From contig NC_008609.1 of NCBI RefSeq assembly GCF_000015045.1, forward strand, positions 1,116,001 to 1,180,000: a stretch of 64,000 nt of DNA, in the 5' to 3' direction. Both the position numbers and the translations under genes were made by a program. Below the pieces are notes generated by a model that saw only the letters and a program-made list of their open reading frames with translations, was not told the DNA's origin and made no database searches. This DNA comes from Pelobacter propionicus DSM 2379. Lineage in GTDB: Bacteria; Desulfobacterota; Desulfuromonadia; Geobacterales; Pseudopelobacteraceae. Positions 1 through 64,000 of the stretch are shown here, piece by piece. Numbering within the stretch: position 1 is the stretch's first letter; each line of letters opens with the position of its first letter.

Positions 1-526
1 CCAGCAGCACCTCGGCCGGATTGATGCAGACCGCCTCGGCCAGGGCCGACCCCGGACCGGCAAGTTCGGTTACCCGGAACTCTCCGGTGGAGAGGTCCAG
101 CCAGGCCACCCCCCACTGCTCCTCAGCTCCCTGATGCAGCGCCAGCAGGTAGTTGTTGTCGTCCGGGGAGAGGTTCTCGGTCTCGATCAGCAGGCCGGGG
201 GTGATCACCCTGACCACCTCGCGACGCACGATCCCCTTGGTCTGCTTGGGGTCTTCCACCTGTTCGCAGATGGCGACCTTGTGGCCGTTCTCGATCAGCT
301 TGGTGATGTAGGGGGTGACGGAGTGGTAGGGGACGCCACAGAACGGGATCTCGTCGCCGCTCCCCTTGTTGCGCGAGGTCAGGGTGATGTCCAGGATGCG
401 CGACGCCAGCAGGGCGTCGTCCAGGAACATCTCGTAGAAATCCCCCATGCGGAAGAAGAGGACTGCATCGGGGTACCCGGACTTGATCTCCAGGTACTGC
501 CGCATCATGGGGGTATGGTCTGCCAT
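1..526 (-). CDS. mutS: DNA mismatch repair protein MutS, N-terminal part (gene runs off the window)
   Basis: MutS binds mismatched DNA and starts methyl-directed repair. Only the first 175 codons are inside the window; the rest lies to the left of base 1. The visible part is the mismatch-recognition domain I, with the conserved run [11 protein letters not shown] near residues 24-34, which holds the Phe and Glu that contact the mismatch, followed by [12 protein letters not shown] and the connector start. The start is the ATG at 526. The gene follows a methyltransferase gene on the same strand after a gap of about 49 bases, so the two may be cotranscribed. The family assignment is firm; nothing can be said about the ATPase domain. 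Confidence 0.95.
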
Positions 527-575
527 TGGTCGTTACAATCCTTCCTGGTGCTGTTTCTGATATGGAGCGGGTTTT

Positions 576-1658
576 TCAGCCGCGGTACTGTAGCAGAAAA
601 AGCGCTTTTGTGTAAACATCCGCGGCCCGACGCTCTTCGGGGGAGAGTGACTCCCGGCTGACCGGGGTGAGGAAGCGACGCAGGAAGGCCCGCTCGCCCC
701 TTCCCAGGGGGGGATTGGGGTGGCCGAGGCGGCCCGGTATCTGAACCGTTCCCAGGCGCAGCGGGGAGACCGCCCCGGCCAGGCAGGGGTTGAGCAGCAG
801 GGAGCAGCCCCTGTCGGTGCAGGGAGAGGCTGTCCTCCGTCCCGCGTAGAGGACGAAATTGCCGGGCGAGTCGCGGTGTGTCTCCAGGCGGTGGAGTCGT
901 TCAACCTCCTGGGCCACGGATTCCAGCGCGCCCTGATGGGCGAAGAGCAGCGGCTTGAGATCGCTCTGCTCCAGGAGTTCCATCAGGTGGTGGATGCGGA
1001 AGGTATGCACGCAGGGGTGCAGCAGGGCGTCGGCCAGACCTGCTTCGAAGCTGGCCTCGACGGATGTCCGGGCGAAGCTGCGCAGGCGCGAACCGGGGCG
1101 GGCGCGTGCGAGCAGGCGTTTCAGCGTGGCGGTGTCGCGCACCCCCAGCAGGCGCAATGCGCGCCGGATGGACTCCTCCTCGCGGCGCGCGTAACGGCTG
1201 TAGACCATCAGTCTCAGGATGCCCCCTTGTGCCAGGCGCGCCGACAGTGCCCTGAATCCCTGTAGCGGATCGTCCAGGTGGTGCAGCACTCCGTAGGCAT
1301 CGATCAGCTGGAAGGGGCCGGGCGCGATGGTCGGGTCCAGCAGGTCGCCGCCCAGGAAGGAGACGTTTCTTCGGCCGTGCAGCAGGCAGTGCAGGCGGGC
1401 GCGGTTCAGGCTCCGCCGGGAGAGGTCCAGGGCGGTGATCTCGGCATGGGGATTGGCGACGGAGAAGGGGTAGGGGGCGAAGCTGCCGCATCCCGCGATC
1501 AGCATGCGCCGTCCGTCGCCCGCAGGGAGCTCTCCGTTGAATCTGGCCCAGAGGGCGTCCAGGTTGAGGGCATAGCTGTCCTCCCGGCGCAGGGATGCAA
1601 GCAGGGGGTACTGGGGGTAGGGGTAGGTCTCGTAATGGCGGTGCACGGCATCTGGCAT
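576..1658 (-). CDS. Class I SAM-dependent methyltransferase
   Basis: This 360-residue protein has a Rossmann methyltransferase core: motif I LIAGCGSFAPYPFSV near residues 53-67, an acidic strand end ALDLS, and a YGVLHHLDDP motif typical of the class I fold. The C-terminal 100 residues are Arg/Cys/Pro-rich and not recognised. It starts with an unusual YETYPYPQYPLL stretch near residue 11, which is seen in a group of uncharacterised bacterial methyltransferases. The substrate is unknown. It lies directly upstream of mutS on the same strand. The fold is clear; the function beyond methyl transfer is open. Confidence 0.8.
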   Translation of the reverse strand: MPDAVHRHYETYPYPQYPLLASLRREDSYALNLDALWARFNGELPAGDGRRMLIAGCGSFAPYPFSVANPHAEITALDLSRRSLNRARLHCLLHGRRNVSFLGGDLLDPTIAPGPFQLIDAYGVLHHLDDPLQGFRALSARLAQGGILRLMVYSRYARREEESIRRALRLLGVRDTATLKRLLARARPGSRLRSFARTSVEASFEAGLADALLHPCVHTFRIHHLMELLEQSDLKPLLFAHQGALESVAQEVERLHRLETHRDSPGNFVLYAGRRTASPCTDRGCSLLLNPCLAGAVSPLRLGTVQIPGRLGHPNPPLGRGERAFLRRFLTPVSRESLSPEERRAADVYTKALFLLQYRG

Positions 1659-1926
1659 GCCTCACTGTAGCAGTAGCTGGGGGCGGCTTTCAACACCTGT
1701 TGCCGTTGGTAGTGATCGGGGAGCGGACTTTCGGCAGGATTTTTTTGGCGGATACCCCATATGCGGTATTGCTGGTTTGATATGGGGTGCCCTGTGCAGG
1801 CGCTCTGTCGGGTGTGGAATAGAATACTCTTGTGATATCGGCTTGTTGTGGATTTTGTCTTTGTTGGCACCCGATATGCTTTACCTGTAACCTCGTAACA
1901 CCCAATTTTCCAAAGGAGATGTACCC

Positions 1927-2175
1927 ATGAAAAAAGTTCTGTCCTCCGTTGTTGCCGCTCTCGTAGCCCTGTCCTTCTCAGCCGTTGTTTTCGCCGCCGA
2001 AGCTCCTGCTGCTCCTGCCGCTGAAGCCGCTGCTCCTGCCGTTGCTAAAAAAGAAGTGAAGGCACCGGCTAAGAAGAAAACCACCAAGAAGAAAGCCGCC
2101 AAGAAACCGGCCGCAAAGAAAGAAGCAGCTCCCGCCGCAACTCCGGCAACCCCGGCAGCTCCGGCTGCGAAGTAA
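1927..2175 (+). CDS. Small exported Lys/Ala/Pro-rich protein
   Basis: This 82-residue protein has a clear Sec signal peptide (MKKVLSSVVAALVALSFS, likely cut after VFA-A near residue 23). The mature part is of very low complexity: an Ala/Pro-rich stretch, a central block of KKTTKKKAAKKPAAKKE, then Ala/Pro/Thr repeats. The composition resembles histone H1-like tails, but the signal peptide means it acts outside the cytoplasm, so a polyanion- or envelope-binding role is possible. A strong ribosome binding site (AAAGGAG) lies 9 bases before the ATG, and a rho-independent terminator follows, so it is a single-gene unit. I do not recognise a characterised homologue. Confidence 0.8.
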   Translation: MKKVLSSVVAALVALSFSAVVFAAEAPAAPAAEAAAPAVAKKEVKAPAKKKTTKKKAAKKPAAKKEAAPAATPATPAAPAAK

Positions 2176-2198
2176 TTCCGTTCGCACCAGCTGTAGAC

Positions 2199-2238
2199 GA
2201 GAGGGCCGCACCCATCCGGGTGCGGCTCTCTTTTTTTT
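2199..2238 (+). terminator. Rho-independent terminator after the Lys/Ala-rich protein gene
   Basis: The arms GCCGCACCC and GGGTGCGGC are extended by a GAG/CTC pair and followed by eight T residues. The hairpin lies about 25 bases after the stop codon. Confidence 0.93.
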
Positions 2239-2265
2239 CACTCTGGGTGGCTTCGACAGGTGCGC

Positions 2266-4329
2266 TCACCCCTGCCCACAGAGCCGGGAGAGCTGCCGCT
2301 CCAGTGAACTTTCGTCCGGAAAGGGGCCATGGCAACTCCCCTGGGCGCAGACCAGCGCCTCTCCCTCGTGGTCGGTTTCCGTGAAGCGGATGACCAGGTT
2401 GGGGAGGGGGAAACTCCTGGTGCTGGCCAAGAGCGAGGCGATCCTGCGTGAGTCCCGTTGTCCCCTGAAGTGGATGATGGTTGGTTCCTGCTCCAGCATG
2501 GCCAGCGCCTGCAGAGCCCCCAGGTGGGAGAGGGGATTTTCCGCGGCGTCATCCAGGGGGGCGCCGAGCAGGAGATGGGCGTGGTCCAGCAAGTCGTCGC
2601 GGTCGCAGGCATAGCCCAGGCGGATGAAGCAGTGCGCCGCGCGGGAGAACGGCGAGGGAAGGACGCCGTCGCTGTCCCGTGGGCTCTGGCCCGCCATCTG
2701 CTCGGCATCCAGGCCGACCGTGACAAAAACGCAGCGTACGGGGTCGCGGAAGAGGCGCAGCATCTCGTCGGCCAAGAGGAGCGCCTGCTCCTGCCAGAAG
2801 CTGTCCAGGGTGGCCTCGAATAGCTCGATCAGACCACAGCAGAGGAATGCGTAATCCTCCAGAAAGGCCGGTGTGGACGACGGGCCGGCCAGGTAGCTGC
2901 GCAGCAGCCGGCCATCCTGTCGCCGCAGGTTTTTCAGGATGAAGCGCGCGGCGCGGGATGCGCTCTCTATGTACTCCTGCTCTCCGCCGAGTGCGCCGCC
3001 CCTGGCCAGGGCCGCGATCATCAGACCGTTCCAGGAGGTGATGATCTTCTCGTCCCGCAAGGGATAGCTGCGCTCTTCCCGGTATTCCAGCAGCCGTTCC
3101 CGGCAGTCGTCCAGTATCTCTCCGGTCCGTTCCGGGTCCTCTCCCGTGCAGAAGGTTTCCAGGTCAACCGGCATGTGCAGGATGTTCTGCCCCTGGAAGT
3201 TCCCCTTCTCGCCCACGTCGAAGAAGCGGCAGAACAACTCCCCGTCCCTGCCCAGGATTTCTTCGATGTCGTCCCGCGTCCAGAGGTAGTAGGCTCCCTC
3301 CTCTCCCCCGGAATCCGCATCCAGGGCCGAGAAGAAGGCGCCCTCGGTCGAGGTCAGCTCACGTCCCACGAATCTGAAGATGTCCTCGGCCATGGTCAGG
3401 AAGGCCGGGTCATTGCCGGCCAGGCAGACGTCCAGGCAGGCCATGGCAAGCAATGCCTGATCGTAGAGCATCTTCTCGAAATGGGGCACCAGCCAGCGCT
3501 CGTCCACGGAATAGCGGTGCACTCCGCCCCCCAGTTGATCCCATATTCCCCCCTGCCGTATCATGCCCAGGGTCTTCTGAGCCATCTCCAACGCCTCCTG
3601 GTTGCCGTTCATTCCCTGGCCGGCCAGCCAGCCCAGGGAGAGCGGCAGTGGGAATTTGGGCGCCGGACCGAAGCCGCCCCAGGTACGGTCGTGGATTGCG
3701 GAAAGCTGCTCAAAGGCCAGGGAGTCCAGTTCCGCCAGCACCGGGCATTCATGGTCGTTGCCCCGGGAGAGACGCTCGATCCCCTCCATGATGGCGCTGC
3801 AGTTCTTTTCCACCTCGCCGGGATGCTGTTGCCAGAGCGTGACGATGCCTGCCAGCAGTTCCATGAACCGTTGCCTGGGGAGATAGGTCATGGCGAAGAA
3901 GGGGCGCCTGTCCGGGGTCATGAAGATGTTCAGCGGCCAGCCGCCGCTGCCGGTCAGTACTTGGGAGGCGGTCATGTAGAAGTCGTCGATGTCGGGGCGC
4001 TCCTCCCGGTCCACCTTGATGCAGACGAAGTGGCGGTTGAGCAGGTCGGCCACCTGGTCGTCCTCGAAGCCGTCATGGGCCATGACGTGGCACCAGTGGC
4101 AGGTGGCGTAGCCGATGGAGAGCAGGATTGGCAGATTACCGCTTCTGGCAGTCGCGAATGCCTCGTCGCCCCACTCGTACCAGGCTACGGGGTTTTCGGC
4201 GTGCTGGAGCAGGTAGGGGCTGCGGGCGAAGATCAGGCGGTTGAAGCGGTCGCCGCCATCGGCGGGGAGCGCGCTCTTGTCCATATTCATCAGCTTAGCC
4301 ACATGGGCGCCGCTGTCGTGGCTGGTCAT
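2266..4329 (-). CDS. DUF255 / thioredoxin-fold protein (YyaL, SPATA20-like)
   Basis: This 687-residue protein matches the YyaL/SPATA20 family. The N-terminal thioredoxin-like domain carries the family signature [16 protein letters not shown] near residues 68-83, with the CxxC pair, and DREERPDID further on. The rest is an (alpha/alpha)6-barrel-like region related to glycan-processing enzymes ([29 protein letters not shown]-like segments). The biochemical role of this family is not settled. The start at 4329 has a Shine-Dalgarno AAAGGA six bases upstream. The gene stands alone, convergent with the small exported protein gene. Confidence 0.9.
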
Positions 4330-4582
4330 GGGGTTTCCTTTCCGTCTCCGCGGAAATGCCGTAATGGCAGATCTCGCGGGATTCGTGCGTCTGTGGTATG
4401 GGTCTTGTGGCGCTTACAGGGCTGGCGCTGCCGCCGATTCTTGCAGAAACGGGTCTGCCTGTCAGTAAAAAACAGCCCTTGCAGCGGTTCTGATCCGGTG
4501 AACGTGCGTGACGCGTTTGACAAAACAATCCCCGGCAGGTATATATCGCGACACATAAATCCAGTTTCACCGGGAGGTTTAC

Positions 4583-5182
4583 ATGAAGAGACTCGTTTCC
4601 GTGGTACTGCTTGTCATGGGCTGGACGGTGCTGGCATGGGCCGGGGAGGGCGTGCTGCCCAAACCGGATGTCCTGGGAGAAGAGACGGTCTTGCTGACGG
4701 AAAAGCTGTCGGCACGCTACGATGGTATCATCGTCAGGGATTTTTCGGTCGAAGGGGCCGAAGTCGTCAACATGGACAAGGATGAACAGGCACGGCTCAA
4801 AGAGGTCAAGCCGGAGATCGTCAGGATCCTTACCGAGAGTATCGTGAAAACCCTGAAGAGCGAGACCCGCTTTGCCAGGGTTTCCGCCAAGGGGGGCACT
4901 TCCGCGAAAACCGTTATCCTGGAGGGGAAATTCACTCGCTTCAATGCCGGCCATGGCGCAGCCAAGGTCTTTCTCGGCTGGTTTGCGCCAGAAGGGGCCA
5001 AGACCAACATCTCTGTTTCCGGCAGGTTGATCGATGCCAGGAGCGGCAAGGAGCTGGCCACCTTCAGCGATACCCGCTCGGGGCATGAGGGAACGGCCAT
5101 CGGGTTCGTGGGAGAGGTTTTCAAGATCCAGGCCAAGGACCAGGGCGAGGAAATCGCCAAATTCATCGGCAAGCTGTACTGA
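4583..5182 (+). CDS. Exported DUF4410-like protein
   Basis: This 199-residue protein has a signal peptide (MKRLVSVVLLVMGWTVLAWA, cut near residue 20). The mature domain has the pattern of DUF4410/GNA1162-type periplasmic proteins: an initial strand DGIIVRDFSV, a helix with KPEIVRILTESIV, a strand VILEGKFTRFNAG, a glycine-rich turn, and a final ISVSGRLIDARSGKELATF strand pair. There is no lipobox Cys. It is probably a soluble periplasmic protein of unknown function. GGGAGG lies 6-7 bases before the ATG and a terminator follows, so it is monocistronic. Confidence 0.75.
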   Translation: MKRLVSVVLLVMGWTVLAWAGEGVLPKPDVLGEETVLLTEKLSARYDGIIVRDFSVEGAEVVNMDKDEQARLKEVKPEIVRILTESIVKTLKSETRFARVSAKGGTSAKTVILEGKFTRFNAGHGAAKVFLGWFAPEGAKTNISVSGRLIDARSGKELATFSDTRSGHEGTAIGFVGEVFKIQAKDQGEEIAKFIGKLY

Positions 5183-5225
5183 TCCAACTCACCGTTTCCC
5201 TGCCCGTCCGTTTTTCAAACCTGTC

Positions 5226-5262
5226 AAAACCCCGCGATAGTGACACGGCGCGGGGTTTTTTT
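5226..5262 (+). terminator. Rho-independent terminator
   Basis: The stem AACCCCGCG / CGCGGGGTT is followed by a run of seven or more T. It closes the exported DUF4410-like gene just before the next unit at 5280. Confidence 0.92.
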
Positions 5263-5279
5263 ACGAGGAGCACGAACCT

Positions 5280-5723
5280 GTGAAGGAAATACGTGGCGAC
5301 ATCTGGGAGTATCGCGACAGCGCCATCGTTGCCATCACCACCAACGGCCAGGTGAGCAGGAGCGGCAAGGCGGTGATGGGACGCGGCGTGGCGGCCCAGG
5401 CTGCCTCGCTGTTCCCTGACATGGCCCAGCTGCTGGGCCGACGGCTTGTGGAGGGGGGCAACCATGTGCAGTACCTGGGCGAGAACATCGTCAGTTTCCC
5501 GGTGGAGCATTCCCCCTACCAGGTTCCCGACCTGCGCCTGATCGAGCGGTCGGCACGGGAACTGGTCGCCCTGGCCGATGAGCAGGGGTGGCGCTCCGTT
5601 GTCGTGCCACGTCCCGGCTGCGGGGGAGGGGGGCTCTCCTGGAATGAGGTGCGGCCGATACTGGATCGCTGCTTTGACGACCGCTTTACGGTCATTTCGG
5701 TCGATAGTACCGATGCCATCTGA
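5280..5723 (+). CDS. Macro-domain-like protein (possible ADP-ribose phosphatase)
   Basis: This 147-residue protein has the layout of a small macro domain: GDIWEYRDSAIVAITTNG (residues 5-22) takes the place of the usual GDI-NAAN segment, VMGRGVAAQAA follows, and VVPRPGCGGGGLSW (near residues 108-121) forms the ribose/phosphate loop. Relatives act on ADP-ribose 1''-phosphate or remove ADP-ribose. The start is a GTG preceded by GAGGAG. It is followed 15 bases later by an HD-domain nucleotidase gene, suggesting one operon for nucleotide housekeeping. The fold is likely; the substrate is inferred. Confidence 0.72.
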   Translation: MKEIRGDIWEYRDSAIVAITTNGQVSRSGKAVMGRGVAAQAASLFPDMAQLLGRRLVEGGNHVQYLGENIVSFPVEHSPYQVPDLRLIERSARELVALADEQGWRSVVVPRPGCGGGGLSWNEVRPILDRCFDDRFTVISVDSTDAI

Positions 5724-5738
5724 GAAAAGGGGATCTGC

Positions 5739-6347
5739 GTGAAAGAAAAGAACGCTCCGTCACAACAGTACGACTTTTTCGCCTTCCTCTCGCGCATGCG
5801 CTACATCAGCCGCTGGGGGCTGATGCGCAACACCGTGCCGGAAAACATCCAGGAGCACAGCCTGGACGTGGCGGTGATCGCCCACGCCCTTGTCATGATC
5901 CGCAACACCTACTTCGGCGGCACGCTCAACCCTGACCGGGTGGCGCTGTTCGGCATCTTCCACGATGCCAGCGAGATCTTCACCGGAGACATGCCCACCC
6001 CGGTCAAGCATTTCAACCCCAACTTCAAGCGCTCCTTCCATCAGCTGGAGGACCGCGCCCGGCGCAAGCTGCTGGCCATGCTGCCGCCGGAGCTGGCCGC
6101 GGAGTACGAGCCGCTCTTCTTCTTCGAGGCCGATGGGGAGTATGTCCAGCTGGTCAAGGCGGCCGACAAGATCGCCGCCCTGGTGAAGTGCGTCGAGGAG
6201 GAGAAGTCCGGAAACATGGAGTTCCGTCGCGCCGGGGCCGAACACCAGGCCCTGCTGGCCGCCAGCCCCCTGCCCGAGGTGCGCTATTTCATGGAGAAGT
6301 TCCTGCCCGGATTCCGGCTCTCCCTGGACGAGCTGCACCTGGGGTAA
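5739..6347 (+). CDS. YfbR-like HD-domain 5'-deoxynucleotidase
   Basis: This 202-residue protein resembles E. coli YfbR, which dephosphorylates deoxyribonucleoside 5'-monophosphates. It shows NIQEHSLDVAVIAHAL near residues 37-52 (first metal His), LFGIFHDASEIFTGDMPTPVK with the HD pair near residues 74-75, and an Asp in VKAADKIAALVKC near residue 140. The length is that of the family (199 in E. coli). The start is a GTG preceded by AGGGGAT, 15 bases after the macro-like gene. Confidence 0.87.
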   Translation: MKEKNAPSQQYDFFAFLSRMRYISRWGLMRNTVPENIQEHSLDVAVIAHALVMIRNTYFGGTLNPDRVALFGIFHDASEIFTGDMPTPVKHFNPNFKRSFHQLEDRARRKLLAMLPPELAAEYEPLFFFEADGEYVQLVKAADKIAALVKCVEEEKSGNMEFRRAGAEHQALLAASPLPEVRYFMEKFLPGFRLSLDELHLG

Positions 6348-6461
6348 CAGAGCGACTCCTCTGTGACGCCTCCCTGGCCGTGGCGTTTCGCTTTGCCCCG
6401 CCAGGCCAGAATCGCCGTATCCACGCAACGTCAGGTTTTTGTTACGCTCTTTTGCGAACAT

Positions 6462-6501
6462 CGAAGCCCCATTCATGAGCCTGGTCATGGATGGGGCTTC
6501 G
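6462..6501. terminator. Hairpin between convergent genes
   Basis: The arms CGAAGCCCCAT and ATGGGGCTTCG pair perfectly over 11 bases. The T-tail is weak on both strands. It lies between the ends of the HD-nucleotidase gene and the PP-loop gene and could serve both. Confidence 0.6.
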
Positions 6502-6528
6502 TGGTGCAGGCGGAACGTTGGCGAGGGA

Positions 6529-7536
6529 CTAGTCGATGCGGTAGTGCCCCAGCTCTTCCTCGCTCATGGTGTGGGCAACTTCCCGGAGGGACTCGCGGCC
6601 ATCCACCGTGACCCGCACCCGGCAGGTGCTGCCCGCCTCGGCCCGCGTGTAGCGCAGGAGCAGGCGGCTGGCCAGATCCAGGTGCCGTTCCTCCGGATTC
6701 CCTGTCAACACTCCCAGGGGGGTGTTGCCGTCCATCCAGCGCAGGCAGGTCTCGCCCGGCAGAAGGGCCTCTTCCAGTCGTTTGTTGTCCCTCTCGTCGC
6801 GGCCGATGATCAGCTTGCAGCGCTCACCCAGGCGGAAGTGTCGGCCGATCCTGAGCAGCCGGAAGTCGCGCGGGTCGAGTTGGTCGCAATGCTCAAACAG
6901 GTCACGCACCTTGGGGGCGAAGGAGACCTCGGTGAGCAGGCAGCCGCCGCCCGGATTGGGGTACTCCGTCACCCCCAGTTCGTCTGCCAGCCGCATCTGC
7001 TCCTTGCGGGAACGCCCCTTGATGGCCGCCAGCCTCTCCCGATCCACCCATCCTTCCCGTTCCGGGATGGTCGGCTCGAAATGCAGGGCCGACAGCGGCC
7101 GCAGCAGCAACCCCTCCAGTCCGCTCTCCCGCTCCACCACGCTCATGGTATCGCGGCGCTGGCTCATGGGGCGCTGTCCCAGTACCTCGCCGGTGATGAT
7201 GAAGTCGGCGCCGCACTTCACCATCTGCTCCCTGGCCTTGACCAGCATGTGGATGCGGCAGTCGATGCAGGGGTTGACCGCCTTGCCGTAGCCGTGCAGC
7301 GGGTTGCGGATCAGCTCCAGGAATTCGGGGCCGAAGTTGATGACCCAGATGGGGATGCCCAGGTGTCGGGCCACCCGCGCCGCTGCCAGGTCGCGCTCCG
7401 TGCCGTCGCTGGAACAGCTGAAGAAGGGGAGCACAAAGCTGACCGCCTCCACCTCGATGCCCTGCTCCTGCATCAGTCTGACCGCCAGGATGGAGTCCAG
7501 TCCGCCGGAGAAGAGGGCCAGTGCCTTACGTTTCAT
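6529..7536 (-). CDS. PP-loop ATPase, ThiI/MnmA-like, probable tRNA sulfur-insertion protein
   Basis: This 335-residue protein starts MKRKALALFSGGLDSILAV, with the PP-loop SGGLDS at residues 10-15, as in ThiI, MnmA and related AMP-forming enzymes. Cys residues in NPCIDCRIHML and GGGCLLTEVSF could carry the sulfur. The C-terminal part, with KLIIGRDERDNKRLEE, resembles the NFACT-R/DUF814 RNA-binding domain. Geobacter relatives are often named tRNA methylaminomethyl-thiouridylate transferases, but this is not a classic MnmA. The ATG at 7536 was chosen over an upstream in-frame start because it begins exactly at the PP-loop domain. Confidence 0.78.
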   Translation of the reverse strand: MKRKALALFSGGLDSILAVRLMQEQGIEVEAVSFVLPFFSCSSDGTERDLAAARVARHLGIPIWVINFGPEFLELIRNPLHGYGKAVNPCIDCRIHMLVKAREQMVKCGADFIITGEVLGQRPMSQRRDTMSVVERESGLEGLLLRPLSALHFEPTIPEREGWVDRERLAAIKGRSRKEQMRLADELGVTEYPNPGGGCLLTEVSFAPKVRDLFEHCDQLDPRDFRLLRIGRHFRLGERCKLIIGRDERDNKRLEEALLPGETCLRWMDGNTPLGVLTGNPEERHLDLASRLLLRYTRAEAGSTCRVRVTVDGRESLREVAHTMSEEELGHYRID

Positions 7537-7860
7537 GGGGTACTCCTGGGTGTTCGTGGCGCGGTCTGTCGGGGAGGTCAGACTCCGTGCCGCGGAACGG
7601 AAAAATGTGCGCAAAGCTAGCACAGGGGAACGTGCTTGTAAAGGGCGGCGCCTGTGGTGGTGGGGCCTGGCCCAAGCCGCCGCGCAAGGGGGACTATCGG
7701 ATTGCTTGACAGTGTTCGGGGGGGAACAATGTTGCGCGGGGATGTGCTGCCGCCCTGACTTTCAACTGATGTGTGGATAGCCGGTGGGAGAGGGGGAACC
7801 GTCGCTTGCGGGGAGTGAGTGCGTTGCGATGGGTTGCAACAGTACTCTGTTCATGTGGGC

Positions 7861-7904
7861 AAAAGAAAAGGCAGGACCAGATTGATCCCGCCTTTTCTTT
7901 TTTT
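7861..7904. terminator. Bidirectional terminator
   Basis: The hairpin AAAAGGC...GCCTTTT has A-rich sequence before it and a T-rich run after it. It can therefore end transcripts from the PEP-CTERM gene on the minus strand as well as any from the left. Confidence 0.85.
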
Positions 7905-7920
7905 GATCGAATTTTTCAGG

Positions 7921-8538
7921 TTACCTGTTGAACTTCCTGCGCAGGCCGACGACACCCAGCAGGCCGGCGCCGAGCAGAAACATGGTGGAAGGTTCGGGAA
8001 CGGGGGTGGAGTCGGAAACAAGTGTAAGTGTTGCGGTCAGGTCATAATTACAATTGTCTTCGATACCATTGAGATCATTAAAGGCGACAGTATACTTGCC
8101 ACCATTTCCAAAGGTGATTTCAATCGGGGTGTTGTCAAAATCAACGGAAGCAGTACTGGTGTCGTTGTACCAAATTGGCCAAATTATCCAATAGCCCGAT
8201 TTAACGGCATCAGGTTCACCTGTCCCGGACGCTGTAGCGTTTGGTGTTGGAGGGGTGATAAACAGATTTGAGACAAAAGAATCATTATTATCATTGCCAT
8301 CCAGATTGTCGATGGGAAAGTCGTTAGTCGAGAACTTGCCATAGGAAAAAGTGTTAGACTGTCCAACGTTGAGGTTGAAATCGGAAATAGTTTTGCTTGC
8401 AACTGACCACTTGAAATTTTCGTCGTTTCCGCTGAGATCCGAAAAACTGGATGAAGCAGTAAAAGTGACGGCGTGAGCCGCTCCTGCAAGGGCCAGTACC
8501 GCAACCAACGTCATGAGAGTTTGCACTGTTTTTTTCAT
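7921..8538 (-). CDS. PEP-CTERM sorting-domain protein
   Basis: This 205-residue secreted protein has a signal peptide (MKKTVQTLMTLVAVLALAGAAHA, about 23 residues), a beta-rich Asn/Asp/Ser/Thr-rich middle and a C-terminal sorting signal: VPEPSTMFLLGAGLLGVVGL followed by RRKFNR. That tail is the substrate of an exosortase (EpsH), which is not in this window. Such proteins go to the surface or the exopolysaccharide matrix. The ATG at 8538 follows GGAGGAG and begins the signal peptide. The middle is not similar to anything I recognise. Base composition is lower in GC than its neighbours. Confidence 0.9.
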   Translation of the reverse strand: MKKTVQTLMTLVAVLALAGAAHAVTFTASSSFSDLSGNDENFKWSVASKTISDFNLNVGQSNTFSYGKFSTNDFPIDNLDGNDNNDSFVSNLFITPPTPNATASGTGEPDAVKSGYWIIWPIWYNDTSTASVDFDNTPIEITFGNGGKYTVAFNDLNGIEDNCNYDLTATLTLVSDSTPVPEPSTMFLLGAGLLGVVGLRRKFNR

Positions 8539-8966
8539 CTTGACTCCTCCTTTTGTTTTGAATAGAAAGTGCTTGTTTCCTGCATGAAATGCGCCAGATT
8601 GTAAGTATTTGAAATTCAAGCTATTTTTTGTGGTGCTGCCTGTTTTGGATCATGTCTGTAAAAAATACCGACTTGACGCGTTCTCTTGTGAAGCGTTCAT
8701 GCAAAGCAGGCAGCTATGATCTATTTGAGTACAATAGGCGATTGAGCATTGTGCTATCGATGCTTTTCTGGTGATGATAGTGATGGTAATGCATTGAAAT
8801 GAGGTGAATTTTCATTGAGATGTTGTTTGATAGCCTTGGCTTGTCTTGGGAACAAACGCATTTATGGGGCGATGGACATCAGCTGTTCAATGTAGTTTGA
8901 GTGATAAAAAAATCGACAATATGCGGATGCACGAGTGGGGAATCCGTTGTGTTCCGCAGCGGAAGG
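8539..8966. other. Gene-free AT-richer stretch
   Basis: About 430 bases between the PEP-CTERM start and the end of fetB. It is visibly lower in GC than the flanks. It presumably holds the promoter of the PEP-CTERM gene on the minus strand, but I could not pick out a convincing -35/-10 or -24/-12 pair. I see no ORF with a ribosome binding site and no clear riboswitch. Confidence 0.5.
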
Positions 8967-9758
8967 TTACGACTCCTCACCCCGCACCTGGTGGGCTGGG
9001 GTGAAGTAGTGGCGGTATCCCAGGAGCAGGATCAGGTAGGAGCTGATGCCCACCGCGCCGGTTATGGCGCACATGATGGCGATCTGGTAGCGCACGGCAA
9101 CGATCGGATCGGTGCCGGAGAGGATCTGGCCGGTCATCATGCCGGGGAGCGAGACGATCCCCATGGCGGCCATGGTGTTGATGGTCGGCATCAGCGCCGC
9201 CCGGAATGCCTGGCGCACGATCGGCTCCGCTGCCTGGCGGGAGGTGGCGCCCAGGCAGATGGCCGCCTCCAGCTCCTCGCGCCGCTCGTGGATGCCCGAT
9301 GCTAGCCGCTCCGCGGCTAGGGTGGCGCCGTTCATGGAGTTTCCGATGATCATGCCGGCCAGCGGTATCAGGTAGCGGGGATCGTACCAGGGGGTATAGT
9401 CCAGCGCCAGGCCGCAGAGCACGAAGGTTGCTCCCCCACACCCCGTCAGCAGCGCGGTAGCCATCACCCGGTAGAAGCGGGGCATCTTCCGTTCCATGCG
9501 CCCCCCCACCACCTGCAGGGTGCAGAGCCCCATCACCAGCAGGATGGCCAGGGTGGCCAGGGGGCTCCTGACGCTGAATACCAGGTGCAGCAGGGCGCCG
9601 ACGGCGAAGAGTTGGATCACCATGCGCAGGGAGGCCCAGAACATCTGCCACTCCTGGCCGATGTTGCGCAGCCGCGCCAGGGCAATGGCCAGCAGCACCA
9701 GCCCGTAGACCAAAACCAGGTCCATCAATCCCAGGTTGACCATGCCTGTGCTTTCCAT
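8967..9758 (-). CDS. fetB: FetB-type ABC transporter permease
   Basis: This 263-residue integral membrane protein belongs to the UPF0014/FetB family (YbbM in E. coli), the permease of an iron exporter. It has about seven hydrophobic segments and the family signature MIIGNSMNGATLAAERL near residue 138, with SLPGMMTGQIL later. The start ATG is one base after the fetA stop, so the two are translated together. With FetA it forms a complete exporter; no periplasmic binding protein is present, as expected. Confidence 0.9.
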   Translation of the reverse strand: MESTGMVNLGLMDLVLVYGLVLLAIALARLRNIGQEWQMFWASLRMVIQLFAVGALLHLVFSVRSPLATLAILLVMGLCTLQVVGGRMERKMPRFYRVMATALLTGCGGATFVLCGLALDYTPWYDPRYLIPLAGMIIGNSMNGATLAAERLASGIHERREELEAAICLGATSRQAAEPIVRQAFRAALMPTINTMAAMGIVSLPGMMTGQILSGTDPIVAVRYQIAIMCAITGAVGISSYLILLLGYRHYFTPAHQVRGEES

Positions 9759-9759
9759 G

Positions 9760-10557
9760 TCAGTGGCTTCCTTCCCTTTCAGGCTTGCCCAGGAACCGGC
9801 GCAACTCTTCGCTGCGCGGGGTGGAGAACAGCTCGGCCGGTTCCCCCTCCTCCCTGATGCGCCCCTCCTCCAGATAGTAGAGATAATCGGAGACCTGTTC
9901 CGCCAGGCGCAGGTCGTGGGTCACCAGCATGATCGCCAGCCGTTCCCTGTGGCAGATCTCCCGGAAGGTGGTGGCCAGGTGGTCTGCCGTGGGCCGGTCC
10001 AGGGCGCTGGTCGGTTCATCCAGCAACAGCAGCACCGGTTTGGTGAGCAGGGCGCGGCAGAGCGCCACCCGCTGCTGTTCCCCCAGGGAGAGGGTGCGGG
10101 CGTCGCGCTTGAGCAGGGTGACCGGTATGCGGGCAAGTTCCAGAGAGTGGAGCAGGTCGGGGGTGTCGGCTTGGGGAGGCGTTTGTTTGCGGTAGTTAAA
10201 GGGGCGTTGCAGGTTGTCCAGCACGGTTCCCTCGAACATGAACGGCTTCTGCTGCGCCATGGCCACCTGGCCGCGCAGTTCCAGTGGGTCGAGCTGGGAA
10301 ATGTCGGTTCCATTCAGCCGGATCGTTCCTGAGGTCGGGTCGTCCAGGCGGTTGATCAGCCGGATCAGGCTGCTTTTCCCCCCGCCGGACGGTCCCACGA
10401 TGGTGGTGATCTGGGCGCTGTGGGCGTAGCAGTGTACGTCGTCCAGAATGCGTCGCTCCGTGCCGTCCGTTTCCCTTCGTACGATGCCGATCCCTTCCAG
10501 GCGCAGCATGACGTTCGCTCGCCTGTCGGTCCGCTTCAGGGGAATAGCCGTGGCCAT
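9760..10557 (-). CDS. fetA: FetA-type ABC transporter ATP-binding protein
   Basis: This 265-residue ATPase has Walker A GPSGGGKSS, the signature LSLGEQQRVALCRAL and Walker B VLLLLDEPTSALD, in the right order. It pairs with the following FetB permease. The start overlaps the upstream thioesterase stop as TGATG, which suggests translational coupling. The N-terminal 17 residues before the first strand (ATAIPLKRTDRRANV) are not conserved, so a start 15-17 codons later (MLRLEGIG) is possible. Confidence 0.9.
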   Translation of the reverse strand: MATAIPLKRTDRRANVMLRLEGIGIVRRETDGTERRILDDVHCYAHSAQITTIVGPSGGGKSSLIRLINRLDDPTSGTIRLNGTDISQLDPLELRGQVAMAQQKPFMFEGTVLDNLQRPFNYRKQTPPQADTPDLLHSLELARIPVTLLKRDARTLSLGEQQRVALCRALLTKPVLLLLDEPTSALDRPTADHLATTFREICHRERLAIMLVTHDLRLAEQVSDYLYYLEEGRIREEGEPAELFSTPRSEELRRFLGKPEREGSH

Positions 10558-10961
10558 CAGCCGCGCCTCAGCAGGGCATCCAGCTCCGCCGGTATCCGTG
10601 GCCGCCCCGTGGCGCTCAGCGCCGTTCCAATAATCAGGGCCTGGACGGCTATCGTGCGGTCGGGAAGGCGGAGGATGCGCTGGCGGAAGCCGATGCGCAG
10701 CGGCGAGAGCCGTTCGGGAGAGACCTCCACCGCGAAACGGTCGCCGCTTTTCAGTGACATCCTGTAGTCGATCTCTGCCCTGGTCACCACCAGGTTGATG
10801 CCACGGGCCGTGAGGTCGGCGAAGTCGATGCCGATGCTCTTCAGGTACTCATGGCGGGCATGCTCCAGGTAGTTCTGGTACACGGCGTTGTTCACCACCC
10901 CCTGCATGTCGCACTCGTAATCCCTCACCGCCATTTCGATCGAAAAACAGTTCTGCTCCAT
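10557..10961 (-). CDS. Acyl-CoA thioesterase, 4HBT / YbgC-like hotdog
   Basis: This 134-residue protein has the 4-hydroxybenzoyl-CoA thioesterase signature: VRDYECDMQGVVNNAVYQNYLEHARHEY near residues 12-39, where the Asp in D-x-Q-G is the catalytic acid. The substrate is probably a short acyl-CoA. It is the first gene of a three-gene unit with fetA and fetB, joined by a TGATG overlap. The reason for that pairing is not obvious. Confidence 0.88.
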   Translation of the reverse strand: MEQNCFSIEMAVRDYECDMQGVVNNAVYQNYLEHARHEYLKSIGIDFADLTARGINLVVTRAEIDYRMSLKSGDRFAVEVSPERLSPLRIGFRQRILRLPDRTIAVQALIIGTALSATGRPRIPAELDALLRRG

Positions 10962-11175
10962 TGGTTGTGGGTTCCTTTCGAAAATGTTGTTTCGCCCCGC
11001 CGCAGTATCCCTCTGTCAGAAGTTGCTGGTATTCTGCCGCAGATCTCACCGATATGCTTGTCTGTGACGACAACTGACAGGGAGTGGCGGCCAGGGGTCG
11101 GTGCGATGGAGAAAACGGTGCTTGGGCGCGGGGGGGGCGGTTTGTTTCTCCTCATTCTGTTGGGGGGTGCGGGAC

Positions 11176-11682
11176 TCAGGCAGGGGGATGCGCGCTCTCA
11201 TCGTGGGGCAGGTTTACTTCCCGTGACCGCATCAGTTGCGGAGGAATTTCCCGTGCATCGAGAATCCGGATCAACTCCTCGATCCCCTCCGAAATCTTCA
11301 GCAGCCTCTCTTCGGGCAGTTTCTCCAACCCCTGAACCAGGATGCCCTGGGCAACCTCGGGGGCGTTGCGTACCAGTTCATTTCCCTGTTCCGTTAGATT
11401 GACTTCCACAACCCTCCGATCGACCTTTGAGCGGGTGCGCACCACCAAACCGCGTGTTTCCAGGCGGTCCAGTATGCCGACGATGGTGGTGGGGTGCAGG
11501 TACATGCGCCGCGCCAGTTCGGCGCCCTTGATGGGCGCATTTTCGGCGATTCTCTTGATCGCCCAGAGCTGCGGGCCGGTAATGCCGGTTACTTTTTCCA
11601 CTCGTTTGGAATGTTCGTTAATTACCTGAAATACACGCCGAATGTTGTCGACAATATTCGCAACCCTGGTGCTGGTGTCCAT
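11176..11682 (-). CDS. MarR-family transcriptional regulator
   Basis: This 168-residue protein has a MarR winged helix: TGPQLWAIKRIAE, then the recognition-helix region LARRMYLHPTTIVGILDRLETRGLV and the wing RTRSKVDRRVVEVNLTEQG. Helices for dimerisation flank it. I chose the ATG at 11682 because GAGGA lies five bases upstream. An in-frame start at 11790 would add 36 residues without obvious structure. Its likely targets are its own promoter or neighbours; no clear operator was seen. Confidence 0.85.
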   Translation of the reverse strand: MDTSTRVANIVDNIRRVFQVINEHSKRVEKVTGITGPQLWAIKRIAENAPIKGAELARRMYLHPTTIVGILDRLETRGLVVRTRSKVDRRVVEVNLTEQGNELVRNAPEVAQGILVQGLEKLPEERLLKISEGIEELIRILDAREIPPQLMRSREVNLPHDESAHPPA

Positions 11683-12461
11683 CCTTGTCCTCGCGATGTA
11701 TGTCGGGTATGCGTGGCCTCTACTCGTGGTGGGTCGGGGCGGCATATTCGGCACATATGAATTGGTTGCTTGCGGTTCGTTGTCGGTCATGGCCCGCCCT
11801 GTATCCGGCACGATGGGGTGTCTGGTGCTGGAGGGGATCCGGTGACGGCAACGATGTTCGAAGCGGTGCTGATTTTAATCCCATTGGCCCTGCTTTGTGA
11901 ATAGCAAAATACGCTGCAAAGTCGATGTCCCATGTCCGCCTGGTGGGTGGAAACGGCGTTATGTCTTTTTGTGGCTGTGCTACATGGCGCAGGGGGTCCC
12001 GACACGCATTGTGAAGGCAATGTTCTGCTGTCGGGTGGTTGTGTGAAAGTGCATGTAATTCAAGGTGATATGGGCATAGCGGGCAGGTTTTTGTTGACTC
12101 AACTCATTTGTATGCCTATGATGTGTGATCAAACGTTGCGTGCTGAGCAGGTTGGTGCTTCAAACGGAGTTGTGCGGATATCGGAGCAGGCTGCCGTGAC
12201 ACTGACGTTGCAACAGGCAGGGAAGCTGGCCGCCCGGATCCGATGGACACAGGTCTTTCTCTCCGGAAAACAACAGAAAATTCCCGTTTCAGTCGTCCCG
12301 CCCCCCCCAAATAAAACTCCCGTACACACATCCGCGGCAGATTCCGTTCTCCTGGCGGCCCAGCCGGTGAGCAACGCGTGGCGGCGGAGATGCCTCGGCT
12401 TGACACTGGTACCTGCCGTGGTGGGGGCGAGCCTGTTCGTTGTGTACTGAAAAGGAAGGTT
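11683..12461. other. Long gene-poor stretch upstream of the TPR gene
   Basis: About 780 bases separate the divergent MarR and TPR genes. A candidate promoter sits at 12094-12122. An open frame from 11932 to 12450 has no ribosome binding site and an unlikely composition, so I do not call it. The long leader (about 330 bases) between the candidate promoter and the TPR start may hold an RNA element, but I recognise no known riboswitch. Confidence 0.5.
12094..12122 (+). promoter_or_regulatory. Candidate sigma-70 promoter for the TPR gene
   Basis: TTGACT and TATGAT are separated by 17 bases, a good match to the consensus. The start point would be near 12130, giving a leader of about 330 bases to the TPR gene. 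Confidence 0.55.
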
Positions 12462-13733
12462 ATGATTAATATTTTACGTTTTTTTGTTCTAATGCTGGTC
12501 GTCTCGCTGCTCTGCGGTTTTCTCTCGGGCGCTGGTGGCGACGAACGGTTGCGTCGTGGGGATGAATATCTGCAGGCGCGTCAGTGGGAGGAGGCAATCG
12601 ACGAGTATCGAGCGGCACTCTCGGAGCGCCCGGAGTGGCCGGCGGCCCTGGAGCGGCTTGCCGATGCCCTGATGGCCGCCGGAAAGGACGGGGAGGCAAT
12701 CAGCACCTATGAACGCCTCCTGCGTCTGGATGAGTCGCGGGGATCGGTGCGCTACACGCTGGGGGTCCTCCATGAACGTGGTGGTCGCTTGAAGGAGGCC
12801 GAGAGTCAGTATCGCGAGTGCCTGCGGCAGGAACCGGACAACGATGATGCGCGGCGCCACCTGGCAGATATCTATGTTCTGCGCGGCAATCTCACCCTGG
12901 CAACGAAAGAGTACCGACAGCTCATCACGCGGCAGCCGGCTAACCCGCTATTTTACTTCAGGCTGGCCAGGGTTCTGAAGAAGAATCGCAGGTACGGTGA
13001 GGCCATCAAGGAGTACCGCCGGGCCATCGAACTGGCCCCCCACAACGCCGAACTGCGTCGAGAGTTGGCGGAGCTTTACTGCAAAAGGGGGATGGGGGAC
13101 GGCGCGATCGGCCAGTACCGCGAACTGCTGCGGCTGGACAACAGGGATACGGAAGCGCGCAACTCTCTGATCTCTCTCTACGTCAAGCTGCACCGGTACG
13201 GAGCCCTGCGCCAACTGTTGCAGGAGGGGGTGGAACGGTTTCCTGACGACCCCGACAGCCACTTCAGGATGGGGCTGATGCACGACTTCGCCCGGGAGTA
13301 TCAGGCGGCCATTTCCGAGTACCGCAAGGCCCTGGCGCTTAAGAACGACCATGCCAGGGCTTTGAAGGGGCTGGGGAAAATCTACCTGAAGCTCGGCAAA
13401 ACGACCAAGGCCAAGGAGTGTCTGGTGGCTGCGCGCAAGGCGGATCCGGACCTGCAGGAGGCACAGGAACTCCTGAACAGCCTGCGGGAACGCCCTGTGG
13501 TGAAGAAGAGCCGGAAAAATTCCAGGAAGAGCACGCTCCAGCGGAGTACGAAAAAGAAGTACCGTTCGTCGCGAACGAGCAGGCGTTCCAAAGTCTCCTC
13601 CGTGAAGTCCAAGAAGTCCAAAAAGTCAAGGAAGTCTACAGAGGTCAAGAAGTCCAAGAAGTCAAGGAAGTCTACAGAGGTCAAGAAGATCGGGAAGAAG
13701 CGGAACAGCGGTTCATCCGGGGCGAAACGCTGA
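12462..13733 (+). CDS. Exported or anchored TPR protein with a Lys/Ser repeat tail
   Basis: This 423-residue protein starts with a hydrophobic signal/anchor (MINILRFFVLMLVVSLLCGF). About nine TPR units follow from residue 30 to 340, with motifs such as WEEAIDEYRAALSERP and YGEAIKEYRRAIELAPHN. The last 80 residues are extremely Lys/Ser/Arg-rich and hold a near-exact 12-residue repeat (SKKSRKSTEVKK) from a 36-base DNA repeat. TPRs bind other proteins; the basic tail may bind an anionic polymer. The start has AAAGGAAGG upstream. The gene lies 57 bases before ablA, but no functional link is evident. Confidence 0.8.
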   Translation: MINILRFFVLMLVVSLLCGFLSGAGGDERLRRGDEYLQARQWEEAIDEYRAALSERPEWPAALERLADALMAAGKDGEAISTYERLLRLDESRGSVRYTLGVLHERGGRLKEAESQYRECLRQEPDNDDARRHLADIYVLRGNLTLATKEYRQLITRQPANPLFYFRLARVLKKNRRYGEAIKEYRRAIELAPHNAELRRELAELYCKRGMGDGAIGQYRELLRLDNRDTEARNSLISLYVKLHRYGALRQLLQEGVERFPDDPDSHFRMGLMHDFAREYQAAISEYRKALALKNDHARALKGLGKIYLKLGKTTKAKECLVAARKADPDLQEAQELLNSLRERPVVKKSRKNSRKSTLQRSTKKKYRSSRTSRRSKVSSVKSKKSKKSRKSTEVKKSKKSRKSTEVKKIGKKRNSGSSGAKR

Positions 13734-13790
13734 CTTCTTCCGTGTGAACCGGGCAGGCCCGTTTGCCCGAAAGACACCCACAGGAGACCT

Positions 13791-15113
13791 ATGAGCATAT
13801 ACACCAAAATTCAGCAGGCAATCGCACGGAAAATAGGCAAGAGCACCGAGCTGTCCCACTGGAAGGACTGGCGCTGGCAGCTGCGCCATGCCATACGGGA
13901 TATCGCCACCTTTGAACGGCTGCTTGGCATCAAATTCGATGCTGAACGAAAGCGGGAACTGGAAGAAACCATCGATAAGTTTCCCCTCTCCATAACCCCC
14001 TACTACCTCTCCCTGATCGACCGCACGAACTATGCCGTCGATCCCGTCTTCCGCCAAGCCTTTCCCTCGCCGGATGAGCTGCAGGTCACCTCCTGCGAAC
14101 ACGAGGACCCGCTTCACGAGGATGCCGACAGTCCGGTGCCGGGAATAACCCACCGCTATCCCGACCGGGTGCTGTTCCAGGTCAGCAACATCTGCTCCAT
14201 GTACTGCCGCCACTGTACGCGCAAGCGCAAGGTGGGGGACGTGGATTCGATTCCGGGGAAGGACGAGATCATGCTGGGGCTGGAGTACATTCGCCGCACC
14301 CCGGTGGTCCGCGACGTGCTCCTCTCGGGGGGGGACCCGCTGATGCTTCCCGACAGCCATCTGGACTGGATCCTGAGAGAACTGCGCGCCATCCCCCATG
14401 TGCAGGTGATCCGTATCGGCAGCCGCATGCCGGTCGTGCTTCCCTACCGCATCACTCCCGGCCTGATCCGCGTTTTGTCCCGGTATCATCCGCTCTGGCT
14501 GAACACCCATTTCAATCACCCCCGGGAGATCACCACGTCGGCCAGGGAGGCGCTGTCCCGCCTGGCCAATGCCGGCATCCCCCTGGGCAACCAGACCGTA
14601 CTTTTGGCGGGAGTGAACGATTGTCCCATGATCATCAAGACTCTGATGCAGCGACTGGTGGAGAACCGGGTGCGACCCTACTACCTCTACCAGTGCGATC
14701 TTTCCGAGGGACTTTCCCACTTCCGCACGCCGGTGGGCAAGGGGATGGAGATCATGGAGAGCCTGGTCGGCCATACCAGCGGTTTCGCCGTGCCGACCTA
14801 CGTCATCGACGCGCCGGGAGGAGGGGGCAAGATCCCGGTCATGCCCAACTACCTGATAACCCTGGCAACCAACAAGGTGGTGCTGCGCAACTACGAAGGG
14901 GTGATCACCACCTACCAGGAGCCGGAGAAGTACGAGGCGGTGTTCTGCGACCGCAACTGCGCCGATTGTCGCCTGGAGCTGAATATGGAAGGAACCGGAG
15001 AGTATTCGGCCGTCGGCATCGAACGCCTGCTCTCCGATTTTCACGAAACCATCTCTCTGACTCCGGAGGACAATATCCGCATGAAACGGAGGAGCAATGG
15101 CAGACCGGATTGA
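13791..15113 (+). CDS. ablA: Lysine 2,3-aminomutase
   Basis: AblA converts L-alpha-lysine to beta-lysine with a radical SAM and PLP mechanism. This 440-residue protein has the cluster motif [13 protein letters not shown] near residues 135-147 (CxxxCxxC), [12 protein letters not shown] for SAM binding, and the PLP-binding Lys region [13 protein letters not shown] near residue 340. It is followed with a 17-base overlap by the acetyltransferase AblB, so the pair would make N-epsilon-acetyl-beta-lysine, a compatible solute. The start follows CAGGAG. Confidence 0.95.
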
Positions 15114-15987
15114 ACTGATCGGGCGCTCGGTGATCCAGCACGGCCCTGGCAATGACCGGGTCTATCTGATGAAGCAGCACCCGGACGATGCTCCCGCTCT
15201 CCCCGAAAAACTGGATAGGCTGGCAAGCGAGGAAGGCTACTCAAAGATCTTCGCCAAGGTCCCCTCCGGATCGGCGGGCCATTTTCTCGCCGCCGGCTTC
15301 GGGGTGGAGGCGGAGATCCCCGGTTTCTATCCCACCGGAGAACCGGTCTGCTTTCTGGGGAAGTACCTGACGCCGGAGCGTCGCCGGGAGAAGCGTCCCG
15401 CCCTTGTCCGGGAAGTGCTCTCCGCCGCCTCGACCGCGGCAGGGCGTCCGGGGGAGGGAAAGCCCCCTCTTCCCGATGGGTACTCCTGGGCTGTGGCGGG
15501 GGAAGGGGATGCGGATGAGTTGGCTGTGCTCTTCGGCCAGGTCTTCGATAGCTACCCCTTTCCCATCCATAAGGCCTCGTTCATCGTCAGTTCTATGAAG
15601 GGGGCGACGCTCTATTTCGGTGTGCGTCAGGGAGAAGGTGTGGTCGCCGCTTCATCTGCCGAGATGGATCCGGACTCCAAGAGCGTGGAGATGACCGATT
15701 TCGCCATCCTGCCCGCATATCGCGGACAGGGGATCGCCCTGTTTCTGCTGCAACGGATGGAGGAGGCCATGGAACAGCGGGGCATCCGCTCCTTTTTCAC
15801 CATTGCCCGGGCCTATTCCTTCGGCATGAACATCACCTTTGCCCGAAACGGTTATCACTTTGCAGGCACCCTGACAAATAATACGAATATTGCCGGCAGC
15901 CTGGAGAGCATGAATGTCTGGTACAAGACGCGTCACTACTATGCCGCTGATATGGATTCGCGCTCATGGCGTTGTCGAACATACTGA
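15097..15987 (+). CDS. ablB: Beta-lysine N-acetyltransferase
   Basis: This 296-residue protein has a C-terminal GNAT domain ([28 protein letters not shown] near residues 195-222, with the acetyl-CoA pyrophosphate loop RGQGIA). The N-terminal half ([16 protein letters not shown]) is typical of AblB. It acetylates the epsilon amino group of beta-lysine to give the osmolyte. It overlaps the end of ablA and has GGAGG before its ATG. Confidence 0.93.
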
Positions 15988-16132
15988 CGCCGGGTTGAGG
16001 CAGGGATAGTCAACGGGGGGCCAGCGTCGCTATCGTCAAATCTCTGGCCAACTGTTCGGCGTTTTGTGGACCTGAAAGCAGGAGCCTTTTCAGCACAGGG
16101 GGATGTTGCATCGAAAACACCGGAAATTCACC

Positions 16133-17005
16133 TCAGCCCTTATGAGCCGGTTGCAGGGTCAGTTGTCTCGTTTTACTTGCGGGGGGGATGCAGGCCTCGC
16201 AGGGTACCCCTGTCTGGCAGAGACCGCAACCGCTTTCCGTGGTGCCGTACTCCCGGCCGGTGGCGTTGCGCAGGGTCTCGTAGACGTACTCCCGGCATCT
16301 CTCCTTGTCGTGACCCTGGCGGGAGATGGCCCCCACCGGACAGCGCTGTATGCACAGGCCGCAGCTTCCCCGGCTGAAGTAGAGGCAGTTGCTCTGGTGG
16401 TCCCGGGCGGTTCGCGGCGTGGGCGTGATGCGCGCATTGGTGATGACGCTGCCGCAGCGGTGGGCTATTCCCCGCTCCGTGATCAGGCCGTCGCTGAGGC
16501 TGAAGGTGCCCAATCCCGCCACATAGGCGGCGTGACGCTCGGACCAGGTGGAGGCCAGTCCCACCGGCTCCTGCCTGATGGGGCTCCACATGCCGGAGAG
16601 GAGCGGCGCCACCGCCAGTACTCCCCTCTGCCTGAGCAGGTCGACCACGAACATTCGCAGCAGGGTGTTGAACTGCTCGCCGCTGCCGCGGGTCAGTGCC
16701 CACTCCCGTGAAGGAACCCGCTCCTGGTGGCGGTTGCTCTCCCTGGTGGTGCGGGTGATGGGGAGAATCCAACAGATCACGGTCTCTGCCTCACCCATAG
16801 CCGGGCCATGGCAGTCCCTCATGATTTCAGCCGGGGTCAGGTGGAAGTCGCCTATGATCTGTTTGAACTGCTCGAACAGGGGATCCCTGGCCGAGGCGAA
16901 GCCGATCTGCGGTGCGTCGAAAAAGGGGACCCTGCTCTCCGGGAACCTGTTGTCGGGGCTCTTGCGCACAAAGCCGACGATCTCCTCGCGTATGATCCGT
17001 TCCAT
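16133..17005 (-). CDS. QueG-like 4Fe-4S protein
   Basis: This 290-residue protein resembles epoxyqueuosine reductase relatives with a C-terminal ferredoxin-like region: NCLYFSRGSCGLCIQRCPVGAI near residues 211-232, and later CGLCQTGVPCEACIP. The middle, with TRGSGEQFNTLLR and GLGTFSLSDGLITERGIAHR, matches this broad family. True QueG is larger and has a cobalamin site that I cannot confirm here, so a role in tRNA modification is not claimed. The ATG at 17005 follows GGAAGGAG. Confidence 0.72.
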   Translation of the reverse strand: MERIIREEIVGFVRKSPDNRFPESRVPFFDAPQIGFASARDPLFEQFKQIIGDFHLTPAEIMRDCHGPAMGEAETVICWILPITRTTRESNRHQERVPSREWALTRGSGEQFNTLLRMFVVDLLRQRGVLAVAPLLSGMWSPIRQEPVGLASTWSERHAAYVAGLGTFSLSDGLITERGIAHRCGSVITNARITPTPRTARDHQSNCLYFSRGSCGLCIQRCPVGAISRQGHDKERCREYVYETLRNATGREYGTTESGCGLCQTGVPCEACIPPASKTRQLTLQPAHKG

Positions 17006-17317
17006 GGTTGCTCCTTCCCTTTCCCGCGTGTGACCTGGTGTTACCGTCACCACGTTTGACCTGCCGTGCAACACAGATGGTCGCTTGTAGTGTACCCGAA
17101 TAGCCGTGCAGGACAAACGATTTGAACGCTGCGGTCTACGGGCAATTCCTGATGAGAGGCTTGTGAAAAAACGGGGGCGCCTGCATGCGGTGAGCGGGGA
17201 CGCACTTCAGGCTTGACTTGAGGCCGGGAACGCTTTACTTGACACATACGCTACGGTCGCCGGCCGCATGAAGCCACGCCGGGGTGCGGCCCATTGATGA
17301 CACCAAAAGGAGTTTGG
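17006..17317. other. Divergent intergenic region
   Basis: About 310 bases between the Fe-S protein gene and the Cys-rich protein gene. Two TTGAC-like boxes occur at about 17212 and 17239, and the second half is GC-rich. They may be promoters for the right-hand gene, but the -10 boxes are poor. No other feature was seen. Confidence 0.4.
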
Positions 17318-17761
17318 ATGAAAAACGAAAATAGCTCGGAAACATTACCCTGTCCGCTGTGCGGCGCCATGCCGGAACATGCGGACAGCGATTCTATTGC
17401 CTGGAGCGATTTCTGTCAGCGCCACATCTGCACCCAATGCGCCATGCACCTTTCCATGGAAGTGTACGACCGGGAGAGCGACCTGTTCGCCACGGCGGCA
17501 CGCCTGCTGGGTGTTGATATCTGGGAGTGCCGGAAACGCTATCTGGAGGAGAGCATCGCCAGGACCCGGGAACAGCTGGACCATGAGGTGGAACGGGCGA
17601 TTATCGGTTTCCTGAAAACCGGCATGATCAGGTGCAGCGCCCAGATCGAGGCTATCGAGCAATACCTTGAACTGCGGAAAAAGGGCGTTGATCCCGATGA
17701 ACTGGCGGAGGAGGAGCGGAAGCTGGAGGAGATCATGTTCGGCGGGAAGCCGGTGGGGTAG
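17318..17761 (+). CDS. Cys-rich zinc-ribbon-like protein of unknown function
   Basis: This 147-residue protein begins with two Cys pairs, CPLCGAM at residues 11-17 and CQRHICTQCAM at residues 33-43, which look like a treble-clef or zinc-ribbon site. A long helical region follows (residues 65-145), rich in Glu and Lys with heptad-like spacing. It may be a regulator or assembly factor. The start was set at the ATG with AAAGGAG seven bases upstream, not at the earlier in-frame ATG at 17294. I do not recognise the family. Confidence 0.7.
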   Translation: MKNENSSETLPCPLCGAMPEHADSDSIAWSDFCQRHICTQCAMHLSMEVYDRESDLFATAARLLGVDIWECRKRYLEESIARTREQLDHEVERAIIGFLKTGMIRCSAQIEAIEQYLELRKKGVDPDELAEEERKLEEIMFGGKPVG

Positions 17762-17846
17762 GGGGATTCCCCCTCTTGGGCACTACCCTGGATCACCGGT
17801 GTCTGCACTCTGGGCTGAGGAGAACAAACCGGTCCTCGAACCGCTA

Positions 17847-18356
17847 TCAGCCACCTGCTTTGCTGAACTCCGCCAGTAGCCTCTCGGCGCATGCCGCCAG
17901 TTCCGGGTAGTTGTGCCGGCCGAGGCGCATGCAGTCCACTGCCGGGTGATGGCAGACCAGGCAGGGGCGGGGGGGGAGTCCCAGGGAGCCGCGGCCGATC
18001 TGGACGCCGCTTCTGTCGTAGACGTCCAGGTCGATCAGTCGCGCCACAGGGCTGCTCTCCTCCTGGGAGACGCAGAGCCGCTTCACCTGGGCGGCTTCCT
18101 GACCGGCAGCCAGCAGGGCAAAGGGGCCCAGCCGGTCCGAGCCCCGCTCCACCAGGTGCAGATGGGGGAGGCTGGTCTCCAGCCGTTCCAGTGCCCAGGA
18201 AAAGAGCTCTTCCGTACCGGGTGGGGTCTTGCACTCACCGGGGATGTTGAGGGAGAGGAATATGAAAGCGGGGAATGTGCCGCTATGGCGGTCCAAGAGC
18301 TCCTGTCTGGCCTCCCGGGCCGCCAGGATGCTACTCCTTGACTCTGCGGATGACAT
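17847..18356 (-). CDS. citX: CitX-type holo-ACP synthase (apo-citrate lyase phosphoribosyl-dephospho-CoA transferase)
   Basis: CitX attaches the phosphoribosyl-dephospho-CoA arm to the CitD acyl carrier. This protein of about 169 residues keeps the family features: AAREARQELLDRH near the N-terminus, LGPFALLAAG, RLIDLDVYD and PPRPCLVCHHPAVDCMRLGRH near the C-terminus. The start used here (18356) overlaps citF by 26 bases. A Shine-Dalgarno AAGGAG is followed by ATC rather than ATG right at the citF end, so the true start is uncertain. The companion CitG, which makes the precursor, is not in this window. Confidence 0.82.
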   Translation of the reverse strand: MSSAESRSSILAAREARQELLDRHSGTFPAFIFLSLNIPGECKTPPGTEELFSWALERLETSLPHLHLVERGSDRLGPFALLAAGQEAAQVKRLCVSQEESSPVARLIDLDVYDRSGVQIGRGSLGLPPRPCLVCHHPAVDCMRLGRHNYPELAACAERLLAEFSKAGG

Positions 18357-19869
18357 CGATGATCGACCCGTCGCGGTACTCCACCAGCCCGACCACATCG
18401 TCCTCGAACTCCAGCGGCCGCGGTACGCCGGTCAGCTCGTAGATCTCGTCGCGCAGCTCGCGGATCTCCTTGACCGGCGCCCGGCGCCGGAGCAGTTCTG
18501 CCTTCAGCTCCGGGTGGCGGGGATTGACGGCGATACCCCGCTCGGTGACCACCACGTCCACCGTCTCCCCCGGCGTGGTGATGGTGGTGACCTCGTCCCT
18601 GATGATGGGCAGGCGCCCCCGGATGGAGGGGGCGACAATGATGGAGAGCTTGGCCCCGGCGGCGGTGTCGCTGTGGCCGCCGGTGTTGTGCAGCAGATAG
18701 CCGTTGGATTCGGTGTTGACGTTGACATTGAAGTCCACGTCCACCTCGGTGGCGCTCAGGATCACGCAGTCCAGACGGTTGACCACCGCCCCGCTGTTGA
18801 AGGGATTGGCGTACATGGTGGCGCTGATCTCCTGGTGGTTGCGGTTCCTGGCGATGGATTCCACCGCTTTCAGGTCGAAGCACTGCACGTCGAACAGCGC
18901 CTGGAACAGCCCCTCCTCCAGCATGTCCACGAAGTGCCCGGTGATGCCGCCGCAGCCGAAACTGCCCCTGATGTTCCCCCGGCGCATCAGGCCCCGCACC
19001 TGTTCGGCAACGGCCAGGGATATGCCGCCGGTGCCGGTCTGGAAGGAGAAGCCGTCTTTCAGCAGGCCGGAGGACTCGATTACTTGCGCTGCGTGCTTGG
19101 CTATCTGCAGGCCGATGGGGTCGGTGGTGATACGGGTGGTGGTGGAGACGATCTTGGCCGGGTCGCCGATGGATTCCACCGCAACCACATAGTCCACCAC
19201 GCTCTGGGAGATGCCCACCGGTACGGCTGGGTAGGGAACTAGGTTGTCGGTCAGCGCCACCACCGTGCGGGCGTGCTGGGCATCCACCATGGCGTACCCC
19301 AGACTGCCGCAGGCCGAGGGGCCGGAGAAGCCATTGAAGTTGCCGTAGTCGTCGCAGCAGGGGGCGGCCAGGAAAGCCACGTCCACCCCTACCTCCCCGG
19401 TGATCAGGGCGCGAGCCCGCCCGCCGTGGGAGCGGACAATGACCGGACAGCTGAGCTCGCCCTTGGAGATCAGCTCGCCGATCAGGCCGTTGACCCCGCA
19501 CTCCAGGGAGGTGATCACCCCCTTGCGGATGGCGGGGATGATCTCGGCATGCACCGGATGGATGGAGCTGGAGGCGATCCTGATGTCACGGATACCCAGT
19601 GCGTCGATCTCCCTGATCACCTGGTTGAGGACGTAGTCGCCGTTGCGCAGGCTGTGGTGGGTGGAGATGGTCATGCCGTCCTTAAGTCCCGAGGCGATGA
19701 TCGCCTCCCGGATGCCGGAGAGCACCTTCCTGTCGTTATGGGGGATGCGCTTGGTCGGCCGGGTGGCCCGCAGGGTGTGGGGCATGAGCGACCAGGGATC
19801 CTGGTAGGGGATCAGCTTACTGCCGGCAAAGCTGTCGGGGATGGTGCGCCCCAGGCTATTCAGCGCCAT
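18331..19869 (-). CDS. citF: Citrate lyase alpha subunit (citrate CoA-transferase)
   Basis: CitF moves the acetyl-thioester from CitD to citrate, forming citryl-ACP. This 512-residue protein matches the family length and starts MALNSLGRTIPD. Family motifs seen include THHSLRNGDYVLN, IHPVHAEIIPAIRKGV and FGCGGITGHFVDMLEEGLFQ. It overlaps citE by 14 bases and citX by 26 bases, as expected in a tightly coupled operon. The ATG at 19869 follows GGAGGAT. Confidence 0.94.
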   Translation of the reverse strand: MALNSLGRTIPDSFAGSKLIPYQDPWSLMPHTLRATRPTKRIPHNDRKVLSGIREAIIASGLKDGMTISTHHSLRNGDYVLNQVIREIDALGIRDIRIASSSIHPVHAEIIPAIRKGVITSLECGVNGLIGELISKGELSCPVIVRSHGGRARALITGEVGVDVAFLAAPCCDDYGNFNGFSGPSACGSLGYAMVDAQHARTVVALTDNLVPYPAVPVGISQSVVDYVVAVESIGDPAKIVSTTTRITTDPIGLQIAKHAAQVIESSGLLKDGFSFQTGTGGISLAVAEQVRGLMRRGNIRGSFGCGGITGHFVDMLEEGLFQALFDVQCFDLKAVESIARNRNHQEISATMYANPFNSGAVVNRLDCVILSATEVDVDFNVNVNTESNGYLLHNTGGHSDTAAGAKLSIIVAPSIRGRLPIIRDEVTTITTPGETVDVVVTERGIAVNPRHPELKAELLRRRAPVKEIRELRDEIYELTGVPRPLEFEDDVVGLVEYRDGSIIDVIRRVKE

Positions 19870-20776
19870 GGATATCCTCCTCGTGAATGATCTCGTCCAC
19901 CAGGCCGTGGGCAAAGGCGGTGCGCAGCACCCGCGCCGCGCGCTTGACCACCGGCGCGTCGATCATCTTGCCCTTCAGGGAGATGACGCCGGTGCCCATG
20001 GTGCGGGCGCGCTTGATGGCGTCGATGACCTGCAGGGCATAGTCCACCTCTTCCTGCTTGGGGGCGAAGACGTCGTGGATCACGTCGATCTGGCGCGGGT
20101 TGACCATGCACTTACCGGTGTAGCCCAGTTTCTTGGCCAGCTCGGTCTCCCGGCGCAGTCCCTCCATGTCGTTGAGATCGGCGAAGATGGTGTCGATGGC
20201 CTGGATGCCGGCGGCCTTTGCTGCCCAGAGTATGGTCATGCGGGCGTTGAACAGCTCCTCCCCCCCCTTGGTGCGCTCGATCTCCATGCTGGCGGTGTAA
20301 TCCTCCGCGCCGAAGCCGAGTCCGAAGACCCGTTTGGAGGTGCGGGCGATGTCGTTGGCGTTGATCACCCCCTGGGCGCTCTCGATGGAGGGGAGGATGC
20401 GGAAGCGGCCGATCTCCAGCCCCAGCTCTTCCTCGAATTCGGTCAGCATGGTGTCCAGGTGCTCGACGATCTCGGGCGTGTCGGCCTTGGGCAGGCGGAT
20501 GCCGTCGGGAAGAAAGGGGAGCACCGCCTTCAGGTCGTGATAGGCCCACTTGCTGTCCAGGGGGTTGATGCGTACCAGGATCTCCTTGTTGCGCCTGGTG
20601 TGGCTCTCCAGGAAGCGTTTCACCAGGATGCGGGCGGCGTCCTTTTCGTTCAGCGGGACGGCGTCTTCAAGATCGATGATCACGGCGTCGCAGGTGAACA
20701 GCGGCACGTTCTGCAGCATGGACGGCATGTTGCCCGGCACGTAGAGCAGCGACCGGCGCAGCTGGAATTCCGGCAT
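19856..20776 (-). CDS. citE: Citrate lyase beta subunit (citryl-ACP lyase)
   Basis: CitE cleaves citryl-ACP to oxaloacetate and acetyl-ACP. This 306-residue TIM barrel has the substrate-Arg segment RRSLLYVPGN near residue 7, the metal Glu in FRILPSIESAQGV, and FGAEDYTASM with the metal Asp. All catalytic elements of the HpcH/CitE fold are present. It is joined to citF by a 14-base overlap. Confidence 0.95.
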   Translation of the reverse strand: MPEFQLRRSLLYVPGNMPSMLQNVPLFTCDAVIIDLEDAVPLNEKDAARILVKRFLESHTRRNKEILVRINPLDSKWAYHDLKAVLPFLPDGIRLPKADTPEIVEHLDTMLTEFEEELGLEIGRFRILPSIESAQGVINANDIARTSKRVFGLGFGAEDYTASMEIERTKGGEELFNARMTILWAAKAAGIQAIDTIFADLNDMEGLRRETELAKKLGYTGKCMVNPRQIDVIHDVFAPKQEEVDYALQVIDAIKRARTMGTGVISLKGKMIDAPVVKRAARVLRTAFAHGLVDEIIHEEDIHGAE

Positions 20777-20779
20777 GGT

Positions 20780-21250
20780 TTACTCCTCGTTGAAATAGAT
20801 GGTGGGAATGCCGCCGGATGTGGAGTGGTGACGCTCGACCCCCTCCACCACCAGCTCGGTCAGCACGATCTCGCAGGTGGCGAACACCCGGGCATCGAAG
20901 AGGTGGCCGCCGATGACATCGCAGGATGATTTTCCGGCCATGATGTGCAGGTGGCAGTCGGGGGTGTTGGTCTCGTCGGGAACGATGTTGCCGGTCAGGC
21001 TGAGCAGCTCCAGCGGCCCCTCCAGCAGGTGGGTGTTGACCCGGGCCGGGGTGATGGGGAGCTTGGCCCCCGATTTGATGCCGCGCAGGCAGACGTCCCG
21101 CACCGAGCCGACGGCGGAGAGGATCACTGCATAGTGGATGTTTTCCGTGAGCGCGAACTGGGTGATGCACTCCACCAGGCTCTCGCCCGGAATGATCTTG
21201 AGGATGAAGCGCCGCCCCTGTTTGTATTCCTTGTATCTGAAGCCACTCAT
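20780..21250 (-). CDS. PPC/DUF296-domain protein inside the citrate lyase operon
   Basis: This 156-residue protein fits the PPC (DUF296) domain: YAVILSAVGSVRDVCL with the Gly-x-Val turn, then LHIMAGKSSCDVIGGHLFDARVFATCEIVLTEL near residues 100-132. The PPC domain is known as a trimeric beta-alpha fold, fused to AT-hooks in plants and alone in bacteria, where its role is unclear. Here it is between citE and citD with gaps of 3 and 4 bases, on the same strand. That position suggests a part in citrate lyase assembly, metabolite sensing or control. No AT-hook is present. Classic cit operons do not have this gene. Confidence 0.8.
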   Translation of the reverse strand: MSGFRYKEYKQGRRFILKIIPGESLVECITQFALTENIHYAVILSAVGSVRDVCLRGIKSGAKLPITPARVNTHLLEGPLELLSLTGNIVPDETNTPDCHLHIMAGKSSCDVIGGHLFDARVFATCEIVLTELVVEGVERHHSTSGGIPTIYFNEE

Positions 21251-21254
21251 CCCT

Positions 21255-21518
21255 TCACACCTCCCTGGCCCGTTGCAGCGCCGCTTCCAGGCGCGCCTCG
21301 ATGGCGTAGTCCAGTGCGCCCCGGTCGCTGATGCGGATTCTGCCCCTGGTGACCCCCTGCTTGGCCAGCACCTGTCCCAGCTTGGCGCGGATCAGGTGCT
21401 CGAACTGCTTCTTGACCGTGGATTCGATCTCCACGGTCAGCTCGTCCGCCGGTTCAACGAACACCATCAGGTCGCTGGATTGCATGGTGCCGGCCTGTCC
21501 CTTTTTCGTGATTGTCAT
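21255..21518 (-). CDS. citD: Citrate lyase acyl carrier protein (gamma subunit)
   Basis: CitD carries the acetyl group on a phosphoribosyl-dephospho-CoA arm. This 87-residue protein has AGTMQSSDLMVFVEP, in which Ser14 matches the modified Ser of known CitD proteins, and GALDYAIEARLEAAL near the C-terminus. It overlaps citC by four bases (ATGA type). Confidence 0.93.
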   Translation of the reverse strand: MTITKKGQAGTMQSSDLMVFVEPADELTVEIESTVKKQFEHLIRAKLGQVLAKQGVTRGRIRISDRGALDYAIEARLEAALQRAREV

Positions 21519-22531
21519 CTGAAGACTCCCCTGTCATGGCGTAGTTTGTCTCGAATGGGATCGGCTTCGCTGCTCATCAGAAAAGCTGACGTGCTGTCCG
21601 GCACCAGCAGTTCCAGCGTCGCACGGTCATTGTTTGCCAGCGCCTGCCGCACCCGCGAGGCGCTGATGACCTCTCCGCCCGCGCAGATGCGCTCCACCTC
21701 GGTGAGGGTTATGCCATGGGGGGGGAGCAGGCTCTTCATGCATTCATTGTAGCGGAAGGTCAGGCCGCAGCAGGGCTCGTTGCCCACGAATCTACGGGTG
21801 ATGCGAAAAAAGGGGGCGATGCGGGAGGCGAACAGGGTCAGGTCCAGTTCCATCTGGATGCGGGCCACCGGGTCGTCTCTCTTCAGGAAGTAGGTGGGAA
21901 AGGTGGCGCCGCTGATGGCGTAGTGGGAGGTGCCCAGAACCAGGACGTTGGCCAGGTCCCCCACCCCCTGGCGCACCAGCTGGAGGCGGACCTGAAAGGG
22001 GAATGCCGAGCGATCCTCGGCCACCACGAACAGGTAGAGGGTGTCCACCTGCCGGGCCGCGCTTTCCACCAGGTGCCGGTGGCCGCGGGTGAAGGGGTTG
22101 CAGTTCATTACCACCGCGCCGTTGGTTCCGTTCCTGATCAGAGAGCGCTGGGATGCGAGCCAGCGCTCAAGCCCCCTGCCGTATTCCAGGAGCGCCACTT
22201 GCTCCTGGCTGGCCAGAAGCGAGAAGTTGAGCGACTGGAAGGTGGTAACGTGCTCCGGCTTGGTGAAGACGAACAGGGATTCGAAGCCGGCGGCGAATCC
22301 GCGCCTGACCAGCTCGGTGACCATCCTGGCCAGGAGTTCCTGCCCCTGGTGGGACGGCTCAACGGCGAACATTTTAAGGATGTTGTCGACCCGCGCGCCT
22401 ACTGCCACGAGTTTGCCTTGTTCGTGGATGCCCAGCAGCTCGTCGAATCCCTCTTCGAAGGAGAGTCCGCTTTGCTCCACGAGCCCGTGCGCCGCCCGTA
22501 TGTCAGGGGGAGAGTGCAGTTCCGTAATCAT
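21515..22531 (-). CDS. citC: [Citrate lyase] ligase
   Basis: CitC acetylates the CitD prosthetic arm, using acetate and ATP, and activates the complex. This 338-residue protein has an N-terminal GNAT-like domain (VEPSHQGQELLARMVTEL near residues 57-74) and a nucleotidyltransferase domain with MNCNPFTRGHRHLVE near residues 142-156 (the HxGH-like site) and ISASRVRQAL. It is the first gene of the operon and is preceded by a candidate promoter with an operator. Confidence 0.92.
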   Translation of the reverse strand: MITELHSPPDIRAAHGLVEQSGLSFEEGFDELLGIHEQGKLVAVGARVDNILKMFAVEPSHQGQELLARMVTELVRRGFAAGFESLFVFTKPEHVTTFQSLNFSLLASQEQVALLEYGRGLERWLASQRSLIRNGTNGAVVMNCNPFTRGHRHLVESAARQVDTLYLFVVAEDRSAFPFQVRLQLVRQGVGDLANVLVLGTSHYAISGATFPTYFLKRDDPVARIQMELDLTLFASRIAPFFRITRRFVGNEPCCGLTFRYNECMKSLLPPHGITLTEVERICAGGEVISASRVRQALANNDRATLELLVPDSTSAFLMSSEADPIRDKLRHDRGVFR

Positions 22532-22573
22532 GTGCCCGATTCATCCTCTGAAATTGACATGATCCGCTGGTGC

Positions 22574-22602
22574 ATTTGACGGCTTTGCAAGCCGTCTGTC
22601 AA
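22574..22602 (-). promoter_or_regulatory. Candidate promoter with palindromic operator for the citrate lyase operon
   Basis: On the minus strand, TTGACA is followed after 17 bases by TCAAAT. The spacer is filled by a perfect inverted repeat at 22578-22596, GACGGCTT-GCA-AAGCCGTC. The start of citC is about 43 bases downstream of the -10. A protein bound here would block or bend the promoter, so the operon is likely regulated. The regulator is not known. Confidence 0.6.
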
Positions 22603-22644
22603 CAGTTCTTTATCCCGGCGGACGATCAGGCTCGACCGGGATGA

Positions 22645-23517
22645 TCAGGGGATAAGCCCCCTGGTCAGCTCCAGGACGACATCGGCGCGGTTCAGGGTGT
22701 AAATGTGTATGCCCGGCGCACCGCCGGCCAGAAGCTCCTCAGCCTGGCGGCGGGCATGGGCCACACCCGCTTCACGCACGGCAGCGGCACCGCCGTCGCG
22801 GTCCGCCTGCTCCAGTTCAGCCAGAAAGCGGGCAGGGATGGTCGCCCCGCACAGCGATACGATGCGCTGAATGACCTTCAGGCTGACCACCGGGATGATG
22901 CCGGGGATGATCGGCTTCTCGATTCCCTGGTCGCGCGCCCTGCGGACGAAATCGAAGTAGCTCGTGTTGTCGAAGAAGAGCTGGGTGATGACGAAATCGC
23001 CGCCATTGTCCAGCTTGAGCCTGAGAAAGTCAAGGTCGCTTTGGGGGCTCTTGGCCTGGGGGTGGGTCTCGGGGTAGCCGGCCACGCCCAGGCCAAGTTC
23101 CGGGTGCACCGAGCGGATGTAGGCGACCAGGTCGGAGGCGTACTGCAGGCTGTGGCAGGAGAGGAAGTTATCGGGAGCGTCCTTGGGGGGGTCTCCCCGC
23201 AGGGCCAGCACGTTGCGCACGCCGGCTGCCGACAGCTGGTTCAGGAATTCCAGGATCGCCTCCGGGGTCGCGCCGACACAGGTCAGATGCGCCATGGCCT
23301 CCAGGCCCAGATTGCGGGTGAGGCGGCTGACGATCTCAAGGGTGTCGCTCTGGGTGCTTCCTCCCGCTCCATAGGTGACCGAGACGAACAGCGGGTCCAC
23401 CTGGGCCAGCTGCTCCACGGCCTGAAAGAACGCTGGCCACTCGGACCTTTCTTTGGGGGGAAAGAATTCCAGCGAAACGAACGGACTTCTGGTTGCTATC
23501 AGATCGGCTATACGCAC
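22645..23517 (-). CDS. metF: 5,10-methylenetetrahydrofolate reductase
   Basis: MetF reduces methylene-THF to methyl-THF with FAD. This 290-residue TIM barrel shows FVSLEFFPPKER near residues 13-24, VSVTYGAGGSTQSDT, the ALRGDPP motif near residue 105 and FVITQLFFDN near residue 176, all family hallmarks. It is on the same strand as the cit operon downstream but is separated from citC by 113 bases with a promoter. Confidence 0.95.
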   Translation of the reverse strand: MRIADLIATRSPFVSLEFFPPKERSEWPAFFQAVEQLAQVDPLFVSVTYGAGGSTQSDTLEIVSRLTRNLGLEAMAHLTCVGATPEAILEFLNQLSAAGVRNVLALRGDPPKDAPDNFLSCHSLQYASDLVAYIRSVHPELGLGVAGYPETHPQAKSPQSDLDFLRLKLDNGGDFVITQLFFDNTSYFDFVRRARDQGIEKPIIPGIIPVVSLKVIQRIVSLCGATIPARFLAELEQADRDGGAAAVREAGVAHARRQAEELLAGGAPGIHIYTLNRADVVLELTRGLIP

Positions 23518-23736
23518 GGTTCCTCCGTTGCTTGTTGCATGATTCGGTGCGGCGTCGTGTGGTGCGAAGCCGGATGGCGGATCGACTCATCCTGCCGGGG
23601 CATCGGGCTTCCCGGGCGTACGCGCGGACTCCACGGAATGTCGTTGGATCCGTTTCCGGGAAAAATGTGTAGCAATATTGCGGCACGATGTCAAGAAGCG
23701 CACAGGCGCTTGACGCCATGGGAAAAGATTCCCATA

Positions 23737-24741
23737 ATGCCGGCCATGATTGCACCCGGCCGCCGTACCACACGTTTGATTGCCTCGCTCATTGGCTGCT
23801 GCCTGCTCTTTCTGCTGGCCTGGTACCTGGTCTGCCTGCTGATACCCGTCGGCAGGGGCAGAGTGGTGCGGGTGGTGTCGTTGCCGGCGGGCAGCGGTGT
23901 CGCTAAACTGGCCCAGGATCTGAAGCAGGGCGGTATCATCCGCAGTTCCTGGCATTTCATCCTGGTCAGCCGTCTGCGGGGGCAGGTCCAGCGCCTGAAG
24001 GCAGGGGAGTACCGCTTCAACGATGCCATGACCACAACGGAGATACTGCTCAAGGTGGTGGAAGGTCGCGTCGATTTCCGGCGCTTCACCCTTCCCGAAG
24101 GGTATTCCATCTATCAGGCTGCCGAACTGCTGGAACGGAAGGGGCTTCTGGGGCGGGATGATTTTCTGGATGCCTGCCGTGATCCACTGTTACTGGCCAG
24201 GTTGGGCATCGGGACTGAGAGTGTGGAGGGGTACCTCTTTCCCGCCACCTACAACCTCTCCCGGGGGGAAAGCGCCAGCCAGCTGGTTTCCCGCATGACG
24301 GCCCAGTTCGAGAAAAACTACGCCGCCATGGCCGGCAGAGCCGCCGGAGCCAGATCCCGACACGCGGTGGTGACCATGGCCTCCATGATCGAGAAGGAGG
24401 CCGTATCCCCCATCGAGAAGCCGCTGATCTCCTCGGTCTTCCACAACCGTCTGGCCATGGGAATGCGCCTGCAGAGCGATCCAACGGCGGTGTACGGCGT
24501 GCGGGCCTTCGGCGGCACGGTGAGCAGTGCCGACATCCGTCGCCCCTCCCCCTACAATACCTACCTGAACCGGGGGCTGCCGCCCGGCCCCATCGGTAAT
24601 CCGGGCGCCGATGCCTTGGCTGCCGCCCTCCATCCCGCGGCAACCCCGTACCTCTACTTTGTGGCACGCCAGGACGGCACCCACCATTTCTCCCGCACCC
24701 TGGACGAGCACAACCGCGCGGTCCGGCGGTATCTTAAATAG
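23737..24741 (+). CDS. mltG: Endolytic murein transglycosylase MltG
   Basis: MltG cuts nascent glycan strands in the periplasm. The 334-residue protein has one N-terminal membrane segment (LIASLIGCCLLFLLAWYLVC), a LysM-like region with RLKAGEYRF, and the YceG catalytic motif VTMASMIEKEAV near residue 215, where the Glu of SMIEKE is catalytic. GLPPGPIGNPG and LYFVARQDGTHHFSRTLDEHN near the end are family signatures. The ATG at 23746, three codons later, is an equally possible start. Confidence 0.93.
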   Translation: MPAMIAPGRRTTRLIASLIGCCLLFLLAWYLVCLLIPVGRGRVVRVVSLPAGSGVAKLAQDLKQGGIIRSSWHFILVSRLRGQVQRLKAGEYRFNDAMTTTEILLKVVEGRVDFRRFTLPEGYSIYQAAELLERKGLLGRDDFLDACRDPLLLARLGIGTESVEGYLFPATYNLSRGESASQLVSRMTAQFEKNYAAMAGRAAGARSRHAVVTMASMIEKEAVSPIEKPLISSVFHNRLAMGMRLQSDPTAVYGVRAFGGTVSSADIRRPSPYNTYLNRGLPPGPIGNPGADALAAALHPAATPYLYFVARQDGTHHFSRTLDEHNRAVRRYLK

Positions 24742-24769
24742 CGAGCACTCTGTCCTGGCTGGTTGCTGG

Positions 24770-25936
24770 TCAGGGCAAAGTGGTAGCGCCCCGTCTGGCC
24801 GGAACGATGTCGATGACGGTTATCTCCGGCGGCGCCAGGAAGCGGATCGGTGGCCCCCAAGTGCCGCTGCCGCGGCTGACGTGGATCATGGAGCCGTTGT
24901 TGAGCTGTGTCGTACCGCTGGGGATCGGGAAGCTGAGCTTGGTCAGCAGGTAGAAGGGGAAGATCTGCCCCTTGTGGGTGTGGCCGGAGAGTTGCAGGTC
25001 GAACAACCCCTCGTTTCGCGGATCGACCCGCGGCCGGTGCTTGAGGTGCAGGCGGAAGCGGTCACGGGGGAGCGCCCTGAGCAGAGCCGTCTCGTCCAGG
25101 CGGGGCGGCGGCAGGGACATACGCTTCCAGGCCGCGTCGTCACAACCGCTGATGACCAGGCCGATAGGCAGTACAACCGCCTCGTTACGCAGCACGCGGA
25201 ATCCGGACGCCTTTGTTACCTCCAGGGAGTGCTCCAGGCCGGCGTAGTACTCGTGGTTGCCGCTGACGGCGAACTTTCCCCATGGGGCAGGAACCTGACG
25301 CAGCATGGCTTCCAGGTCGCTAAAGCCTGCGCTCCCCTCCCGCCGCGACAGGCGTCCGTCTATCAGGTCGCCGGTGGAGACCAGGATGTCCGGTCGCAGT
25401 TCGCCCACGACGCGCAGCATGCGACTGAGCCGCGCTTCGCGGACGATCAGACCCAGGTGTACGTCGGAGAGCTGTACGATCCTGATCCGCTTGACAGAGG
25501 GGGGAATCTTTGAATTGGAGATGGTGATCCGCTCGGTCCTGATCTGCCGTGCCTCGTAGAAGCCGTAGCAGGAGACAGCCAGGGCACACAGCAGGGCGAG
25601 TTCGCATGAACGGCAAGGGCTCAGGAAACCGGAAACGGTCAGGGACAAACGGGAGAAGGCCAGACGCAGCAGGTCCAGGGGGATCAGCGTCGAGACCAGG
25701 ATAAAGATGAACCCCATCCAGCAATAGCCGCTCCAGGCAAGGGCCTGGGTTGTCCTCTCCAGCCCGCACTGTTCGCAGATGCGTACCAGGAACGGCGCGC
25801 CGGTTCCCAGCATCATCAGGCAGCGCAGGGTGAACAGGACCCTGCGGCCGGGTCTGAAGGCGCGCTGGATGCGCACATACGCATACAGATGCATCCCTCC
25901 GTAGAGGGAGAGGAAGGTGATCAGGAAGAGGGACAC
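24770..25936 (-). CDS. Membrane-anchored metallophosphoesterase
   Basis: This 388-residue protein has about four N-terminal membrane helices (residues 1-130) and a calcineurin-like domain: IVQLSDVHLG (D-x-H), LVSTGDLIDG (G-D), VSGNHEYYAG (G-N-H-E) and LSGHTHKGQIFPF (G-H-x-H). This matches the YkuE/LpxH-like group with a membrane anchor. The substrate is unknown. The last few bases of rnhB overlap its start, so the two are cotranscribed. Confidence 0.87.
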   Translation of the reverse strand: MSLFLITFLSLYGGMHLYAYVRIQRAFRPGRRVLFTLRCLMMLGTGAPFLVRICEQCGLERTTQALAWSGYCWMGFIFILVSTLIPLDLLRLAFSRLSLTVSGFLSPCRSCELALLCALAVSCYGFYEARQIRTERITISNSKIPPSVKRIRIVQLSDVHLGLIVREARLSRMLRVVGELRPDILVSTGDLIDGRLSRREGSAGFSDLEAMLRQVPAPWGKFAVSGNHEYYAGLEHSLEVTKASGFRVLRNEAVVLPIGLVISGCDDAAWKRMSLPPPRLDETALLRALPRDRFRLHLKHRPRVDPRNEGLFDLQLSGHTHKGQIFPFYLLTKLSFPIPSGTTQLNNGSMIHVSRGSGTWGPPIRFLAPPEITVIDIVPARRGATTLP

Positions 25937-26580
25937 GTCACGTGCTCCCGTACGCCCCGGAAGGTCAGACGGTGGACCGGGGACGGGCCCAGCCGGCGGA
26001 TGGCCTCCATGTGCGAGGCGCAGCCGTACCCCTTGTGGCTGGCGAAGCCGTAGCCGGGATGCAGTAGGTCCAGTTCGGTCAGCATGCGGTCACGGCTGAC
26101 CTTGGCGATGATGGATGCTGCCGCGATGGTGAGGGAGCGCGAATCCCCCTTGGTGATGGTCTTCTGGGGGAGCGGGACGTCGATGGTACTGATGCCGTCG
26201 ATCAGCAGCATGTCCGGTCGCGGGGCAAGAATGTCTACGGCCTCCGCCATGGCATGGCGCGTGGCCTGGAGAATATTGATGCGATCGATCAATTGGGGCG
26301 TGCCGATACCGATGCCGACGGAAAGCGCCCGAGCCATTATCTCGTCGAAAAGCTGCTCGCGTGTGCGGGGCGAGAGCTTCTTGGAGTCATCCACGCCCGG
26401 AATGGCCATACCTGTGGGAAGAATCACGGCCGCTGCCACCACCGGACCGCAGAGCGCGCCCCTGCCGGCTTCGTCGATTCCCGCTATGACCCTGTGCCCC
26501 TGTTTAAGAGCCTGCTGCTCGAAGAACAGCAGGTCAATGGGGGGCGAGCTGAAGAGTTCGCGCTGTTGCATGGGTGACAT
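25921..26580 (-). CDS. rnhB: Ribonuclease HII
   Basis: RNase HII removes ribonucleotides from DNA. This 219-residue protein has AGIDEAGRGALCGPVVAAAV near residues 33-52 (the first catalytic Asp-Glu pair), DDSKKLSPRTRE, LLIDGIS and AAASIIAKVSRDR. The start at 26580 lies just after the rplS terminator. The ATG at 26571 is an alternative; neither has a strong ribosome binding site. Confidence 0.95.
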   Translation of the reverse strand: MSPMQQRELFSSPPIDLLFFEQQALKQGHRVIAGIDEAGRGALCGPVVAAAVILPTGMAIPGVDDSKKLSPRTREQLFDEIMARALSVGIGIGTPQLIDRINILQATRHAMAEAVDILAPRPDMLLIDGISTIDVPLPQKTITKGDSRSLTIAAASIIAKVSRDRMLTELDLLHPGYGFASHKGYGCASHMEAIRRLGPSPVHRLTFRGVREHVTCPSS

Positions 26581-26581
26581 G

Positions 26582-26612
26582 AAAAAAGCCCCGACGGTGC
26601 GGGGCTTTCCGT
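26582..26612 (-). terminator. Rho-independent terminator between rplS and rnhB
   Basis: On the minus strand the stem AAAGCCCCG / CGGGGCTTT is followed by a T run. It lies between the rplS stop and the rnhB start, so it probably lowers transcription into rnhB rather than closing the operon fully. Confidence 0.88.
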
Positions 26613-26613
26613 G

Positions 26614-26973
26614 CTACTTGGCGATGGGTACGTATTTCTTCTCGCGGATCCTGGCTGCCTTGCCGCGCAGTTTGCGCAGATAGTACAGTTTGGCGCGGCG
26701 TACGTGGCCGCGGGTCACGATTTCGACAGTCTCCAGAATGGGGGAGTGGAGCGGGAAAATCCTCTCGACGCCGATGCCGTTGGATATCTTGCGGACGGTG
26801 AACGATTCGCGGATGCCGCCGTTCTGGCGGGATATGACCACGCCCTGGTAGGCCTGGATGCGCTGCTTATCGCCTTCGACGATTTTGACCTGCACCTTGA
26901 CGGTGTCGCCGACCTTGAACGGTGCGACGTTCTTCTTCATCTGTTCAAATTCCAGAAAATCAATGGTATTCAT
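26614..26973 (-). CDS. rplS: 50S ribosomal protein L19
   Basis: This 119-residue protein shows the L19 signatures [28 protein letters not shown]-like [23 protein letters not shown] and RRAKLYYLR. The ATG at 26973 begins the conserved [11 protein letters not shown]. It is the penultimate gene of the ffh-rpsP-rimM-trmD-rplS-rnhB operon. Confidence 0.98.
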
Positions 26974-27016
26974 CAGTATCTTCCTCCATGTCTCTCTTTG
27001 TTGCAATTGTATGAAT

Positions 27017-27589
27017 CTATCGTGATCCCATCAGCCGGTCCAGCAGAATTGCCGCTGCCGAACGGACGGAGAGATGATTGTAACTGCCTGCCCCAGAAAT
27101 GGGCTCCAGTATGAAATCAGCAGCCTGGAAGCACTCCTCGGTCAGGCCCCATCCGGTTCCCAGAAGCAGCAGGTGCGGGTTTTGCTGTTCATCCAGCCTT
27201 TGGCGAAGGCTTGTCCAGTCGATGCTGTTTGAACGCTGCGCCGCGCCGGTGATCACGGTGCGCACCGGCGCGTTGAAGCCTGTCTGATACTCGGCAACCG
27301 CCTGTTGCAGCGTCGCACAGATCCTGACGATGGAGAGGGCCTCCCGGCGGTCGGGGTTGTATGTCGCCCCCCATCCCTCCTGCCAGTGCCCGGTTATGCG
27401 CTCCGCCAGGCGGCGCTGCTCCAGAGAGGGGGTCACGATGTAGAACCTGCTCAGGCCGAATGTCCTGCTGGATCGGGCGATGTCGTGCAGGTCCAGATTG
27501 GTCAGCGCCGTGGTGACCAGTTCGCGCCTCTTGTTGTACACCGGGTGGTGCAACAGGGCTATAGCCAGATTAGCGGACGGCTGAGCCAT
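27017..27589 (-). CDS. SPOUT-like RNA methyltransferase (Methyltrn_RNA_4 type)
   Basis: This 190-residue protein lies between trmD and rplS. It begins [31 protein letters not shown]-like, and [14 protein letters not shown] near residue 150 and [23 protein letters not shown] at the end form the knotted SAM-binding region. The family is widespread in this operon position in Geobacter-like bacteria, but its RNA target is not known to me. The ATG at 27589 overlaps the end of trmD by 20 bases. Confidence 0.85.
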
Positions 27590-28316
27590 GTTCTTGTTCC
27601 AGTCCCTTAAGAAGCCTGCGGTCCTCGTCATTAAGCGCGACTTTGGCAAGCAGGTCTGGCCGCAATCTGGCAGTCTTCCCCAGGGATTGCGCGCGCCGCC
27701 ACTTCCTGATCAGCTCGTGATTTCCCGACAGCAGTATCTCCGGCACCGACAACCCCATGAACTCAGGCGGCCGCGTATACTGTGGATATTCCAGGAGACC
27801 GTCGCAGAACGAGTCGGTCGCAGCCGATTCGTCGCACCCCAGCGCGCCCGGAATCAGGCGCGTGACCGCGTCCACGATGGCCATGGCGGCGATTTCTCCG
27901 CCGGAGAGGACAAAGTCTCCCAGGGAGATGTCGTCTTCCACGTACAGGTCACGGATGCGTTCGTCAACCCCCTCGTAGCGTCCGCAGATGATAATCATTC
28001 CCTGACGCCGGCTTAGTTCCTGGGCAACCCCATGACTGAGGGGGCGCCCCTGGGGGGAGGTCATCACCACGGTGGATGCGGGGCGAAGAGTCTTCACGGC
28101 CTGGATGCAGGCGGAGAGCGGTTCAACCTTCATCACCATGCCGGCGCCCCCTCCGTAGGGAGCATCGTCCGTTACCTGGTGCCGATCCAGGGCATAGTCA
28201 CGGATGTTGTGCAGGCTGATGTCAATGAGCTGTTTTTCCCTGGCCCGCCTGATGATGCTCTCGTCGAAGGGGCCGCGGAACATGCCGGGAAAGAGGGTCA
28301 GTATGTCGAAAATCAT
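27570..28316 (-). CDS. trmD: tRNA (guanine-37-N1)-methyltransferase
   Basis: TrmD forms m1G37 in tRNA to prevent frameshifts. This 248-residue protein shows [11 protein letters not shown] at the start, the [14 protein letters not shown] loop, [14 protein letters not shown] and [12 protein letters not shown] near residue 132, the trefoil-knot SAM site. It overlaps rimM by four bases and the next gene by 20. Confidence 0.97.
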
Positions 28317-28834
28317 AGATCCAGCAGGCCTTCCAGCGGGGTGATCAGCATCCGGCCCATCTCCAGATCGACACTGTGGATCACATCGGCTATGGCCGGG
28401 ATCAAGTATTCGCGCCCAGCGCCCCTGACTACATAGATGTCGCTGCTGCCGGCTTTGAATATCTCCTCGAGAACGCCCAGCGCCATGCCTTCCACTGTCG
28501 CGACCTCGAGTCCTATCAGGTCACACCAGTAATACTCGTCTTCTTCCGGTTCGGGCAGCTGGTCCCGCCGCAGGCAGATCTCACTTCCCACCAGCGTCTG
28601 GGCCTGGTCAATATGGTCCACTCCCTTGAAGCCGATCAGGAACTTTCCCGGGCGGGGAAGGACAGGTTTTGGCTCGAACCGGTTCAGCGCTCCGTCACGG
28701 GATCTGAGGATGACGCTGTCACAGGTGCACAGGCTCTCCACGCTGCCCGAATAGGAGTGTAACTTCAGCATTCCCCTGATCCCGTGGGTAGCGACGAGCT
28801 TGCCCACGGGAATCAAGGATTCGGAATCAATCAT
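28313..28834 (-). CDS. rimM: 16S rRNA processing protein RimM
   Basis: RimM helps assemble the 30S head with S19. This 173-residue protein has [17 protein letters not shown] near residues 10-26 and the PRC-barrel segment [16 protein letters not shown] near residue 101, as in the family. It is directly next to the KH gene (no gap) and overlaps trmD (ATGA). Confidence 0.95.
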
Positions 28835-29065
28835 CTATTCAACGATCTTGAGGATAGCCTTCTTGTTATCCTTGGTGGAAACCGCGTTCAGTATGGTGCG
28901 GATGGCCTTGGCCGTGCGCCCTTCCTTGCCGATAATTCGCCCCATATCCTCTTTTGCAACCGTCAGCTTGATGACCAGCGTATCCTCTTCCATCTCTTCA
29001 GCAGCCTGGACCTGATTGGGGTCATCGACGAGTGACTTGGCAATGGTTTCAACAAGTGCTTTCAT
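28835..29065 (-). CDS. khpA: KH-domain RNA-binding protein KhpA
   Basis: This 76-residue protein is a single KH domain with the GxxG-type loop in GRIIGKEGRTAKAIRTILN near residues 43-61. KhpA binds RNA, often with KhpB. It lies between rpsP and rimM, its usual place. Confidence 0.95.
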   Translation of the reverse strand: MKALVETIAKSLVDDPNQVQAAEEMEEDTLVIKLTVAKEDMGRIIGKEGRTAKAIRTILNAVSTKDNKKAILKIVE

Positions 29066-29134
29066 GTCGGATTCCTCTGCTCATATAGAATATCCGGCGT
29101 ACCGGAGGTGGATGCAAGGATATGCCGGATCTGC

Positions 29135-29392
29135 TTAAGCCGTTGCCTTGTCCAGGATGCCGGCCTTCTTGAGCAGTTGCCGTACGGTATCGGTGGGCTG
29201 TGCGCCCTTGCTGAGCCATGCCAGGATCTTTTCCTCGTTCAGCTTGAACACAGCAGGGTTTTTGGTCGGGTCATAGGTGCCCATGTTTTCGATGAAGCGT
29301 CCATCCCTGCGGCTGCGCTCGTCGGCGACTACTACCTGGTAAAACGGTCTCTTCTTTGCGCCTGCGCGTGCAAGCCTGATCTTTGTTGCCAT
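29135..29392 (-). CDS. rpsP: 30S ribosomal protein S16
   Basis: This 85-residue protein starts [24 protein letters not shown]-like, and has [16 protein letters not shown], the standard S16 sequence. It follows ffh in the operon after a gap of 58 bases. Confidence 0.98.
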
Positions 29393-29449
29393 GGTGAATC
29401 CTCCTATTTGATTCTCTGTTCGATTATTTAAAAAGTCTGCTCCGTTGTG

Positions 29450-30811
29450 TTAGCCAAAGGGAAGTCTTCCCTTTCCGAGTCCGCCCATCCCCTTGAGGAG
29501 CCCCTTGGGACCGAGCTTCTGCAACTGCTTGACCACCTTCTGCGCCTCGGTGAACCGTTTCAGCAGTTGGTTGACCTCCGGGACGCTGGTGCCGCTCCCC
29601 TTGGCGATGCGCAGACGGCGGCTGCCGTTGATTATGCTGTGGTTTGCCCGCTCACCCGGTGTCATGGAGCGAATGATGGCCTCGATGCGGTTGATCTCTT
29701 TGTCGCTGGGCTGGGCGCCCTGCATCTGCTTCATCATCTTGCCCATGCCCGGAATCATGCCCATGATAGACTCCAGGGAACCCATCTTGCGTATCTGCTG
29801 GAGCTGGGCGAGGAAGTCCTCCAGGTCGAACTGGTTTTTCTTCAGCTTCTGTTTGAGCCGTTCGGCATCCTTCTCGTCAAAGACCGACTGGGCCTTCTCC
29901 ACCAGGGTCAGGACGTCGCCCATTCCCAGGATGCGCGACACGAGGCGGTCGGCGTGGAACACCTCCAGGGCGTCCAGCTTCTCGCCCATGCCCACGAATT
30001 TGACCGGTTTTCCCGTAACCGCCTTGATGGAGAGCGCCGCTCCCCCCTTGGCGTCGCCGTCCATCTTGGTCAGGATGACGCCGGTGATGCCGAGACGATC
30101 GTTGAAGCCGGCAGCCACATTGACCGCTTCCTGCCCGGTCATGGCGTCGGCCACGAAGAGGATCTCTGCGGGGCGTATGGTTTCGTTGATCTCCGCCAGT
30201 TCACCCATCAGGAAATCGTCGATCTGATGGCGTCCGGCGGTATCCAGGATGACGGTGTCGAAGCCGTTCAGTTCGGCGAACTTCATGGCAGCGCTGCAGA
30301 TGTCCACCGGCTTCTGGTCGGCCGAAGAGTCGAATACCGCGACCCCCAGTTGCTTGCCGACGATCTTGAGCTGGTCAATTGCAGCGGGGCGGTAGACGTC
30401 GGCCGGAACCAGCAACGGCCTGCGCTTCCTGCCCCGCAGATGCAGGGCAAGTTTCCCGCAGGTGGTGGTCTTACCGGCCCCCTGCAGGCCGACCATCATC
30501 AGGGAAACCGGCGGCTTTGCCGCCAGGTTGATGCTGTTGTCCTCGTGTCCGCCCATGATCGCCACCAGTTCATCGTTGACGATCTTGACCACCTGTTGGC
30601 CAGGTGAGAGGCTCTGCAGCACCTCGGTGCCGACGGCCTTGGCGCGGACGCTCTCGACGAAATCCTTGACGACCTTGAAGTTGACGTCCGCCTCAAGCAG
30701 CGCCAAGCGCACTTCGCGCAGCGCTTCCTTGATATTGTCCTCGGTCATCACTCCCTGGCCGCGGAGCTTTTTGAATACCGATTCGAGTTTTTCTGAGAGG
30801 CTGTCGAACAT
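29450..30811 (-). CDS. ffh: Signal recognition particle protein Ffh
   Basis: Ffh binds signal sequences and 4.5S RNA. This 453-residue GTPase has an N domain, G1 GLQGAGKTTTCGKLA near residues 107-121, DTAGRH, TKMDGDAKGG, and the Met-rich M domain (GMIPGMGKMMKQMQGA) near residues 370-385. The start at 30811 begins the conserved MFDSLSEKLESVF; the open frame extends 25 codons further up without conservation. It is the first gene of the operon. Confidence 0.97.
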   Translation of the reverse strand: MFDSLSEKLESVFKKLRGQGVMTEDNIKEALREVRLALLEADVNFKVVKDFVESVRAKAVGTEVLQSLSPGQQVVKIVNDELVAIMGGHEDNSINLAAKPPVSLMMVGLQGAGKTTTCGKLALHLRGRKRRPLLVPADVYRPAAIDQLKIVGKQLGVAVFDSSADQKPVDICSAAMKFAELNGFDTVILDTAGRHQIDDFLMGELAEINETIRPAEILFVADAMTGQEAVNVAAGFNDRLGITGVILTKMDGDAKGGAALSIKAVTGKPVKFVGMGEKLDALEVFHADRLVSRILGMGDVLTLVEKAQSVFDEKDAERLKQKLKKNQFDLEDFLAQLQQIRKMGSLESIMGMIPGMGKMMKQMQGAQPSDKEINRIEAIIRSMTPGERANHSIINGSRRLRIAKGSGTSVPEVNQLLKRFTEAQKVVKQLQKLGPKGLLKGMGGLGKGRLPFG

Positions 30812-30856
30812 GGCGTTTGTCGGATTCCTGATGCACGAAGGATAATAAAGGGGCTT

Positions 30857-30886
30857 ACTATAGAGTACGTTTCCGGAAACTGTCAA
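30857..30886 (-). promoter_or_regulatory. Sigma-70 promoter for the ffh operon
   Basis: On the minus strand TTGACA and TATAGT are separated by 18 bases, about 50 bases before the ffh start. The spacer contains a palindrome GTTTCCGGAAAC, which might be an operator. Confidence 0.78.
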
Positions 30887-30982
30887 GAAATAATTGGTTT
30901 CCGCGCTCCTGTCGCCCGCTGTGCCGGGATTTGTCGAGGGGTGCGACTGTGGCCCTTTCCGGCAGGGGCAGTGGGAATGACG

Positions 30983-31291
30983 TCACGGCGTCCCGTGGGA
31001 CGCTGCGCCGTCCTCGGTAAGATTCCAGATGGTGACGAACCGCTCCTCCTCACGGCGGGAGATGAATTCAGGCAGTAAATTCTCCCGTTCCAGTGCGGCC
31101 ATGATGTCGGCCCGCTCCTCCTCGGTGAAGCGGATTGCCAGTCCGCAATCAGTCTGTAATTGACGCGGTGCCGGAATGAGCAGGATCGCTAGCCCTAGCG
31201 CCTTCAGCCTGCTCTCGGCTTTCATCACCCGGTGGGCCGAGTTGAACACAGCCAGCAGGTGTCCTTCCTGAAGCATCAGTCGGTTGTTCAT
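30983..31291 (-). CDS. DUF3343-like small protein
   Basis: This 102-residue protein shows the DUF3343 pattern: LLAVFNSAHRVMKAESRLKALGL (near residues 12-34), then LIPAPRQLQTDCGLAIRFTEEERADI with one Cys. Members are thought to carry Se or S or to act as small redox proteins; this is family inference, not shown here. The gene is alone on the minus strand between the ffh operon and the dciA unit. Confidence 0.8.
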   Translation of the reverse strand: MNNRLMLQEGHLLAVFNSAHRVMKAESRLKALGLAILLIPAPRQLQTDCGLAIRFTEEERADIMAALERENLLPEFISRREEERFVTIWNLTEDGAASHGTP

Positions 31292-31365
31292 GGCGATTCA
31301 TGACCCGTTGCATTGGATTGACAAAGCGTAGACGACTCCCTACTATGCACGAAAGGAGCGGCTAC

Positions 31366-31620
31366 ATGCAAGCATCAATCCCTGTCAGGAACGGTCTCGT
31401 CCTTCTGGCGTTTATTGCCAGTGTCCCCTGCGGCTACATCCGGCAGTATTACAGAAAGTATTCCTTCATGTGGTTCCTGCTGATCCACCTTCCGATCCCC
31501 TTCATCGTTTTGATGCGTTTTGCGGCCGGGGTTGATTGGCATCTGATCCCGTATACGTTGGGTGGGTCCCTGGTGGGTCAGGTGGTTGGGGGGGGCGTCA
31601 AGCCCTGGAGGAAACGGTGA
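31366..31620 (+). CDS. Small membrane protein of unknown function
   Basis: This 84-residue protein has two hydrophobic stretches, NGLVLLAFIASVPCGYI and FMWFLLIHLPIPFIVLMRF, then a glycine-rich segment GGSLVGQVVGGG and a basic end. It is probably an inner-membrane protein. The start at 31366 has AAAGGAG upstream; an in-frame ATG at 31345 is possible. It overlaps dciA as GTGA, so they are coupled. Confidence 0.7.
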   Translation: MQASIPVRNGLVLLAFIASVPCGYIRQYYRKYSFMWFLLIHLPIPFIVLMRFAAGVDWHLIPYTLGGSLVGQVVGGGVKPWRKR

Positions 31621-32105
31621 AGAGGAAGCGGCCGCGCATGGCCTTTCCCCGGCCGATGGCGGATCTTCTCCAGGAGGGGGTTGCCATTGCCGGGCTGGCC
31701 GGGAGGTTGCGGGATGTGGAAATCTGGCGGCACTGGCCCGAGGTGGTCGGCCCCGTGGTGGCCAGCAGGTCCCAGCCGCTGCGCATCATCAATGGCACCC
31801 TCACCGTGGTGGTTTCCAGCGGGCCGTGGATGCAGGAATTGAGCTTCCTCAAGGGAGTGATGAAGGAAAAACTGAATGAACGCCTGGGGGCGGAGGTGGT
31901 CAGGGAGATCGTCCTCAGGTCCGGCAAGGTTGCTGTCGCCGAGCCCGCCCCGGTTGAGGAACCGCCCCGCAGGAAGCCGCTTACGCCTCAGGAGGAAGAG
32001 TTCATCGCCAAGCAGTCCACCGCGATAGAGGATCCCGAAACCAGGGAGGCGTTTGCCGCCCTGATGAGGGCCAGTTTTGAGAGCGGTACGGAAAAGCGGC
32101 AGTGA
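31617..32105 (+). CDS. dciA: DUF721 / DciA-like protein
   Basis: This 162-residue protein has the DUF721 core: LRDVEIWRHWPEVVGPVVASRSQPLRII (near residues 32-59), GTLTVVVSSGPWMQELSFLK and LNERLGAEVVREIVLR. DciA loads the replicative helicase in bacteria without DnaC. The start is a GTG overlapping the previous stop, with GGAGG upstream. Orthology within DUF721 is inferred from length and motif. Confidence 0.85.
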   Translation: MKRKRPRMAFPRPMADLLQEGVAIAGLAGRLRDVEIWRHWPEVVGPVVASRSQPLRIINGTLTVVVSSGPWMQELSFLKGVMKEKLNERLGAEVVREIVLRSGKVAVAEPAPVEEPPRRKPLTPQEEEFIAKQSTAIEDPETREAFAALMRASFESGTEKRQ

Positions 32106-32138
32106 TCTGCCCATACATCACAAAAAACAGGAGAACAC

Positions 32139-32573
32139 ATGAGCAGCAGTGAAATGATCTTTAACCTGTGGGCCATTCACGAACCGAACGACAAGGTCGT
32201 CTACGGCCTTGCCGGAAGGGCTTACTATGCATGCGGCACGGATGAGGAGAAGATGGCCCTGTTGAAGCAGCTTGCCGTCAGCGATTTCGTGCTGGCCATG
32301 CGTATGCCGGTGCCCGAGCGCTTCAGCATGGAGTCCGACGGAGAAACATTGACCGGGCTCTGCAGGGTGACCGAGCTCTATAACCCCGAGACGACCCTCT
32401 TTCAGGAGATGTTCCAGGAGCTTGCCGGCGAGATCGCCTACCGCTACCGGGAGGATTCCGGCCAGGAAACGGAAGTTCCCGATGTCCTTAAGGTCCCCCA
32501 GAACCCCCTGTTCCTCATTACCGCGCTGGTGGAGGACAAGAACGGTTTTATCAGGGCGGTTGCCGGGGATTAG
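32139..32573 (+). CDS. Unknown conserved-looking protein
   Basis: This 144-residue protein has no signal peptide or membrane segment. It begins MSSSEMIFNLWAIHE and has balanced, acidic composition, with FQEMFQELAGEIAYRY near residue 86. A good ribosome binding site (CAGGAG) is upstream. It follows dciA by 33 bases and may be cotranscribed. I do not recognise it. Confidence 0.65.
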   Translation: MSSSEMIFNLWAIHEPNDKVVYGLAGRAYYACGTDEEKMALLKQLAVSDFVLAMRMPVPERFSMESDGETLTGLCRVTELYNPETTLFQEMFQELAGEIAYRYREDSGQETEVPDVLKVPQNPLFLITALVEDKNGFIRAVAGD

Positions 32574-32606
32574 GGCGCTGTTCGCCTTGTCACGATGCGC
32601 CTGCGT

Positions 32607-32643
32607 ACAAAAAGGGGGTTACGGTGAGAATCGTAACCCCCTT
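32607..32643 (-). terminator. Terminator hairpin next to a tRNA-3'-end-like remnant
   Basis: The arms GGGGGTTACG and CGTAACCCCC pair perfectly, with a run of five T on the minus strand. Just upstream on that strand, 32652-32660 reads like the 3' end of a tRNA (GCGCGCCA). The sequence and spacing closely match the terminator after the intact tRNA-Arg at 59.8 kb. See findings. Confidence 0.75.
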
Positions 32644-32814
32644 GGATTTACTGGCGCGCTCAAAGTGAAGAAGTCGGGTGCAGGGATGCACACTTTTTTC
32701 CTGCAGTGGTTTTCTGCCAAAAACACGCGCCTTTTCGAATAACAATTTGATTAGAGTCCGCGCTGGGTTGTCGTGACCGATGAACAGAACCGGCATTCGC
32801 TGTACTAAAGTCAT
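32644..32814 (-). pseudogene. Truncated extradiol dioxygenase (YgiD/DODA-like) gene start
   Basis: The first 17 residues, MTLVQRMPVLFIGHDNP, match the conserved N-terminus of the YgiD/4,5-DOPA-dioxygenase family (MPVLFIGHGSP-type, with a metal His). An AGAGGTGA ribosome binding site is in place. After this the frame continues for about 57 unrelated residues and stops at 32590, far short of the usual 260. It therefore seems a cut-off gene. It follows the membrane protein gene on the same strand, so the FMN reductase, membrane protein and dioxygenase were probably once an operon. Confidence 0.65.
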
Positions 32815-32833
32815 GATGATTCACCTCTGTCGA

Positions 32834-33277
32834 TTATTCTATGAGCCCCCTGCTTCGTGCAGCGATAGAGGGAGAAACAGCGATAACCGCCATCACCAGC
32901 AACCAGAGGTTTCCTGTCAGGATGTTATATGCCTGGAATAGTTCACCCCATGATTTGTGGGCAACCAATCTTCCGAACAGGAACCCGAATAGAACTGTCA
33001 TTACAAACCAGCCTAATCCGATCATCCGATACTGAACAACTTTGAGAGTCCCGAGCCACGGAAGCGCAAGGTAGGTAAGGAGGAAAAAGAGCGATGCGCA
33101 GGAAATCCCCGAGAGGGGTAGGGCGAAACGGTGGCCGATCATGGGAACAAGAATCCTTTCACGAATCAGTCCGTTCAGTATGGCTATGGGGATGAATGAA
33201 ACCCAGATTGCAAAAGCCTTGAGAAAGATAGCATCACCTCTTCTTATGTTCATCGGAGAGTGTTGGTCATGAAACAA
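32834..33277 (-). CDS. Small integral membrane protein of unknown function
   Basis: This protein of up to 147 residues has four hydrophobic segments (ending near residues 38, 72, 100 and 135) and no recognised motif. The start at 33277 is three bases after the FMN reductase stop; the internal ATG at 33253 is an alternative. It is on the same strand as the reductase and the dioxygenase remnant, so it was probably cotranscribed. Confidence 0.65.
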   Translation of the reverse strand: MFHDQHSPMNIRRGDAIFLKAFAIWVSFIPIAILNGLIRERILVPMIGHRFALPLSGISCASLFFLLTYLALPWLGTLKVVQYRMIGLGWFVMTVLFGFLFGRLVAHKSWGELFQAYNILTGNLWLLVMAVIAVSPSIAARSRGLIE

Positions 33278-33280
33278 GGA

Positions 33281-33934
33281 TTACGGCCTCGCTGAACGTG
33301 CCAATCTGGCCCCCAGCTCGGAAGCTTTTCGACAATCTTCCGGAAATACGTTGATGCGGCGCTGCCTGCGCTCTTCAGGATTGAAGTAATTGAACACGAC
33401 CTTGTCGTAATCCTCGAACTGGAGCGTTTCAAAGGAACAGAGCGTTTCGCCCTGTCCGAATATCCTGGTCAGGTAGTTTTCGTTCATCCCCAAATGCACA
33501 GGATAGTTGTATTCCTTCATTATCTCTTCCGAGACATTCATGGTGTAGATGAAAGCCGTCGGAACCTTTCGCTCAAAAATTGTACTCGGTGGCCTGGTGT
33601 ACGCCAGATACTGGAAAAGCAACCGCTCCATGAATGATCGCATCTCCCCTGTCACCGTGCCGAAGTAAATCGGTGAACCCAGGATAAACGCGTCTGCATG
33701 TGCCAGTTTCTCAAGCACAGGGGTAAGTCCGTCCTTCATCGCGCATTTGCCGTAACTTTTTCCTCCCTTCAGCTTGCAGGCAAAGCAGCTGATGCACCCC
33801 TTGTAGCTGAGATCGTAGAGATGGATGAGTTCCGTTTCCGCCCCCTGGGACGCGGCTCCTGACAGGGCATGTTCGAGCAACAGTGCCGTATTCCAGTTTT
33901 TTCTCGGGCTGCCGTTGATTGCATATACTTTCAT
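33281..33934 (-). CDS. NADPH-dependent FMN reductase / flavodoxin-fold protein
   Basis: This 217-residue protein begins MKVYAINGSPRKNWNTALLL, the FMN phosphate loop GSPRxxxNT of the iron-sulfur flavoprotein/FMN reductase family. CISCFACKLKGGKSYGKC near residues 50-67 holds three Cys, as in iron-sulfur flavoproteins, so a cluster is possible. GSPIYFGTVTGEMRSFMERL near residue 90 contacts FMN. The ATG at 33934 starts the domain. Confidence 0.85.
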   Translation of the reverse strand: MKVYAINGSPRKNWNTALLLEHALSGAASQGAETELIHLYDLSYKGCISCFACKLKGGKSYGKCAMKDGLTPVLEKLAHADAFILGSPIYFGTVTGEMRSFMERLLFQYLAYTRPPSTIFERKVPTAFIYTMNVSEEIMKEYNYPVHLGMNENYLTRIFGQGETLCSFETLQFEDYDKVVFNYFNPEERRQRRINVFPEDCRKASELGARLARSARP

Positions 33935-34193
33935 GTGAAGCCTCCATAAGCAGTGAAAATCAAGACTGTGAAGTGCTGTCGGCAAACCTGAAGCATGAGG
34001 TTTCTATTTTGTGGCTACAGGGTACTGACCAATTCGAGCATGCTCTTATCCGGCCATAACCATTTACCTCTGGCTGTTAGGGGTCTCTTGTTCAACCGGC
34101 GTGCAGCTAAAATGGCATCAACTTCGAGGATACAATAGTGTGGGTCTCTGACAACACATCGCACACCACCGGCGCCTCCCTGATGAGGTGGTT
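33935..34193. other. Intergenic stretch without a supported gene
   Basis: About 260 bases. An open frame of 60 codons (34015-34197, minus) overlaps the end of the Old Yellow Enzyme gene and has no ribosome binding site. It might be a remnant, but I recognise nothing in it. Confidence 0.4.
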
Positions 34194-35258
34194 TCAAATA
34201 GCATGAGGTAACGTCGTGTAATCAATGTAGCCCTTGGCACCGCCGACGTAAAACGTCTTGTCATCCCAGGCGTTCAAAGGGGCATTCGCGGCGAACCGGG
34301 CAACCAGGTCGGGATTGGCGATGAACGCCTTGCCGAAAGCAACGGCATCGGCAACTCCATCCGCCAGTGCCTGCTCGGCTGTTTCGCGGGTGAAGCTCTC
34401 GTTGGCGATATATGCACCTCCGAATGCTTCCCGTATGAGGGGACCAATGCTGTCTTCGAGGCGTGCCTCGCGGGCGCAGATGAAAGCAAGACCACGTTTA
34501 CCGAGCTCGCGCGCCACATACGTGAAGGTGGCAAGACGGTCGGAATCACCCATGTCATGAAAGTCCGCTCGCGGAGCGAGATGCATGCCTACCCGCCCAG
34601 CTCCCCAGACCTCAACGACGGCATCGGTAACCTCAAGCATCAGGCGCGCCCGGTTCTCCCGTGAGCCACCGTATGCATCCGTTCGCCTATTCGTACTATC
34701 CTGCAGGAACTGGTCTAGCAGATAGCCGTTAGCTCCGTGGATCTCCACACCGTCAAAACAGGCGGTTTTTGCATTGATCGCACCATTGCGGTAGGCGGCA
34801 ATGATTTGCGGTATTTTGTGCAGTTCCAGCGCATGCGGCACTGGATATGGTCGTTTTGGACGTAGAAGACTAACATGCCCCTTGGCCGCAATGGCACTGG
34901 CCGAGACTGGTGGCTTGCCGCCCAGGAAGCTGGGATCGGAAATCCGCCCCACATGCCAAAGCTGAAGGAAGATGCGTCCCCCAGCATCATGAACGGCCTT
35001 GGTAACAGACTTCCATCCCTCGACTTGTTCGTGCGACCAGATGCCCGGAGTTGCTTCATAACCCACACCCATGCGGTCAACCACAGTGGCCTCAGAAATA
35101 ATTAAACCAGCGGTGGCACGCTGGGAGTAATACTCCGCCATCATTGGCAGGGGAACACGAGTGTCGGCAGAGGCACGTGCTCGCGTCATGGGCGCCATGA
35201 TAATTCGGTTGGGCAGGCGCAGAGCGCCAACTGTAATGGGATCGAATAATGTTGGCAT
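34194..35258 (-). CDS. Old Yellow Enzyme family alkene reductase (NemA-like)
   Basis: This 354-residue flavoenzyme reduces activated C=C bonds or nitro groups with NAD(P)H. It shows NRIIMAPMTRARA near residue 17, LQLWHVGRISDPSF near residue 98, and the active site HGANGYL, with His174, Asn177 and Tyr179, followed by QDSTNRRTDAYGGS. The ATG at 35258 has GAGGAGG seven bases upstream. An IS1182-like copy starts only about 11 bases before that ribosome binding site region, so the native promoter has been separated and expression may come from the IS or be lost. Confidence 0.92.
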   Translation of the reverse strand: MPTLFDPITVGALRLPNRIIMAPMTRARASADTRVPLPMMAEYYSQRATAGLIISEATVVDRMGVGYEATPGIWSHEQVEGWKSVTKAVHDAGGRIFLQLWHVGRISDPSFLGGKPPVSASAIAAKGHVSLLRPKRPYPVPHALELHKIPQIIAAYRNGAINAKTACFDGVEIHGANGYLLDQFLQDSTNRRTDAYGGSRENRARLMLEVTDAVVEVWGAGRVGMHLAPRADFHDMGDSDRLATFTYVARELGKRGLAFICAREARLEDSIGPLIREAFGGAYIANESFTRETAEQALADGVADAVAFGKAFIANPDLVARFAANAPLNAWDDKTFYVGGAKGYIDYTTLPHAI

Positions 35259-35273
35259 AAGGACCTCCTCTAG

Positions 35274-36950
35274 GAGTCTGTCGGGCTTAACGCATTCAGC
35301 CGTCATCTCCAGGGCGTTTTCAATTGGTTAACCTGCTGTATTTATTGAATAAGTCGTCAGCTTTAGCTTGCGTTTTCTTGGTGTATCCCGTATATTTGTC
35401 CGGTAATATCAACTGGTTAGGTATCGGGGTTGACTATGAAATCAAAGTTTATTGAAGTTGACCGGGAAACACCCTATCTGCTCCCGCCATCGCTGCAGGA
35501 TTGGCTACCAGAAAAGCACTTGGCCCGGTTTGTGGTCGAAATTGTCGAACAGCTCGACCTGCGCTCTTTGAAAGCTACCTATGCCGGCCGAGGCTCGCAG
35601 CCCTATAACCCTGAGATGCTGGTAGCATTGTTGTTTTACGGTTATGCGACAGGCGTATTCTCCAGCCGGAAGCTTGAGCGCAGCACCTACGACTCCGTGG
35701 CATTCCGGTTCATAGCGGCAAACAGTCATCCTGACCACGATACCATTGCCACCTTCCGCCGGCATTTTCTGCCGCAACTGAACAAGCTGTTTGCCCAGAT
35801 TCTGCTGATCGCTCATCAGATGGAGGTGCTGAAACTGGGCAACGTTAGTTTGGATGGCAGCAAAATCAAGGCGAACGCCTCCAAGCACAAGGCGCTGAGC
35901 TATGAGCATGCCTGCAAGCTTGAAGAGCAGATCAAGGCTGAGGTTGGCGAACTGCTCAAAAAGGCCGAGGCAGCGGACCGTGCCGATATTCCGGACGGCA
36001 TGAACATCCCCGAAGAACTGGAACGTCGGGAAAAGCGTCTTTCCGCCATTGCCGCAGCCAAGGTCGAGATCGAAAAACGAGCCGCTGAGCGCCATGCTCG
36101 TGAACAGGCCGCTTATGAGAAGAAAGTCGCCGAACGGGCCAAGAAGGAGCAGGCAACGGGCAAGAAGGCCAAGGGGAAAGAGCCGAAACCGCCCAAATCC
36201 GGCCCCACTGCCAAAGATCAGGTCAATCTGACCGATGAAGAGTCGCGGATCATGCCGACCTCCGGTGGCGGATTCGAGCAGACTTACAACGCCCAGGCCG
36301 GTGTGGATACAGCATCAAAGCTCATCGTTTCGGCCCATGTTACCCAGAATCCCAATGACAAACAGGAGCTGACACCGACCCTGGAGAACCTGGCGGCGCT
36401 GCCTGAGAAGCTTGGCAAGGCAACCGATCTGGTAGCTGACAGTGGCTACTTCAGCGAAACCAATGTAACTGCCTGTGAGGAGAACGGGATAACTCCCTAC
36501 ATTGCCGTAGACCGGCAGAGTCACAACGTGCCACTGATGGAGCGCTTTGCCGAACCGCCGCCGTTACCCGAAGATGCCGATTCCGTGGCCAGAATGAAGC
36601 ATCGCCTGAAGACACCTTCCGGCAAGGCGATCTACGCCCAGCGAAAAGTCACCTCGGAACCGGTCTTCGGCATCATCAAGGCGGTCATGGGATTCAGAAG
36701 CTTTCTTCTTCGTGGCTTTGAAGCAGTAAAAGGCGAATGGAACCTCGTCTGCATGGCCTACAACATCAAACGGCTGCATGTCTTGGCCGGATAGAATGAG
36801 AAATAGCGAAAATCAGCCTGTAATAACCGCAGTCATCGCTGAAAGGGCTGAATTAACCAGGTTGCCGGTGGGAAGACGAACACATACGGAACTTTTTTAA
36901 TCGGCTTGGCCACAAAAGAGGGCGCCCCTGAGGTCAAGCCCGACAGACTC
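35274..36950. mobile_element. IS1182-like insertion sequence, copy 1
   Basis: A 1677-base element with perfect 15-base terminal inverted repeats (GAGTCTGTCGGGCTT) and CTAG on both sides (35270-35273 and 36951-36954), read as the target duplication. It carries one transposase gene. It is the same size as copies 2 and 3 and nearly identical in sequence. It sits directly upstream of the Old Yellow Enzyme gene. Confidence 0.93.
35436..36794 (+). CDS. IS1182-like transposase, copy 1
   Basis: This 452-residue DDE transposase has an N-terminal DUF772 domain (NPEMLVALLFYGYATGVFSS), LDGSKIKANASKHKA with the first catalytic Asp, and a DDE_Tnp_1 C-terminal part with DLVADSGYFSE and SEPVFGIIKAVMGFRSF. 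A Lys-rich linker lies near residues 215-255. The ATG at 35436 is used; an in-frame TTG at 35430 is possible. Copy 1 has His in FRRHFLP where copies 2 and 3 have Arg, a G-to-A change. Confidence 0.93.
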   Translation: MKSKFIEVDRETPYLLPPSLQDWLPEKHLARFVVEIVEQLDLRSLKATYAGRGSQPYNPEMLVALLFYGYATGVFSSRKLERSTYDSVAFRFIAANSHPDHDTIATFRRHFLPQLNKLFAQILLIAHQMEVLKLGNVSLDGSKIKANASKHKALSYEHACKLEEQIKAEVGELLKKAEAADRADIPDGMNIPEELERREKRLSAIAAAKVEIEKRAAERHAREQAAYEKKVAERAKKEQATGKKAKGKEPKPPKSGPTAKDQVNLTDEESRIMPTSGGGFEQTYNAQAGVDTASKLIVSAHVTQNPNDKQELTPTLENLAALPEKLGKATDLVADSGYFSETNVTACEENGITPYIAVDRQSHNVPLMERFAEPPPLPEDADSVARMKHRLKTPSGKAIYAQRKVTSEPVFGIIKAVMGFRSFLLRGFEAVKGEWNLVCMAYNIKRLHVLAG

Positions 36951-37013
36951 CTAGCCATGATCTGACTGGGCGTACATTCTTACTTGATAGGCTCAGCGTA
37001 GCAAATCTTCTAG

Positions 37014-38690
37014 GAGTCTGTCGGGCTTAACGCATTCAGCCGTCATCTCCAGGGCGTTTTCAATTGGTTAACCTGCTGTATTTATTGAATAAGTCGTCAG
37101 CTTTAGCTTGCGTTTTCTTGGTGTATCCCGTATATTTGTCCGGTAATATCAACTGGTTAGGTATCGGGGTTGACTATGAAATCAAAGTTTATTGAAGTTG
37201 ACCGGGAAACACCCTATCTGCTCCCGCCATCGCTGCAGGATTGGCTACCAGAAAAGCACTTGGCCCGGTTTGTGGTCGAAATTGTCGAACAGCTCGACCT
37301 GCGCTCTTTGAAAGCTACCTATGCCGGCCGAGGCTCGCAGCCCTATAACCCTGAGATGCTGGTAGCATTGTTGTTTTACGGTTATGCGACAGGCGTATTC
37401 TCCAGCCGGAAGCTTGAGCGCAGCACCTACGACTCCGTGGCATTCCGGTTCATAGCGGCAAACAGTCATCCTGACCACGATACCATTGCCACCTTCCGCC
37501 GGCGTTTTCTGCCGCAACTGAACAAGCTGTTTGCCCAGATTCTGCTGATCGCTCATCAGATGGAGGTGCTGAAACTGGGCAACGTTAGTTTGGATGGCAG
37601 CAAAATCAAGGCGAACGCCTCCAAGCACAAGGCGCTGAGCTATGAGCATGCCTGCAAGCTTGAAGAGCAGATCAAGGCTGAGGTTGGCGAACTGCTCAAA
37701 AAGGCCGAGGCAGCGGACCGTGCCGATATTCCGGACGGCATGAACATCCCCGAAGAACTGGAACGTCGGGAAAAGCGTCTTTCCGCCATTGCCGCAGCCA
37801 AGGTCGAGATCGAAAAACGAGCCGCTGAGCGCCATGCTCGTGAACAGGCCGCTTATGAGAAGAAAGTCGCCGAACGGGCCAAGAAGGAGCAGGCAACGGG
37901 CAAGAAGGCCAAGGGGAAAGAGCCGAAACCGCCCAAATCCGGCCCCACTGCCAAAGATCAGGTCAATCTGACCGATGAAGAGTCGCGGATCATGCCGACC
38001 TCCGGTGGCGGATTCGAGCAGACTTACAACGCCCAGGCCGGTGTGGATACAGCATCAAAGCTCATCGTTTCGGCCCATGTTACCCAGAATCCCAATGACA
38101 AACAGGAGCTGACACCGACCCTGGAGAACCTGGCGGCGCTGCCTGAGAAGCTTGGCAAGGCAACCGATCTGGTAGCTGACAGTGGCTACTTCAGCGAAAC
38201 CAATGTAACTGCCTGTGAGGAGAACGGGATAACTCCCTACATTGCCGTAGACCGGCAGAGTCACAACGTGCCACTGATGGAGCGCTTTGCCGAACCGCCG
38301 CCGTTACCCGAAGATGCCGATTCCGTGGCCAGAATGAAGCATCGCCTGAAGACACCTTCCGGCAAGGCGATCTACGCCCAGCGAAAAGTCACCTCGGAAC
38401 CGGTCTTCGGCATCATCAAGGCGGTCATGGGATTCAGAAGCTTTCTTCTTCGTGGCTTTGAAGCAGTAAAAGGCGAATGGAACCTCGTCTGCATGGCCTA
38501 CAACATCAAACGGCTGCATGTCTTGGCCGGATAGAATGAGAAATAGCGAAAATCAGCCTGTAATAACCGCAGTCATCGCTGAAAGGGCTGAATTAACCAG
38601 GTTGCCGGTGGGAAGACGAACACATACGGAACTTTTTTAATCGGCTTGGCCACAAAAGAGGGCGCCCCTGAGGTCAAGCCCGACAGACTC
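37014..38690. mobile_element. IS1182-like insertion sequence, copy 2
   Basis: The same 1677-base element, in the same orientation as copy 1 and separated from it by only about 55 bases plus the flanking CTAGs. CTAG flanks it at 37010-37013 and 38691-38694. The tandem pair could mobilise or delete the segment between them by recombination. Confidence 0.93.
37176..38534 (+). CDS. IS1182-like transposase, copy 2
   Basis: 452 residues, identical to copy 3 as far as I can compare and different from copy 1 at one residue (Arg in FRRRFLP). The domains are as in copy 1 and the frame is intact, so it may be active. Confidence 0.93.
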   Translation: MKSKFIEVDRETPYLLPPSLQDWLPEKHLARFVVEIVEQLDLRSLKATYAGRGSQPYNPEMLVALLFYGYATGVFSSRKLERSTYDSVAFRFIAANSHPDHDTIATFRRRFLPQLNKLFAQILLIAHQMEVLKLGNVSLDGSKIKANASKHKALSYEHACKLEEQIKAEVGELLKKAEAADRADIPDGMNIPEELERREKRLSAIAAAKVEIEKRAAERHAREQAAYEKKVAERAKKEQATGKKAKGKEPKPPKSGPTAKDQVNLTDEESRIMPTSGGGFEQTYNAQAGVDTASKLIVSAHVTQNPNDKQELTPTLENLAALPEKLGKATDLVADSGYFSETNVTACEENGITPYIAVDRQSHNVPLMERFAEPPPLPEDADSVARMKHRLKTPSGKAIYAQRKVTSEPVFGIIKAVMGFRSFLLRGFEAVKGEWNLVCMAYNIKRLHVLAG

Positions 38691-38972
38691 CTAGTCTTCG
38701 CTGATTTTTTGATTTGAGTTTGGGGTGTAAATTTCGTGGCTTCAACCAATTGTGTTACAAAAAATCTCCATGAAAACGACCATTGTGTTCTTGTCTAAGT
38801 CTGGTCGATCATTGCCTGGAATTGGGAAACCTAATGTTGAAAGCTTGTAACGGGGTGCCCGGTTCACCCGCTTTGCCCGGTCGGTTTTCCGGGCGGGGCG
38901 GCGTGCAACCGACTGGTTGGGAATCGTGTTTTCAGGTCATTCCACTCTGTAAGTGCTGACCCTCCGGTCTGT

Positions 38973-39347
38973 TCACTGTTCATTAGTGCAACTTAGGGTG
39001 ACACCCTCTGTCTTCTGTAGATAATCCTGACCCCACTGGCACATCAATTCCAGTATCGGAACAACTCTTCGTCCCTCATCGGTTAAGGAGTATTCGACGC
39101 GCGGCGGGACCTCGGCGTATATTTGCCGGTGGATAAGTCCGTTCGCTTCAAGTTCGCGCAGCTGCTGTGTCAGCATCTTCTGGGTAACTGTCCTCAGACG
39201 TCGCTGCAACTGAGCGAAGCGAAGGGTTTTGAGTCGCAGATGCCAGAGCACCAGCCCCTTCCATTTGCCTCCCATGACCGCCAGGGTAACTTCAACGCCA
39301 CAACGAATGTCCGGATCTCTCACCATAAACCCCTTTGTAATCAGCAT
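38973..39347 (-). CDS. HxlR-family transcriptional regulator
   Basis: This 124-residue winged-helix protein has the HxlR signature CGVEVTLAVMGGKWKGLVLWHL near residues 16-37, with Cys16 as in redox- or electrophile-sensing members, and LTQQLRELEANGLIHRQIY, PRVEYSLTDEGRRVVPIL. It is divergent from the YhdH-like reductase gene. The two ISs separate it from the Old Yellow Enzyme gene on the same strand, which it may have controlled. The start is either 39347 or the ATG 7 codons later. Confidence 0.88.
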   Translation of the reverse strand: MLITKGFMVRDPDIRCGVEVTLAVMGGKWKGLVLWHLRLKTLRFAQLQRRLRTVTQKMLTQQLRELEANGLIHRQIYAEVPPRVEYSLTDEGRRVVPILELMCQWGQDYLQKTEGVTLSCTNEQ

Positions 39348-39452
39348 AGTATCTATTTGGTTACTACATTACTAATTTGTCTGTACTTGCGTATAATACC
39401 ATATTCACCTAGTTTGTTAAAATCAGTTCAATAAATCACAAAGGGAGAAAAT
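39348..39452. promoter_or_regulatory. Divergent promoter region with candidate HxlR operator
   Basis: A TATAAT box at 39392-39397 points towards the reductase gene. An inverted repeat TAGTA-N10-TACTA lies near 39348-39367, with a further TTACTA copy next to it. Such half-sites occur in operators of HxlR-type regulators. The start of the regulator lies at the left edge, so autoregulation is likely. Confidence 0.5.
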
Positions 39453-40448
39453 ATGTCAAACACATTCAAGGCACTGTTGGTTATACAACCAGAGAAGAAG
39501 GTCTTTACTCGCACGATTGTCGAACGCCAAATTGATGACCTCCCCGCCGGTGAGTTGCTCGTCCTGGTCCACTATTCATCTCTCAATTTCAAGGATGCTC
39601 TTTCTGCCATGGGTAATCCCGGCGTAACCCGCAACTATCCGCACACACCGGGGATTGATGCTGCCGGTGAAGTGCTTAGCTGCAGCGATGGCAGTTTTGT
39701 TCCCGGTGATCAGGTAATTGTCACGAGTTATGATCTCGGCATGGATACCGATGGCGGCTTCGGGCAGATAATCCGGGTGCCGAGCCAATGGGCATTAAAG
39801 CTTCCGGTTGGCCTTAGCTTAAGAGAAAGCATGATGTTGGGAACTGCCGGATTGACCGCAGCACTTTCGATCTACGAAATTGAGCAGGGTGTGGTAAAAC
39901 CGGAAGATGGCCCAATACTGGTCACCGGAGCAACGGGTGGTGTCGGTAGTCTTGCGGTTGCAATTCTTGCAAAAGCTGGATACCAGGTAGTCGCCGCCAC
40001 TGGGAAAATGACGGAAGCAGATTATTTAAAGTCAATCGGTGCAGCTGATGTGATCGAGCGGAACGATGTCACACAGGGAAGTGAACGGCCTATGATGAAG
40101 CCCCTTTGGGCCGGGGTTGTCGATTGTGTCGGTGGTGAGATGCTTGCGGCTGCCATCAAATCGACCAAGCCCGGAGGAATTGTAACCTGCTGCGGACTTG
40201 TCGGTTCCAGCGATCTGTCGCTGAATGTTTTTCCATTTATTCTCAGAGGAGTACGACTGATCGGGATTGATTCCGCTGAATGTCCGATGACTCACCGCAC
40301 TGAAGTTTGGCGCAATATGGCAACGAAATGGAAACTCACTGCTCTTGAGTCGATGGTCGAAGAGGTTGGTCTTGAAGGACTTGAGGATAAGATTCAGTCG
40401 ATGCTGAAGGGCGGGCTCAAAAGACGTATACTTGTGCGGTTGTCCTGA
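39453..40448 (+). CDS. YhdH/AcuI-like NADPH quinone or acryloyl-CoA reductase
   Basis: This 331-residue medium-chain reductase has HYSSLNFKDALSAMGNPGVTRNYPHTPGIDAAGEV near the N-terminus and the nucleotide fold ILVTGATGGVGSLAVAILAKAGY near residues 148-170. It lacks the catalytic zinc ligands, as in the YhdH/YhfP/AcuI group. Members reduce acryloyl-CoA or quinones. GGGAGA precedes the ATG. The divergent HxlR gene probably controls it. Confidence 0.9.
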   Translation: MSNTFKALLVIQPEKKVFTRTIVERQIDDLPAGELLVLVHYSSLNFKDALSAMGNPGVTRNYPHTPGIDAAGEVLSCSDGSFVPGDQVIVTSYDLGMDTDGGFGQIIRVPSQWALKLPVGLSLRESMMLGTAGLTAALSIYEIEQGVVKPEDGPILVTGATGGVGSLAVAILAKAGYQVVAATGKMTEADYLKSIGAADVIERNDVTQGSERPMMKPLWAGVVDCVGGEMLAAAIKSTKPGGIVTCCGLVGSSDLSLNVFPFILRGVRLIGIDSAECPMTHRTEVWRNMATKWKLTALESMVEEVGLEGLEDKIQSMLKGGLKRRILVRLS

Positions 40449-40957
40449 TTTATTTTCATTTATGCGACCAACGGTGTGGGCGGTGAGCGGGGTACACCGC
40501 TCCACCGGCCTGGTTAGGTGTGCTACTCTTTGTTATATGGGATCGATTGCGTAATCACATCCCCTCTGGTCTGGTTTGGGAACACCTGCATGGTTGGGAT
40601 GCTTTCTCTGGTTCCGTGAAAAACATGCGATTGCTCATGAAAATTAGGAGCGTTTGTGGCTGTTTCCGGGAAAACTGCGCGAAAAGGGGCAGGGCGAGCG
40701 TCAGCGGCATCGGTCGGCTCGCGCGGTTTCGCTCTGCTTCATGAAAGATTCCAGTGTTGTCCGTGTGATCGTTGCACTGGCCTGGAATCCCCCCCTCATG
40801 GGGAGGGACTAAGGGGTGCTGAAGAAGATCGGTGTGGATGGCAGGCTGGTGGGGTTGGTGGGTGATTTGGCGAAGATGGCGTGTGGGGTGAACAGTGCTG
40901 CACAAACAAAGAATCCGAGTACCCCATCCCGGGTACTCGGATTCACTAGTGATTGGC
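40449..40957. other. Gene-poor stretch up to the island boundary
   Basis: About 500 bases with no supported ORF. It ends in the terminator that belonged to the original tRNA gene (40901-40944) and the displaced tRNA end. Several short open frames overlap each other with no ribosome binding site. Confidence 0.5.
40901..40944 (-). terminator. Terminator of the original tRNA-Arg gene, displaced
   Basis: The arms GAATCCGAGTACCC and GGGTACTCGGATTC pair over 14 bases, and the minus strand continues TTTGTTTG. The hairpin lies right downstream (minus strand) of the displaced tRNA 3' end at 40954-41001, as expected for the terminator the tRNA had before the island arrived. Confidence 0.8.
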
Positions 40958-41001
40958 GCGCCCGATAGGACTCGAACCTATGACCTACGGCTTAGAAGGC
41001 C
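40954..41001 (-). other. attL: displaced tRNA-Arg 3' end
   Basis: Bases 40958-41001 are identical over 44 bases to 59861-59904 in the intact tRNA-Arg gene, running from the anticodon stem-loop to the acceptor 3' strand. The preceding bases give discriminator G and CCA (40954-40957), whereas the intact gene has A and CCA. This is the left attachment site of the island. Confidence 0.93.
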
Positions 41002-41111
41002 ATTTTTGTCTGAATTATTGGATGTTGTTATATTGACAACCTCGATAATATGGGAAGTTGCGGGGCGTTGCCTGTTTGTTGAGTTGATTGGTTGAGGCTG
41101 GTTTCCCGAAC

Positions 41112-41136
41112 GCCACATGACAGTTTACATGACACC
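41112..41136 (+). promoter_or_regulatory. Candidate integrase arm-type sites, left
   Basis: Two CATGACA units spaced by a TTTA-containing linker occur about 110 bases inside attL. The same arrangement, with three units, lies about 70 bases inside attR (near 59788-59818). Confidence 0.45.
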
Positions 41137-41174
41137 CCTTCCGTCTTCCTCCTCCTGGCTATGGTGGCCATTAG

Positions 41175-41262
41175 GGCCACCGGCACCGAATAGCCGGGGT
41201 GGATCCACAACGAACTGCTGCTGGTCGGGCTGGTCCTCTGGCTGGATCCTTTCACCAGAAGG
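41175..41262 (+). repeat. Island intergenic repeat, copy A
   Basis: An 80-90-base module with GGCACCG, then GATCCACAACG, GCTGGTC and TTTCACCAG. Copies B-E share this order. It lies between attL and the RelE/HigA pair. Confidence 0.7.
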
Positions 41263-41975
41263 CCGTGGTTGAACCAGGCAGTAGAGTCCCCCTTGCACCT
41301 CTAGTACCGGTCCTGCCGCCATTGCCGGAGCCGATTCCGCCCAGGGTATTTTTTGGTATTTTTTTCTGAAAAATAAATGAGGCATAACCAGCCGTTTTAC
41401 CAGCTCTTTGTCGATGCTCTCCCTGTTTTTTTATTTATATTTTCCTTAAATAAAAGGGCCAAGTTTGTCACTTCCTCACTTTTGGCCGGAAAGCCGAATA
41501 GTAGCGAAAGGTTAAGTCGGTGACAAAGTCGTGATTGGAATTTGTATATGTTAACTTTGTCACTCCTTTGAGGCGTCGGACGTCGCCTCGTTCCGTGGCC
41601 GGATTCTTTCATCAGGTCGTGGGGTGGTGGCCGTGGACGGCACCGGCACGAAGCACGCACCAGGCGAAGCAGTGCCGCGCCTGGGCGGTTGTTTTGTAAC
41701 GTCCAGGTGGCAACCATGGCTGTGACAGCGGAACCGCCTGATCGGCGATCCGTGGGAACTGCCGCTCTGCAAGGGGGGCGGTAAAACACCGCCTCCCCAC
41801 CAACAGCGGAATTCAGGAGATGGTTGAGCAGCGGCTGGTGGCGGCTGGCTGGCGCTGTGGTCGCTGGTCAGCTTCCGGTTGCCTCTCGCCTGATGTTACG
41901 CACTCACCCGTGATAGGGAGAAGGGAGGGGGAATATATTTGACAAGATACACAAAAAAGGTATACAGATTGAAAC

Positions 41976-42251
41976 ATGAAATGGGTGGTGAGGATTCGCG
42001 GAAAAGCCGAGAAACAGGTTGCGGTATTGCCCCGGAAGGTGGCGGAGAAGCTGCTGTTTCTCATGGCCGATATCGCCGAGAATGGCCCGGTGCGGGGAGA
42101 CTGGCCGAACTATTCAAAGCTGCCGGGTAACCGGCATCACTGCCACTTGAAGAAGGGGAAACCCACGTATGTGGCTGTCTGGCAGGAAGAAAAAGAGCTG
42201 ATTACCGTGGAGATCGTATATGTTGGCACGCACGAAAAAGCGCCCTACTGA
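41976..42251 (+). CDS. RelE/HigB-type toxin
   Basis: This 91-residue basic protein fits the RelE/ParE superfamily: an N-terminal strand VVRIRGKAEKQV, a helix LPRKVAEKLLFLMADI, a segment WPNYSKLPGNRHHCHL with basic residues, and a C-terminal strand VEIVYVGTHEKAPY. Such toxins cut mRNA on the ribosome. It overlaps the following XRE antitoxin gene by 32 bases; toxin-first order is typical of HigBA. Confidence 0.83.
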   Translation: MKWVVRIRGKAEKQVAVLPRKVAEKLLFLMADIAENGPVRGDWPNYSKLPGNRHHCHLKKGKPTYVAVWQEEKELITVEIVYVGTHEKAPY

Positions 42252-42582
42252 TAGTCGCGTCCCTTTGACGCTGATGGTCCATCCCGTCAACGTGGAGAGG
42301 ATCAAGCGGTATGTCGCCAGCATCGAGCCGGAAAAAGGCGATGAGGGGAGCATTACCCTTGATGAGTTCTTCGTCAAGACCTTCCCAGGAGAGACGAAAC
42401 CGGCTGTTGTCCTGCGCGGTTCCAGGGGTCGAGAAAACCTGACCCAGAAGCAGCTTGCGGAGGCGACGGGCATTCCGCAGCGGCACATCAGTGAGATGGA
42501 GCACGGCAAGCGGGAGATAGGAAAGGAACGCGCCAAGAAGCTGGCCGCCGCGCTTCACTGCGACTATCGGCTGTTTCTGTAG
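42220..42582 (+). CDS. HigA-type XRE antitoxin
   Basis: This 120-residue protein has a C-terminal helix-turn-helix, LTQKQLAEATGIPQRHISEMEHGKRE (near residues 74-99), typical of HigA/XRE antitoxins that repress their own operon and neutralise the toxin. The N-terminal half is not recognised. GGAG precedes the ATG inside the toxin gene. Confidence 0.85.
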   Translation: MLARTKKRPTDSRVPLTLMVHPVNVERIKRYVASIEPEKGDEGSITLDEFFVKTFPGETKPAVVLRGSRGRENLTQKQLAEATGIPQRHISEMEHGKREIGKERAKKLAAALHCDYRLFL

Positions 42583-42601
42583 GAGGGCTGCACGGTCTGC
42601 C

Positions 42602-42682
42602 GGTTCCGGCACCGCTGCCGGAGTTGATCCACAACGGACTGACGCTGGCCGTGCTGGTCTGTGGCCGAGCTACTTCACCAGG
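42602..42682 (+). repeat. Island intergenic repeat, copy B
   Basis: It has the same module as copy A: GGCACCG, GGAGTTGATCCACAACGGAC, GCTGGTCTGTGG and TTCACCAGG. It lies right after the HigA stop. Confidence 0.75.
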
Positions 42683-42991
42683 TTATTGTTCCGGCAGGTT
42701 TTCAAGGCATTGGGACGTGTGGAATACTCGGAGAATGAAGACAGCGTCTTGGCGTACCGTGTAGATGACGATGTAGGGGAACTCGGTAAAGATCAGTTCG
42801 CGCGTTCCGTCGATCCTGCCGGGCTTGCCGCTGGAGGGCTGGGTTGATAGTTGGCTGAAGGTTCGTTTGACGATCTTGAGGACGGTCTTTGCTGCTGCGG
42901 TGGGGTTGTCCCTGGCAATGTAGCGCTCGATGGAGTCAAGGTTTCGCTGGGCTCCCGTTGTCCATTCTACTCGCAAGCTCTGGCCTCCCAC
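42683..42991 (-). CDS. ParE-type toxin
   Basis: This 102-residue protein has the ParE/RelE fold pattern: RVEWTTGAQRNLDSIERYIARDNPTAAAKTV, then SSGKPGRIDGTRELIFTEFPYIVIYTV and ILRVFHTSQ. ParE proteins poison DNA gyrase. It overlaps the antitoxin gene by 25 bases. Confidence 0.9.
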   Translation of the reverse strand: MGGQSLRVEWTTGAQRNLDSIERYIARDNPTAAAKTVLKIVKRTFSQLSTQPSSGKPGRIDGTRELIFTEFPYIVIYTVRQDAVFILRVFHTSQCLENLPEQ

Positions 42992-43218
42992 TTGGCAAGA
43001 ACCGCATCATGGGGGGTCGTTTCTCCCGCCTCAACCTCCTTGATTCCTTCAAGAATACTCTGCACCTGCCATTCGTTCAGATTCAGGTAATTGGTGATGG
43101 CCTCCTCGATGACAAAGGTTTTCGAGCGGCGGGTGGCCTTGGCGAGTCGCTCTATCCTCTGCTTTGTTCCGGGTGAAAGCCGAAGGGAGATGGTGTCTCT
43201 TGCCGGGGCCTTTTGCAT
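42967..43218 (-). CDS. RHH/CopG-type antitoxin
   Basis: This 83-residue protein begins with the ribbon-helix-helix TISLRLSPGTKQRIERLAKATRRSKTFVIEEAI near residues 9-41, the DNA-binding part of ParD-like antitoxins, and ends with an acidic, toxin-binding tail. The ATG at 43218 follows AGGAGA; a longer frame has no ribosome binding site. It overlaps the ParE gene, forming a complete pair. Confidence 0.9.
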   Translation of the reverse strand: MQKAPARDTISLRLSPGTKQRIERLAKATRRSKTFVIEEAITNYLNLNEWQVQSILEGIKEVEAGETTPHDAVLAKWEARACE

Positions 43219-43282
43219 TGGGTCTCTCCTGTGTGGACTTGTATTGCGACGCACTACATTTAACCACAATGGAGAGCTGCCC

Positions 43283-43331
43283 GTCAATGCAGCCGGTGGG
43301 GCTGGTCTCCTGGCCTGGCTCTTTCACCAGG
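43283..43331 (+). repeat. Island intergenic repeat, copy D (partial)
   Basis: It holds the second half of the module: GGGGCTGGTCTCCTGGCC, then CTTTCACCAGG. It lies upstream of the ParD-like gene. Confidence 0.6.
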
Positions 43332-43376
43332 CTGTTGCTGATGCCGGTGAGATGAACCGGACGTAACCCTTTAAAA

Positions 43377-43412
43377 AAGCAAGCCCCCTGCGAAGATCGT
43401 AGGGGGCTTGTG
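43377..43412 (-). terminator. Rho-independent terminator after the repressor gene
   Basis: The arms CAAGCCCCCT and AGGGGGCTTG are followed on the minus strand by TTTTTT. It lies 125 bases beyond the end of the repressor gene. Confidence 0.85.
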
Positions 43413-43537
43413 TCGTTCTTGCATGTCGCGCATGCAGATGATTCTGGTCAACCATCTCCGTTTCCCGTATCCGGCATCAATGACCAGGCCGAAAACAGCA
43501 GACGCTCGGAGCGGAACGACATTGATGTGGTAGGGCT

Positions 43538-44107
43538 TCAGTTAGTCTTCCTTTTGTCATTTTTATTTGTTGCTTTGCTGCGGACAGGTTTGTCTGGGTC
43601 ACGGTTTGATGCCGTACCTGCATTCGTGTCCGTCTCGTTTTCTGCAATAGGTCTTGCTGTGGCACCAACAAGTTTTCCGTTTTCAATATTAAGAGATACA
43701 ACATATTGTTTTTCTTCTTTTGGGCTTCCAGTGGCTCTTGAAAGAATATCAAGCAACAAATCCTTTGATAAGCGAAGAAGAGTCTTTTTTGTTTCTCCGT
43801 TTATAGAGTCAATATCGATGTTTTCAGAGATGGTTCCGTTGCTTGTTTCATAAGATGTTGACATCTTGTTCAACTCTAAAGAAAAGTCATCCCCTCGCAA
43901 CTCCCAAACACTCACTCCGAAGTAATCAGCAAACTTCTGCAATGTTGATGCCGTAGGCTCTCCGATCCCTCTTTTGTATCTGCTAATCATGGAAGTGCTC
44001 AAACCTACTTCAATTTCAAGCGCTTTTTGACCCTTCTCTGCAATAGCCTTATTTATGTATTCCACTAGTCTTTCGGGTGTTTTTCCGCTGCCGCTTCCTT
44101 TGGCCAT
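43538..44107 (-). CDS. XRE-family repressor (phage CI-like)
   Basis: This 189-residue protein has an N-terminal helix-turn-helix: ALEIEVGLSTSMISRYKRGIGEPTASTLQKFADYF near residues 29-63. The C-terminal part (LEL...NIENGKLVGATARP) is unlike a LexA-type peptidase, and no Ser-Lys pair is clear, so the control is probably not by RecA-triggered cleavage. It is divergent from the BRO antirepressor gene, with three operators between, which marks it as the element's main switch. Confidence 0.85.
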   Translation of the reverse strand: MAKGSGSGKTPERLVEYINKAIAEKGQKALEIEVGLSTSMISRYKRGIGEPTASTLQKFADYFGVSVWELRGDDFSLELNKMSTSYETSNGTISENIDIDSINGETKKTLLRLSKDLLLDILSRATGSPKEEKQYVVSLNIENGKLVGATARPIAENETDTNAGTASNRDPDKPVRSKATNKNDKRKTN

Positions 44108-44132
44108 AGCCCTACCTCAAAATAATATTGAC

Positions 44133-44216
44133 AAATCCATCATAGGATCGTAAGCATGTAGGCATCAAATCCATCATAGGATTTGGTGTCTGTGGTGCAT
44201 TTCCATAGATGGATTT
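44133..44216. promoter_or_regulatory. Three repressor operators (O1-O3)
   Basis: Three dyads of the type AAATCC-N6-GGATTT occur at 44133-44150 (AAATCC/GGATCG), 44167-44184 (perfect) and 44199-44216 (reverse, one mismatch). Centres are 34 and 32 bases apart, about three helical turns. They lie between the repressor and the antirepressor operon, as expected for a CI/Cro-type switch. Confidence 0.75.
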
Positions 44217-44278
44217 AAAGGGTGTACCACACAACCTAGCCCATTCAAAACGAAATAACAGAGACCTGTCAACAACAC

Positions 44279-44488
44279 ATGACACCACAACACCGCGAAA
44301 TCGCTACTTGGAAGTTGTCCGCCGCCATCGCGTTAACGCGCTACATAGCAGAAGACCGCGACAGCTGCCCGGCGTGTGACGTGCTGTGGGGACTCTCCAT
44401 GTTGCTCCAGGATGTTCAGACGCTGATTACCTCATCGGATGTCCGGGGCGCGGTGAACGTGAACACGCGAAAGGAGATTTGTGAATGA
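44279..44488 (+). CDS. Small protein of unknown function, first gene of the early operon
   Basis: This 69-residue protein is predicted helical, with one Cys pair (CPAC near residues 30-33). It overlaps the antirepressor start by ATGA, so it is part of that operon. It lies just right of the operators, where Cro would be, but no helix-turn-helix is clear. The start is uncertain, with no strong ribosome binding site. Confidence 0.5.
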   Translation: MTPQHREIATWKLSAAIALTRYIAEDRDSCPACDVLWGLSMLLQDVQTLITSSDVRGAVNVNTRKEICE

Positions 44489-45228
44489 ACCGGAATCAGA
44501 TGCAGGTGTTTTGTTTCGAGGATGCAGCCGTGAGGACCATCGAGAGGAATGGCGAGCCGTGGTTCGTGGGAAAGGATGTGGCTGAGATTTTGGGGTATGC
44601 CGCACCACGCAACGCAATACGGGACTTCTGCAAAGGGGGCATTAAATCAATGCTCCCTACAGGTGGCGGATTGCAGGAAATGACCATCATCCCGGAGCGC
44701 GATCTCTACCGTCTCATCATGCGCTCAAAGCTCCCCGCTGCCGAGCGATTCGAGGAGTGGGTTGTCGCCGAAGTCCTCCCGGCGATCCGGAAGACCGGCT
44801 TCTACAACATCATGCGGCGCGACCCCGAGTGGCAAGGTACGCGACATGGCGGCAAGTTCTGTCATCGACTTTTCACCGATGTCATACGCGAGTTCGTTGA
44901 GTATGCCCGCAAGCAGGATTCGAGGCATGCCGACCAGTACTTCGTCAACTACACCCGAATGATCTACCGTGAGCTTGGTATTGCTCCGCCCGCAGCTTCT
45001 AATGGCGTCACCCGTGATTTTCTAGATGTGCTGGAGCTTTCCATTGTCAGCAGCGCCGAAATGGTCTGCGTTGGCATCATTAAGGGCGGCATAGCGGCCG
45101 GAAAACATTACCGGCAAATCTTTCAAGATACGAAAGTTGCCATTTGCGATTACGCGCGGAAGATCAATCCGGCGCGCCAGCTTGCCGACAATGCCCAGCT
45201 ATCCATGAGAAGAGAGGTGGCGCTGTGA
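44485..45228 (+). CDS. BRO-N family antirepressor-like protein
   Basis: This 247-residue protein has a BRO-N domain at residues 6-110: FCFEDAAVRTIERNGEPWFVGKDVAEILGYA, then TIIPERDLYRLIMRSKLPAAERFEEWVVAEVLPAIRKTG. The C-terminal part (GGKFCHRLFTDVIREFVEYARKQ) is not recognised. Such proteins act as phage antirepressors or regulators. AAAGGAG lies seven bases before the ATG. Confidence 0.9.
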   Translation: MNRNQMQVFCFEDAAVRTIERNGEPWFVGKDVAEILGYAAPRNAIRDFCKGGIKSMLPTGGGLQEMTIIPERDLYRLIMRSKLPAAERFEEWVVAEVLPAIRKTGFYNIMRRDPEWQGTRHGGKFCHRLFTDVIREFVEYARKQDSRHADQYFVNYTRMIYRELGIAPPAASNGVTRDFLDVLELSIVSSAEMVCVGIIKGGIAAGKHYRQIFQDTKVAICDYARKINPARQLADNAQLSMRREVAL

Positions 45229-45494
45229 GGTTGAAAATAAGCAAGGAGCTGGTGGATCTGTTGGTGAAATCGTCTGAACACCTGGCCCTTCAAGAGGAGT
45301 GCGAGACGATGCGGGGACAGGTTGATGAACTGATCGAGGCGGAACAGCAAGCTGATGCACTGGGGGTGATGATCCAGATCGACACCAGGATGCTGACGGT
45401 CGCGCAGTACTACTCCCGGCTGACAATGGCTTTCATGGATTGCTTTCCCGGCTTCCGGGAGTTCAGCGAATTACGGGCGGATTTCAATGCCTGA
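45225..45494 (+). CDS. Small coiled-coil-like protein of unknown function
   Basis: This 89-residue protein starts with a GTG overlapping the antirepressor stop (GTGA). It has a helical, Glu-rich section (LQEECETMRGQVDELIEAEQQADA) likely to form a coiled coil, and a hydrophobic end. No family is recognised. Confidence 0.6.
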   Translation: MRLKISKELVDLLVKSSEHLALQEECETMRGQVDELIEAEQQADALGVMIQIDTRMLTVAQYYSRLTMAFMDCFPGFREFSELRADFNA

Positions 45495-45627
45495 TCGAGT
45501 CATAAGGTTGCGGGCAGTTCATTTAGTAGTCGCCACCAAGATGTGCCAAAAAAGAAGCCCCGTGCTGCAACACGGGGCCGGAAATGCCGCCCTTGAAGGG
45601 GCAACAAACACCTAAGGAGAATATACC

Positions 45628-45849
45628 ATGCTGGAAACCGGCACACAAGAGCACTCATACAAGGTCGCAAGGTTGAAACGATCGATGGACAGTATCTCCC
45701 CATCATACCGGAGCGCGCACCGCGCCCTATCACAAGTCAACCAGATAAAACGATTGCTGCTGTCAGACGTCTCACCGGAAGTGAAGTTGTTTCTGGTGCT
45801 TGGTGTCCTCTTTCCGGCTGAAAGTATTGCCGCGCTGAAAACATGCTGA
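45628..45849 (+). CDS. Small protein of unknown function
   Basis: This 73-residue basic, helical protein has a good ribosome binding site (AAGGAG) and lies before the excisionase-like gene, overlapping no neighbour. A GC hairpin (GCCCCGTG/CACGGGGC) lies upstream at about 45555-45577, but without a T-tail. The family is unknown. Confidence 0.55.
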   Translation: MLETGTQEHSYKVARLKRSMDSISPSYRSAHRALSQVNQIKRLLLSDVSPEVKLFLVLGVLFPAESIAALKTC

Positions 45850-45866
45850 TCGAAAGGAAAAATATC

Positions 45867-46118
45867 ATGGCGAAAGACACATCCAAAACGGGCAAAAATC
45901 ATGAAGCTGCCGCTGCTAATATCACCGCCGCCGCTGGTCCCGACCGCTGGCTGACCATCAAGGAGGCCGCTGAAATCTCGGCGCTGAAGGAAAACACGTT
46001 GTATTGCTTGTGTTTGAAGCGCGCCCTGCCTTCGTACAAAATCGCCGGTAAGATGAGGCGCATCAAGGAGACGGACCTGATCAAGTGGATGGAGTCATGC
46101 CGTGTAGAGGCCCGCTGA
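45867..46118 (+). CDS. Excisionase-like HTH (MerR-type) DNA-binding protein
   Basis: This 83-residue protein has WLTIKEAAEISALKENTLYCLCLKRALPSYKIAGKMRRIKETDLIKWME near residues 27-75, the winged-helix fold of the excisionase (HTH_17) family. These direct excision by tyrosine integrases or act as activators. The ATG at 45867 follows GAAAGGA. It lies upstream of the replication genes, far from the integrase. Confidence 0.82.
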   Translation: MAKDTSKTGKNHEAAAANITAAAGPDRWLTIKEAAEISALKENTLYCLCLKRALPSYKIAGKMRRIKETDLIKWMESCRVEAR

Positions 46119-46147
46119 TAACCAACTGATCGACAAGGGGCTTTACC

Positions 46148-46981
46148 GTGGGACTGGACAAAGAAAAAATTCTGGCGTCGACGGACATACCGACGCTCGT
46201 CCGGGAGCTGCTGCCGGAGATGAAGCCGGTGGGGACCGACCAGGTGCTGGTGAACTGCGTCTATCACGACGACTCGAACCCCAGCATGTCGGTCCAGCTG
46301 TCCACCGGCCTGCATAACTGCCGGGGGTGCGGAACAACCGGCACGCTCTTCGACCTGGTGATGAAGTGCCGGGGGCTGGATTTCGCCGCTGCATGCGCCT
46401 GGATGGCGGAGCGGGCAGGTCTGAAGGACTCTCCCCAGAAACCGAAGTTCAAGGTGACCGGCAAGTACCCCTATCGCCACGCTGATGGTACGCTCGCCTA
46501 CTGGAAGGAGCGGGTGGAGCCTGGATTCAATGGCAGGTCGAAAGACTTTTTGTTTTTCCACGGCGATGGGGTAAAGCCGGGGCAGGGCTTTTACCTCTCA
46601 AAGGAGAGGAAGGAGCCGCACAAGGGGCGCGGCGGCGATCCGCTGCCGTACCGGCTGCCCGACCTGGTGAAGGTCCCTCCCGATGGCCTGGTGTTCGTGG
46701 TGGAGGGAGAGAAGAAGGCCGACCACCTGGCAACTTGGGGGCTGGTGGCCACCTGCCTGGACAGCGGGGCCCAGACGAAGCTGGACAAAAAACAGCGGAA
46801 GTTTGTGGAGGTTCTGGCTGGTAAGCATGTCGTCATCCTTCCGGACAACGACGAGGCCGGTGAGACCTACGCCACCACCATTGCTACGGCGCTGCACGGT
46901 ATCGCCGTTTCGGTGAAGATCGTGAGACTGCCGGGCCTGCCACCGAAGGGCGACATCCTGGATTGGGCGTGGACAAAATGA
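46148..46981 (+). CDS. CHC2 zinc / Toprim primase-like protein
   Basis: This 277-residue protein has a CHC2-type zinc site (Cys37, His40, Cys58, Cys61) and a Toprim-like region with VVEGEKKADHL near residue 184 and VVILPDNDEAGETY near residue 228, where the Asp residues bind metal. It primes replication of the element together with the next ATPase gene, which it overlaps by ATGA. The start is a GTG without a strong ribosome binding site. Confidence 0.88.
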   Translation: MGLDKEKILASTDIPTLVRELLPEMKPVGTDQVLVNCVYHDDSNPSMSVQLSTGLHNCRGCGTTGTLFDLVMKCRGLDFAAACAWMAERAGLKDSPQKPKFKVTGKYPYRHADGTLAYWKERVEPGFNGRSKDFLFFHGDGVKPGQGFYLSKERKEPHKGRGGDPLPYRLPDLVKVPPDGLVFVVEGEKKADHLATWGLVATCLDSGAQTKLDKKQRKFVEVLAGKHVVILPDNDEAGETYATTIATALHGIAVSVKIVRLPGLPPKGDILDWAWTK

Positions 46982-48696
46982 ATGACAAGGTGCTTCTTCT
47001 CGAACTGGTTCGCAGCGCCCCGGAATGGACACCGGCCACGGACCGCCCGTCAGCCACATCCGAAACAGCGTCAACCACCACATCGAATCCACCGGCAAAG
47101 CGGGGACGCGGAAGACCACGCAAGTCTCCCGAAGATTCCGACTCCGCCGAATCGCCCAAGGCCGCCAGCGAGGGACGGGGCGGCAGGCGGCTGTTGAAGA
47201 TCCTCGACGGCATGGCCGATGAAATCCGCCTCTACTGGGACAACCTGGGGGAGGCCTATATCTCCTTCGCCGATGGTCCGCTGGAACACCTGGGGAAAAA
47301 CAGCAGCCTGGAACAGCGCCTGGCGTTGCTCTACTACAAAACCACGGATGAGACGCTGGGCAAGGATGGATTCAACAACGCCGTGGTGGTGCTGGCCGCC
47401 CAAGCGAAGCAGACGGGTATGGAGATCGAACTCTTCACCCGTGTCGGCGAGTACGACGGGCGTTACTACTATGACCTGAAGAACCGCCGCGCCCTGTCCA
47501 TGGGGCCGGATGGCTGGGAGATCGACACGGACGCGCCGGTGTTCTTCCGAAACTTCTCCACTCAACAACCGCACCCGGACCCGGTGACCGGGGGTGATCC
47601 CTGGCGCTTCTTCGAGCACGTCAACGTGACTGAGGAGAACCGCCTGCTGCTGATGGTCTGGATCATCGGTTCGTTCGTGCCGCGTATCCCGTATCCGGCG
47701 CTACTCGTGTCCGGCAGCCAGGGGGCCGGGAAATCATTCTTCTGCAAACTGCTGAAGCGCATCATTGACCCTTCCGCCACCGAACTCCAGGAGATGCCCA
47801 AGAAGGACGATGACTTCGACCTGCTGCTGTACAAGCATCACTGTCTGGCGCTGGACAATATTTCGTCTGTCAATGCTGCCAGGGCCGACCGGCTCTGTTC
47901 GGCGATCACGGCGGCCTACATCGAGAAGCGGCAGCTGCACACGGATATGGACACCATCGTCCTTCCCTGCAATCCCCGCGTGATCCTCAACGGCATCAAC
48001 GCCCTGACCAACCGCCCGGACCTCCTGGACCGTTCCATTACCATTCACTTGGAGCGGATCAAGCCCACCGGTCGCCGCCTGGAGGAGGAGATCAACGCGG
48101 CATTCGATGCCGACCTGCCCGGCATACTCGGTGGTATCGCCGATGTTCTGAGCAGGGCCATGGAGATCAAGCCAACGGTGAGCCTTGCCAGCTACCCCCG
48201 CATGGCGGACTTCGCCCGCTGGGGCTATGCCGTGGCCGAGGCGCTGGGAGGCCGTGGCGATGAGTTCTTGAGAGCATATGGCGGCAACTCGGCAAAGCTG
48301 GGTGACAGCCTGCTGGAGAACGATAGCCTTATGTCAGGACTGGTGCAGCTTATGGGCGGCATGGAGCAGGGAGAGGTGGCGGGCACGTTCAAGGAGCTTA
48401 TCGACCGGCTGGCCGCTATCGTTCAGCCGGACAGGAACGACTATTCCTTCCCCACCAGCCACACCTTCAGGAGGCGGCTCGAACGTCTCCGGCCGAACCT
48501 GGAAGAGTTCGGCATCAGGTTCGAGTTCGGGAAGCATACCAACAAGGGACATACAGCGCGGATCATCAAGGGCGAGCCACCGCCGAGCTGGGCCGCGACC
48601 GCTGCCGGTACGCAGCCGTCGGGATGGACGGTTGAAAAGCCGACCGCCGCCGTGGCCGATGAGATCGTATTCGATGAGGAGGAATTGCCGGAATGA
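46978..48696 (+). CDS. Phage/plasmid replicative ATPase (helicase-like)
   Basis: This 572-residue protein has Walker A GSQGAGKS at residues 246-253 and a Walker-B-like LALDN near residue 290, then a polarised NPRVILNGINALTNRPDLLDRSI, typical of superfamily 3-like or P4-type replicases and AAA-fold helicases. An AT-hook-like KRGRGRPRKS occurs at residues 41-50, which may bind AT-rich DNA at the origin. With the upstream primase it makes a complete replication unit. The start at 46978 overlaps the primase stop. Confidence 0.82.
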   Translation: MNDKVLLLELVRSAPEWTPATDRPSATSETASTTTSNPPAKRGRGRPRKSPEDSDSAESPKAASEGRGGRRLLKILDGMADEIRLYWDNLGEAYISFADGPLEHLGKNSSLEQRLALLYYKTTDETLGKDGFNNAVVVLAAQAKQTGMEIELFTRVGEYDGRYYYDLKNRRALSMGPDGWEIDTDAPVFFRNFSTQQPHPDPVTGGDPWRFFEHVNVTEENRLLLMVWIIGSFVPRIPYPALLVSGSQGAGKSFFCKLLKRIIDPSATELQEMPKKDDDFDLLLYKHHCLALDNISSVNAARADRLCSAITAAYIEKRQLHTDMDTIVLPCNPRVILNGINALTNRPDLLDRSITIHLERIKPTGRRLEEEINAAFDADLPGILGGIADVLSRAMEIKPTVSLASYPRMADFARWGYAVAEALGGRGDEFLRAYGGNSAKLGDSLLENDSLMSGLVQLMGGMEQGEVAGTFKELIDRLAAIVQPDRNDYSFPTSHTFRRRLERLRPNLEEFGIRFEFGKHTNKGHTARIIKGEPPPSWAATAAGTQPSGWTVEKPTAAVADEIVFDEEELPE

Positions 48697-48908
48697 GACG
48701 CGCCACCAGGAAGAACGGACACAACCGGAAGCGCCCCGTGCGCCCGCGTATGGGGATGCTGGTCGCCCTGTGGGACAGGGATCCGAACGCCGTTATGTTC
48801 GATTTTGCGCCGGTTGACCTGTCGGGTGCCTCCCGTTGTCCATTGTGCGGAAGCATGAATCATGGAGCCGGTGGCGAGCCGGACACACCAGATATGGAGC
48901 ATCGGTGA
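48693..48908 (+). CDS. Small basic protein with a Cys pair
   Basis: This 71-residue protein begins with a very basic part and has CPLCGSMNHG, a zinc-knuckle-like motif. It overlaps the ATPase stop (ATGA), so it is translated with it. The function is unknown. Confidence 0.6.
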   Translation: MRRATRKNGHNRKRPVRPRMGMLVALWDRDPNAVMFDFAPVDLSGASRCPLCGSMNHGAGGEPDTPDMEHR

Positions 48909-49111
48909 CACAGGTAGCTGACCCACAAGAACCTGCCACTGACCGCGCTGGTCTGAAGTTAGCCTATTTCACCAGGACAGGGAGGCGGCAGTTGATGAAC
49001 GGTGCCGGAGCGAAGCAGCGCCGCGCCTGAACGAATGTGCCGCAAGGCCACGACTGACACCACGCGACCGGCGAGAGACGCCGGAATCATCACACGAAAA
49101 GGAGATACGAC
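48909..49111. other. Intergenic gap holding repeat copy E
   Basis: The module at 48920-48976 aligns with the A-C copies: GACCCACAAGAACCTG, GCGCTGGTCTG and TTTCACCAGG. A second block shared with 41667-41690 (GAAGCAGYGCCGCGCCTG) lies at about 49012-49030. Confidence 0.6.
48920..48976 (+). repeat. Island intergenic repeat, copy E
   Basis: A diverged copy of the module: the GATCCACAACG box has changed to GACCCACAAGA, but GCTGGTCT and TTTCACCAGG are kept. It lies after the small basic protein gene. Confidence 0.6.
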
Positions 49112-49294
49112 ATGTTGGTAGAAGCTCGAATTGAGGGGAACAAGTTGTGCGTAGAGATCGATCTGGAGCCGCCCACACCATCCACATCCGGCAAGACCCT
49201 TGTGGTGGCCAGCACGCGAGGGAACGTTACCACGGGGGCCATGGTGGACGGCAAGCCGGTGATCGTCGGCCTGAACGCCTACATCAAGCCATGA
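49112..49294 (+). CDS. Small unknown protein
   Basis: This 60-residue protein is predicted to be beta-rich (LVEARIEGNKLCVEIDLE...). It has an excellent ribosome binding site (AAAAGGAG). The next gene starts 10 bases after its stop. The function is unknown. Confidence 0.6.
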   Translation: MLVEARIEGNKLCVEIDLEPPTPSTSGKTLVVASTRGNVTTGAMVDGKPVIVGLNAYIKP

Positions 49295-49304
49295 GTGACT
49301 GGCG

Positions 49305-49640
49305 GTGAAAGTACGATTCCTGAAAGAGTTCTCGGCCAGGACCACCGCCGGTGGATCGAGGACCGTAGCAGCCGGAACGGTCCTCGACCTTTCACCGGAC
49401 AAGGCTGGTCGTCTGGTCAGCGCCGGTATTGCCCTGAACCTGAATGCGGTCATGGATGCCTGGCGGGAGTTCGTCGTGTCGGCTGATCGTGTGTACCAGT
49501 CTTCCCCGAAATCACCCGTCGTATGGGCGAGGCATAAGACCCACCTGAATGCCGCCCAGACTGCTTTTGATACAGGGAATATGCTCTATGCCGTGTCTGA
49601 ACTCGAAAATGCTCTGTCCGCCTTGCAGAGCACTCCATGA
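49305..49640 (+). CDS. Unknown protein of the island
   Basis: This 111-residue protein starts with GTG; the N-terminal half is a small beta-rich unit (VRFLKEFSARTTAGGSRTV) and the C-terminal half is helical. It lies 10 bases after the previous gene and is probably in the same transcript. No family is recognised. Confidence 0.55.
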   Translation: MKVRFLKEFSARTTAGGSRTVAAGTVLDLSPDKAGRLVSAGIALNLNAVMDAWREFVVSADRVYQSSPKSPVVWARHKTHLNAAQTAFDTGNMLYAVSELENALSALQSTP

Positions 49641-50057
49641 TGTAGTCTGTCACTTGTGCCTCCGGCTGATGCTCTCCCCGCCGCCCCTCTTTTCCCACGG
49701 AACCATGAAATGTATTTTTCTCTTGGACGCCACACCTCCTGAAATGGTAACAAATGGTTGCGCTTTGGTATAAGACTTTGAAATTGCAGACATTTGTCTG
49801 CATTTGCTAACATTTACTAATAAGTTGCTAAGGAATGCTTAGGTTGCGGAGCTGTCTGAAGCACCTCTTCGGCACTCTGGCCAGTGGTCACCGTCTGAAA
49901 ATCTCGGTAGTGTAAGGATAGGGTATACCCCAGCCTGTTGAATTTTGCCTGACATAATTCGCGTCAGATATGGGTGGTGTACTCTATTTGCTTGACACTT
50001 ATTGTGAAGGGTAATAGACTTAAACCTGACACAATTGAAACACAACGGGGGGCTGAT
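49641..50057. other. Non-coding region upstream of the resolvase
   Basis: About 415 bases. It contains a perfect dyad TGCAGACA-TT-TGTCTGCA at 49785-49802, a palindrome GGGTATACCC at 49921-49930 and a CTGAC-N9-GTCAG dyad at 49949-49967. The last two lie where a resolution (res) site would be. No ORF with a good ribosome binding site is seen. Confidence 0.5.
49921..50040. promoter_or_regulatory. Candidate res site of the serine resolvase
   Basis: Dyads at 49921-49930 and 49949-49967 and a TTGACAC at about 49993 lie just upstream of the resolvase gene, where resolvases bind in Tn3-like systems. The match to a known res site is weak. Confidence 0.35.
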
Positions 50058-50612
50058 ATGAGCGGTCAGAGAATAGGCTATGTGAGGGTGTCCAGTATTG
50101 ACCAAAACTGCGACAGGCAGCTTGACGGCATCGAACTGGACCGAGTTTTCACCGATAAGGCATCAGGAAAAGACGTGAGCAGACCGGCACTCGCCGAGAT
50201 GGTGCGCTTCGTGCGGGAAGGGGATCGAATCGTTGTCCATTCGCTTGATCGTCTCGCCCGCAACCTGGATGACCTGAGAAAACTGGTATCCGATCTTACC
50301 GGGCGCGGTGTCACCGTCGAGTTCGTCAAAGAGAATCTTACCTTCTCTGGTGATGACTCGCCCATGTCAACCCTGCTACTATCCGTCATGGGGGCTTTCG
50401 CCGAGTTCGAGCGGGCGCTTATCAGGGAGCGTCAACGTGAAGGTATCGCCATCGCCAAGCAGGCAGGAGCCTACAAGGGCCGCAAACGGGAAATGTCGGA
50501 TGAGCGAATTGCCGAGATCAAGCGGCGGGTGGCCAATGGTGACAAGAAGGCCGCGATAGCCCGCGACATGGGAATCAGCCGGGAGACGGTTTACCAGTAC
50601 CTCAGAAGTTGA
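50058..50612 (+). CDS. Serine recombinase (resolvase/invertase type)
   Basis: This 184-residue protein has the resolvase catalytic domain: GYVRVSSIDQNCDRQL with Ser12, RIVVHSLDRLARNL near residue 64, and GAFAEFERALIRERQREGI near residue 119. A C-terminal helix-turn-helix (KKAAIARDMGISRETVYQYL) follows. The ATG at 50058 matches the family start. It lies just before the integrase gene. Confidence 0.93.
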   Translation: MSGQRIGYVRVSSIDQNCDRQLDGIELDRVFTDKASGKDVSRPALAEMVRFVREGDRIVVHSLDRLARNLDDLRKLVSDLTGRGVTVEFVKENLTFSGDDSPMSTLLLSVMGAFAEFERALIRERQREGIAIAKQAGAYKGRKREMSDERIAEIKRRVANGDKKAAIARDMGISRETVYQYLRS

Positions 50613-50623
50613 AAGATGAGACA

Positions 50624-50707
50624 GCCAGCGCCAGACCTACTGGAGCCGATCCACAACGGCCTGGTGCAGGCTGTCCTGGTTTCATGGCCGGATTCCTTCG
50701 CTAGAAC
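50624..50707 (+). repeat. Island intergenic repeat, copy C
   Basis: It has the module order GGAGCCGATCCACAACGGCC, GGCTGTCCTGGT and GGCCGGATTCCTTCGCTAG, with the 3' box diverged from TTTCACCAG. It lies between the resolvase and the integrase genes. Confidence 0.65.
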
Positions 50708-50781
50708 ATCGATGCGGTAGTTGGTGAACAGGGGGCTATGGTCAGGGCTGGGCGCGGAATATGAACAGGAGGGGGGACTGT

Positions 50782-51885
50782 ATGGCAAAGTCGAGCCCTG
50801 GAATCTACAGGCGCGGTAAGACGTTCTGGATCACCTACATGGGGGTGGACGGAAAGCAGCAGTGGGAGAGCACGCGTAGCAAACTGAAGGCCGACGCCGA
50901 TTATCTGCTTGCCTGCCGGAAAAAAGAAGTTGCCGAGGGGATTACTCCCGTCACATTCAACCGGAAGAAATACACCACGACGTTCGACCAGCTGGCGGAG
51001 AAGTACCTGGAGTACTGCAAGGCGCAACGGGACTACAAGAGCAAGGCTGGTCGTGTTAGGAGACTGCAACGGACGTTTGGCGAAATGCGGTTGATCGACA
51101 TCACGCTCGAAGAACTGGAGCGGTATCAGTCGGCCAGGTGTACCGAGGCGAAGCAGCCGAAAAAAGAGGGGGGTGTGTCGTCGGGAGCCGTTTCACCAGC
51201 TACCGTCAACCGCGAGTTGACCGCCCTGAAGAACATGTTTACCAAGGCGGAACAGTGGGGGTTGATTCCGGATTCAACTTTGAAGACCGTGCGAAAAGTC
51301 CGGCTGACGAAGGAGAACAACAGGCGGCTGCGGTTTCTTGCCGTGGCCGAGATGACCGCGCTTGTGGATTCTTGCTCCAGGGGATTGCGGGAAATCGTCG
51401 TGTTCGCGCTCAATACCGGCTGTAGACGTGGGGAGATTCTTTCTCTCACATGGGACCACGTTGACCTGAAGCACGGCTTCATCAGGATAGCGGACAGCAA
51501 AAACGGCGAATCGCGCGACATCCCCATCAACGCCGCGCTCGCTGACATGTTCAAGGGGGTGGTGCGCCGCATCGACTCGCCCTATGTGTTCACGAATCCC
51601 GACACCGGCACCAGATATCAGGACGTGAAGCGTTCCTTCGCCACCGCCTGTCGCAGGGCCGCGATTATGAATTTCCATTTCCACGATCTTCGCCACACGT
51701 TTGCGAGCCACCTGGTGATGAACGGGGTGGACCTTACCACCGTCTCCCGGCTCCTGGGCCACAAGAGCCTGACCATGACCTTGCGGTACTCCCACCTTGC
51801 ACCCGACCACCTGAAGAAGGCCGTTGAAAGGTTGACGTGGAAAGACGGCCCGACAATCGAACAGCAGCTGTTTCCAGCAGTCTGA
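50782..51885 (+). CDS. Tyrosine site-specific integrase
   Basis: This 367-residue protein has an N-terminal arm-binding-like region, a core-binding domain, and the catalytic residues Arg215 (TGCRRGE), His301 and Arg304 (HDLRHTFASH), His327 (LLGHKS) and nucleophile Tyr336 (LRYSHL). It would integrate the island at tRNA-Arg. The ATG at 50782 follows AGGAGGGG; an in-frame ATG lies 7 codons earlier. It is 8 kb from attR and 9.8 kb from attL, unusual for a tRNA-integrating element. Confidence 0.93.
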   Translation: MAKSSPGIYRRGKTFWITYMGVDGKQQWESTRSKLKADADYLLACRKKEVAEGITPVTFNRKKYTTTFDQLAEKYLEYCKAQRDYKSKAGRVRRLQRTFGEMRLIDITLEELERYQSARCTEAKQPKKEGGVSSGAVSPATVNRELTALKNMFTKAEQWGLIPDSTLKTVRKVRLTKENNRRLRFLAVAEMTALVDSCSRGLREIVVFALNTGCRRGEILSLTWDHVDLKHGFIRIADSKNGESRDIPINAALADMFKGVVRRIDSPYVFTNPDTGTRYQDVKRSFATACRRAAIMNFHFHDLRHTFASHLVMNGVDLTTVSRLLGHKSLTMTLRYSHLAPDHLKKAVERLTWKDGPTIEQQLFPAV

Positions 51886-52255
51886 ACCATTATGGGAGCA
51901 GGGCGCGACACACGTCCTTGCCCCTGTGTCAATCTTTATTTCAGGGGCGTGCTGTTTATTGCAAAGATCACGAAATCCTAAAGTCCAGCTAATACAAAAA
52001 CACACCTTTTCAGACAATTGGCTTGGTTTGAGTCCGCGTTAGGTCCTCAATTCTGACAAAACAGGAAACTGGGAAGAGGAGCCTTCACTGTAACGGACCT
52101 TCGGGTAATCAGTCCTATGCCGCTGGTAGCGAGCAGATACAATTCTCCCGATCAACCACAACAAACTATACGGACATTTAGCAAAGCTCCTGCACAATCT
52201 GACTTACAAGGCGGAGCGAGTATAACACAATCCGCAGACTCAGTCCGCCATACTC
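51886..52255. other. Non-coding junction between integrase and cargo
   Basis: About 370 bases with no supported ORF. The integrase ends at the left and the minus-strand TPR gene ends at the right, so both transcripts end here. An attachment site beside the integrase was looked for and not found. Confidence 0.5.
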
Positions 52256-53433
52256 CTAGTCTCCCATAAGATCCTCCGTTGAGCTAAGAATGGCTTGGTA
52301 TGCCTCTTCGATGCCTATGTCACGTACCTGCCGCAGAAGTGAGTAATACGGTTCAAGTACGGATGGGTCATCTAGATAGAGGGCAATTTCATCCAGGGCT
52401 GTTTCGGCCTCTCCAGCAAGAAGTCCGTCCCTATGTTCAGCGAGAAATCGTTTCCCTATCTCCCACGTTTCAGATTTCAGCCATTGCACCATCAACTCGA
52501 TACGGTCGTTGTCGAGAAGAAGCCATGCCGGTGGCATACATCCCGACTTGTCCAGCCAGGCAGCATCGAAGGTTGTCGGGGAAAAACCACGCAGTGTGCG
52601 GCATATAGTATGGAAATCAGCAATAAGATCTCTGTCATCATCTACTAACATCGCCTGAGCATTCAGCAGATCGTCAATGACAGTTGGGCTACCGGCGGTA
52701 CGCGTCTCTGCGCGGCGTATCAACAGAAAAGCTTTTGCCCTTGGTTGCTCAAGCGAGCGCAGAACAGTATCCCAATGCCCATCAATTTCATCGTTCATTC
52801 CAACTTCGCTGTAGAGGATACCCAGGTTGTTGAGGGCACCGGCCAGGTCGGGCAGGAACGCGGGGTTCGTCTCCACGAGTTCACGGTAGGTATTCACCGC
52901 TTCTTCCGCCGGCGCCACCGCTTCCTGGCGCCTTCCAACTTGGCTGTAGCGGATACCCAGGTTGGTGAGGGCCATGGCCAGGTCGGGCAGGAACGCGGGG
53001 TTCGTCTCCACGAGTTCACGGTAGGTATTCACCGCTTCTTCCATCGGCGCCACCGCTTCCTGGCGCCTTCCAACTTCGCTGTAGCGGATACCCAGGTTGT
53101 TGAGGGCACCGGCCAGGTCGGGCAGGAACGCATCTGGTTTAAATTTGACGAGTTTGCGGAGAGCCGTAATCCCTCTCTCGCCAGCTACGGAACAGTGTTG
53201 CCATACATAATTCCAGAGGTAACGGTGATCGTGCGGAGAACACCCACCTCCCAGAAGTCCGATATAGTATTCGATTAGCGCGAGGGCAATCCTGGATGCG
53301 ACCTCCTCCTCAACCCTCCGCTCAGCCATTTTGTTTGGCTTCGGATGCAGATGTTCTACAAGCCGTTGATGGACAAGCCGATAGGCAGCCCGACCACCAT
53401 CCCCCCCCTCAACCACATAGCAACCTGCCTGCC
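52256..53433 (-). pseudogene. C-terminal part of the IS-split caspase-STAND-TPR gene
   Basis: This is the 3' part of the gene that begins at 56924. It opens with GGDGGRAAYRLVHQRLVEHLHP, a typical winged-helix end of a STAND/NACHT ATPase, then a linker and 45-residue TPR units (YSEVGRRQEAVAPMEEAVNTY...), and ends with a helical part of about 170 residues and DLMGD. It can be joined in frame to the 5' part by removing the IS and one CTAG. Alone it lacks a start: its open frame begins only inside the IS (near 53470). Confidence 0.85.
52801..53140 (-). repeat. 135-base repeat encoding 45-residue TPR units
   Basis: Two nearly identical full units (52801-52935 and 52936-53070) and a partial third encode TPR helices. 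The two full units differ at only a few bases, so they look recently copied. The period of 45 residues is longer than the 34 of canonical TPRs. Confidence 0.85.
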
Positions 53434-53437
53434 CTAG

Positions 53438-55114
53438 GAGTCTGTCGGGCTTAACGCATTCAGCCGTCATCTCCAGGGCGTTTTCAATTGGTTAACCTGC
53501 TGTATTTATTGAATAAGTCGTCAGCTTTAGCTTGCGTTTTCTTGGTGTATCCCGTATATTTGTCCGGTAATATCAACTGGTTAGGTATCGGGGTTGACTA
53601 TGAAATCAAAGTTTATTGAAGTTGACCGGGAAACACCCTATCTGCTCCCGCCATCGCTGCAGGATTGGCTACCAGAAAAGCACTTGGCCCGGTTTGTGGT
53701 CGAAATTGTCGAACAGCTCGACCTGCGCTCTTTGAAAGCTACCTATGCCGGCCGAGGCTCGCAGCCCTATAACCCTGAGATGCTGGTAGCATTGTTGTTT
53801 TACGGTTATGCGACAGGCGTATTCTCCAGCCGGAAGCTTGAGCGCAGCACCTACGACTCCGTGGCATTCCGGTTCATAGCGGCAAACAGTCATCCTGACC
53901 ACGATACCATTGCCACCTTCCGCCGGCGTTTTCTGCCGCAACTGAACAAGCTGTTTGCCCAGATTCTGCTGATCGCTCATCAGATGGAGGTGCTGAAACT
54001 GGGCAACGTTAGTTTGGATGGCAGCAAAATCAAGGCGAACGCCTCCAAGCACAAGGCGCTGAGCTATGAGCATGCCTGCAAGCTTGAAGAGCAGATCAAG
54101 GCTGAGGTTGGCGAACTGCTCAAAAAGGCCGAGGCAGCGGACCGTGCCGATATTCCGGACGGCATGAACATCCCCGAAGAACTGGAACGTCGGGAAAAGC
54201 GTCTTTCCGCCATTGCCGCAGCCAAGGTCGAGATCGAAAAACGAGCCGCTGAGCGCCATGCTCGTGAACAGGCCGCTTATGAGAAGAAAGTCGCCGAACG
54301 GGCCAAGAAGGAGCAGGCAACGGGCAAGAAGGCCAAGGGGAAAGAGCCGAAACCGCCCAAATCCGGCCCCACTGCCAAAGATCAGGTCAATCTGACCGAT
54401 GAAGAGTCGCGGATCATGCCGACCTCCGGTGGCGGATTCGAGCAGACTTACAACGCCCAGGCCGGTGTGGATACAGCATCAAAGCTCATCGTTTCGGCCC
54501 ATGTTACCCAGAATCCCAATGACAAACAGGAGCTGACACCGACCCTGGAGAACCTGGCGGCGCTGCCTGAGAAGCTTGGCAAGGCAACCGATCTGGTAGC
54601 TGACAGTGGCTACTTCAGCGAAACCAATGTAACTGCCTGTGAGGAGAACGGGATAACTCCCTACATTGCCGTAGACCGGCAGAGTCACAACGTGCCACTG
54701 ATGGAGCGCTTTGCCGAACCGCCGCCGTTACCCGAAGATGCCGATTCCGTGGCCAGAATGAAGCATCGCCTGAAGACACCTTCCGGCAAGGCGATCTACG
54801 CCCAGCGAAAAGTCACCTCGGAACCGGTCTTCGGCATCATCAAGGCGGTCATGGGATTCAGAAGCTTTCTTCTTCGTGGCTTTGAAGCAGTAAAAGGCGA
54901 ATGGAACCTCGTCTGCATGGCCTACAACATCAAACGGCTGCATGTCTTGGCCGGATAGAATGAGAAATAGCGAAAATCAGCCTGTAATAACCGCAGTCAT
55001 CGCTGAAAGGGCTGAATTAACCAGGTTGCCGGTGGGAAGACGAACACATACGGAACTTTTTTAATCGGCTTGGCCACAAAAGAGGGCGCCCCTGAGGTCA
55101 AGCCCGACAGACTC
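53438..55114. mobile_element. IS1182-like insertion sequence, copy 3
   Basis: The same 1677-base element as copies 1 and 2, in the same orientation. CTAG flanks it at 53434-53437 and 55115-55118. It splits the minus-strand caspase-STAND-TPR gene. Restoring one CTAG gives a continuous frame, which supports a 4-base target duplication. Confidence 0.95.
53600..54958 (+). CDS. IS1182-like transposase, copy 3
   Basis: 452 residues with the DUF772 and DDE_Tnp_1 parts as in copy 1, and the Arg variant of copy 2 (FRRRFLP). The frame is complete and the ends are intact, so the IS is likely young in this place. Confidence 0.93.
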   Translation: MKSKFIEVDRETPYLLPPSLQDWLPEKHLARFVVEIVEQLDLRSLKATYAGRGSQPYNPEMLVALLFYGYATGVFSSRKLERSTYDSVAFRFIAANSHPDHDTIATFRRRFLPQLNKLFAQILLIAHQMEVLKLGNVSLDGSKIKANASKHKALSYEHACKLEEQIKAEVGELLKKAEAADRADIPDGMNIPEELERREKRLSAIAAAKVEIEKRAAERHAREQAAYEKKVAERAKKEQATGKKAKGKEPKPPKSGPTAKDQVNLTDEESRIMPTSGGGFEQTYNAQAGVDTASKLIVSAHVTQNPNDKQELTPTLENLAALPEKLGKATDLVADSGYFSETNVTACEENGITPYIAVDRQSHNVPLMERFAEPPPLPEDADSVARMKHRLKTPSGKAIYAQRKVTSEPVFGIIKAVMGFRSFLLRGFEAVKGEWNLVCMAYNIKRLHVLAG

Positions 55115-56924
55115 CTAGGAGCCAGAAAACATCTTCCCTCAGGTATGTTGCCCCAGTGGAAGAAAGTGCCGTTGCCACGATCGGCCAGACATCATCGGTT
55201 AGGCCGGCTCCATACCCCCAAGCCAGGGCAGTCAGCAACTCCCGCGCTGCATGAGGCAACTCGATTCCATCACGCAGCAGAGAGGGGATCGCGGTCAGTT
55301 CGCGATCAAAGGCGTCCTCGATACTTTTGTCCAAATTGCCTTCCCAGTTGATACGAGATGTATCCACTGGATTATTCCGGAGTTGTGTGGTTATTACCCG
55401 CGCCAGCAGAAAGGTGCCTTCTCCTTGCTGTTCGGAGATCCGGATGATCGCATCTCCAATTTTTGTTGCATCCATCTTCCCGGAGCAATCAGCCAAACGT
55501 TTCTTTACATAATCATGGACCGCTGTTTTCGTCTCTGCCTGTACCATATCCGTTCCCAGATCGATGGTCTCGCATGGCCCCAGCGACTGGAGAAGGGAAA
55601 GCTCCTCCTCGTGCGCTACTTCACGGCTGCTCACTAGCACAAGACATTTCTGTGACAGGAGGCGCAAAAACTCCTGGGCAATTTTTATGGCTTCGGGACC
55701 GCCCTCATCGAGCCCGTCGACAACAATCATCAGCCGGCATGGGCAGCGCTCAATTGCACCCAGCAACTCCCATTTGTTGCGGGATCCCCCCGGATTTTCC
55801 GGTAAAAGATTTCTGCGGACAAGCTGATCATCGACGAGCTGACATAACTGCTCCACGGTCACTCCCCTGGCATGAACATGGGCATGTACCGAACCTTCGC
55901 CGGGGTCCGCATGTTCAAGCCCTGTAGGCGAGAGAATATACTGACGTTCCTCCGGGTTGGAAAGGCTTACGACACGGCCGACAATGGCCGACTTACCGCT
56001 GCCGGCGGGACCAGTCACTACGAATATGCCGGGTTTGCCGGCCTGCATCCAACTCACGATTTGATTAATTTGGGCAGTTCGACCGGTAAAGAAAAACCCT
56101 TCTTCGTTGGGGGCCACGCCACGGGCAGCCAGGAGGAGGTGTTCCACTACACGGTCTGGCGCATCCGGGTTGTGAAGCGGGTTTGGAAACTGCATCTGGC
56201 AATTGGCAGTACTGGTTTCCGTCGTTTTGGGACATTGCCCCTGAATGTCCCATTCCTTGCGCAGAGTAAAGAGCAGGTCTGTTCCGATTACTCCTTTGTT
56301 TTTTGAACTCCAGCGAAAACAGAGATCAGGATCGTGGGGGTTGTCGGGGCCATGTTTAAGGAGTTTGAGGAGCCTGGCGCCAAACACGCCATCCTTGGAT
56401 CGTTCATAATCCAGGGCCGATGCCACGACACCCACCCACACATGCGGATTCCCCGGCGGTAGCTCACGTTGCACCTTATCAACCACTGTGCCGGCAGCAA
56501 TTATGCCGCTACCCGAAAAGCAGGTATCGAGGACCAGCATAATCTGGTTTGCACCGGTACGTGCAGCAAGGCCTGCCAGGTAATCGGAGGTTAGCTGCGG
56601 CGCATCACCGGGTTCAGCATCGGTTGGAACCAGATGCAGTGCTCCTTCCGGCGTCGTCTCTCCATGGCCTGACCAGAGAACAACGAGAGACCCGCCACGA
56701 CCGAAGTGCTCTTTGGGAAGTGCGGTTTTAAGTTCACTAATCCCCTTGGGAGTGTCGGGGTCAACAATAACCTTTACATTGTAGCCGCGGTTTTCCAGTA
56801 TCCCGGCAAGGTCATTCACCTCAGAAATTGCCTTCGGTAATGGGTTGAAATGGTCGTAGGTACCGACTCCGATGCCGACAAACAGCGCCTTGGGATTTTC
56901 TGCGTTTTCCTGATCCATCATCAT
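55098..56924 (-). CDS. Caspase-STAND NTPase, N-terminal part of an IS-split gene
   Basis: The surviving product has 608 residues, the last few from the IS. A caspase-like domain (residues 12-145) has His87 in LWSGHGE and Cys135 in LDTCFSGSG, the catalytic dyad. A NACHT/STAND-like ATPase follows: Walker A GPAGSGKS at 305-312, Walker B LMIVVDGLDE near 398-407, and LVLVSSRE near 428. The C-terminal winged helix and TPR sensor are beyond the IS. Family knowledge suggests that ligand binding by the TPRs would trigger oligomerisation and protease activity. The start ATG overlaps the lipase stop by ATGA, with GGAGG six bases before it. Confidence 0.88.
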   Translation of the reverse strand: MMMDQENAENPKALFVGIGVGTYDHFNPLPKAISEVNDLAGILENRGYNVKVIVDPDTPKGISELKTALPKEHFGRGGSLVVLWSGHGETTPEGALHLVPTDAEPGDAPQLTSDYLAGLAARTGANQIMLVLDTCFSGSGIIAAGTVVDKVQRELPPGNPHVWVGVVASALDYERSKDGVFGARLLKLLKHGPDNPHDPDLCFRWSSKNKGVIGTDLLFTLRKEWDIQGQCPKTTETSTANCQMQFPNPLHNPDAPDRVVEHLLLAARGVAPNEEGFFFTGRTAQINQIVSWMQAGKPGIFVVTGPAGSGKSAIVGRVVSLSNPEERQYILSPTGLEHADPGEGSVHAHVHARGVTVEQLCQLVDDQLVRRNLLPENPGGSRNKWELLGAIERCPCRLMIVVDGLDEGGPEAIKIAQEFLRLLSQKCLVLVSSREVAHEEELSLLQSLGPCETIDLGTDMVQAETKTAVHDYVKKRLADCSGKMDATKIGDAIIRISEQQGEGTFLLARVITTQLRNNPVDTSRINWEGNLDKSIEDAFDRELTAIPSLLRDGIELPHAARELLTALAWGYGAGLTDDVWPIVATALSSTGATYLREDVFWLLGVCRA

Positions 56925-58327
56925 TGACTTCCTCCCCAGACAAGCACTGTGCATGCTACCGGTGCAACAGATGTTTTCATGGAACCAACACCCTCAACCA
57001 TGATCCGGTATGCACCGGGTGGAAGCGTTTCCACCTCGACTGTGTGCAGATCCTCCAACAGCCGAAATACGTTGGTTGAAACAGTTTTGCCCCGCTCATT
57101 CATTACTTTGGCCTGAAGCGTTACCCTCTTGCCCCCAACAACTCTCGCCTCGACCGTTATCCTCTCACCCACAAGGACAACAGGCTCGGTTTTTACACCA
57201 AGTTCAAGCCGTGTCGTGGCCCTGTACACTGTCGGCTTTGCGGTAAGAATTGCCTCGATCTGGTCGAGTACGGCCTGGTTACTCTGGAGTGCCCCATGCT
57301 GGTCAGCGATGAAGCAGATGATGTTGCTGTCGGGACGGGTCCCCTTGGGAATCGCTGAGAGGCGGGGAACCGTGGCATCCCCCCCCTCTTCTTCATCACC
57401 GATTGTCTCCATCGGCTGTAACGACTTGCCGAAGACGCGGGCGGTTGTCCAGGTTGTCTGTCGGGTTCCCACAATGGGATGAATATCGTATGCATCGGCC
57501 GTCCGAGTTGCAACTGCTTGATCCACTTCATCATGAAAAAGCATGGCATCGTTTATCATTGCCGTCTCAAGCTCGGGTATGGTCGTTTCGGTTGTTTTCA
57601 GAAGGCCTGAGGGCGATTCGATGCAGGCATACTCGGGAAGAAGTTGATGAACGGAAGGAAGACTGCGGGCAAAGGAAGTGAGATTGAGAGCAAAAGGGCC
57701 GATACCTTTCTTGACGCCATTCACCAGTTGGTCAAGTGCATTCAGTGCGCCCCGATAGGGTGTGCCAAGCGTTACCAGTTTGCGTGTAATGCCTGCCCCC
57801 CCTTCCTTCTCGATGTACCAGCGTGCAACGAGGCCACCCATGGAATGACAGATGAAGATCAGCTTGGCGTCGGCAAACGGTCCTCCCTGTGCCCGCCATC
57901 GTTCCAGGGCAGGTTCGACAATACTTTTCAACCGACGACCGTTATAACGATTTGAGAGTCTCCAGTCATATGCGATGGGTAGTAGATTGGGAATAAGGTC
58001 AGGCTTGCCTGCTGTTGGCTCGATGAAATGGAACCTTGCGCGGAGCCAGTTCAGAAGTTTCCCGTAGCCGATGTGGGCACTCCAGAGTCCCGGCAGAAGA
58101 TGGAGGTCCGGCATGAGCCCTACCGGCTCGACACCGTCATTCGGATGATGATCACCGATTCCATTCGGGAGTGTCATTTCCCTGATGCTGCGGCCAAAGG
58201 TCGCGATCGCATCGAGAACAGCCCCTGCGGATGGCGCCCAGACAAGTTTGCCGTTTTTCGAAAGGGTGCTCCCCATAATCCCTGGCAGCACAACGACGAC
58301 ATCCCTGACAACTGTTTGGCTTCCCAT
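56921..58327 (-). CDS. LCAT/PGAP1-like alpha/beta-hydrolase (putative lipase effector)
   Basis: This 468-residue protein has an alpha/beta-hydrolase fold of the lecithin:cholesterol acyltransferase / PGAP1 kind: VVVLPGIMGSTL near residues 11-22 (oxyanion region), Ser162 in ICHSMGGLVARWY, and a late GGDATVPRLSA with DQHGALQ for the acid and His. A C-terminal beta-sandwich (residues 370-468, VVLVGERITVEARVVGGKRV) may bind a target or partner. No signal peptide is seen, so the enzyme may act on membranes from inside. The ATG at 58327 follows AAGGGA. It overlaps the caspase gene by ATGA, so the two are made together. Confidence 0.85.
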   Translation of the reverse strand: MGSQTVVRDVVVVLPGIMGSTLSKNGKLVWAPSAGAVLDAIATFGRSIREMTLPNGIGDHHPNDGVEPVGLMPDLHLLPGLWSAHIGYGKLLNWLRARFHFIEPTAGKPDLIPNLLPIAYDWRLSNRYNGRRLKSIVEPALERWRAQGGPFADAKLIFICHSMGGLVARWYIEKEGGAGITRKLVTLGTPYRGALNALDQLVNGVKKGIGPFALNLTSFARSLPSVHQLLPEYACIESPSGLLKTTETTIPELETAMINDAMLFHDEVDQAVATRTADAYDIHPIVGTRQTTWTTARVFGKSLQPMETIGDEEEGGDATVPRLSAIPKGTRPDSNIICFIADQHGALQSNQAVLDQIEAILTAKPTVYRATTRLELGVKTEPVVLVGERITVEARVVGGKRVTLQAKVMNERGKTVSTNVFRLLEDLHTVEVETLPPGAYRIMVEGVGSMKTSVAPVACTVLVWGGSQ

Positions 58328-58404
58328 TATCTGTCCCTTCATGAGGTGGCGGTTCCGGTGGGACGTAGCTGATTTGGAAACAATCAACTCATTAAACGGC
58401 GGCC

Positions 58405-58432
58405 GAATCCCCGCCCAAAGGACGGGGATTTT
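58405..58432 (-). repeat. Hairpin like the right end of an IS200/IS605-type element
   Basis: On the minus strand, AATCCCCG...CGGGGATT with CCTTTGGG between resembles the conserved 3' end of tnpB genes in the IS605 family (AATCCCCGTCC-TTTAGGGCGGGGA). No tnpB is left. It lies about 80 bases upstream of the lipase start and may be a remnant. Confidence 0.4.
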
Positions 58433-58579
58433 CAAGATTCAATAAAAGCAACAGGCCATAACCAAACTTTAAAACCTTCTTAAAATATGTAGCGAGAAGG
58501 AATTTGTCAAACGCTTTTGTCAGGACAAAGCCTAAAAAGCCGGCTTACGCTCAGATCATTTCCGTCTTCTTGTTACAAC

Positions 58580-58696
58580 ATGCTGAGTCAACGCAAGATA
58601 CTGAAGCGTTTGATACTGGCGGCAGATGAAACGATTCTAGCGACACTGCCGTCAGGCTCTCCAGAGCTTGATGAGTACCTGAGTGTTACCGCGTGA
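58580..58696 (+). CDS. Short ORF of 38 codons, possible gene remnant
   Basis: The frame MLSQRKILKRLILAADETIL... ends at TGA and is followed by the 17-base-pair hairpin. It has no clear ribosome binding site. It may be the 3' end of a lost gene or a small protein; the family is unknown. Confidence 0.3.
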   Translation: MLSQRKILKRLILAADETILATLPSGSPELDEYLSVTA

Positions 58697-58726
58697 CGAA
58701 GTCGCGCCACTGCAGCCTGGAGAAGT

Positions 58727-58768
58727 GACGTCGGCCTCATGCGGTGACGCATGAGGCCGACGTCGTTT
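58727..58768. terminator. Strong 17-bp hairpin, possible terminator
   Basis: The arms GACGTCGGCCTCATGCG and CGCATGAGGCCGACGTC are perfect, with a four-base loop (GTGA) and a short T tail on the plus strand. Confidence 0.65.
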
Positions 58769-59787
58769 TCGGCGTGTCTCGCCGGTTTTCTTGTTTTGCT
58801 CTCTAACGCATTGTTTTTAAAGCGCTCCTCAAAATTGAGGCGAGCAGAGAAGGCAGCATCTTTCAACAGATTATCAAGTGTGCGACCGTGAAAACGTCCA
58901 GGGACGCCCCTGCTTCGCCCGGCGGTTTGTTTCGTGATGGCAATGCCAACTGGAAATTCAGCATGCCGCATTTTTTCGGAGTCCTCCCGCGCGAGATCGG
59001 CGGCAAGGGTCACAGTTGAAATCCAGCCCCTTGAGACAGGCAAGCGTCGGATTTGGCGGTTGCCCACTAGTGATGGCGCGGTATTCTGGCGGAGCATTAT
59101 CATCTTTGAGCTGTAATATACTGAAATTACAACGCTGCTTGGAATTCAGCCGAGCTGCTGACCCCACTCACATATGGGTAGCGGTCTCACAAAGTCGCGT
59201 TTGAAACGCGGAAATACACATCACCTGTGGACAACACCTGTATCATCCTGGGGACTGAATCAATTTTAGCCGTGGTCATGGGCGGTTTCATCGGATTGCC
59301 TGGCAAATGGGCGGTCATCGTTCTGGAGGTCTCGATGGAACAGGGATGGGTAAACCGGGAGTGCTGTTATCGTGGTGGCCATCGCGGGGATCGTGGCGGT
59401 GATGCCGTGTTCCGGAACACTTCACGGGACGAACAAGGAGCCACATCTATCTGTCGAAAAAGTGTCATGTGGCGGCATGACAGGTGACAAACTCCTGGAG
59501 CGGTGAGGATGTGAAAATATTCATAATCCACTTTGCACTCCCGTAAGTTTTCGATGTTATGAGTTTTTTTTGAAAAAGGGGGGAAGTGACAAACTGGCCG
59601 CCATATTGGGGGGTATATAAAAAATAAAAAAAACGAATATCGGTGAAATTGTATAGCTATTTCAGTATGTTATTTTATTTTATTTTTTTCGAAAAAATAG
59701 GGAAAAATACCGGCTGAAATTCCATGACGGTGGTGTGGGGTGCTGTAAAAAGATGCTGGCCAAGGCCGGGATTGCCCAAGGGAATGC

Positions 59788-59818
59788 GCCACATGACACT
59801 TTACATGACACATGACAG
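59788..59818 (+). promoter_or_regulatory. Candidate integrase arm-type sites, right
   Basis: Three CATGACA units lie about 45-70 bases inside attR, in the same orientation as the two units inside attL. The shared core CATGACA-N-TTTACATGACAC appears at both ends. Confidence 0.45.
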
Positions 59819-59848
59819 AAAAAGGGTTACGTGTATCACGTAACCCCC
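59819..59848 (-). terminator. Terminator after tRNA-Arg, brought by the island
   Basis: The arms GGGTTACGTG and CACGTAACCC are followed on the minus strand by TTTTT. It replaces the terminator displaced to 40901-40944 and resembles the one at 32607-32643. Confidence 0.85.
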
Positions 59849-59856
59849 TGATTTTC

Positions 59857-59933
59857 TGGTGCGCCCGATAGGACTCGAACCTATGACCTACGGCTTAGAA
59901 GGCCGTTGCTCTATCCAGCTGAGCTACGAGCGC
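59857..59933 (-). tRNA. tRNA-Arg (anticodon TCT)
   Basis: The 77-base gene has acceptor stem GCGCTCG/CGGGCGC, D-arm GCTC-AGCTGGATA-GAGC, anticodon stem CGGCC-TTCTAAG-CCG with TCT, T-arm TAGG-TTCGAGT-CCTA, discriminator A and an encoded CCA. It reads AGA codons. Its 3' half is the island's attR; the chromosomal 3' end, with discriminator G, was pushed to 40954. So the gene is a chromosome-island hybrid. Confidence 0.96.
59861..59904 (-). other. attR inside the tRNA-Arg gene
   Basis: The 44-base direct repeat of 40958-41001. It starts at the acceptor 3' strand and ends in the anticodon stem. Left of it begins island sequence. Confidence 0.93.
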
Positions 59934-60005
59934 AGGTGACGTTCCCCCGGGAGGCGACTGCTCGTGGATACCTGAGAAGTATCTCCCCCCGGCGAACGAA
60001 CGCAT

Positions 60006-60035
60006 ACTATACCCATAAAACCACCCTCCTGTCCA
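60006..60035 (-). promoter_or_regulatory. Candidate promoter of tRNA-Arg
   Basis: On the minus strand TGGACA and TATAGT are separated by 18 bases. The tRNA begins about 70 bases downstream. Confidence 0.6.
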
Positions 60036-60099
60036 TCAGTATGTTGCCGGAACGCTTGTTTTTGACGTCATTGGCCCGGCGGGGAGGGGGCTGAGCCGG

Positions 60100-60480
60100 C
60101 TAGGCCTTGCTGGACCAGAGGCCGTGGAGGTTGCAGTACTCGCGGGCAGTGATTTGCTGGGCAGTGACGTCGAAGGTCGCCGTGGGCGCTTCGCCCGGCT
60201 TGAGGAACTGGCGGTAGGCCTTGCCGTCGGCCACCAGTTCGATCCACTCGATGTAGTGCTTCTCTTCCATGGGGTGGCTAACGCTGCCGACGCTGACCTT
60301 GACGCACCCCTCGCAGACCTCGATCACCGGGACATGCTTCTCCTTGGCTGCGTCGACGGTATTCTCCGTCAGAAGCTTCATCGCCTGGCCGCAGCAGACC
60401 AGTTCGCCGTCACCGGCGTGAACGACCTCAACGATATTTCCGCACAGTTCGCATTTGTAGACTTCCAGTAATTTCGCCAT
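60100..60480 (-). CDS. dfx: Desulfoferrodoxin (superoxide reductase)
   Basis: Dfx reduces superoxide to peroxide. This 126-residue protein has an N-terminal desulforedoxin domain ([12 protein letters not shown]...LVCCGQ, with CxxC and CC as iron ligands) and a C-terminal SOR domain: [18 protein letters not shown] and [10 protein letters not shown] with the Cys and His of the reactive centre. The start at 60480 begins the conserved [11 protein letters not shown]; a longer frame exists. A perfect dyad lies upstream. Confidence 0.95.
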
Positions 60481-60549
60481 GGGTGGTTTCTCCTTTGTGA
60501 TCTGGTGTGGTGTTGTGTCCTCTGTGCCGCTGTATTGGTCCAATGGCAC

Positions 60550-60574
60550 AAATAGGATAAATAATATCCTATTT
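60550..60574. promoter_or_regulatory. Palindromic operator upstream of desulfoferrodoxin
   Basis: A perfect 10-base inverted repeat AAATAGGATA-N5-TATCCTATTT lies 70 bases upstream of the dfx start. A related half-site (TATCCTG) lies at about 60631. It may be bound by a Rrf2/PerR/Fur-type stress regulator, but the regulator is not known. Confidence 0.6.
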
Positions 60575-60643
60575 ATATCGTATGATTGGTGTTATGCAAG
60601 CGATAATTTTATAAAACGGATTGATAGCCTATCCTGCCGTAAA

Positions 60644-61969
60644 TCAGTGCTTCTGTCTGCCGCCGTTCGCGGCCCATTTCTCCAGCATGCTGGTGGTAAC
60701 CGATTTGGGGCGTTCAATGGCATAGCCCAGGGCTCGGTCCCAGGTGATGTTGGCCATGCAGCCGATGGAACGGCCCACGCCGAAGAGCACGGTGTAGAAG
60801 TCCCATTCCTTGACGCCGTAGTGGGACTGGATCGCCCCGGAGTGGGCATCCACGTTCGGCCAGGGGTTGCGTATCTTGCCGTGCTCGGCCAGAACGGCGG
60901 GTGCGGTCTCGAACAGCATGGCCACCAGCTTGACCAGCGGATCCTCCTTAAGTTCGGGGATTCTCAGACAGAAATCCCGCTGGGCCAGGAAACGCGGGTC
61001 GGTCTTGCGCAGGACGGCGTGGCCGTAGCCGGGAATGATCTGTCCGGCGTCGAGGGTGTCCCAGAGAGCCCTGGTGACGTTCTCCTTGGTGGGCGCGGCG
61101 CCGCCCAGCTTCTTCTCGAAGGCCATGATCCAGCGCAGAACCTCCTGGTTTGCCAGGCCGTGCAGGGGGCCTGCCAACCCGTTCAGGCCGGCGGAGTAGG
61201 CGTAGAAGGCGTCCGAAAGGGCCGAGGCCACCAGGTGGGTTGTATGGGCGGATACGTTGCCCGACTCGTGGTCGGAGTGGATGATGAAGTACATCCGGGA
61301 GAGGTCGTCGTAGGGGGGGGCAATGCCCATCATGTGGGCAAAGTTGGCCCCCAGGTCCAGTTCCGGGTTGGAGGTGATGATGTCGCAGTTCCGGTAGCGG
61401 TAGCGGTAGATGAATGCGGCGATCTCGGGCAGGCGGGCCACCAGGTCGCTGGCGTCCTCGTACATGTACGCCCAGGCATCTCTCTTGTTGAACGTGCCCG
61501 AATTGTAGAAGCGGGCGAATTTCGAGTCCCGCTGCATGGAGAGCACGGCGCTGGAGAGCATGACCATGGGGTGCGTTCCTACCGGCAGGGCGCGGATGAT
61601 GTCGTAGACGTAGTAGGGGACATTGGCGCGGGCCCTGAACTCGTGCAGGACCTCTTCCACATGGTCATCGCTGGGCACGTCGCCGGTGAGCAGGAAGTAC
61701 CAGAACGCCTCCACCGTGGGATACAGGGCACCCGGTGGCTTGGGCAGGGCCTCGAAGGTCTCGTTGATGCTCTTGCCTCGGAAGCGGATTCCGTCATAGG
61801 GGTCCAGGTAGGAGATGTCGGTCACCAGGGAGGGGATGTCACGGCCGCCGCCGATGCACTGCTCGATGGTTACTTCGTCGATTTTTACCTTGCCGAACTC
61901 CCTGAGCAATCTCTGGGTGCGTGGCCGGAATTCCTCGATCTTCCGTCTGAGGGTTTCTTTCAGTGACAT
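60644..61969 (-). CDS. gltA: Citrate synthase, eukaryote-like (Geobacter type)
   Basis: This 441-residue protein is closer in layout to the mitochondrial-type citrate synthases known from Geobacter than to E. coli GltA. It shows GLAGPLHGLANQEVLRW with the first catalytic His, IPGYGHAVLRKTDPR with the second, and NPWPNVDAHSGAIQ with the catalytic Asp. It condenses oxaloacetate and acetyl-CoA. The start is MSLKETLRRKIEEF. It lies 164 bases from dfx and is probably a separate unit. Confidence 0.94.
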   Translation of the reverse strand: MSLKETLRRKIEEFRPRTQRLLREFGKVKIDEVTIEQCIGGGRDIPSLVTDISYLDPYDGIRFRGKSINETFEALPKPPGALYPTVEAFWYFLLTGDVPSDDHVEEVLHEFRARANVPYYVYDIIRALPVGTHPMVMLSSAVLSMQRDSKFARFYNSGTFNKRDAWAYMYEDASDLVARLPEIAAFIYRYRYRNCDIITSNPELDLGANFAHMMGIAPPYDDLSRMYFIIHSDHESGNVSAHTTHLVASALSDAFYAYSAGLNGLAGPLHGLANQEVLRWIMAFEKKLGGAAPTKENVTRALWDTLDAGQIIPGYGHAVLRKTDPRFLAQRDFCLRIPELKEDPLVKLVAMLFETAPAVLAEHGKIRNPWPNVDAHSGAIQSHYGVKEWDFYTVLFGVGRSIGCMANITWDRALGYAIERPKSVTTSMLEKWAANGGRQKH

Positions 61970-62139
61970 CCGGTGAATCTCCTTCGTGCCTGAGGGAGGG
62001 CAGTGGCGTCATGGTCATGGGGGGATGCGCGACTGGTTGTTGCTGGCACGCCCCTGCTTCCTGAAGACGGGGAAAGTATACCAGACAAACTACCGGTCGG
62101 CATCGGCCGGCGGTCGCGGCGCGGACGCGGGTGAGTCGG

Positions 62140-63336
62140 TCAGCCGGCCAGGATGACCGGCTCCTCGCTGGAGCAGGTCAGCTGTTTAACCACTCCCTGA
62201 TCCAGATGGAAGGTGTTCTCGATGCCAACGGCCCCCTGGCCGGGGAAGACGACCTTGGGCTCGAATGCAAAGACCATCCCGTTCTCCATTGCCATGTCGT
62301 CGAATCCTCGGGCGATGAAGGGGTACTCGTCGATTTCAATTCCCACGCCGTGACCGATAAAGGAGACCTGGGATCCGGCAGCGCCCATAAAGCTGTCGGC
62401 ATAGCCCATCTCGATGGCCAGGCTCAGGCATTCGCCATAGACCGCTCCCCAGGGGACGCCGGGGGTGGCGATGGCCATCATCCGTTCCTGGACCTTGCGC
62501 ATGTCGTCATACCCCTTGCGCAGCCTGGCCGGCAGGGAATTGATGGCGAAGACGCGGGTCTGGTCGCTTAAATAGCCGTCAGCGCAGGCGCCGAAATCCA
62601 CGATGATCGCCTCATCCCGTGAGATCGCTTTGTGTCCCGGTCCCTGTCCGAAGGAGGGGTTCAGCCCCGGCCCTCCCAGTGGCGTGTCGGCGTAGGCCGG
62701 GATCGCGCTGTCCGGGCCGGAGAAGATGTGGGCATAGAACAGTTCCGAGTTAAAGCCACGCATGCGGATCAGTCCCTGGTGCCCCAGTTTCCGTGCGCAG
62801 CACTCCAACTCGGCAGCCAGTTCCAGTTCGCTGATCCCCTCGCGGATGACCTCTTTGGCGCGCTGGAAGATGGCGTCCTGCTGGTTGGCCGCTGCTCTCA
62901 TGATCTCCAGTTCGTAGGGGGACTTGATCATGCGCACGCGCCGGATCAGCGGGGTGGCGTCCGTGAAAGCCGCACCGGGGAATGTCTTGCGGAATCGTTC
63001 GTAGAAGTTCACCGGCAGCACGTCCAGCTCCAGGCCGATCCGGCCGGGTGTGGGGTAGCCGTACTCGGCCAGTCGGGCGGGAATGTCCCTCATGGAGCCG
63101 AAGGGGATGATCTCCTGGAGCGCCGATTCCCTGCGGGCGCGGCCATGGTCCTTGCGTACCATGTACAGCGGTTCGCCCTGGGCGGGGATGTACAGGTTGC
63201 CGCTCTGGATGGTGCCGCTAAAGTAGAATAGGTCGGCATTCTGGGCGATGATGACGGCGTCCAGGCCTTCCTGGGTCATGTACTGCTGAAGTTTCTTGCA
63301 GCGTTGCGCAAGCTCGCTGGCGGGTGTCAGTCGCAT
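62140..63336 (-). CDS. M24-family peptidase (Xaa-Pro aminopeptidase-like)
   Basis: This 398-residue protein has an N-terminal creatinase-like domain and a pita-bread M24 domain with the metal ligands in place: IIVDFGACADGYLSDQTR (two Asp), SFIGHGVGIEIDEYP (His), FAFEPKVVFPG (Glu) and VGIENTFHL (Glu). It likely removes N-terminal residues before Pro. It stands alone on the minus strand. Confidence 0.92.
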   Translation of the reverse strand: MRLTPASELAQRCKKLQQYMTQEGLDAVIIAQNADLFYFSGTIQSGNLYIPAQGEPLYMVRKDHGRARRESALQEIIPFGSMRDIPARLAEYGYPTPGRIGLELDVLPVNFYERFRKTFPGAAFTDATPLIRRVRMIKSPYELEIMRAAANQQDAIFQRAKEVIREGISELELAAELECCARKLGHQGLIRMRGFNSELFYAHIFSGPDSAIPAYADTPLGGPGLNPSFGQGPGHKAISRDEAIIVDFGACADGYLSDQTRVFAINSLPARLRKGYDDMRKVQERMMAIATPGVPWGAVYGECLSLAIEMGYADSFMGAAGSQVSFIGHGVGIEIDEYPFIARGFDDMAMENGMVFAFEPKVVFPGQGAVGIENTFHLDQGVVKQLTCSSEEPVILAG

Positions 63337-63534
63337 GTTATTTTTTGCTCCTTTTCATCGTGGTCGCCTGCGACGCACGTCGGTGTGCCACTGTTCAAAA
63401 CCGCTCCCCGCGGTTATGCGGAGATGGAGCGACGACCCGCACCCGCCAGCCGGTCTTGAGGCACGTGCTGTTTTCTGTCTGACTGCTGTCGTGCGTGCGG
63501 TTGCGGTTGCGGTTTTTGCCGCTGGGGCCTGCTC

Positions 63535-64000
63535 TTACGGCAGGGGGGGCGGCAGGAGTGCGAACAGGTCGGCAAGCTCCTGGAGCTGTCCCGCCTTTGT
63601 CCATCCCTCCATCCCCTGTTTCCAGACCAGGCTCTCCCGGGTTAGTTCGCCGGCCTGGGACATGCGGAGAAGGTCTGCCCGGTCGAACGGCCCGGTCTGC
63701 TGGTTGTTGACGGCGACGAAGAAGCGGGGCAGGGGAGGCGGGGCGGTTGCTCCGCCCTGGAGCGCGCCCACTGCTGTTCCCATCTGTCCGGCCATGCCGA
63801 AGCCGATGCCGGCGGCAACGCCGGCCGCGGCCAGACCGCCCGGATTGTTGGCCGCGTCACGGATGGCGCTGGCTGTCTCATAACTGGTATATTCCTGCAT
63901 GTTGCCGATGACGCGCATGGCGCCGGCCTTGTCGATGGCCTGCTCCACCTCGGCCGGGAGCCCGATGTCCTGCACCTGCACCTCGATAAGCTCCAGCCCG
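63535..64000 (-). CDS. SPFH-type protein with GYF_2 (DUF4339) end, partial
   Basis: Only the C-terminal 154 residues are inside the window; the gene continues past base 64000. The visible part has AVEVQ-like helix segments ending the SPFH region (LPAEVEQAIDKAGAMRVIGNMQEY), a Gly/Ala-rich linker, and a GYF_2 domain with FFVAVNNQQTGPFDRADLLRMSQAGELTRESLVWKQGMEGW. This layout is known from virion-core-protein-like SPFH proteins (YdjI type). A role at membranes is inferred. Confidence 0.82.
   Translation of the reverse strand, partial: GLELIEVQVQDIGLPAEVEQAIDKAGAMRVIGNMQEYTSYETASAIRDAANNPGGLAAAGVAAGIGFGMAGQMGTAVGALQGGATAPPPLPRFFVAVNNQQTGPFDRADLLRMSQAGELTRESLVWKQGMEGWTKAGQLQELADLFALLPPPLP

Follow-up and report, generated by a model that had tools for sequence, protein, structure and literature searches.

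The citrate lyase operon of Pelobacter propionicus DSM 2379 contains a gene for a PPC (also PCC or DUF296) domain protein between citD and citE. Very probably this protein serves one lineage of citrate lyases as a dedicated partner that defines their clade, was gained once at this position and has been kept since. For its role we tentatively propose a lyase-coupled, metal-dependent beta-keto-acid enzyme that acts on oxaloacetate.

The citrate lyase operon of the window

The window, which is the whole stretch of DNA analysed here, comprises 64,000 nt (NC_008609.1, positions 1,116,001 to 1,180,000 of the forward strand; genome label G000). With the Pfam and NCBIfam models the citrate lyase operon set citC, citD, citE, citF and citX was found together in the window, CitE and CitX scoring below their equivalog cut-offs. 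All genes are on the same (minus) strand in the order citC-citD-PPC-citE-citF-citX. The citrate lyase ligase gene citC is located at 21515..22531 (TIGR00124: 276 bits, cut-off 262) and citD, encoding the acyl carrier protein or gamma subunit, at 21255..21518 (TIGR01608: 80 bits, cut-off 63.5). The beta subunit gene citE (19856..20776) scores 344.5 bits against TIGR01588, with a cut-off of 443.4, and its product has the C-terminal tail typical of the PPC-positive clade. The alpha subunit gene citF (18331..about 19869), whose start was picked by comparing relatives, reaches 665 bits against TIGR01584 (cut-off 501), scored on the longer open reading frame 18331-19914. The holo-ACP synthase gene citX (17847..18398) passes PF03802 (134 bits, cut-off 25) and lies below TIGR03124 (97.5 bits, cut-off 105.25).

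The PPC gene (20780..21250, minus strand) starts with ATG and encodes 156 amino acids, of which residues 13-133 match the PCC domain (Pfam: PF03479) with an E-value of 2.7e-28 and 99.1 bits (cut-off 25). A whole-genome profile search gave this protein as the only PCC-domain match in the genome. The original prediction had described a PPC/DUF296 gene tightly packed between citD and citE on the same strand, and both the coordinates and the Pfam match agree with it: the gap is 4 bases between citD and PPC and 3 bases between PPC and citE. A Shine-Dalgarno-like GGAGGTG (21258..21264, minus strand) lies within the final codons of citD, 7 bases ahead of the PPC start codon, and a GAGGAG (20783..20788, minus strand) in the last PPC codons could serve citE. 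Because these sites sit in the ends of the preceding genes, citD, PPC and citE look translationally coupled. On the plus strand, convergent with the cit operon, positions 13791-15987 hold a lysine 2,3-aminomutase-like gene (judged by eye) followed by a GNAT acetyltransferase gene, which we take to be the usual pair for N-acetyl-beta-lysine synthesis.

The E. coli K-12 operon citC-citD-citE-citF-citX-citG has the same genes, order and tight packing and encodes a holo-ACP-based lyase as well. The operons described here differ from it by the additional PPC gene between citD and citE, a longer C-terminal tail of CitE, a CitE below the equivalog cut-off and a CitF in a separate clade.

Distribution and probable single origin of the PPC gene

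Among 97 relatives (own genome included) a close PPC protein was found in 15 (63-100% identity), all of which have CitF. CitF is present in 17 of the 97, and the two without a close PPC have a divergent lyase. In the class Desulfuromonadia, CitF exceeds the cut-off in 50 of 244 genomes, 44 of which carry citD-PPC-citE, a few of the operons being broken by contig ends. The six other genomes (G070, G077, G516, G566, G538 and G573) have divergent citE-citF pairs and no PPC anywhere in the genome. In the Deferribacterota, the phylum of Seleniivibrio, CitF is above the cut-off in 10 of 50 genomes, all ten with citC-citD-PPC-citE-citF-citX-citG. Nine of 195 genomes of the Myxococcota, the phylum of Anaeromyxobacter, have CitF; three of them, Anaeromyxobacter oryzae and two MAGs, have PPC, four have the divergent type, one has a fragment and in one (G722) a stretch is missing. 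Left out of the counts were G484 and CitF matches below the cut-off, the contig-end fragment G836, and nine CitF matches less than 3 bits over the cut-off (G271, G267, G152 twice, G366, G115, G313, G420 and G264), which were taken as other CoA-transferases.

A scan of named genomes with two peptide patterns (one genome per species, 84,980 species) returned 61 PPC loci. The 36 close ones (53-88% identity) are all in cit operons and belong by title to Desulfuromonadia, Deferribacterota, Myxococcota and, with one genome, Eisenbacteria. The 25 weak ones (28-45% identity, often partial matches) have no cit gene in the surrounding DNA, though some are on short contigs where a distant cit gene could be missed. 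Citrifermentans bremense (L145) is among the PPC-positive loci, and a locus from a MAG labelled Neptunomonas (L154) may be a mis-binned contig.

Combining the class, the Deferribacterota, the Myxococcota and the loci of the named-genome scan results in 61 distinct PPC-positive operons. The order citD-PPC-citE on one strand was found in 86 of the 86 fetched loci in which all three genes were recognised, which together with the window represent 60 of the 61 distinct operons. This constant order in 86 loci excludes a chance association. The 61st operon (L165, Eisenbacteria) reads PPC-citE-citF-citX-citG, with no citC and no citD in the 6 kb upstream, and its PPC protein lacks both R56 and K59 (described below), so that it is an exception to the order as well as to the arginine rule. 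The original prediction had asked whether the gene order is conserved in other genomes; a pairing unique to this strain is thus excluded, and the suggested functional tie between PPC and citrate lyase is strongly supported by the conservation across phyla.

Citrate lyase loci without PPC are also found. A full-length CitF without any such PPC in the genome occurs in eight genomes that belong to the same phylum but not to the class; in three of these, citC, citD, citE, citX and citG could be recognised too. There is no PPC in the cit locus of E. coli K-12, nor in those of Enterococcus, Streptococcus, Klebsiella, Secundilactobacillus, Gluconobacter, Azospirillum, Rhizobium, Cupriavidus and Fusobacterium from a plasmid collection, from which 9 of the 91 CitF-bearing records were fetched. 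In the 72,556 records of this collection, the PPC protein has four weak matches with at most 32.5% identity. The claim that classic cit operons lack the gene is thereby borne out for E. coli K-12 and for the PPC-negative loci examined.

We built a maximum likelihood tree of 88 CitF proteins by a quick method with SH-aLRT support, omitting L125 (from G516) and L279, whose CitF is frame-broken. The 61 PPC-positive sequences together with G722 form one clade with a support of 100, apart from 17 PPC-negative and 9 divergent-type sequences; nine of the PPC-negative rows (L263-L266, L269, L278, L281-L283) are not complete citCDEFXG sets. With G722 set aside, one change of state is required. Because the CitF proteins of PPC-positive operons form one fully supported clade, the PPC gene looks to have been gained once. 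The G722 locus (L228, Myxococcota) is placed inside the clade beside the Anaeromyxobacter group. At this locus citC continues into citF in another frame, the citD, PPC and citE genes are missing and no PPC was found elsewhere in the genome; either an assembly error or a real secondary loss of the whole stretch would account for this.

A different arrangement is present in four Myxococcota loci (L229-L232), where one open reading frame encodes CitE with an N-terminally fused CitD-like domain, beside a divergent CitF, and no citC, citX, citG or PPC was recognised nearby. These loci represent a different lyase type and clade without PPC, to which the divergent citE-citF pairs of the six class genomes are similar. 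An idea that PPC tracks only holo-ACP lyases, for which these six genomes had been seen as carrier-less, was dropped, since L229-L232 have CitD fused to CitE.

In the 54 of 61 operons with all seven genes, the mean pairwise identity is 0.65 for PPC, 0.67 for citD, 0.755 for citF and 0.76 for citE, and 0.52, 0.46 and 0.41 for the maturation proteins of citC, citG and citX. In one species pair (G000-G001), dN/dS is 0.097 for PPC, 0.064-0.123 for citD, citE and citF, 0.245 for citC and 0.459 for citX. With an identity near that of CitD and a dN/dS in the range of citD, citE and citF, PPC appears to be constrained about as tightly as a lyase subunit. The rank correlations of pairwise identity between PPC and the single subunits, 0.48-0.68 over all pairs, fall to between -0.05 and 0.09 in the 440 deep pairs, except for citC (0.39), and are uninformative on the binding partner.

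The CitE proteins of the clade have two further characters. Their C-terminal tail resembles EExI[YH]G, and a loose pattern for it fits 57 of the 61 PPC-positive operons, the four misses being three broken or mis-framed reads and one near match. It fits none of the 19 readable CitE tails outside the clade, where two more end early; a DEEGN stretch is shared by two lactic-acid-bacterial CitE tails. Moreover, all six clade CitE proteins that were read score 335-349 bits, below the citE equivalog cut-off of 443, as do two of four outside the clade. Because of these scores, the substrate of the clade lyase could be another acid, for example citramalate; CitF, CitC and CitD of the window operon, on the other hand, pass their own cut-offs.

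Fold and conserved residues of the PPC protein

The AlphaFold model of the PPC protein has a pLDDT of 84 and a pTM of 0.78. Its best structural matches are PPC structures (2dt4, Z 17.8; 3htn, Z 17.6; 2h6l, Z 17.5), of which 2h6l (AF0104) is titled metal-containing. The next matches are acetolactate decarboxylases with Foldseek E-values of 4e-4 to 4e-3 and VIA Z scores of 8.1-10.2. Then follows human PTD012, a zinc-containing fold, with a Z score of 5.4 that possibly reflects just a common arrangement; unrelated structures score at most 4. The acetolactate decarboxylase fold indicated by this model is the most informative lead, and the original prediction had missed it.

With AF0104 (2h6l), PH0802 (2dt4) and the Salmonella protein 2hx0 the window protein shares the fold, the HxH...GGH motif and the residues E81, E127, G48 and G147; it differs from them by a short insertion and a RGIKxGAxxPI loop, at 25-34% identity. 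Residues H100, H102 and H116 (HLH...GGH; 20903..20953, minus strand) form a predicted metal-site triad, and the loop R56-G-I-K59-x-G-A-x-x-P-I...R70 (21041..21085, minus strand) is typical of lyase-linked PPCs; both coordinate ranges were derived from the residue numbers. All 61 lyase-linked PPCs have H100, H102, G114, G115, H116 and E127. In 36 other PPCs, restricted to matches of 25-150 bits, the first five of these residues and E81 are found in all 36 and E127 in 34, but this control is skewed: a GGHL-containing pattern had been used to find 25 of the 36, which makes the motif look too widely shared, and the other 11 were obtained without it. The weaker L040 and L042 were left out, L040 being without the third histidine. 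R56 is found in 60 of 61 lyase-linked PPCs versus 7 of 36 others; these seven are all among the 11 not found by the pattern, and six of them are near-copies from one genus. The RGIKxGAxxPI loop in this form occurs in the lyase-linked set only, and altogether 28 positions, the start methionine included, are nearly invariant in lyase-linked PPCs and rare in the others.

Residue 110 of the window protein (20921-20923) is a cysteine where the other 60 of the 61 lyase-linked PPCs have glycine, a private change in the conserved K-S-S-G-E motif. The nearest PPC group outside the lyase-linked set, L079-L081, has parts of the RGIKxGAxxPI loop in common with it. The PPC gene adjoins aldehyde ferredoxin oxidoreductase, ThiS-like and BKACE genes in L079 and an aldehyde dehydrogenase and a PanB-like gene in L081, and in L079-L081 there are also periplasmic-binding-protein transporter genes nearby, a neighbourhood that suggests a catabolic role.

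Acetolactate decarboxylase decarboxylates a beta-keto acid with the help of a metal. In a profile alignment with ten plasmid acetolactate decarboxylases, H100, H102 and H116 fall on three histidines invariant in all ten and R56 on an arginine present in nine, which we take to be the catalytic Arg145 of the Bacillus brevis enzyme. Of six profile alignments, made locally and globally with each of three PPC sets, five gave this register and one was degenerate; against the acetolactate decarboxylase L277, H100, H102, H116 and R56 correspond to H199, H201, H212 and R150 in an overall weak alignment. The profile match itself is also weak, with a probability of 22% and E 1e-3 for the lyase-linked PPCs, and 5-6% and E 0.007-0.008 with other PPCs included or alone. 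At E 0.001, PF03479 is the sole Pfam match of the PPC protein; the acetolactate decarboxylase family, presumably PF03306, does not match. The two protein families are thus alike in fold (4bt2; budA; VIA Z 8-10 in rounded values) and in three histidines and one arginine in register. They differ in length, with 156 amino acids in the PPC protein and 209-237 residues in the solved decarboxylase chains, at 9-16% identity in the VIA alignments. The N-terminal lobe of the decarboxylase with the conserved T63 and E70 and the C-terminal E259 (L277 numbering) are missing in the PPC protein; the local profile alignment spans only residues 119-217 of L277, and the PPC protein is not long enough to hold the N-terminal lobe.

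According to a 2025 PNAS commentary (PMC12435205), PTD012 (C11orf54) was recognised that year to be a 3-dehydro-L-gulonate decarboxylase with zinc on three histidines, and is structurally related to the acetolactate decarboxylases; its cleavage of p-nitrophenyl acetate had earlier led to its annotation as an ester hydrolase. It (1xcr) resembles the PPC protein in the three-histidine site, as predicted for the latter, and would resemble it in beta-keto-acid decarboxylation; it differs in being a weak structural match, eukaryotic, 313 residues long and without a citrate connection.

Possible roles of PPC in the citrate lyase lineage

The mechanism that we tentatively put forward builds on the association with the operon, the single clade, the constraint, the fold and the correspondence of residues shown above. 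PPC would be a small metal-dependent beta-keto-acid enzyme with the acetolactate decarboxylase fold, whose metal would be held by H100, H102 and H116, aided by R56. This site would take the oxaloacetate released by CitE and convert it to pyruvate and CO2, and the removal of oxaloacetate would pull citrate cleavage forward. PPC would in this way stand in for the oxaloacetate decarboxylase or malic enzyme of some other citrate lyase loci, and it may dock on the lyase with the clade-specific CitE tail as a candidate site. Besides the fold and the residues, the neighbourhood of PPC-negative operons supports the oxaloacetate reading, since four of the seven PPC-negative loci with annotation have a malic-enzyme or oxaloacetate decarboxylase gene close to citrate lyase. 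So does the mostly negative search for OAD_beta: 44 of 57 PPC-positive genomes, among them that of the window, gave no match, although some of these genomes are incomplete.

Several observations stand against it. OAD_beta is present in 13 of the 57 PPC-positive genomes and lies no more than about 3 kb from citF in three, and the available part of the Geobacter bemidjiensis genome paper gives two biotin-type oxaloacetate decarboxylases for that organism (PMC2996986); decarboxylation by PPC would be redundant where other oxaloacetate decarboxylases exist. The same part of that paper suggests a role of these lyases in a reverse TCA cycle, for which destroying oxaloacetate would be counterproductive. 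The histidine triad appears to be general to prokaryotic PPCs and would as such tell nothing about citrate. If the substrate were citramalate, the product would be pyruvate, which is not a beta-keto acid. Finally, the gene has hardly ever been lost or moved, as would be expected of an obligate subunit at least as much as of a downstream enzyme.

Such a subunit, one of two strong rivals of the oxaloacetate enzyme, is possible, if doubtful: the PPC trimer would bind trimeric CitE together with CitD, perhaps via the CitE tail, and would be needed for building or stabilising this variant of the lyase, without having to be catalytic. PPC domains form trimers and CitE-family proteins are trimeric. 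The retention and the fixed position between the gamma and beta subunit genes, a constraint like that of the lyase subunits and unlike that of the maturation proteins, and the CitE tail confined to the clade all point this way. A pure scaffold, however, would not need the metal triad that every lyase-linked PPC keeps, classic lyases assemble without PPC, and the tail may be a coincidence, as all clade-specific characters come from one ancestor. The other strong rival, somewhat less likely, is an acyl-CitD thioesterase, whose metal site would remove the acetyl group, or a wrong acyl group, from CitD and so either switch the lyase off or edit it. A comparable off-switch, a citrate lyase deacetylase activity, has reportedly been described from Rhodopseudomonas gelatinosa and R. 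palustris, and we know of no gene for it. The PPC gene lies directly 3' of citD; PTD012 has the esterase activity noted above; and at least one operon host, G. bemidjiensis, has citrate synthase and a TCA cycle according to the available part of its genome paper, so that an active lyase could be wasteful (PMC2996986). The gene is nevertheless kept in Malonomonas rubra (L166), in which a switch would be less useful. M. rubra is presumably a fermenter. Neither a Rhodopseudomonas- nor a Rubrivivax-titled locus was found by the two peptide patterns of the named-genome scan, and thioester hydrolysis is not known from any PPC. Rather improbable, in turn, is a metabolite sensor with citrate, oxaloacetate or glutamate in the metal pocket that would control the lyase allosterically; a conserved basic loop and a metal-type pocket in a dedicated partner would suit it, but by sequence it is indistinguishable from the enzyme readings.

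Three further readings carry little weight. The database name of bacterial PPC proteins would make the protein a DNA-binding regulator of the operon, and plant AT-hook proteins do have PPC domains, but Pfam finds the PCC domain alone in the 156 amino acids, the fold and metal motif are of an enzyme type and the gene lies mid-operon between subunit genes, so we consider this very unlikely. The original prediction had noted that CitG is absent from the operon and that PPC could conceivably have a part in making the cofactor. The absence holds for the window operon, but citG sits elsewhere in the same genome, on the same contig (G000:C3:474078-474818, E 2.3e-46). Moreover, citG follows citX in 41 of the 44 class PPC operons, the exceptions being G000 and G001, where it is missing beside the operon, and G626, where the contig ends first; it is unlinked in Anaeromyxobacter oryzae, and in G631, one of seven genomes searched for CitG, none was found. 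A replacement of CitG by PPC was rejected on these grounds, and even a helper of CitG or CitX in making or attaching the phosphoribosyl-dephospho-CoA cofactor is highly improbable. That PPC is an unrelated hitch-hiker frozen inside the operon agrees with its single origin, which amounts to one insertion event, yet is hardly credible for a gene that several phyla have retained and that strong purifying selection maintains, when citG has moved out of the operon in two lineages or more.

In the open-access literature searched we found no account of a citrate-lyase-linked PPC. The available part of the G. bemidjiensis paper lists 'citCDEFXG' as Gbem_3862-Gbem_3856, seven consecutive tags for six named genes, the seventh presumably being the PPC gene; it also reports citG and citX from G. 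sulfurreducens, which has no lyase, and proposes that the cofactor may have another use as well (PMC2996986). PPC is not mentioned in the available part of a Deferribacter genome paper (PMC13186404).

Returning to the oxaloacetate enzyme, its wider form is a speculation that we hold with considerable doubt. The lyase-linked PPCs would then make up a new family of oxaloacetate (beta-keto-acid) decarboxylases, small, metal-dependent and without biotin, which would dock on CitE and complete the lyase reaction, and by extension many prokaryotic PPC/DUF296 proteins named 'DNA-binding' would be keto-acid metal enzymes of the acetolactate decarboxylase superfamily.

The components of citrate lyase, a textbook enzyme, were believed to be fully known, and here a whole clade, spanning Desulfuromonadia, Deferribacterota, Myxococcota and one Eisenbacteria genome, has one more that is conserved. 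For the PPC/DUF296 domain, labelled 'DNA-binding' in bacterial records, this gives a concrete metabolic context and a chemistry that can be tested.
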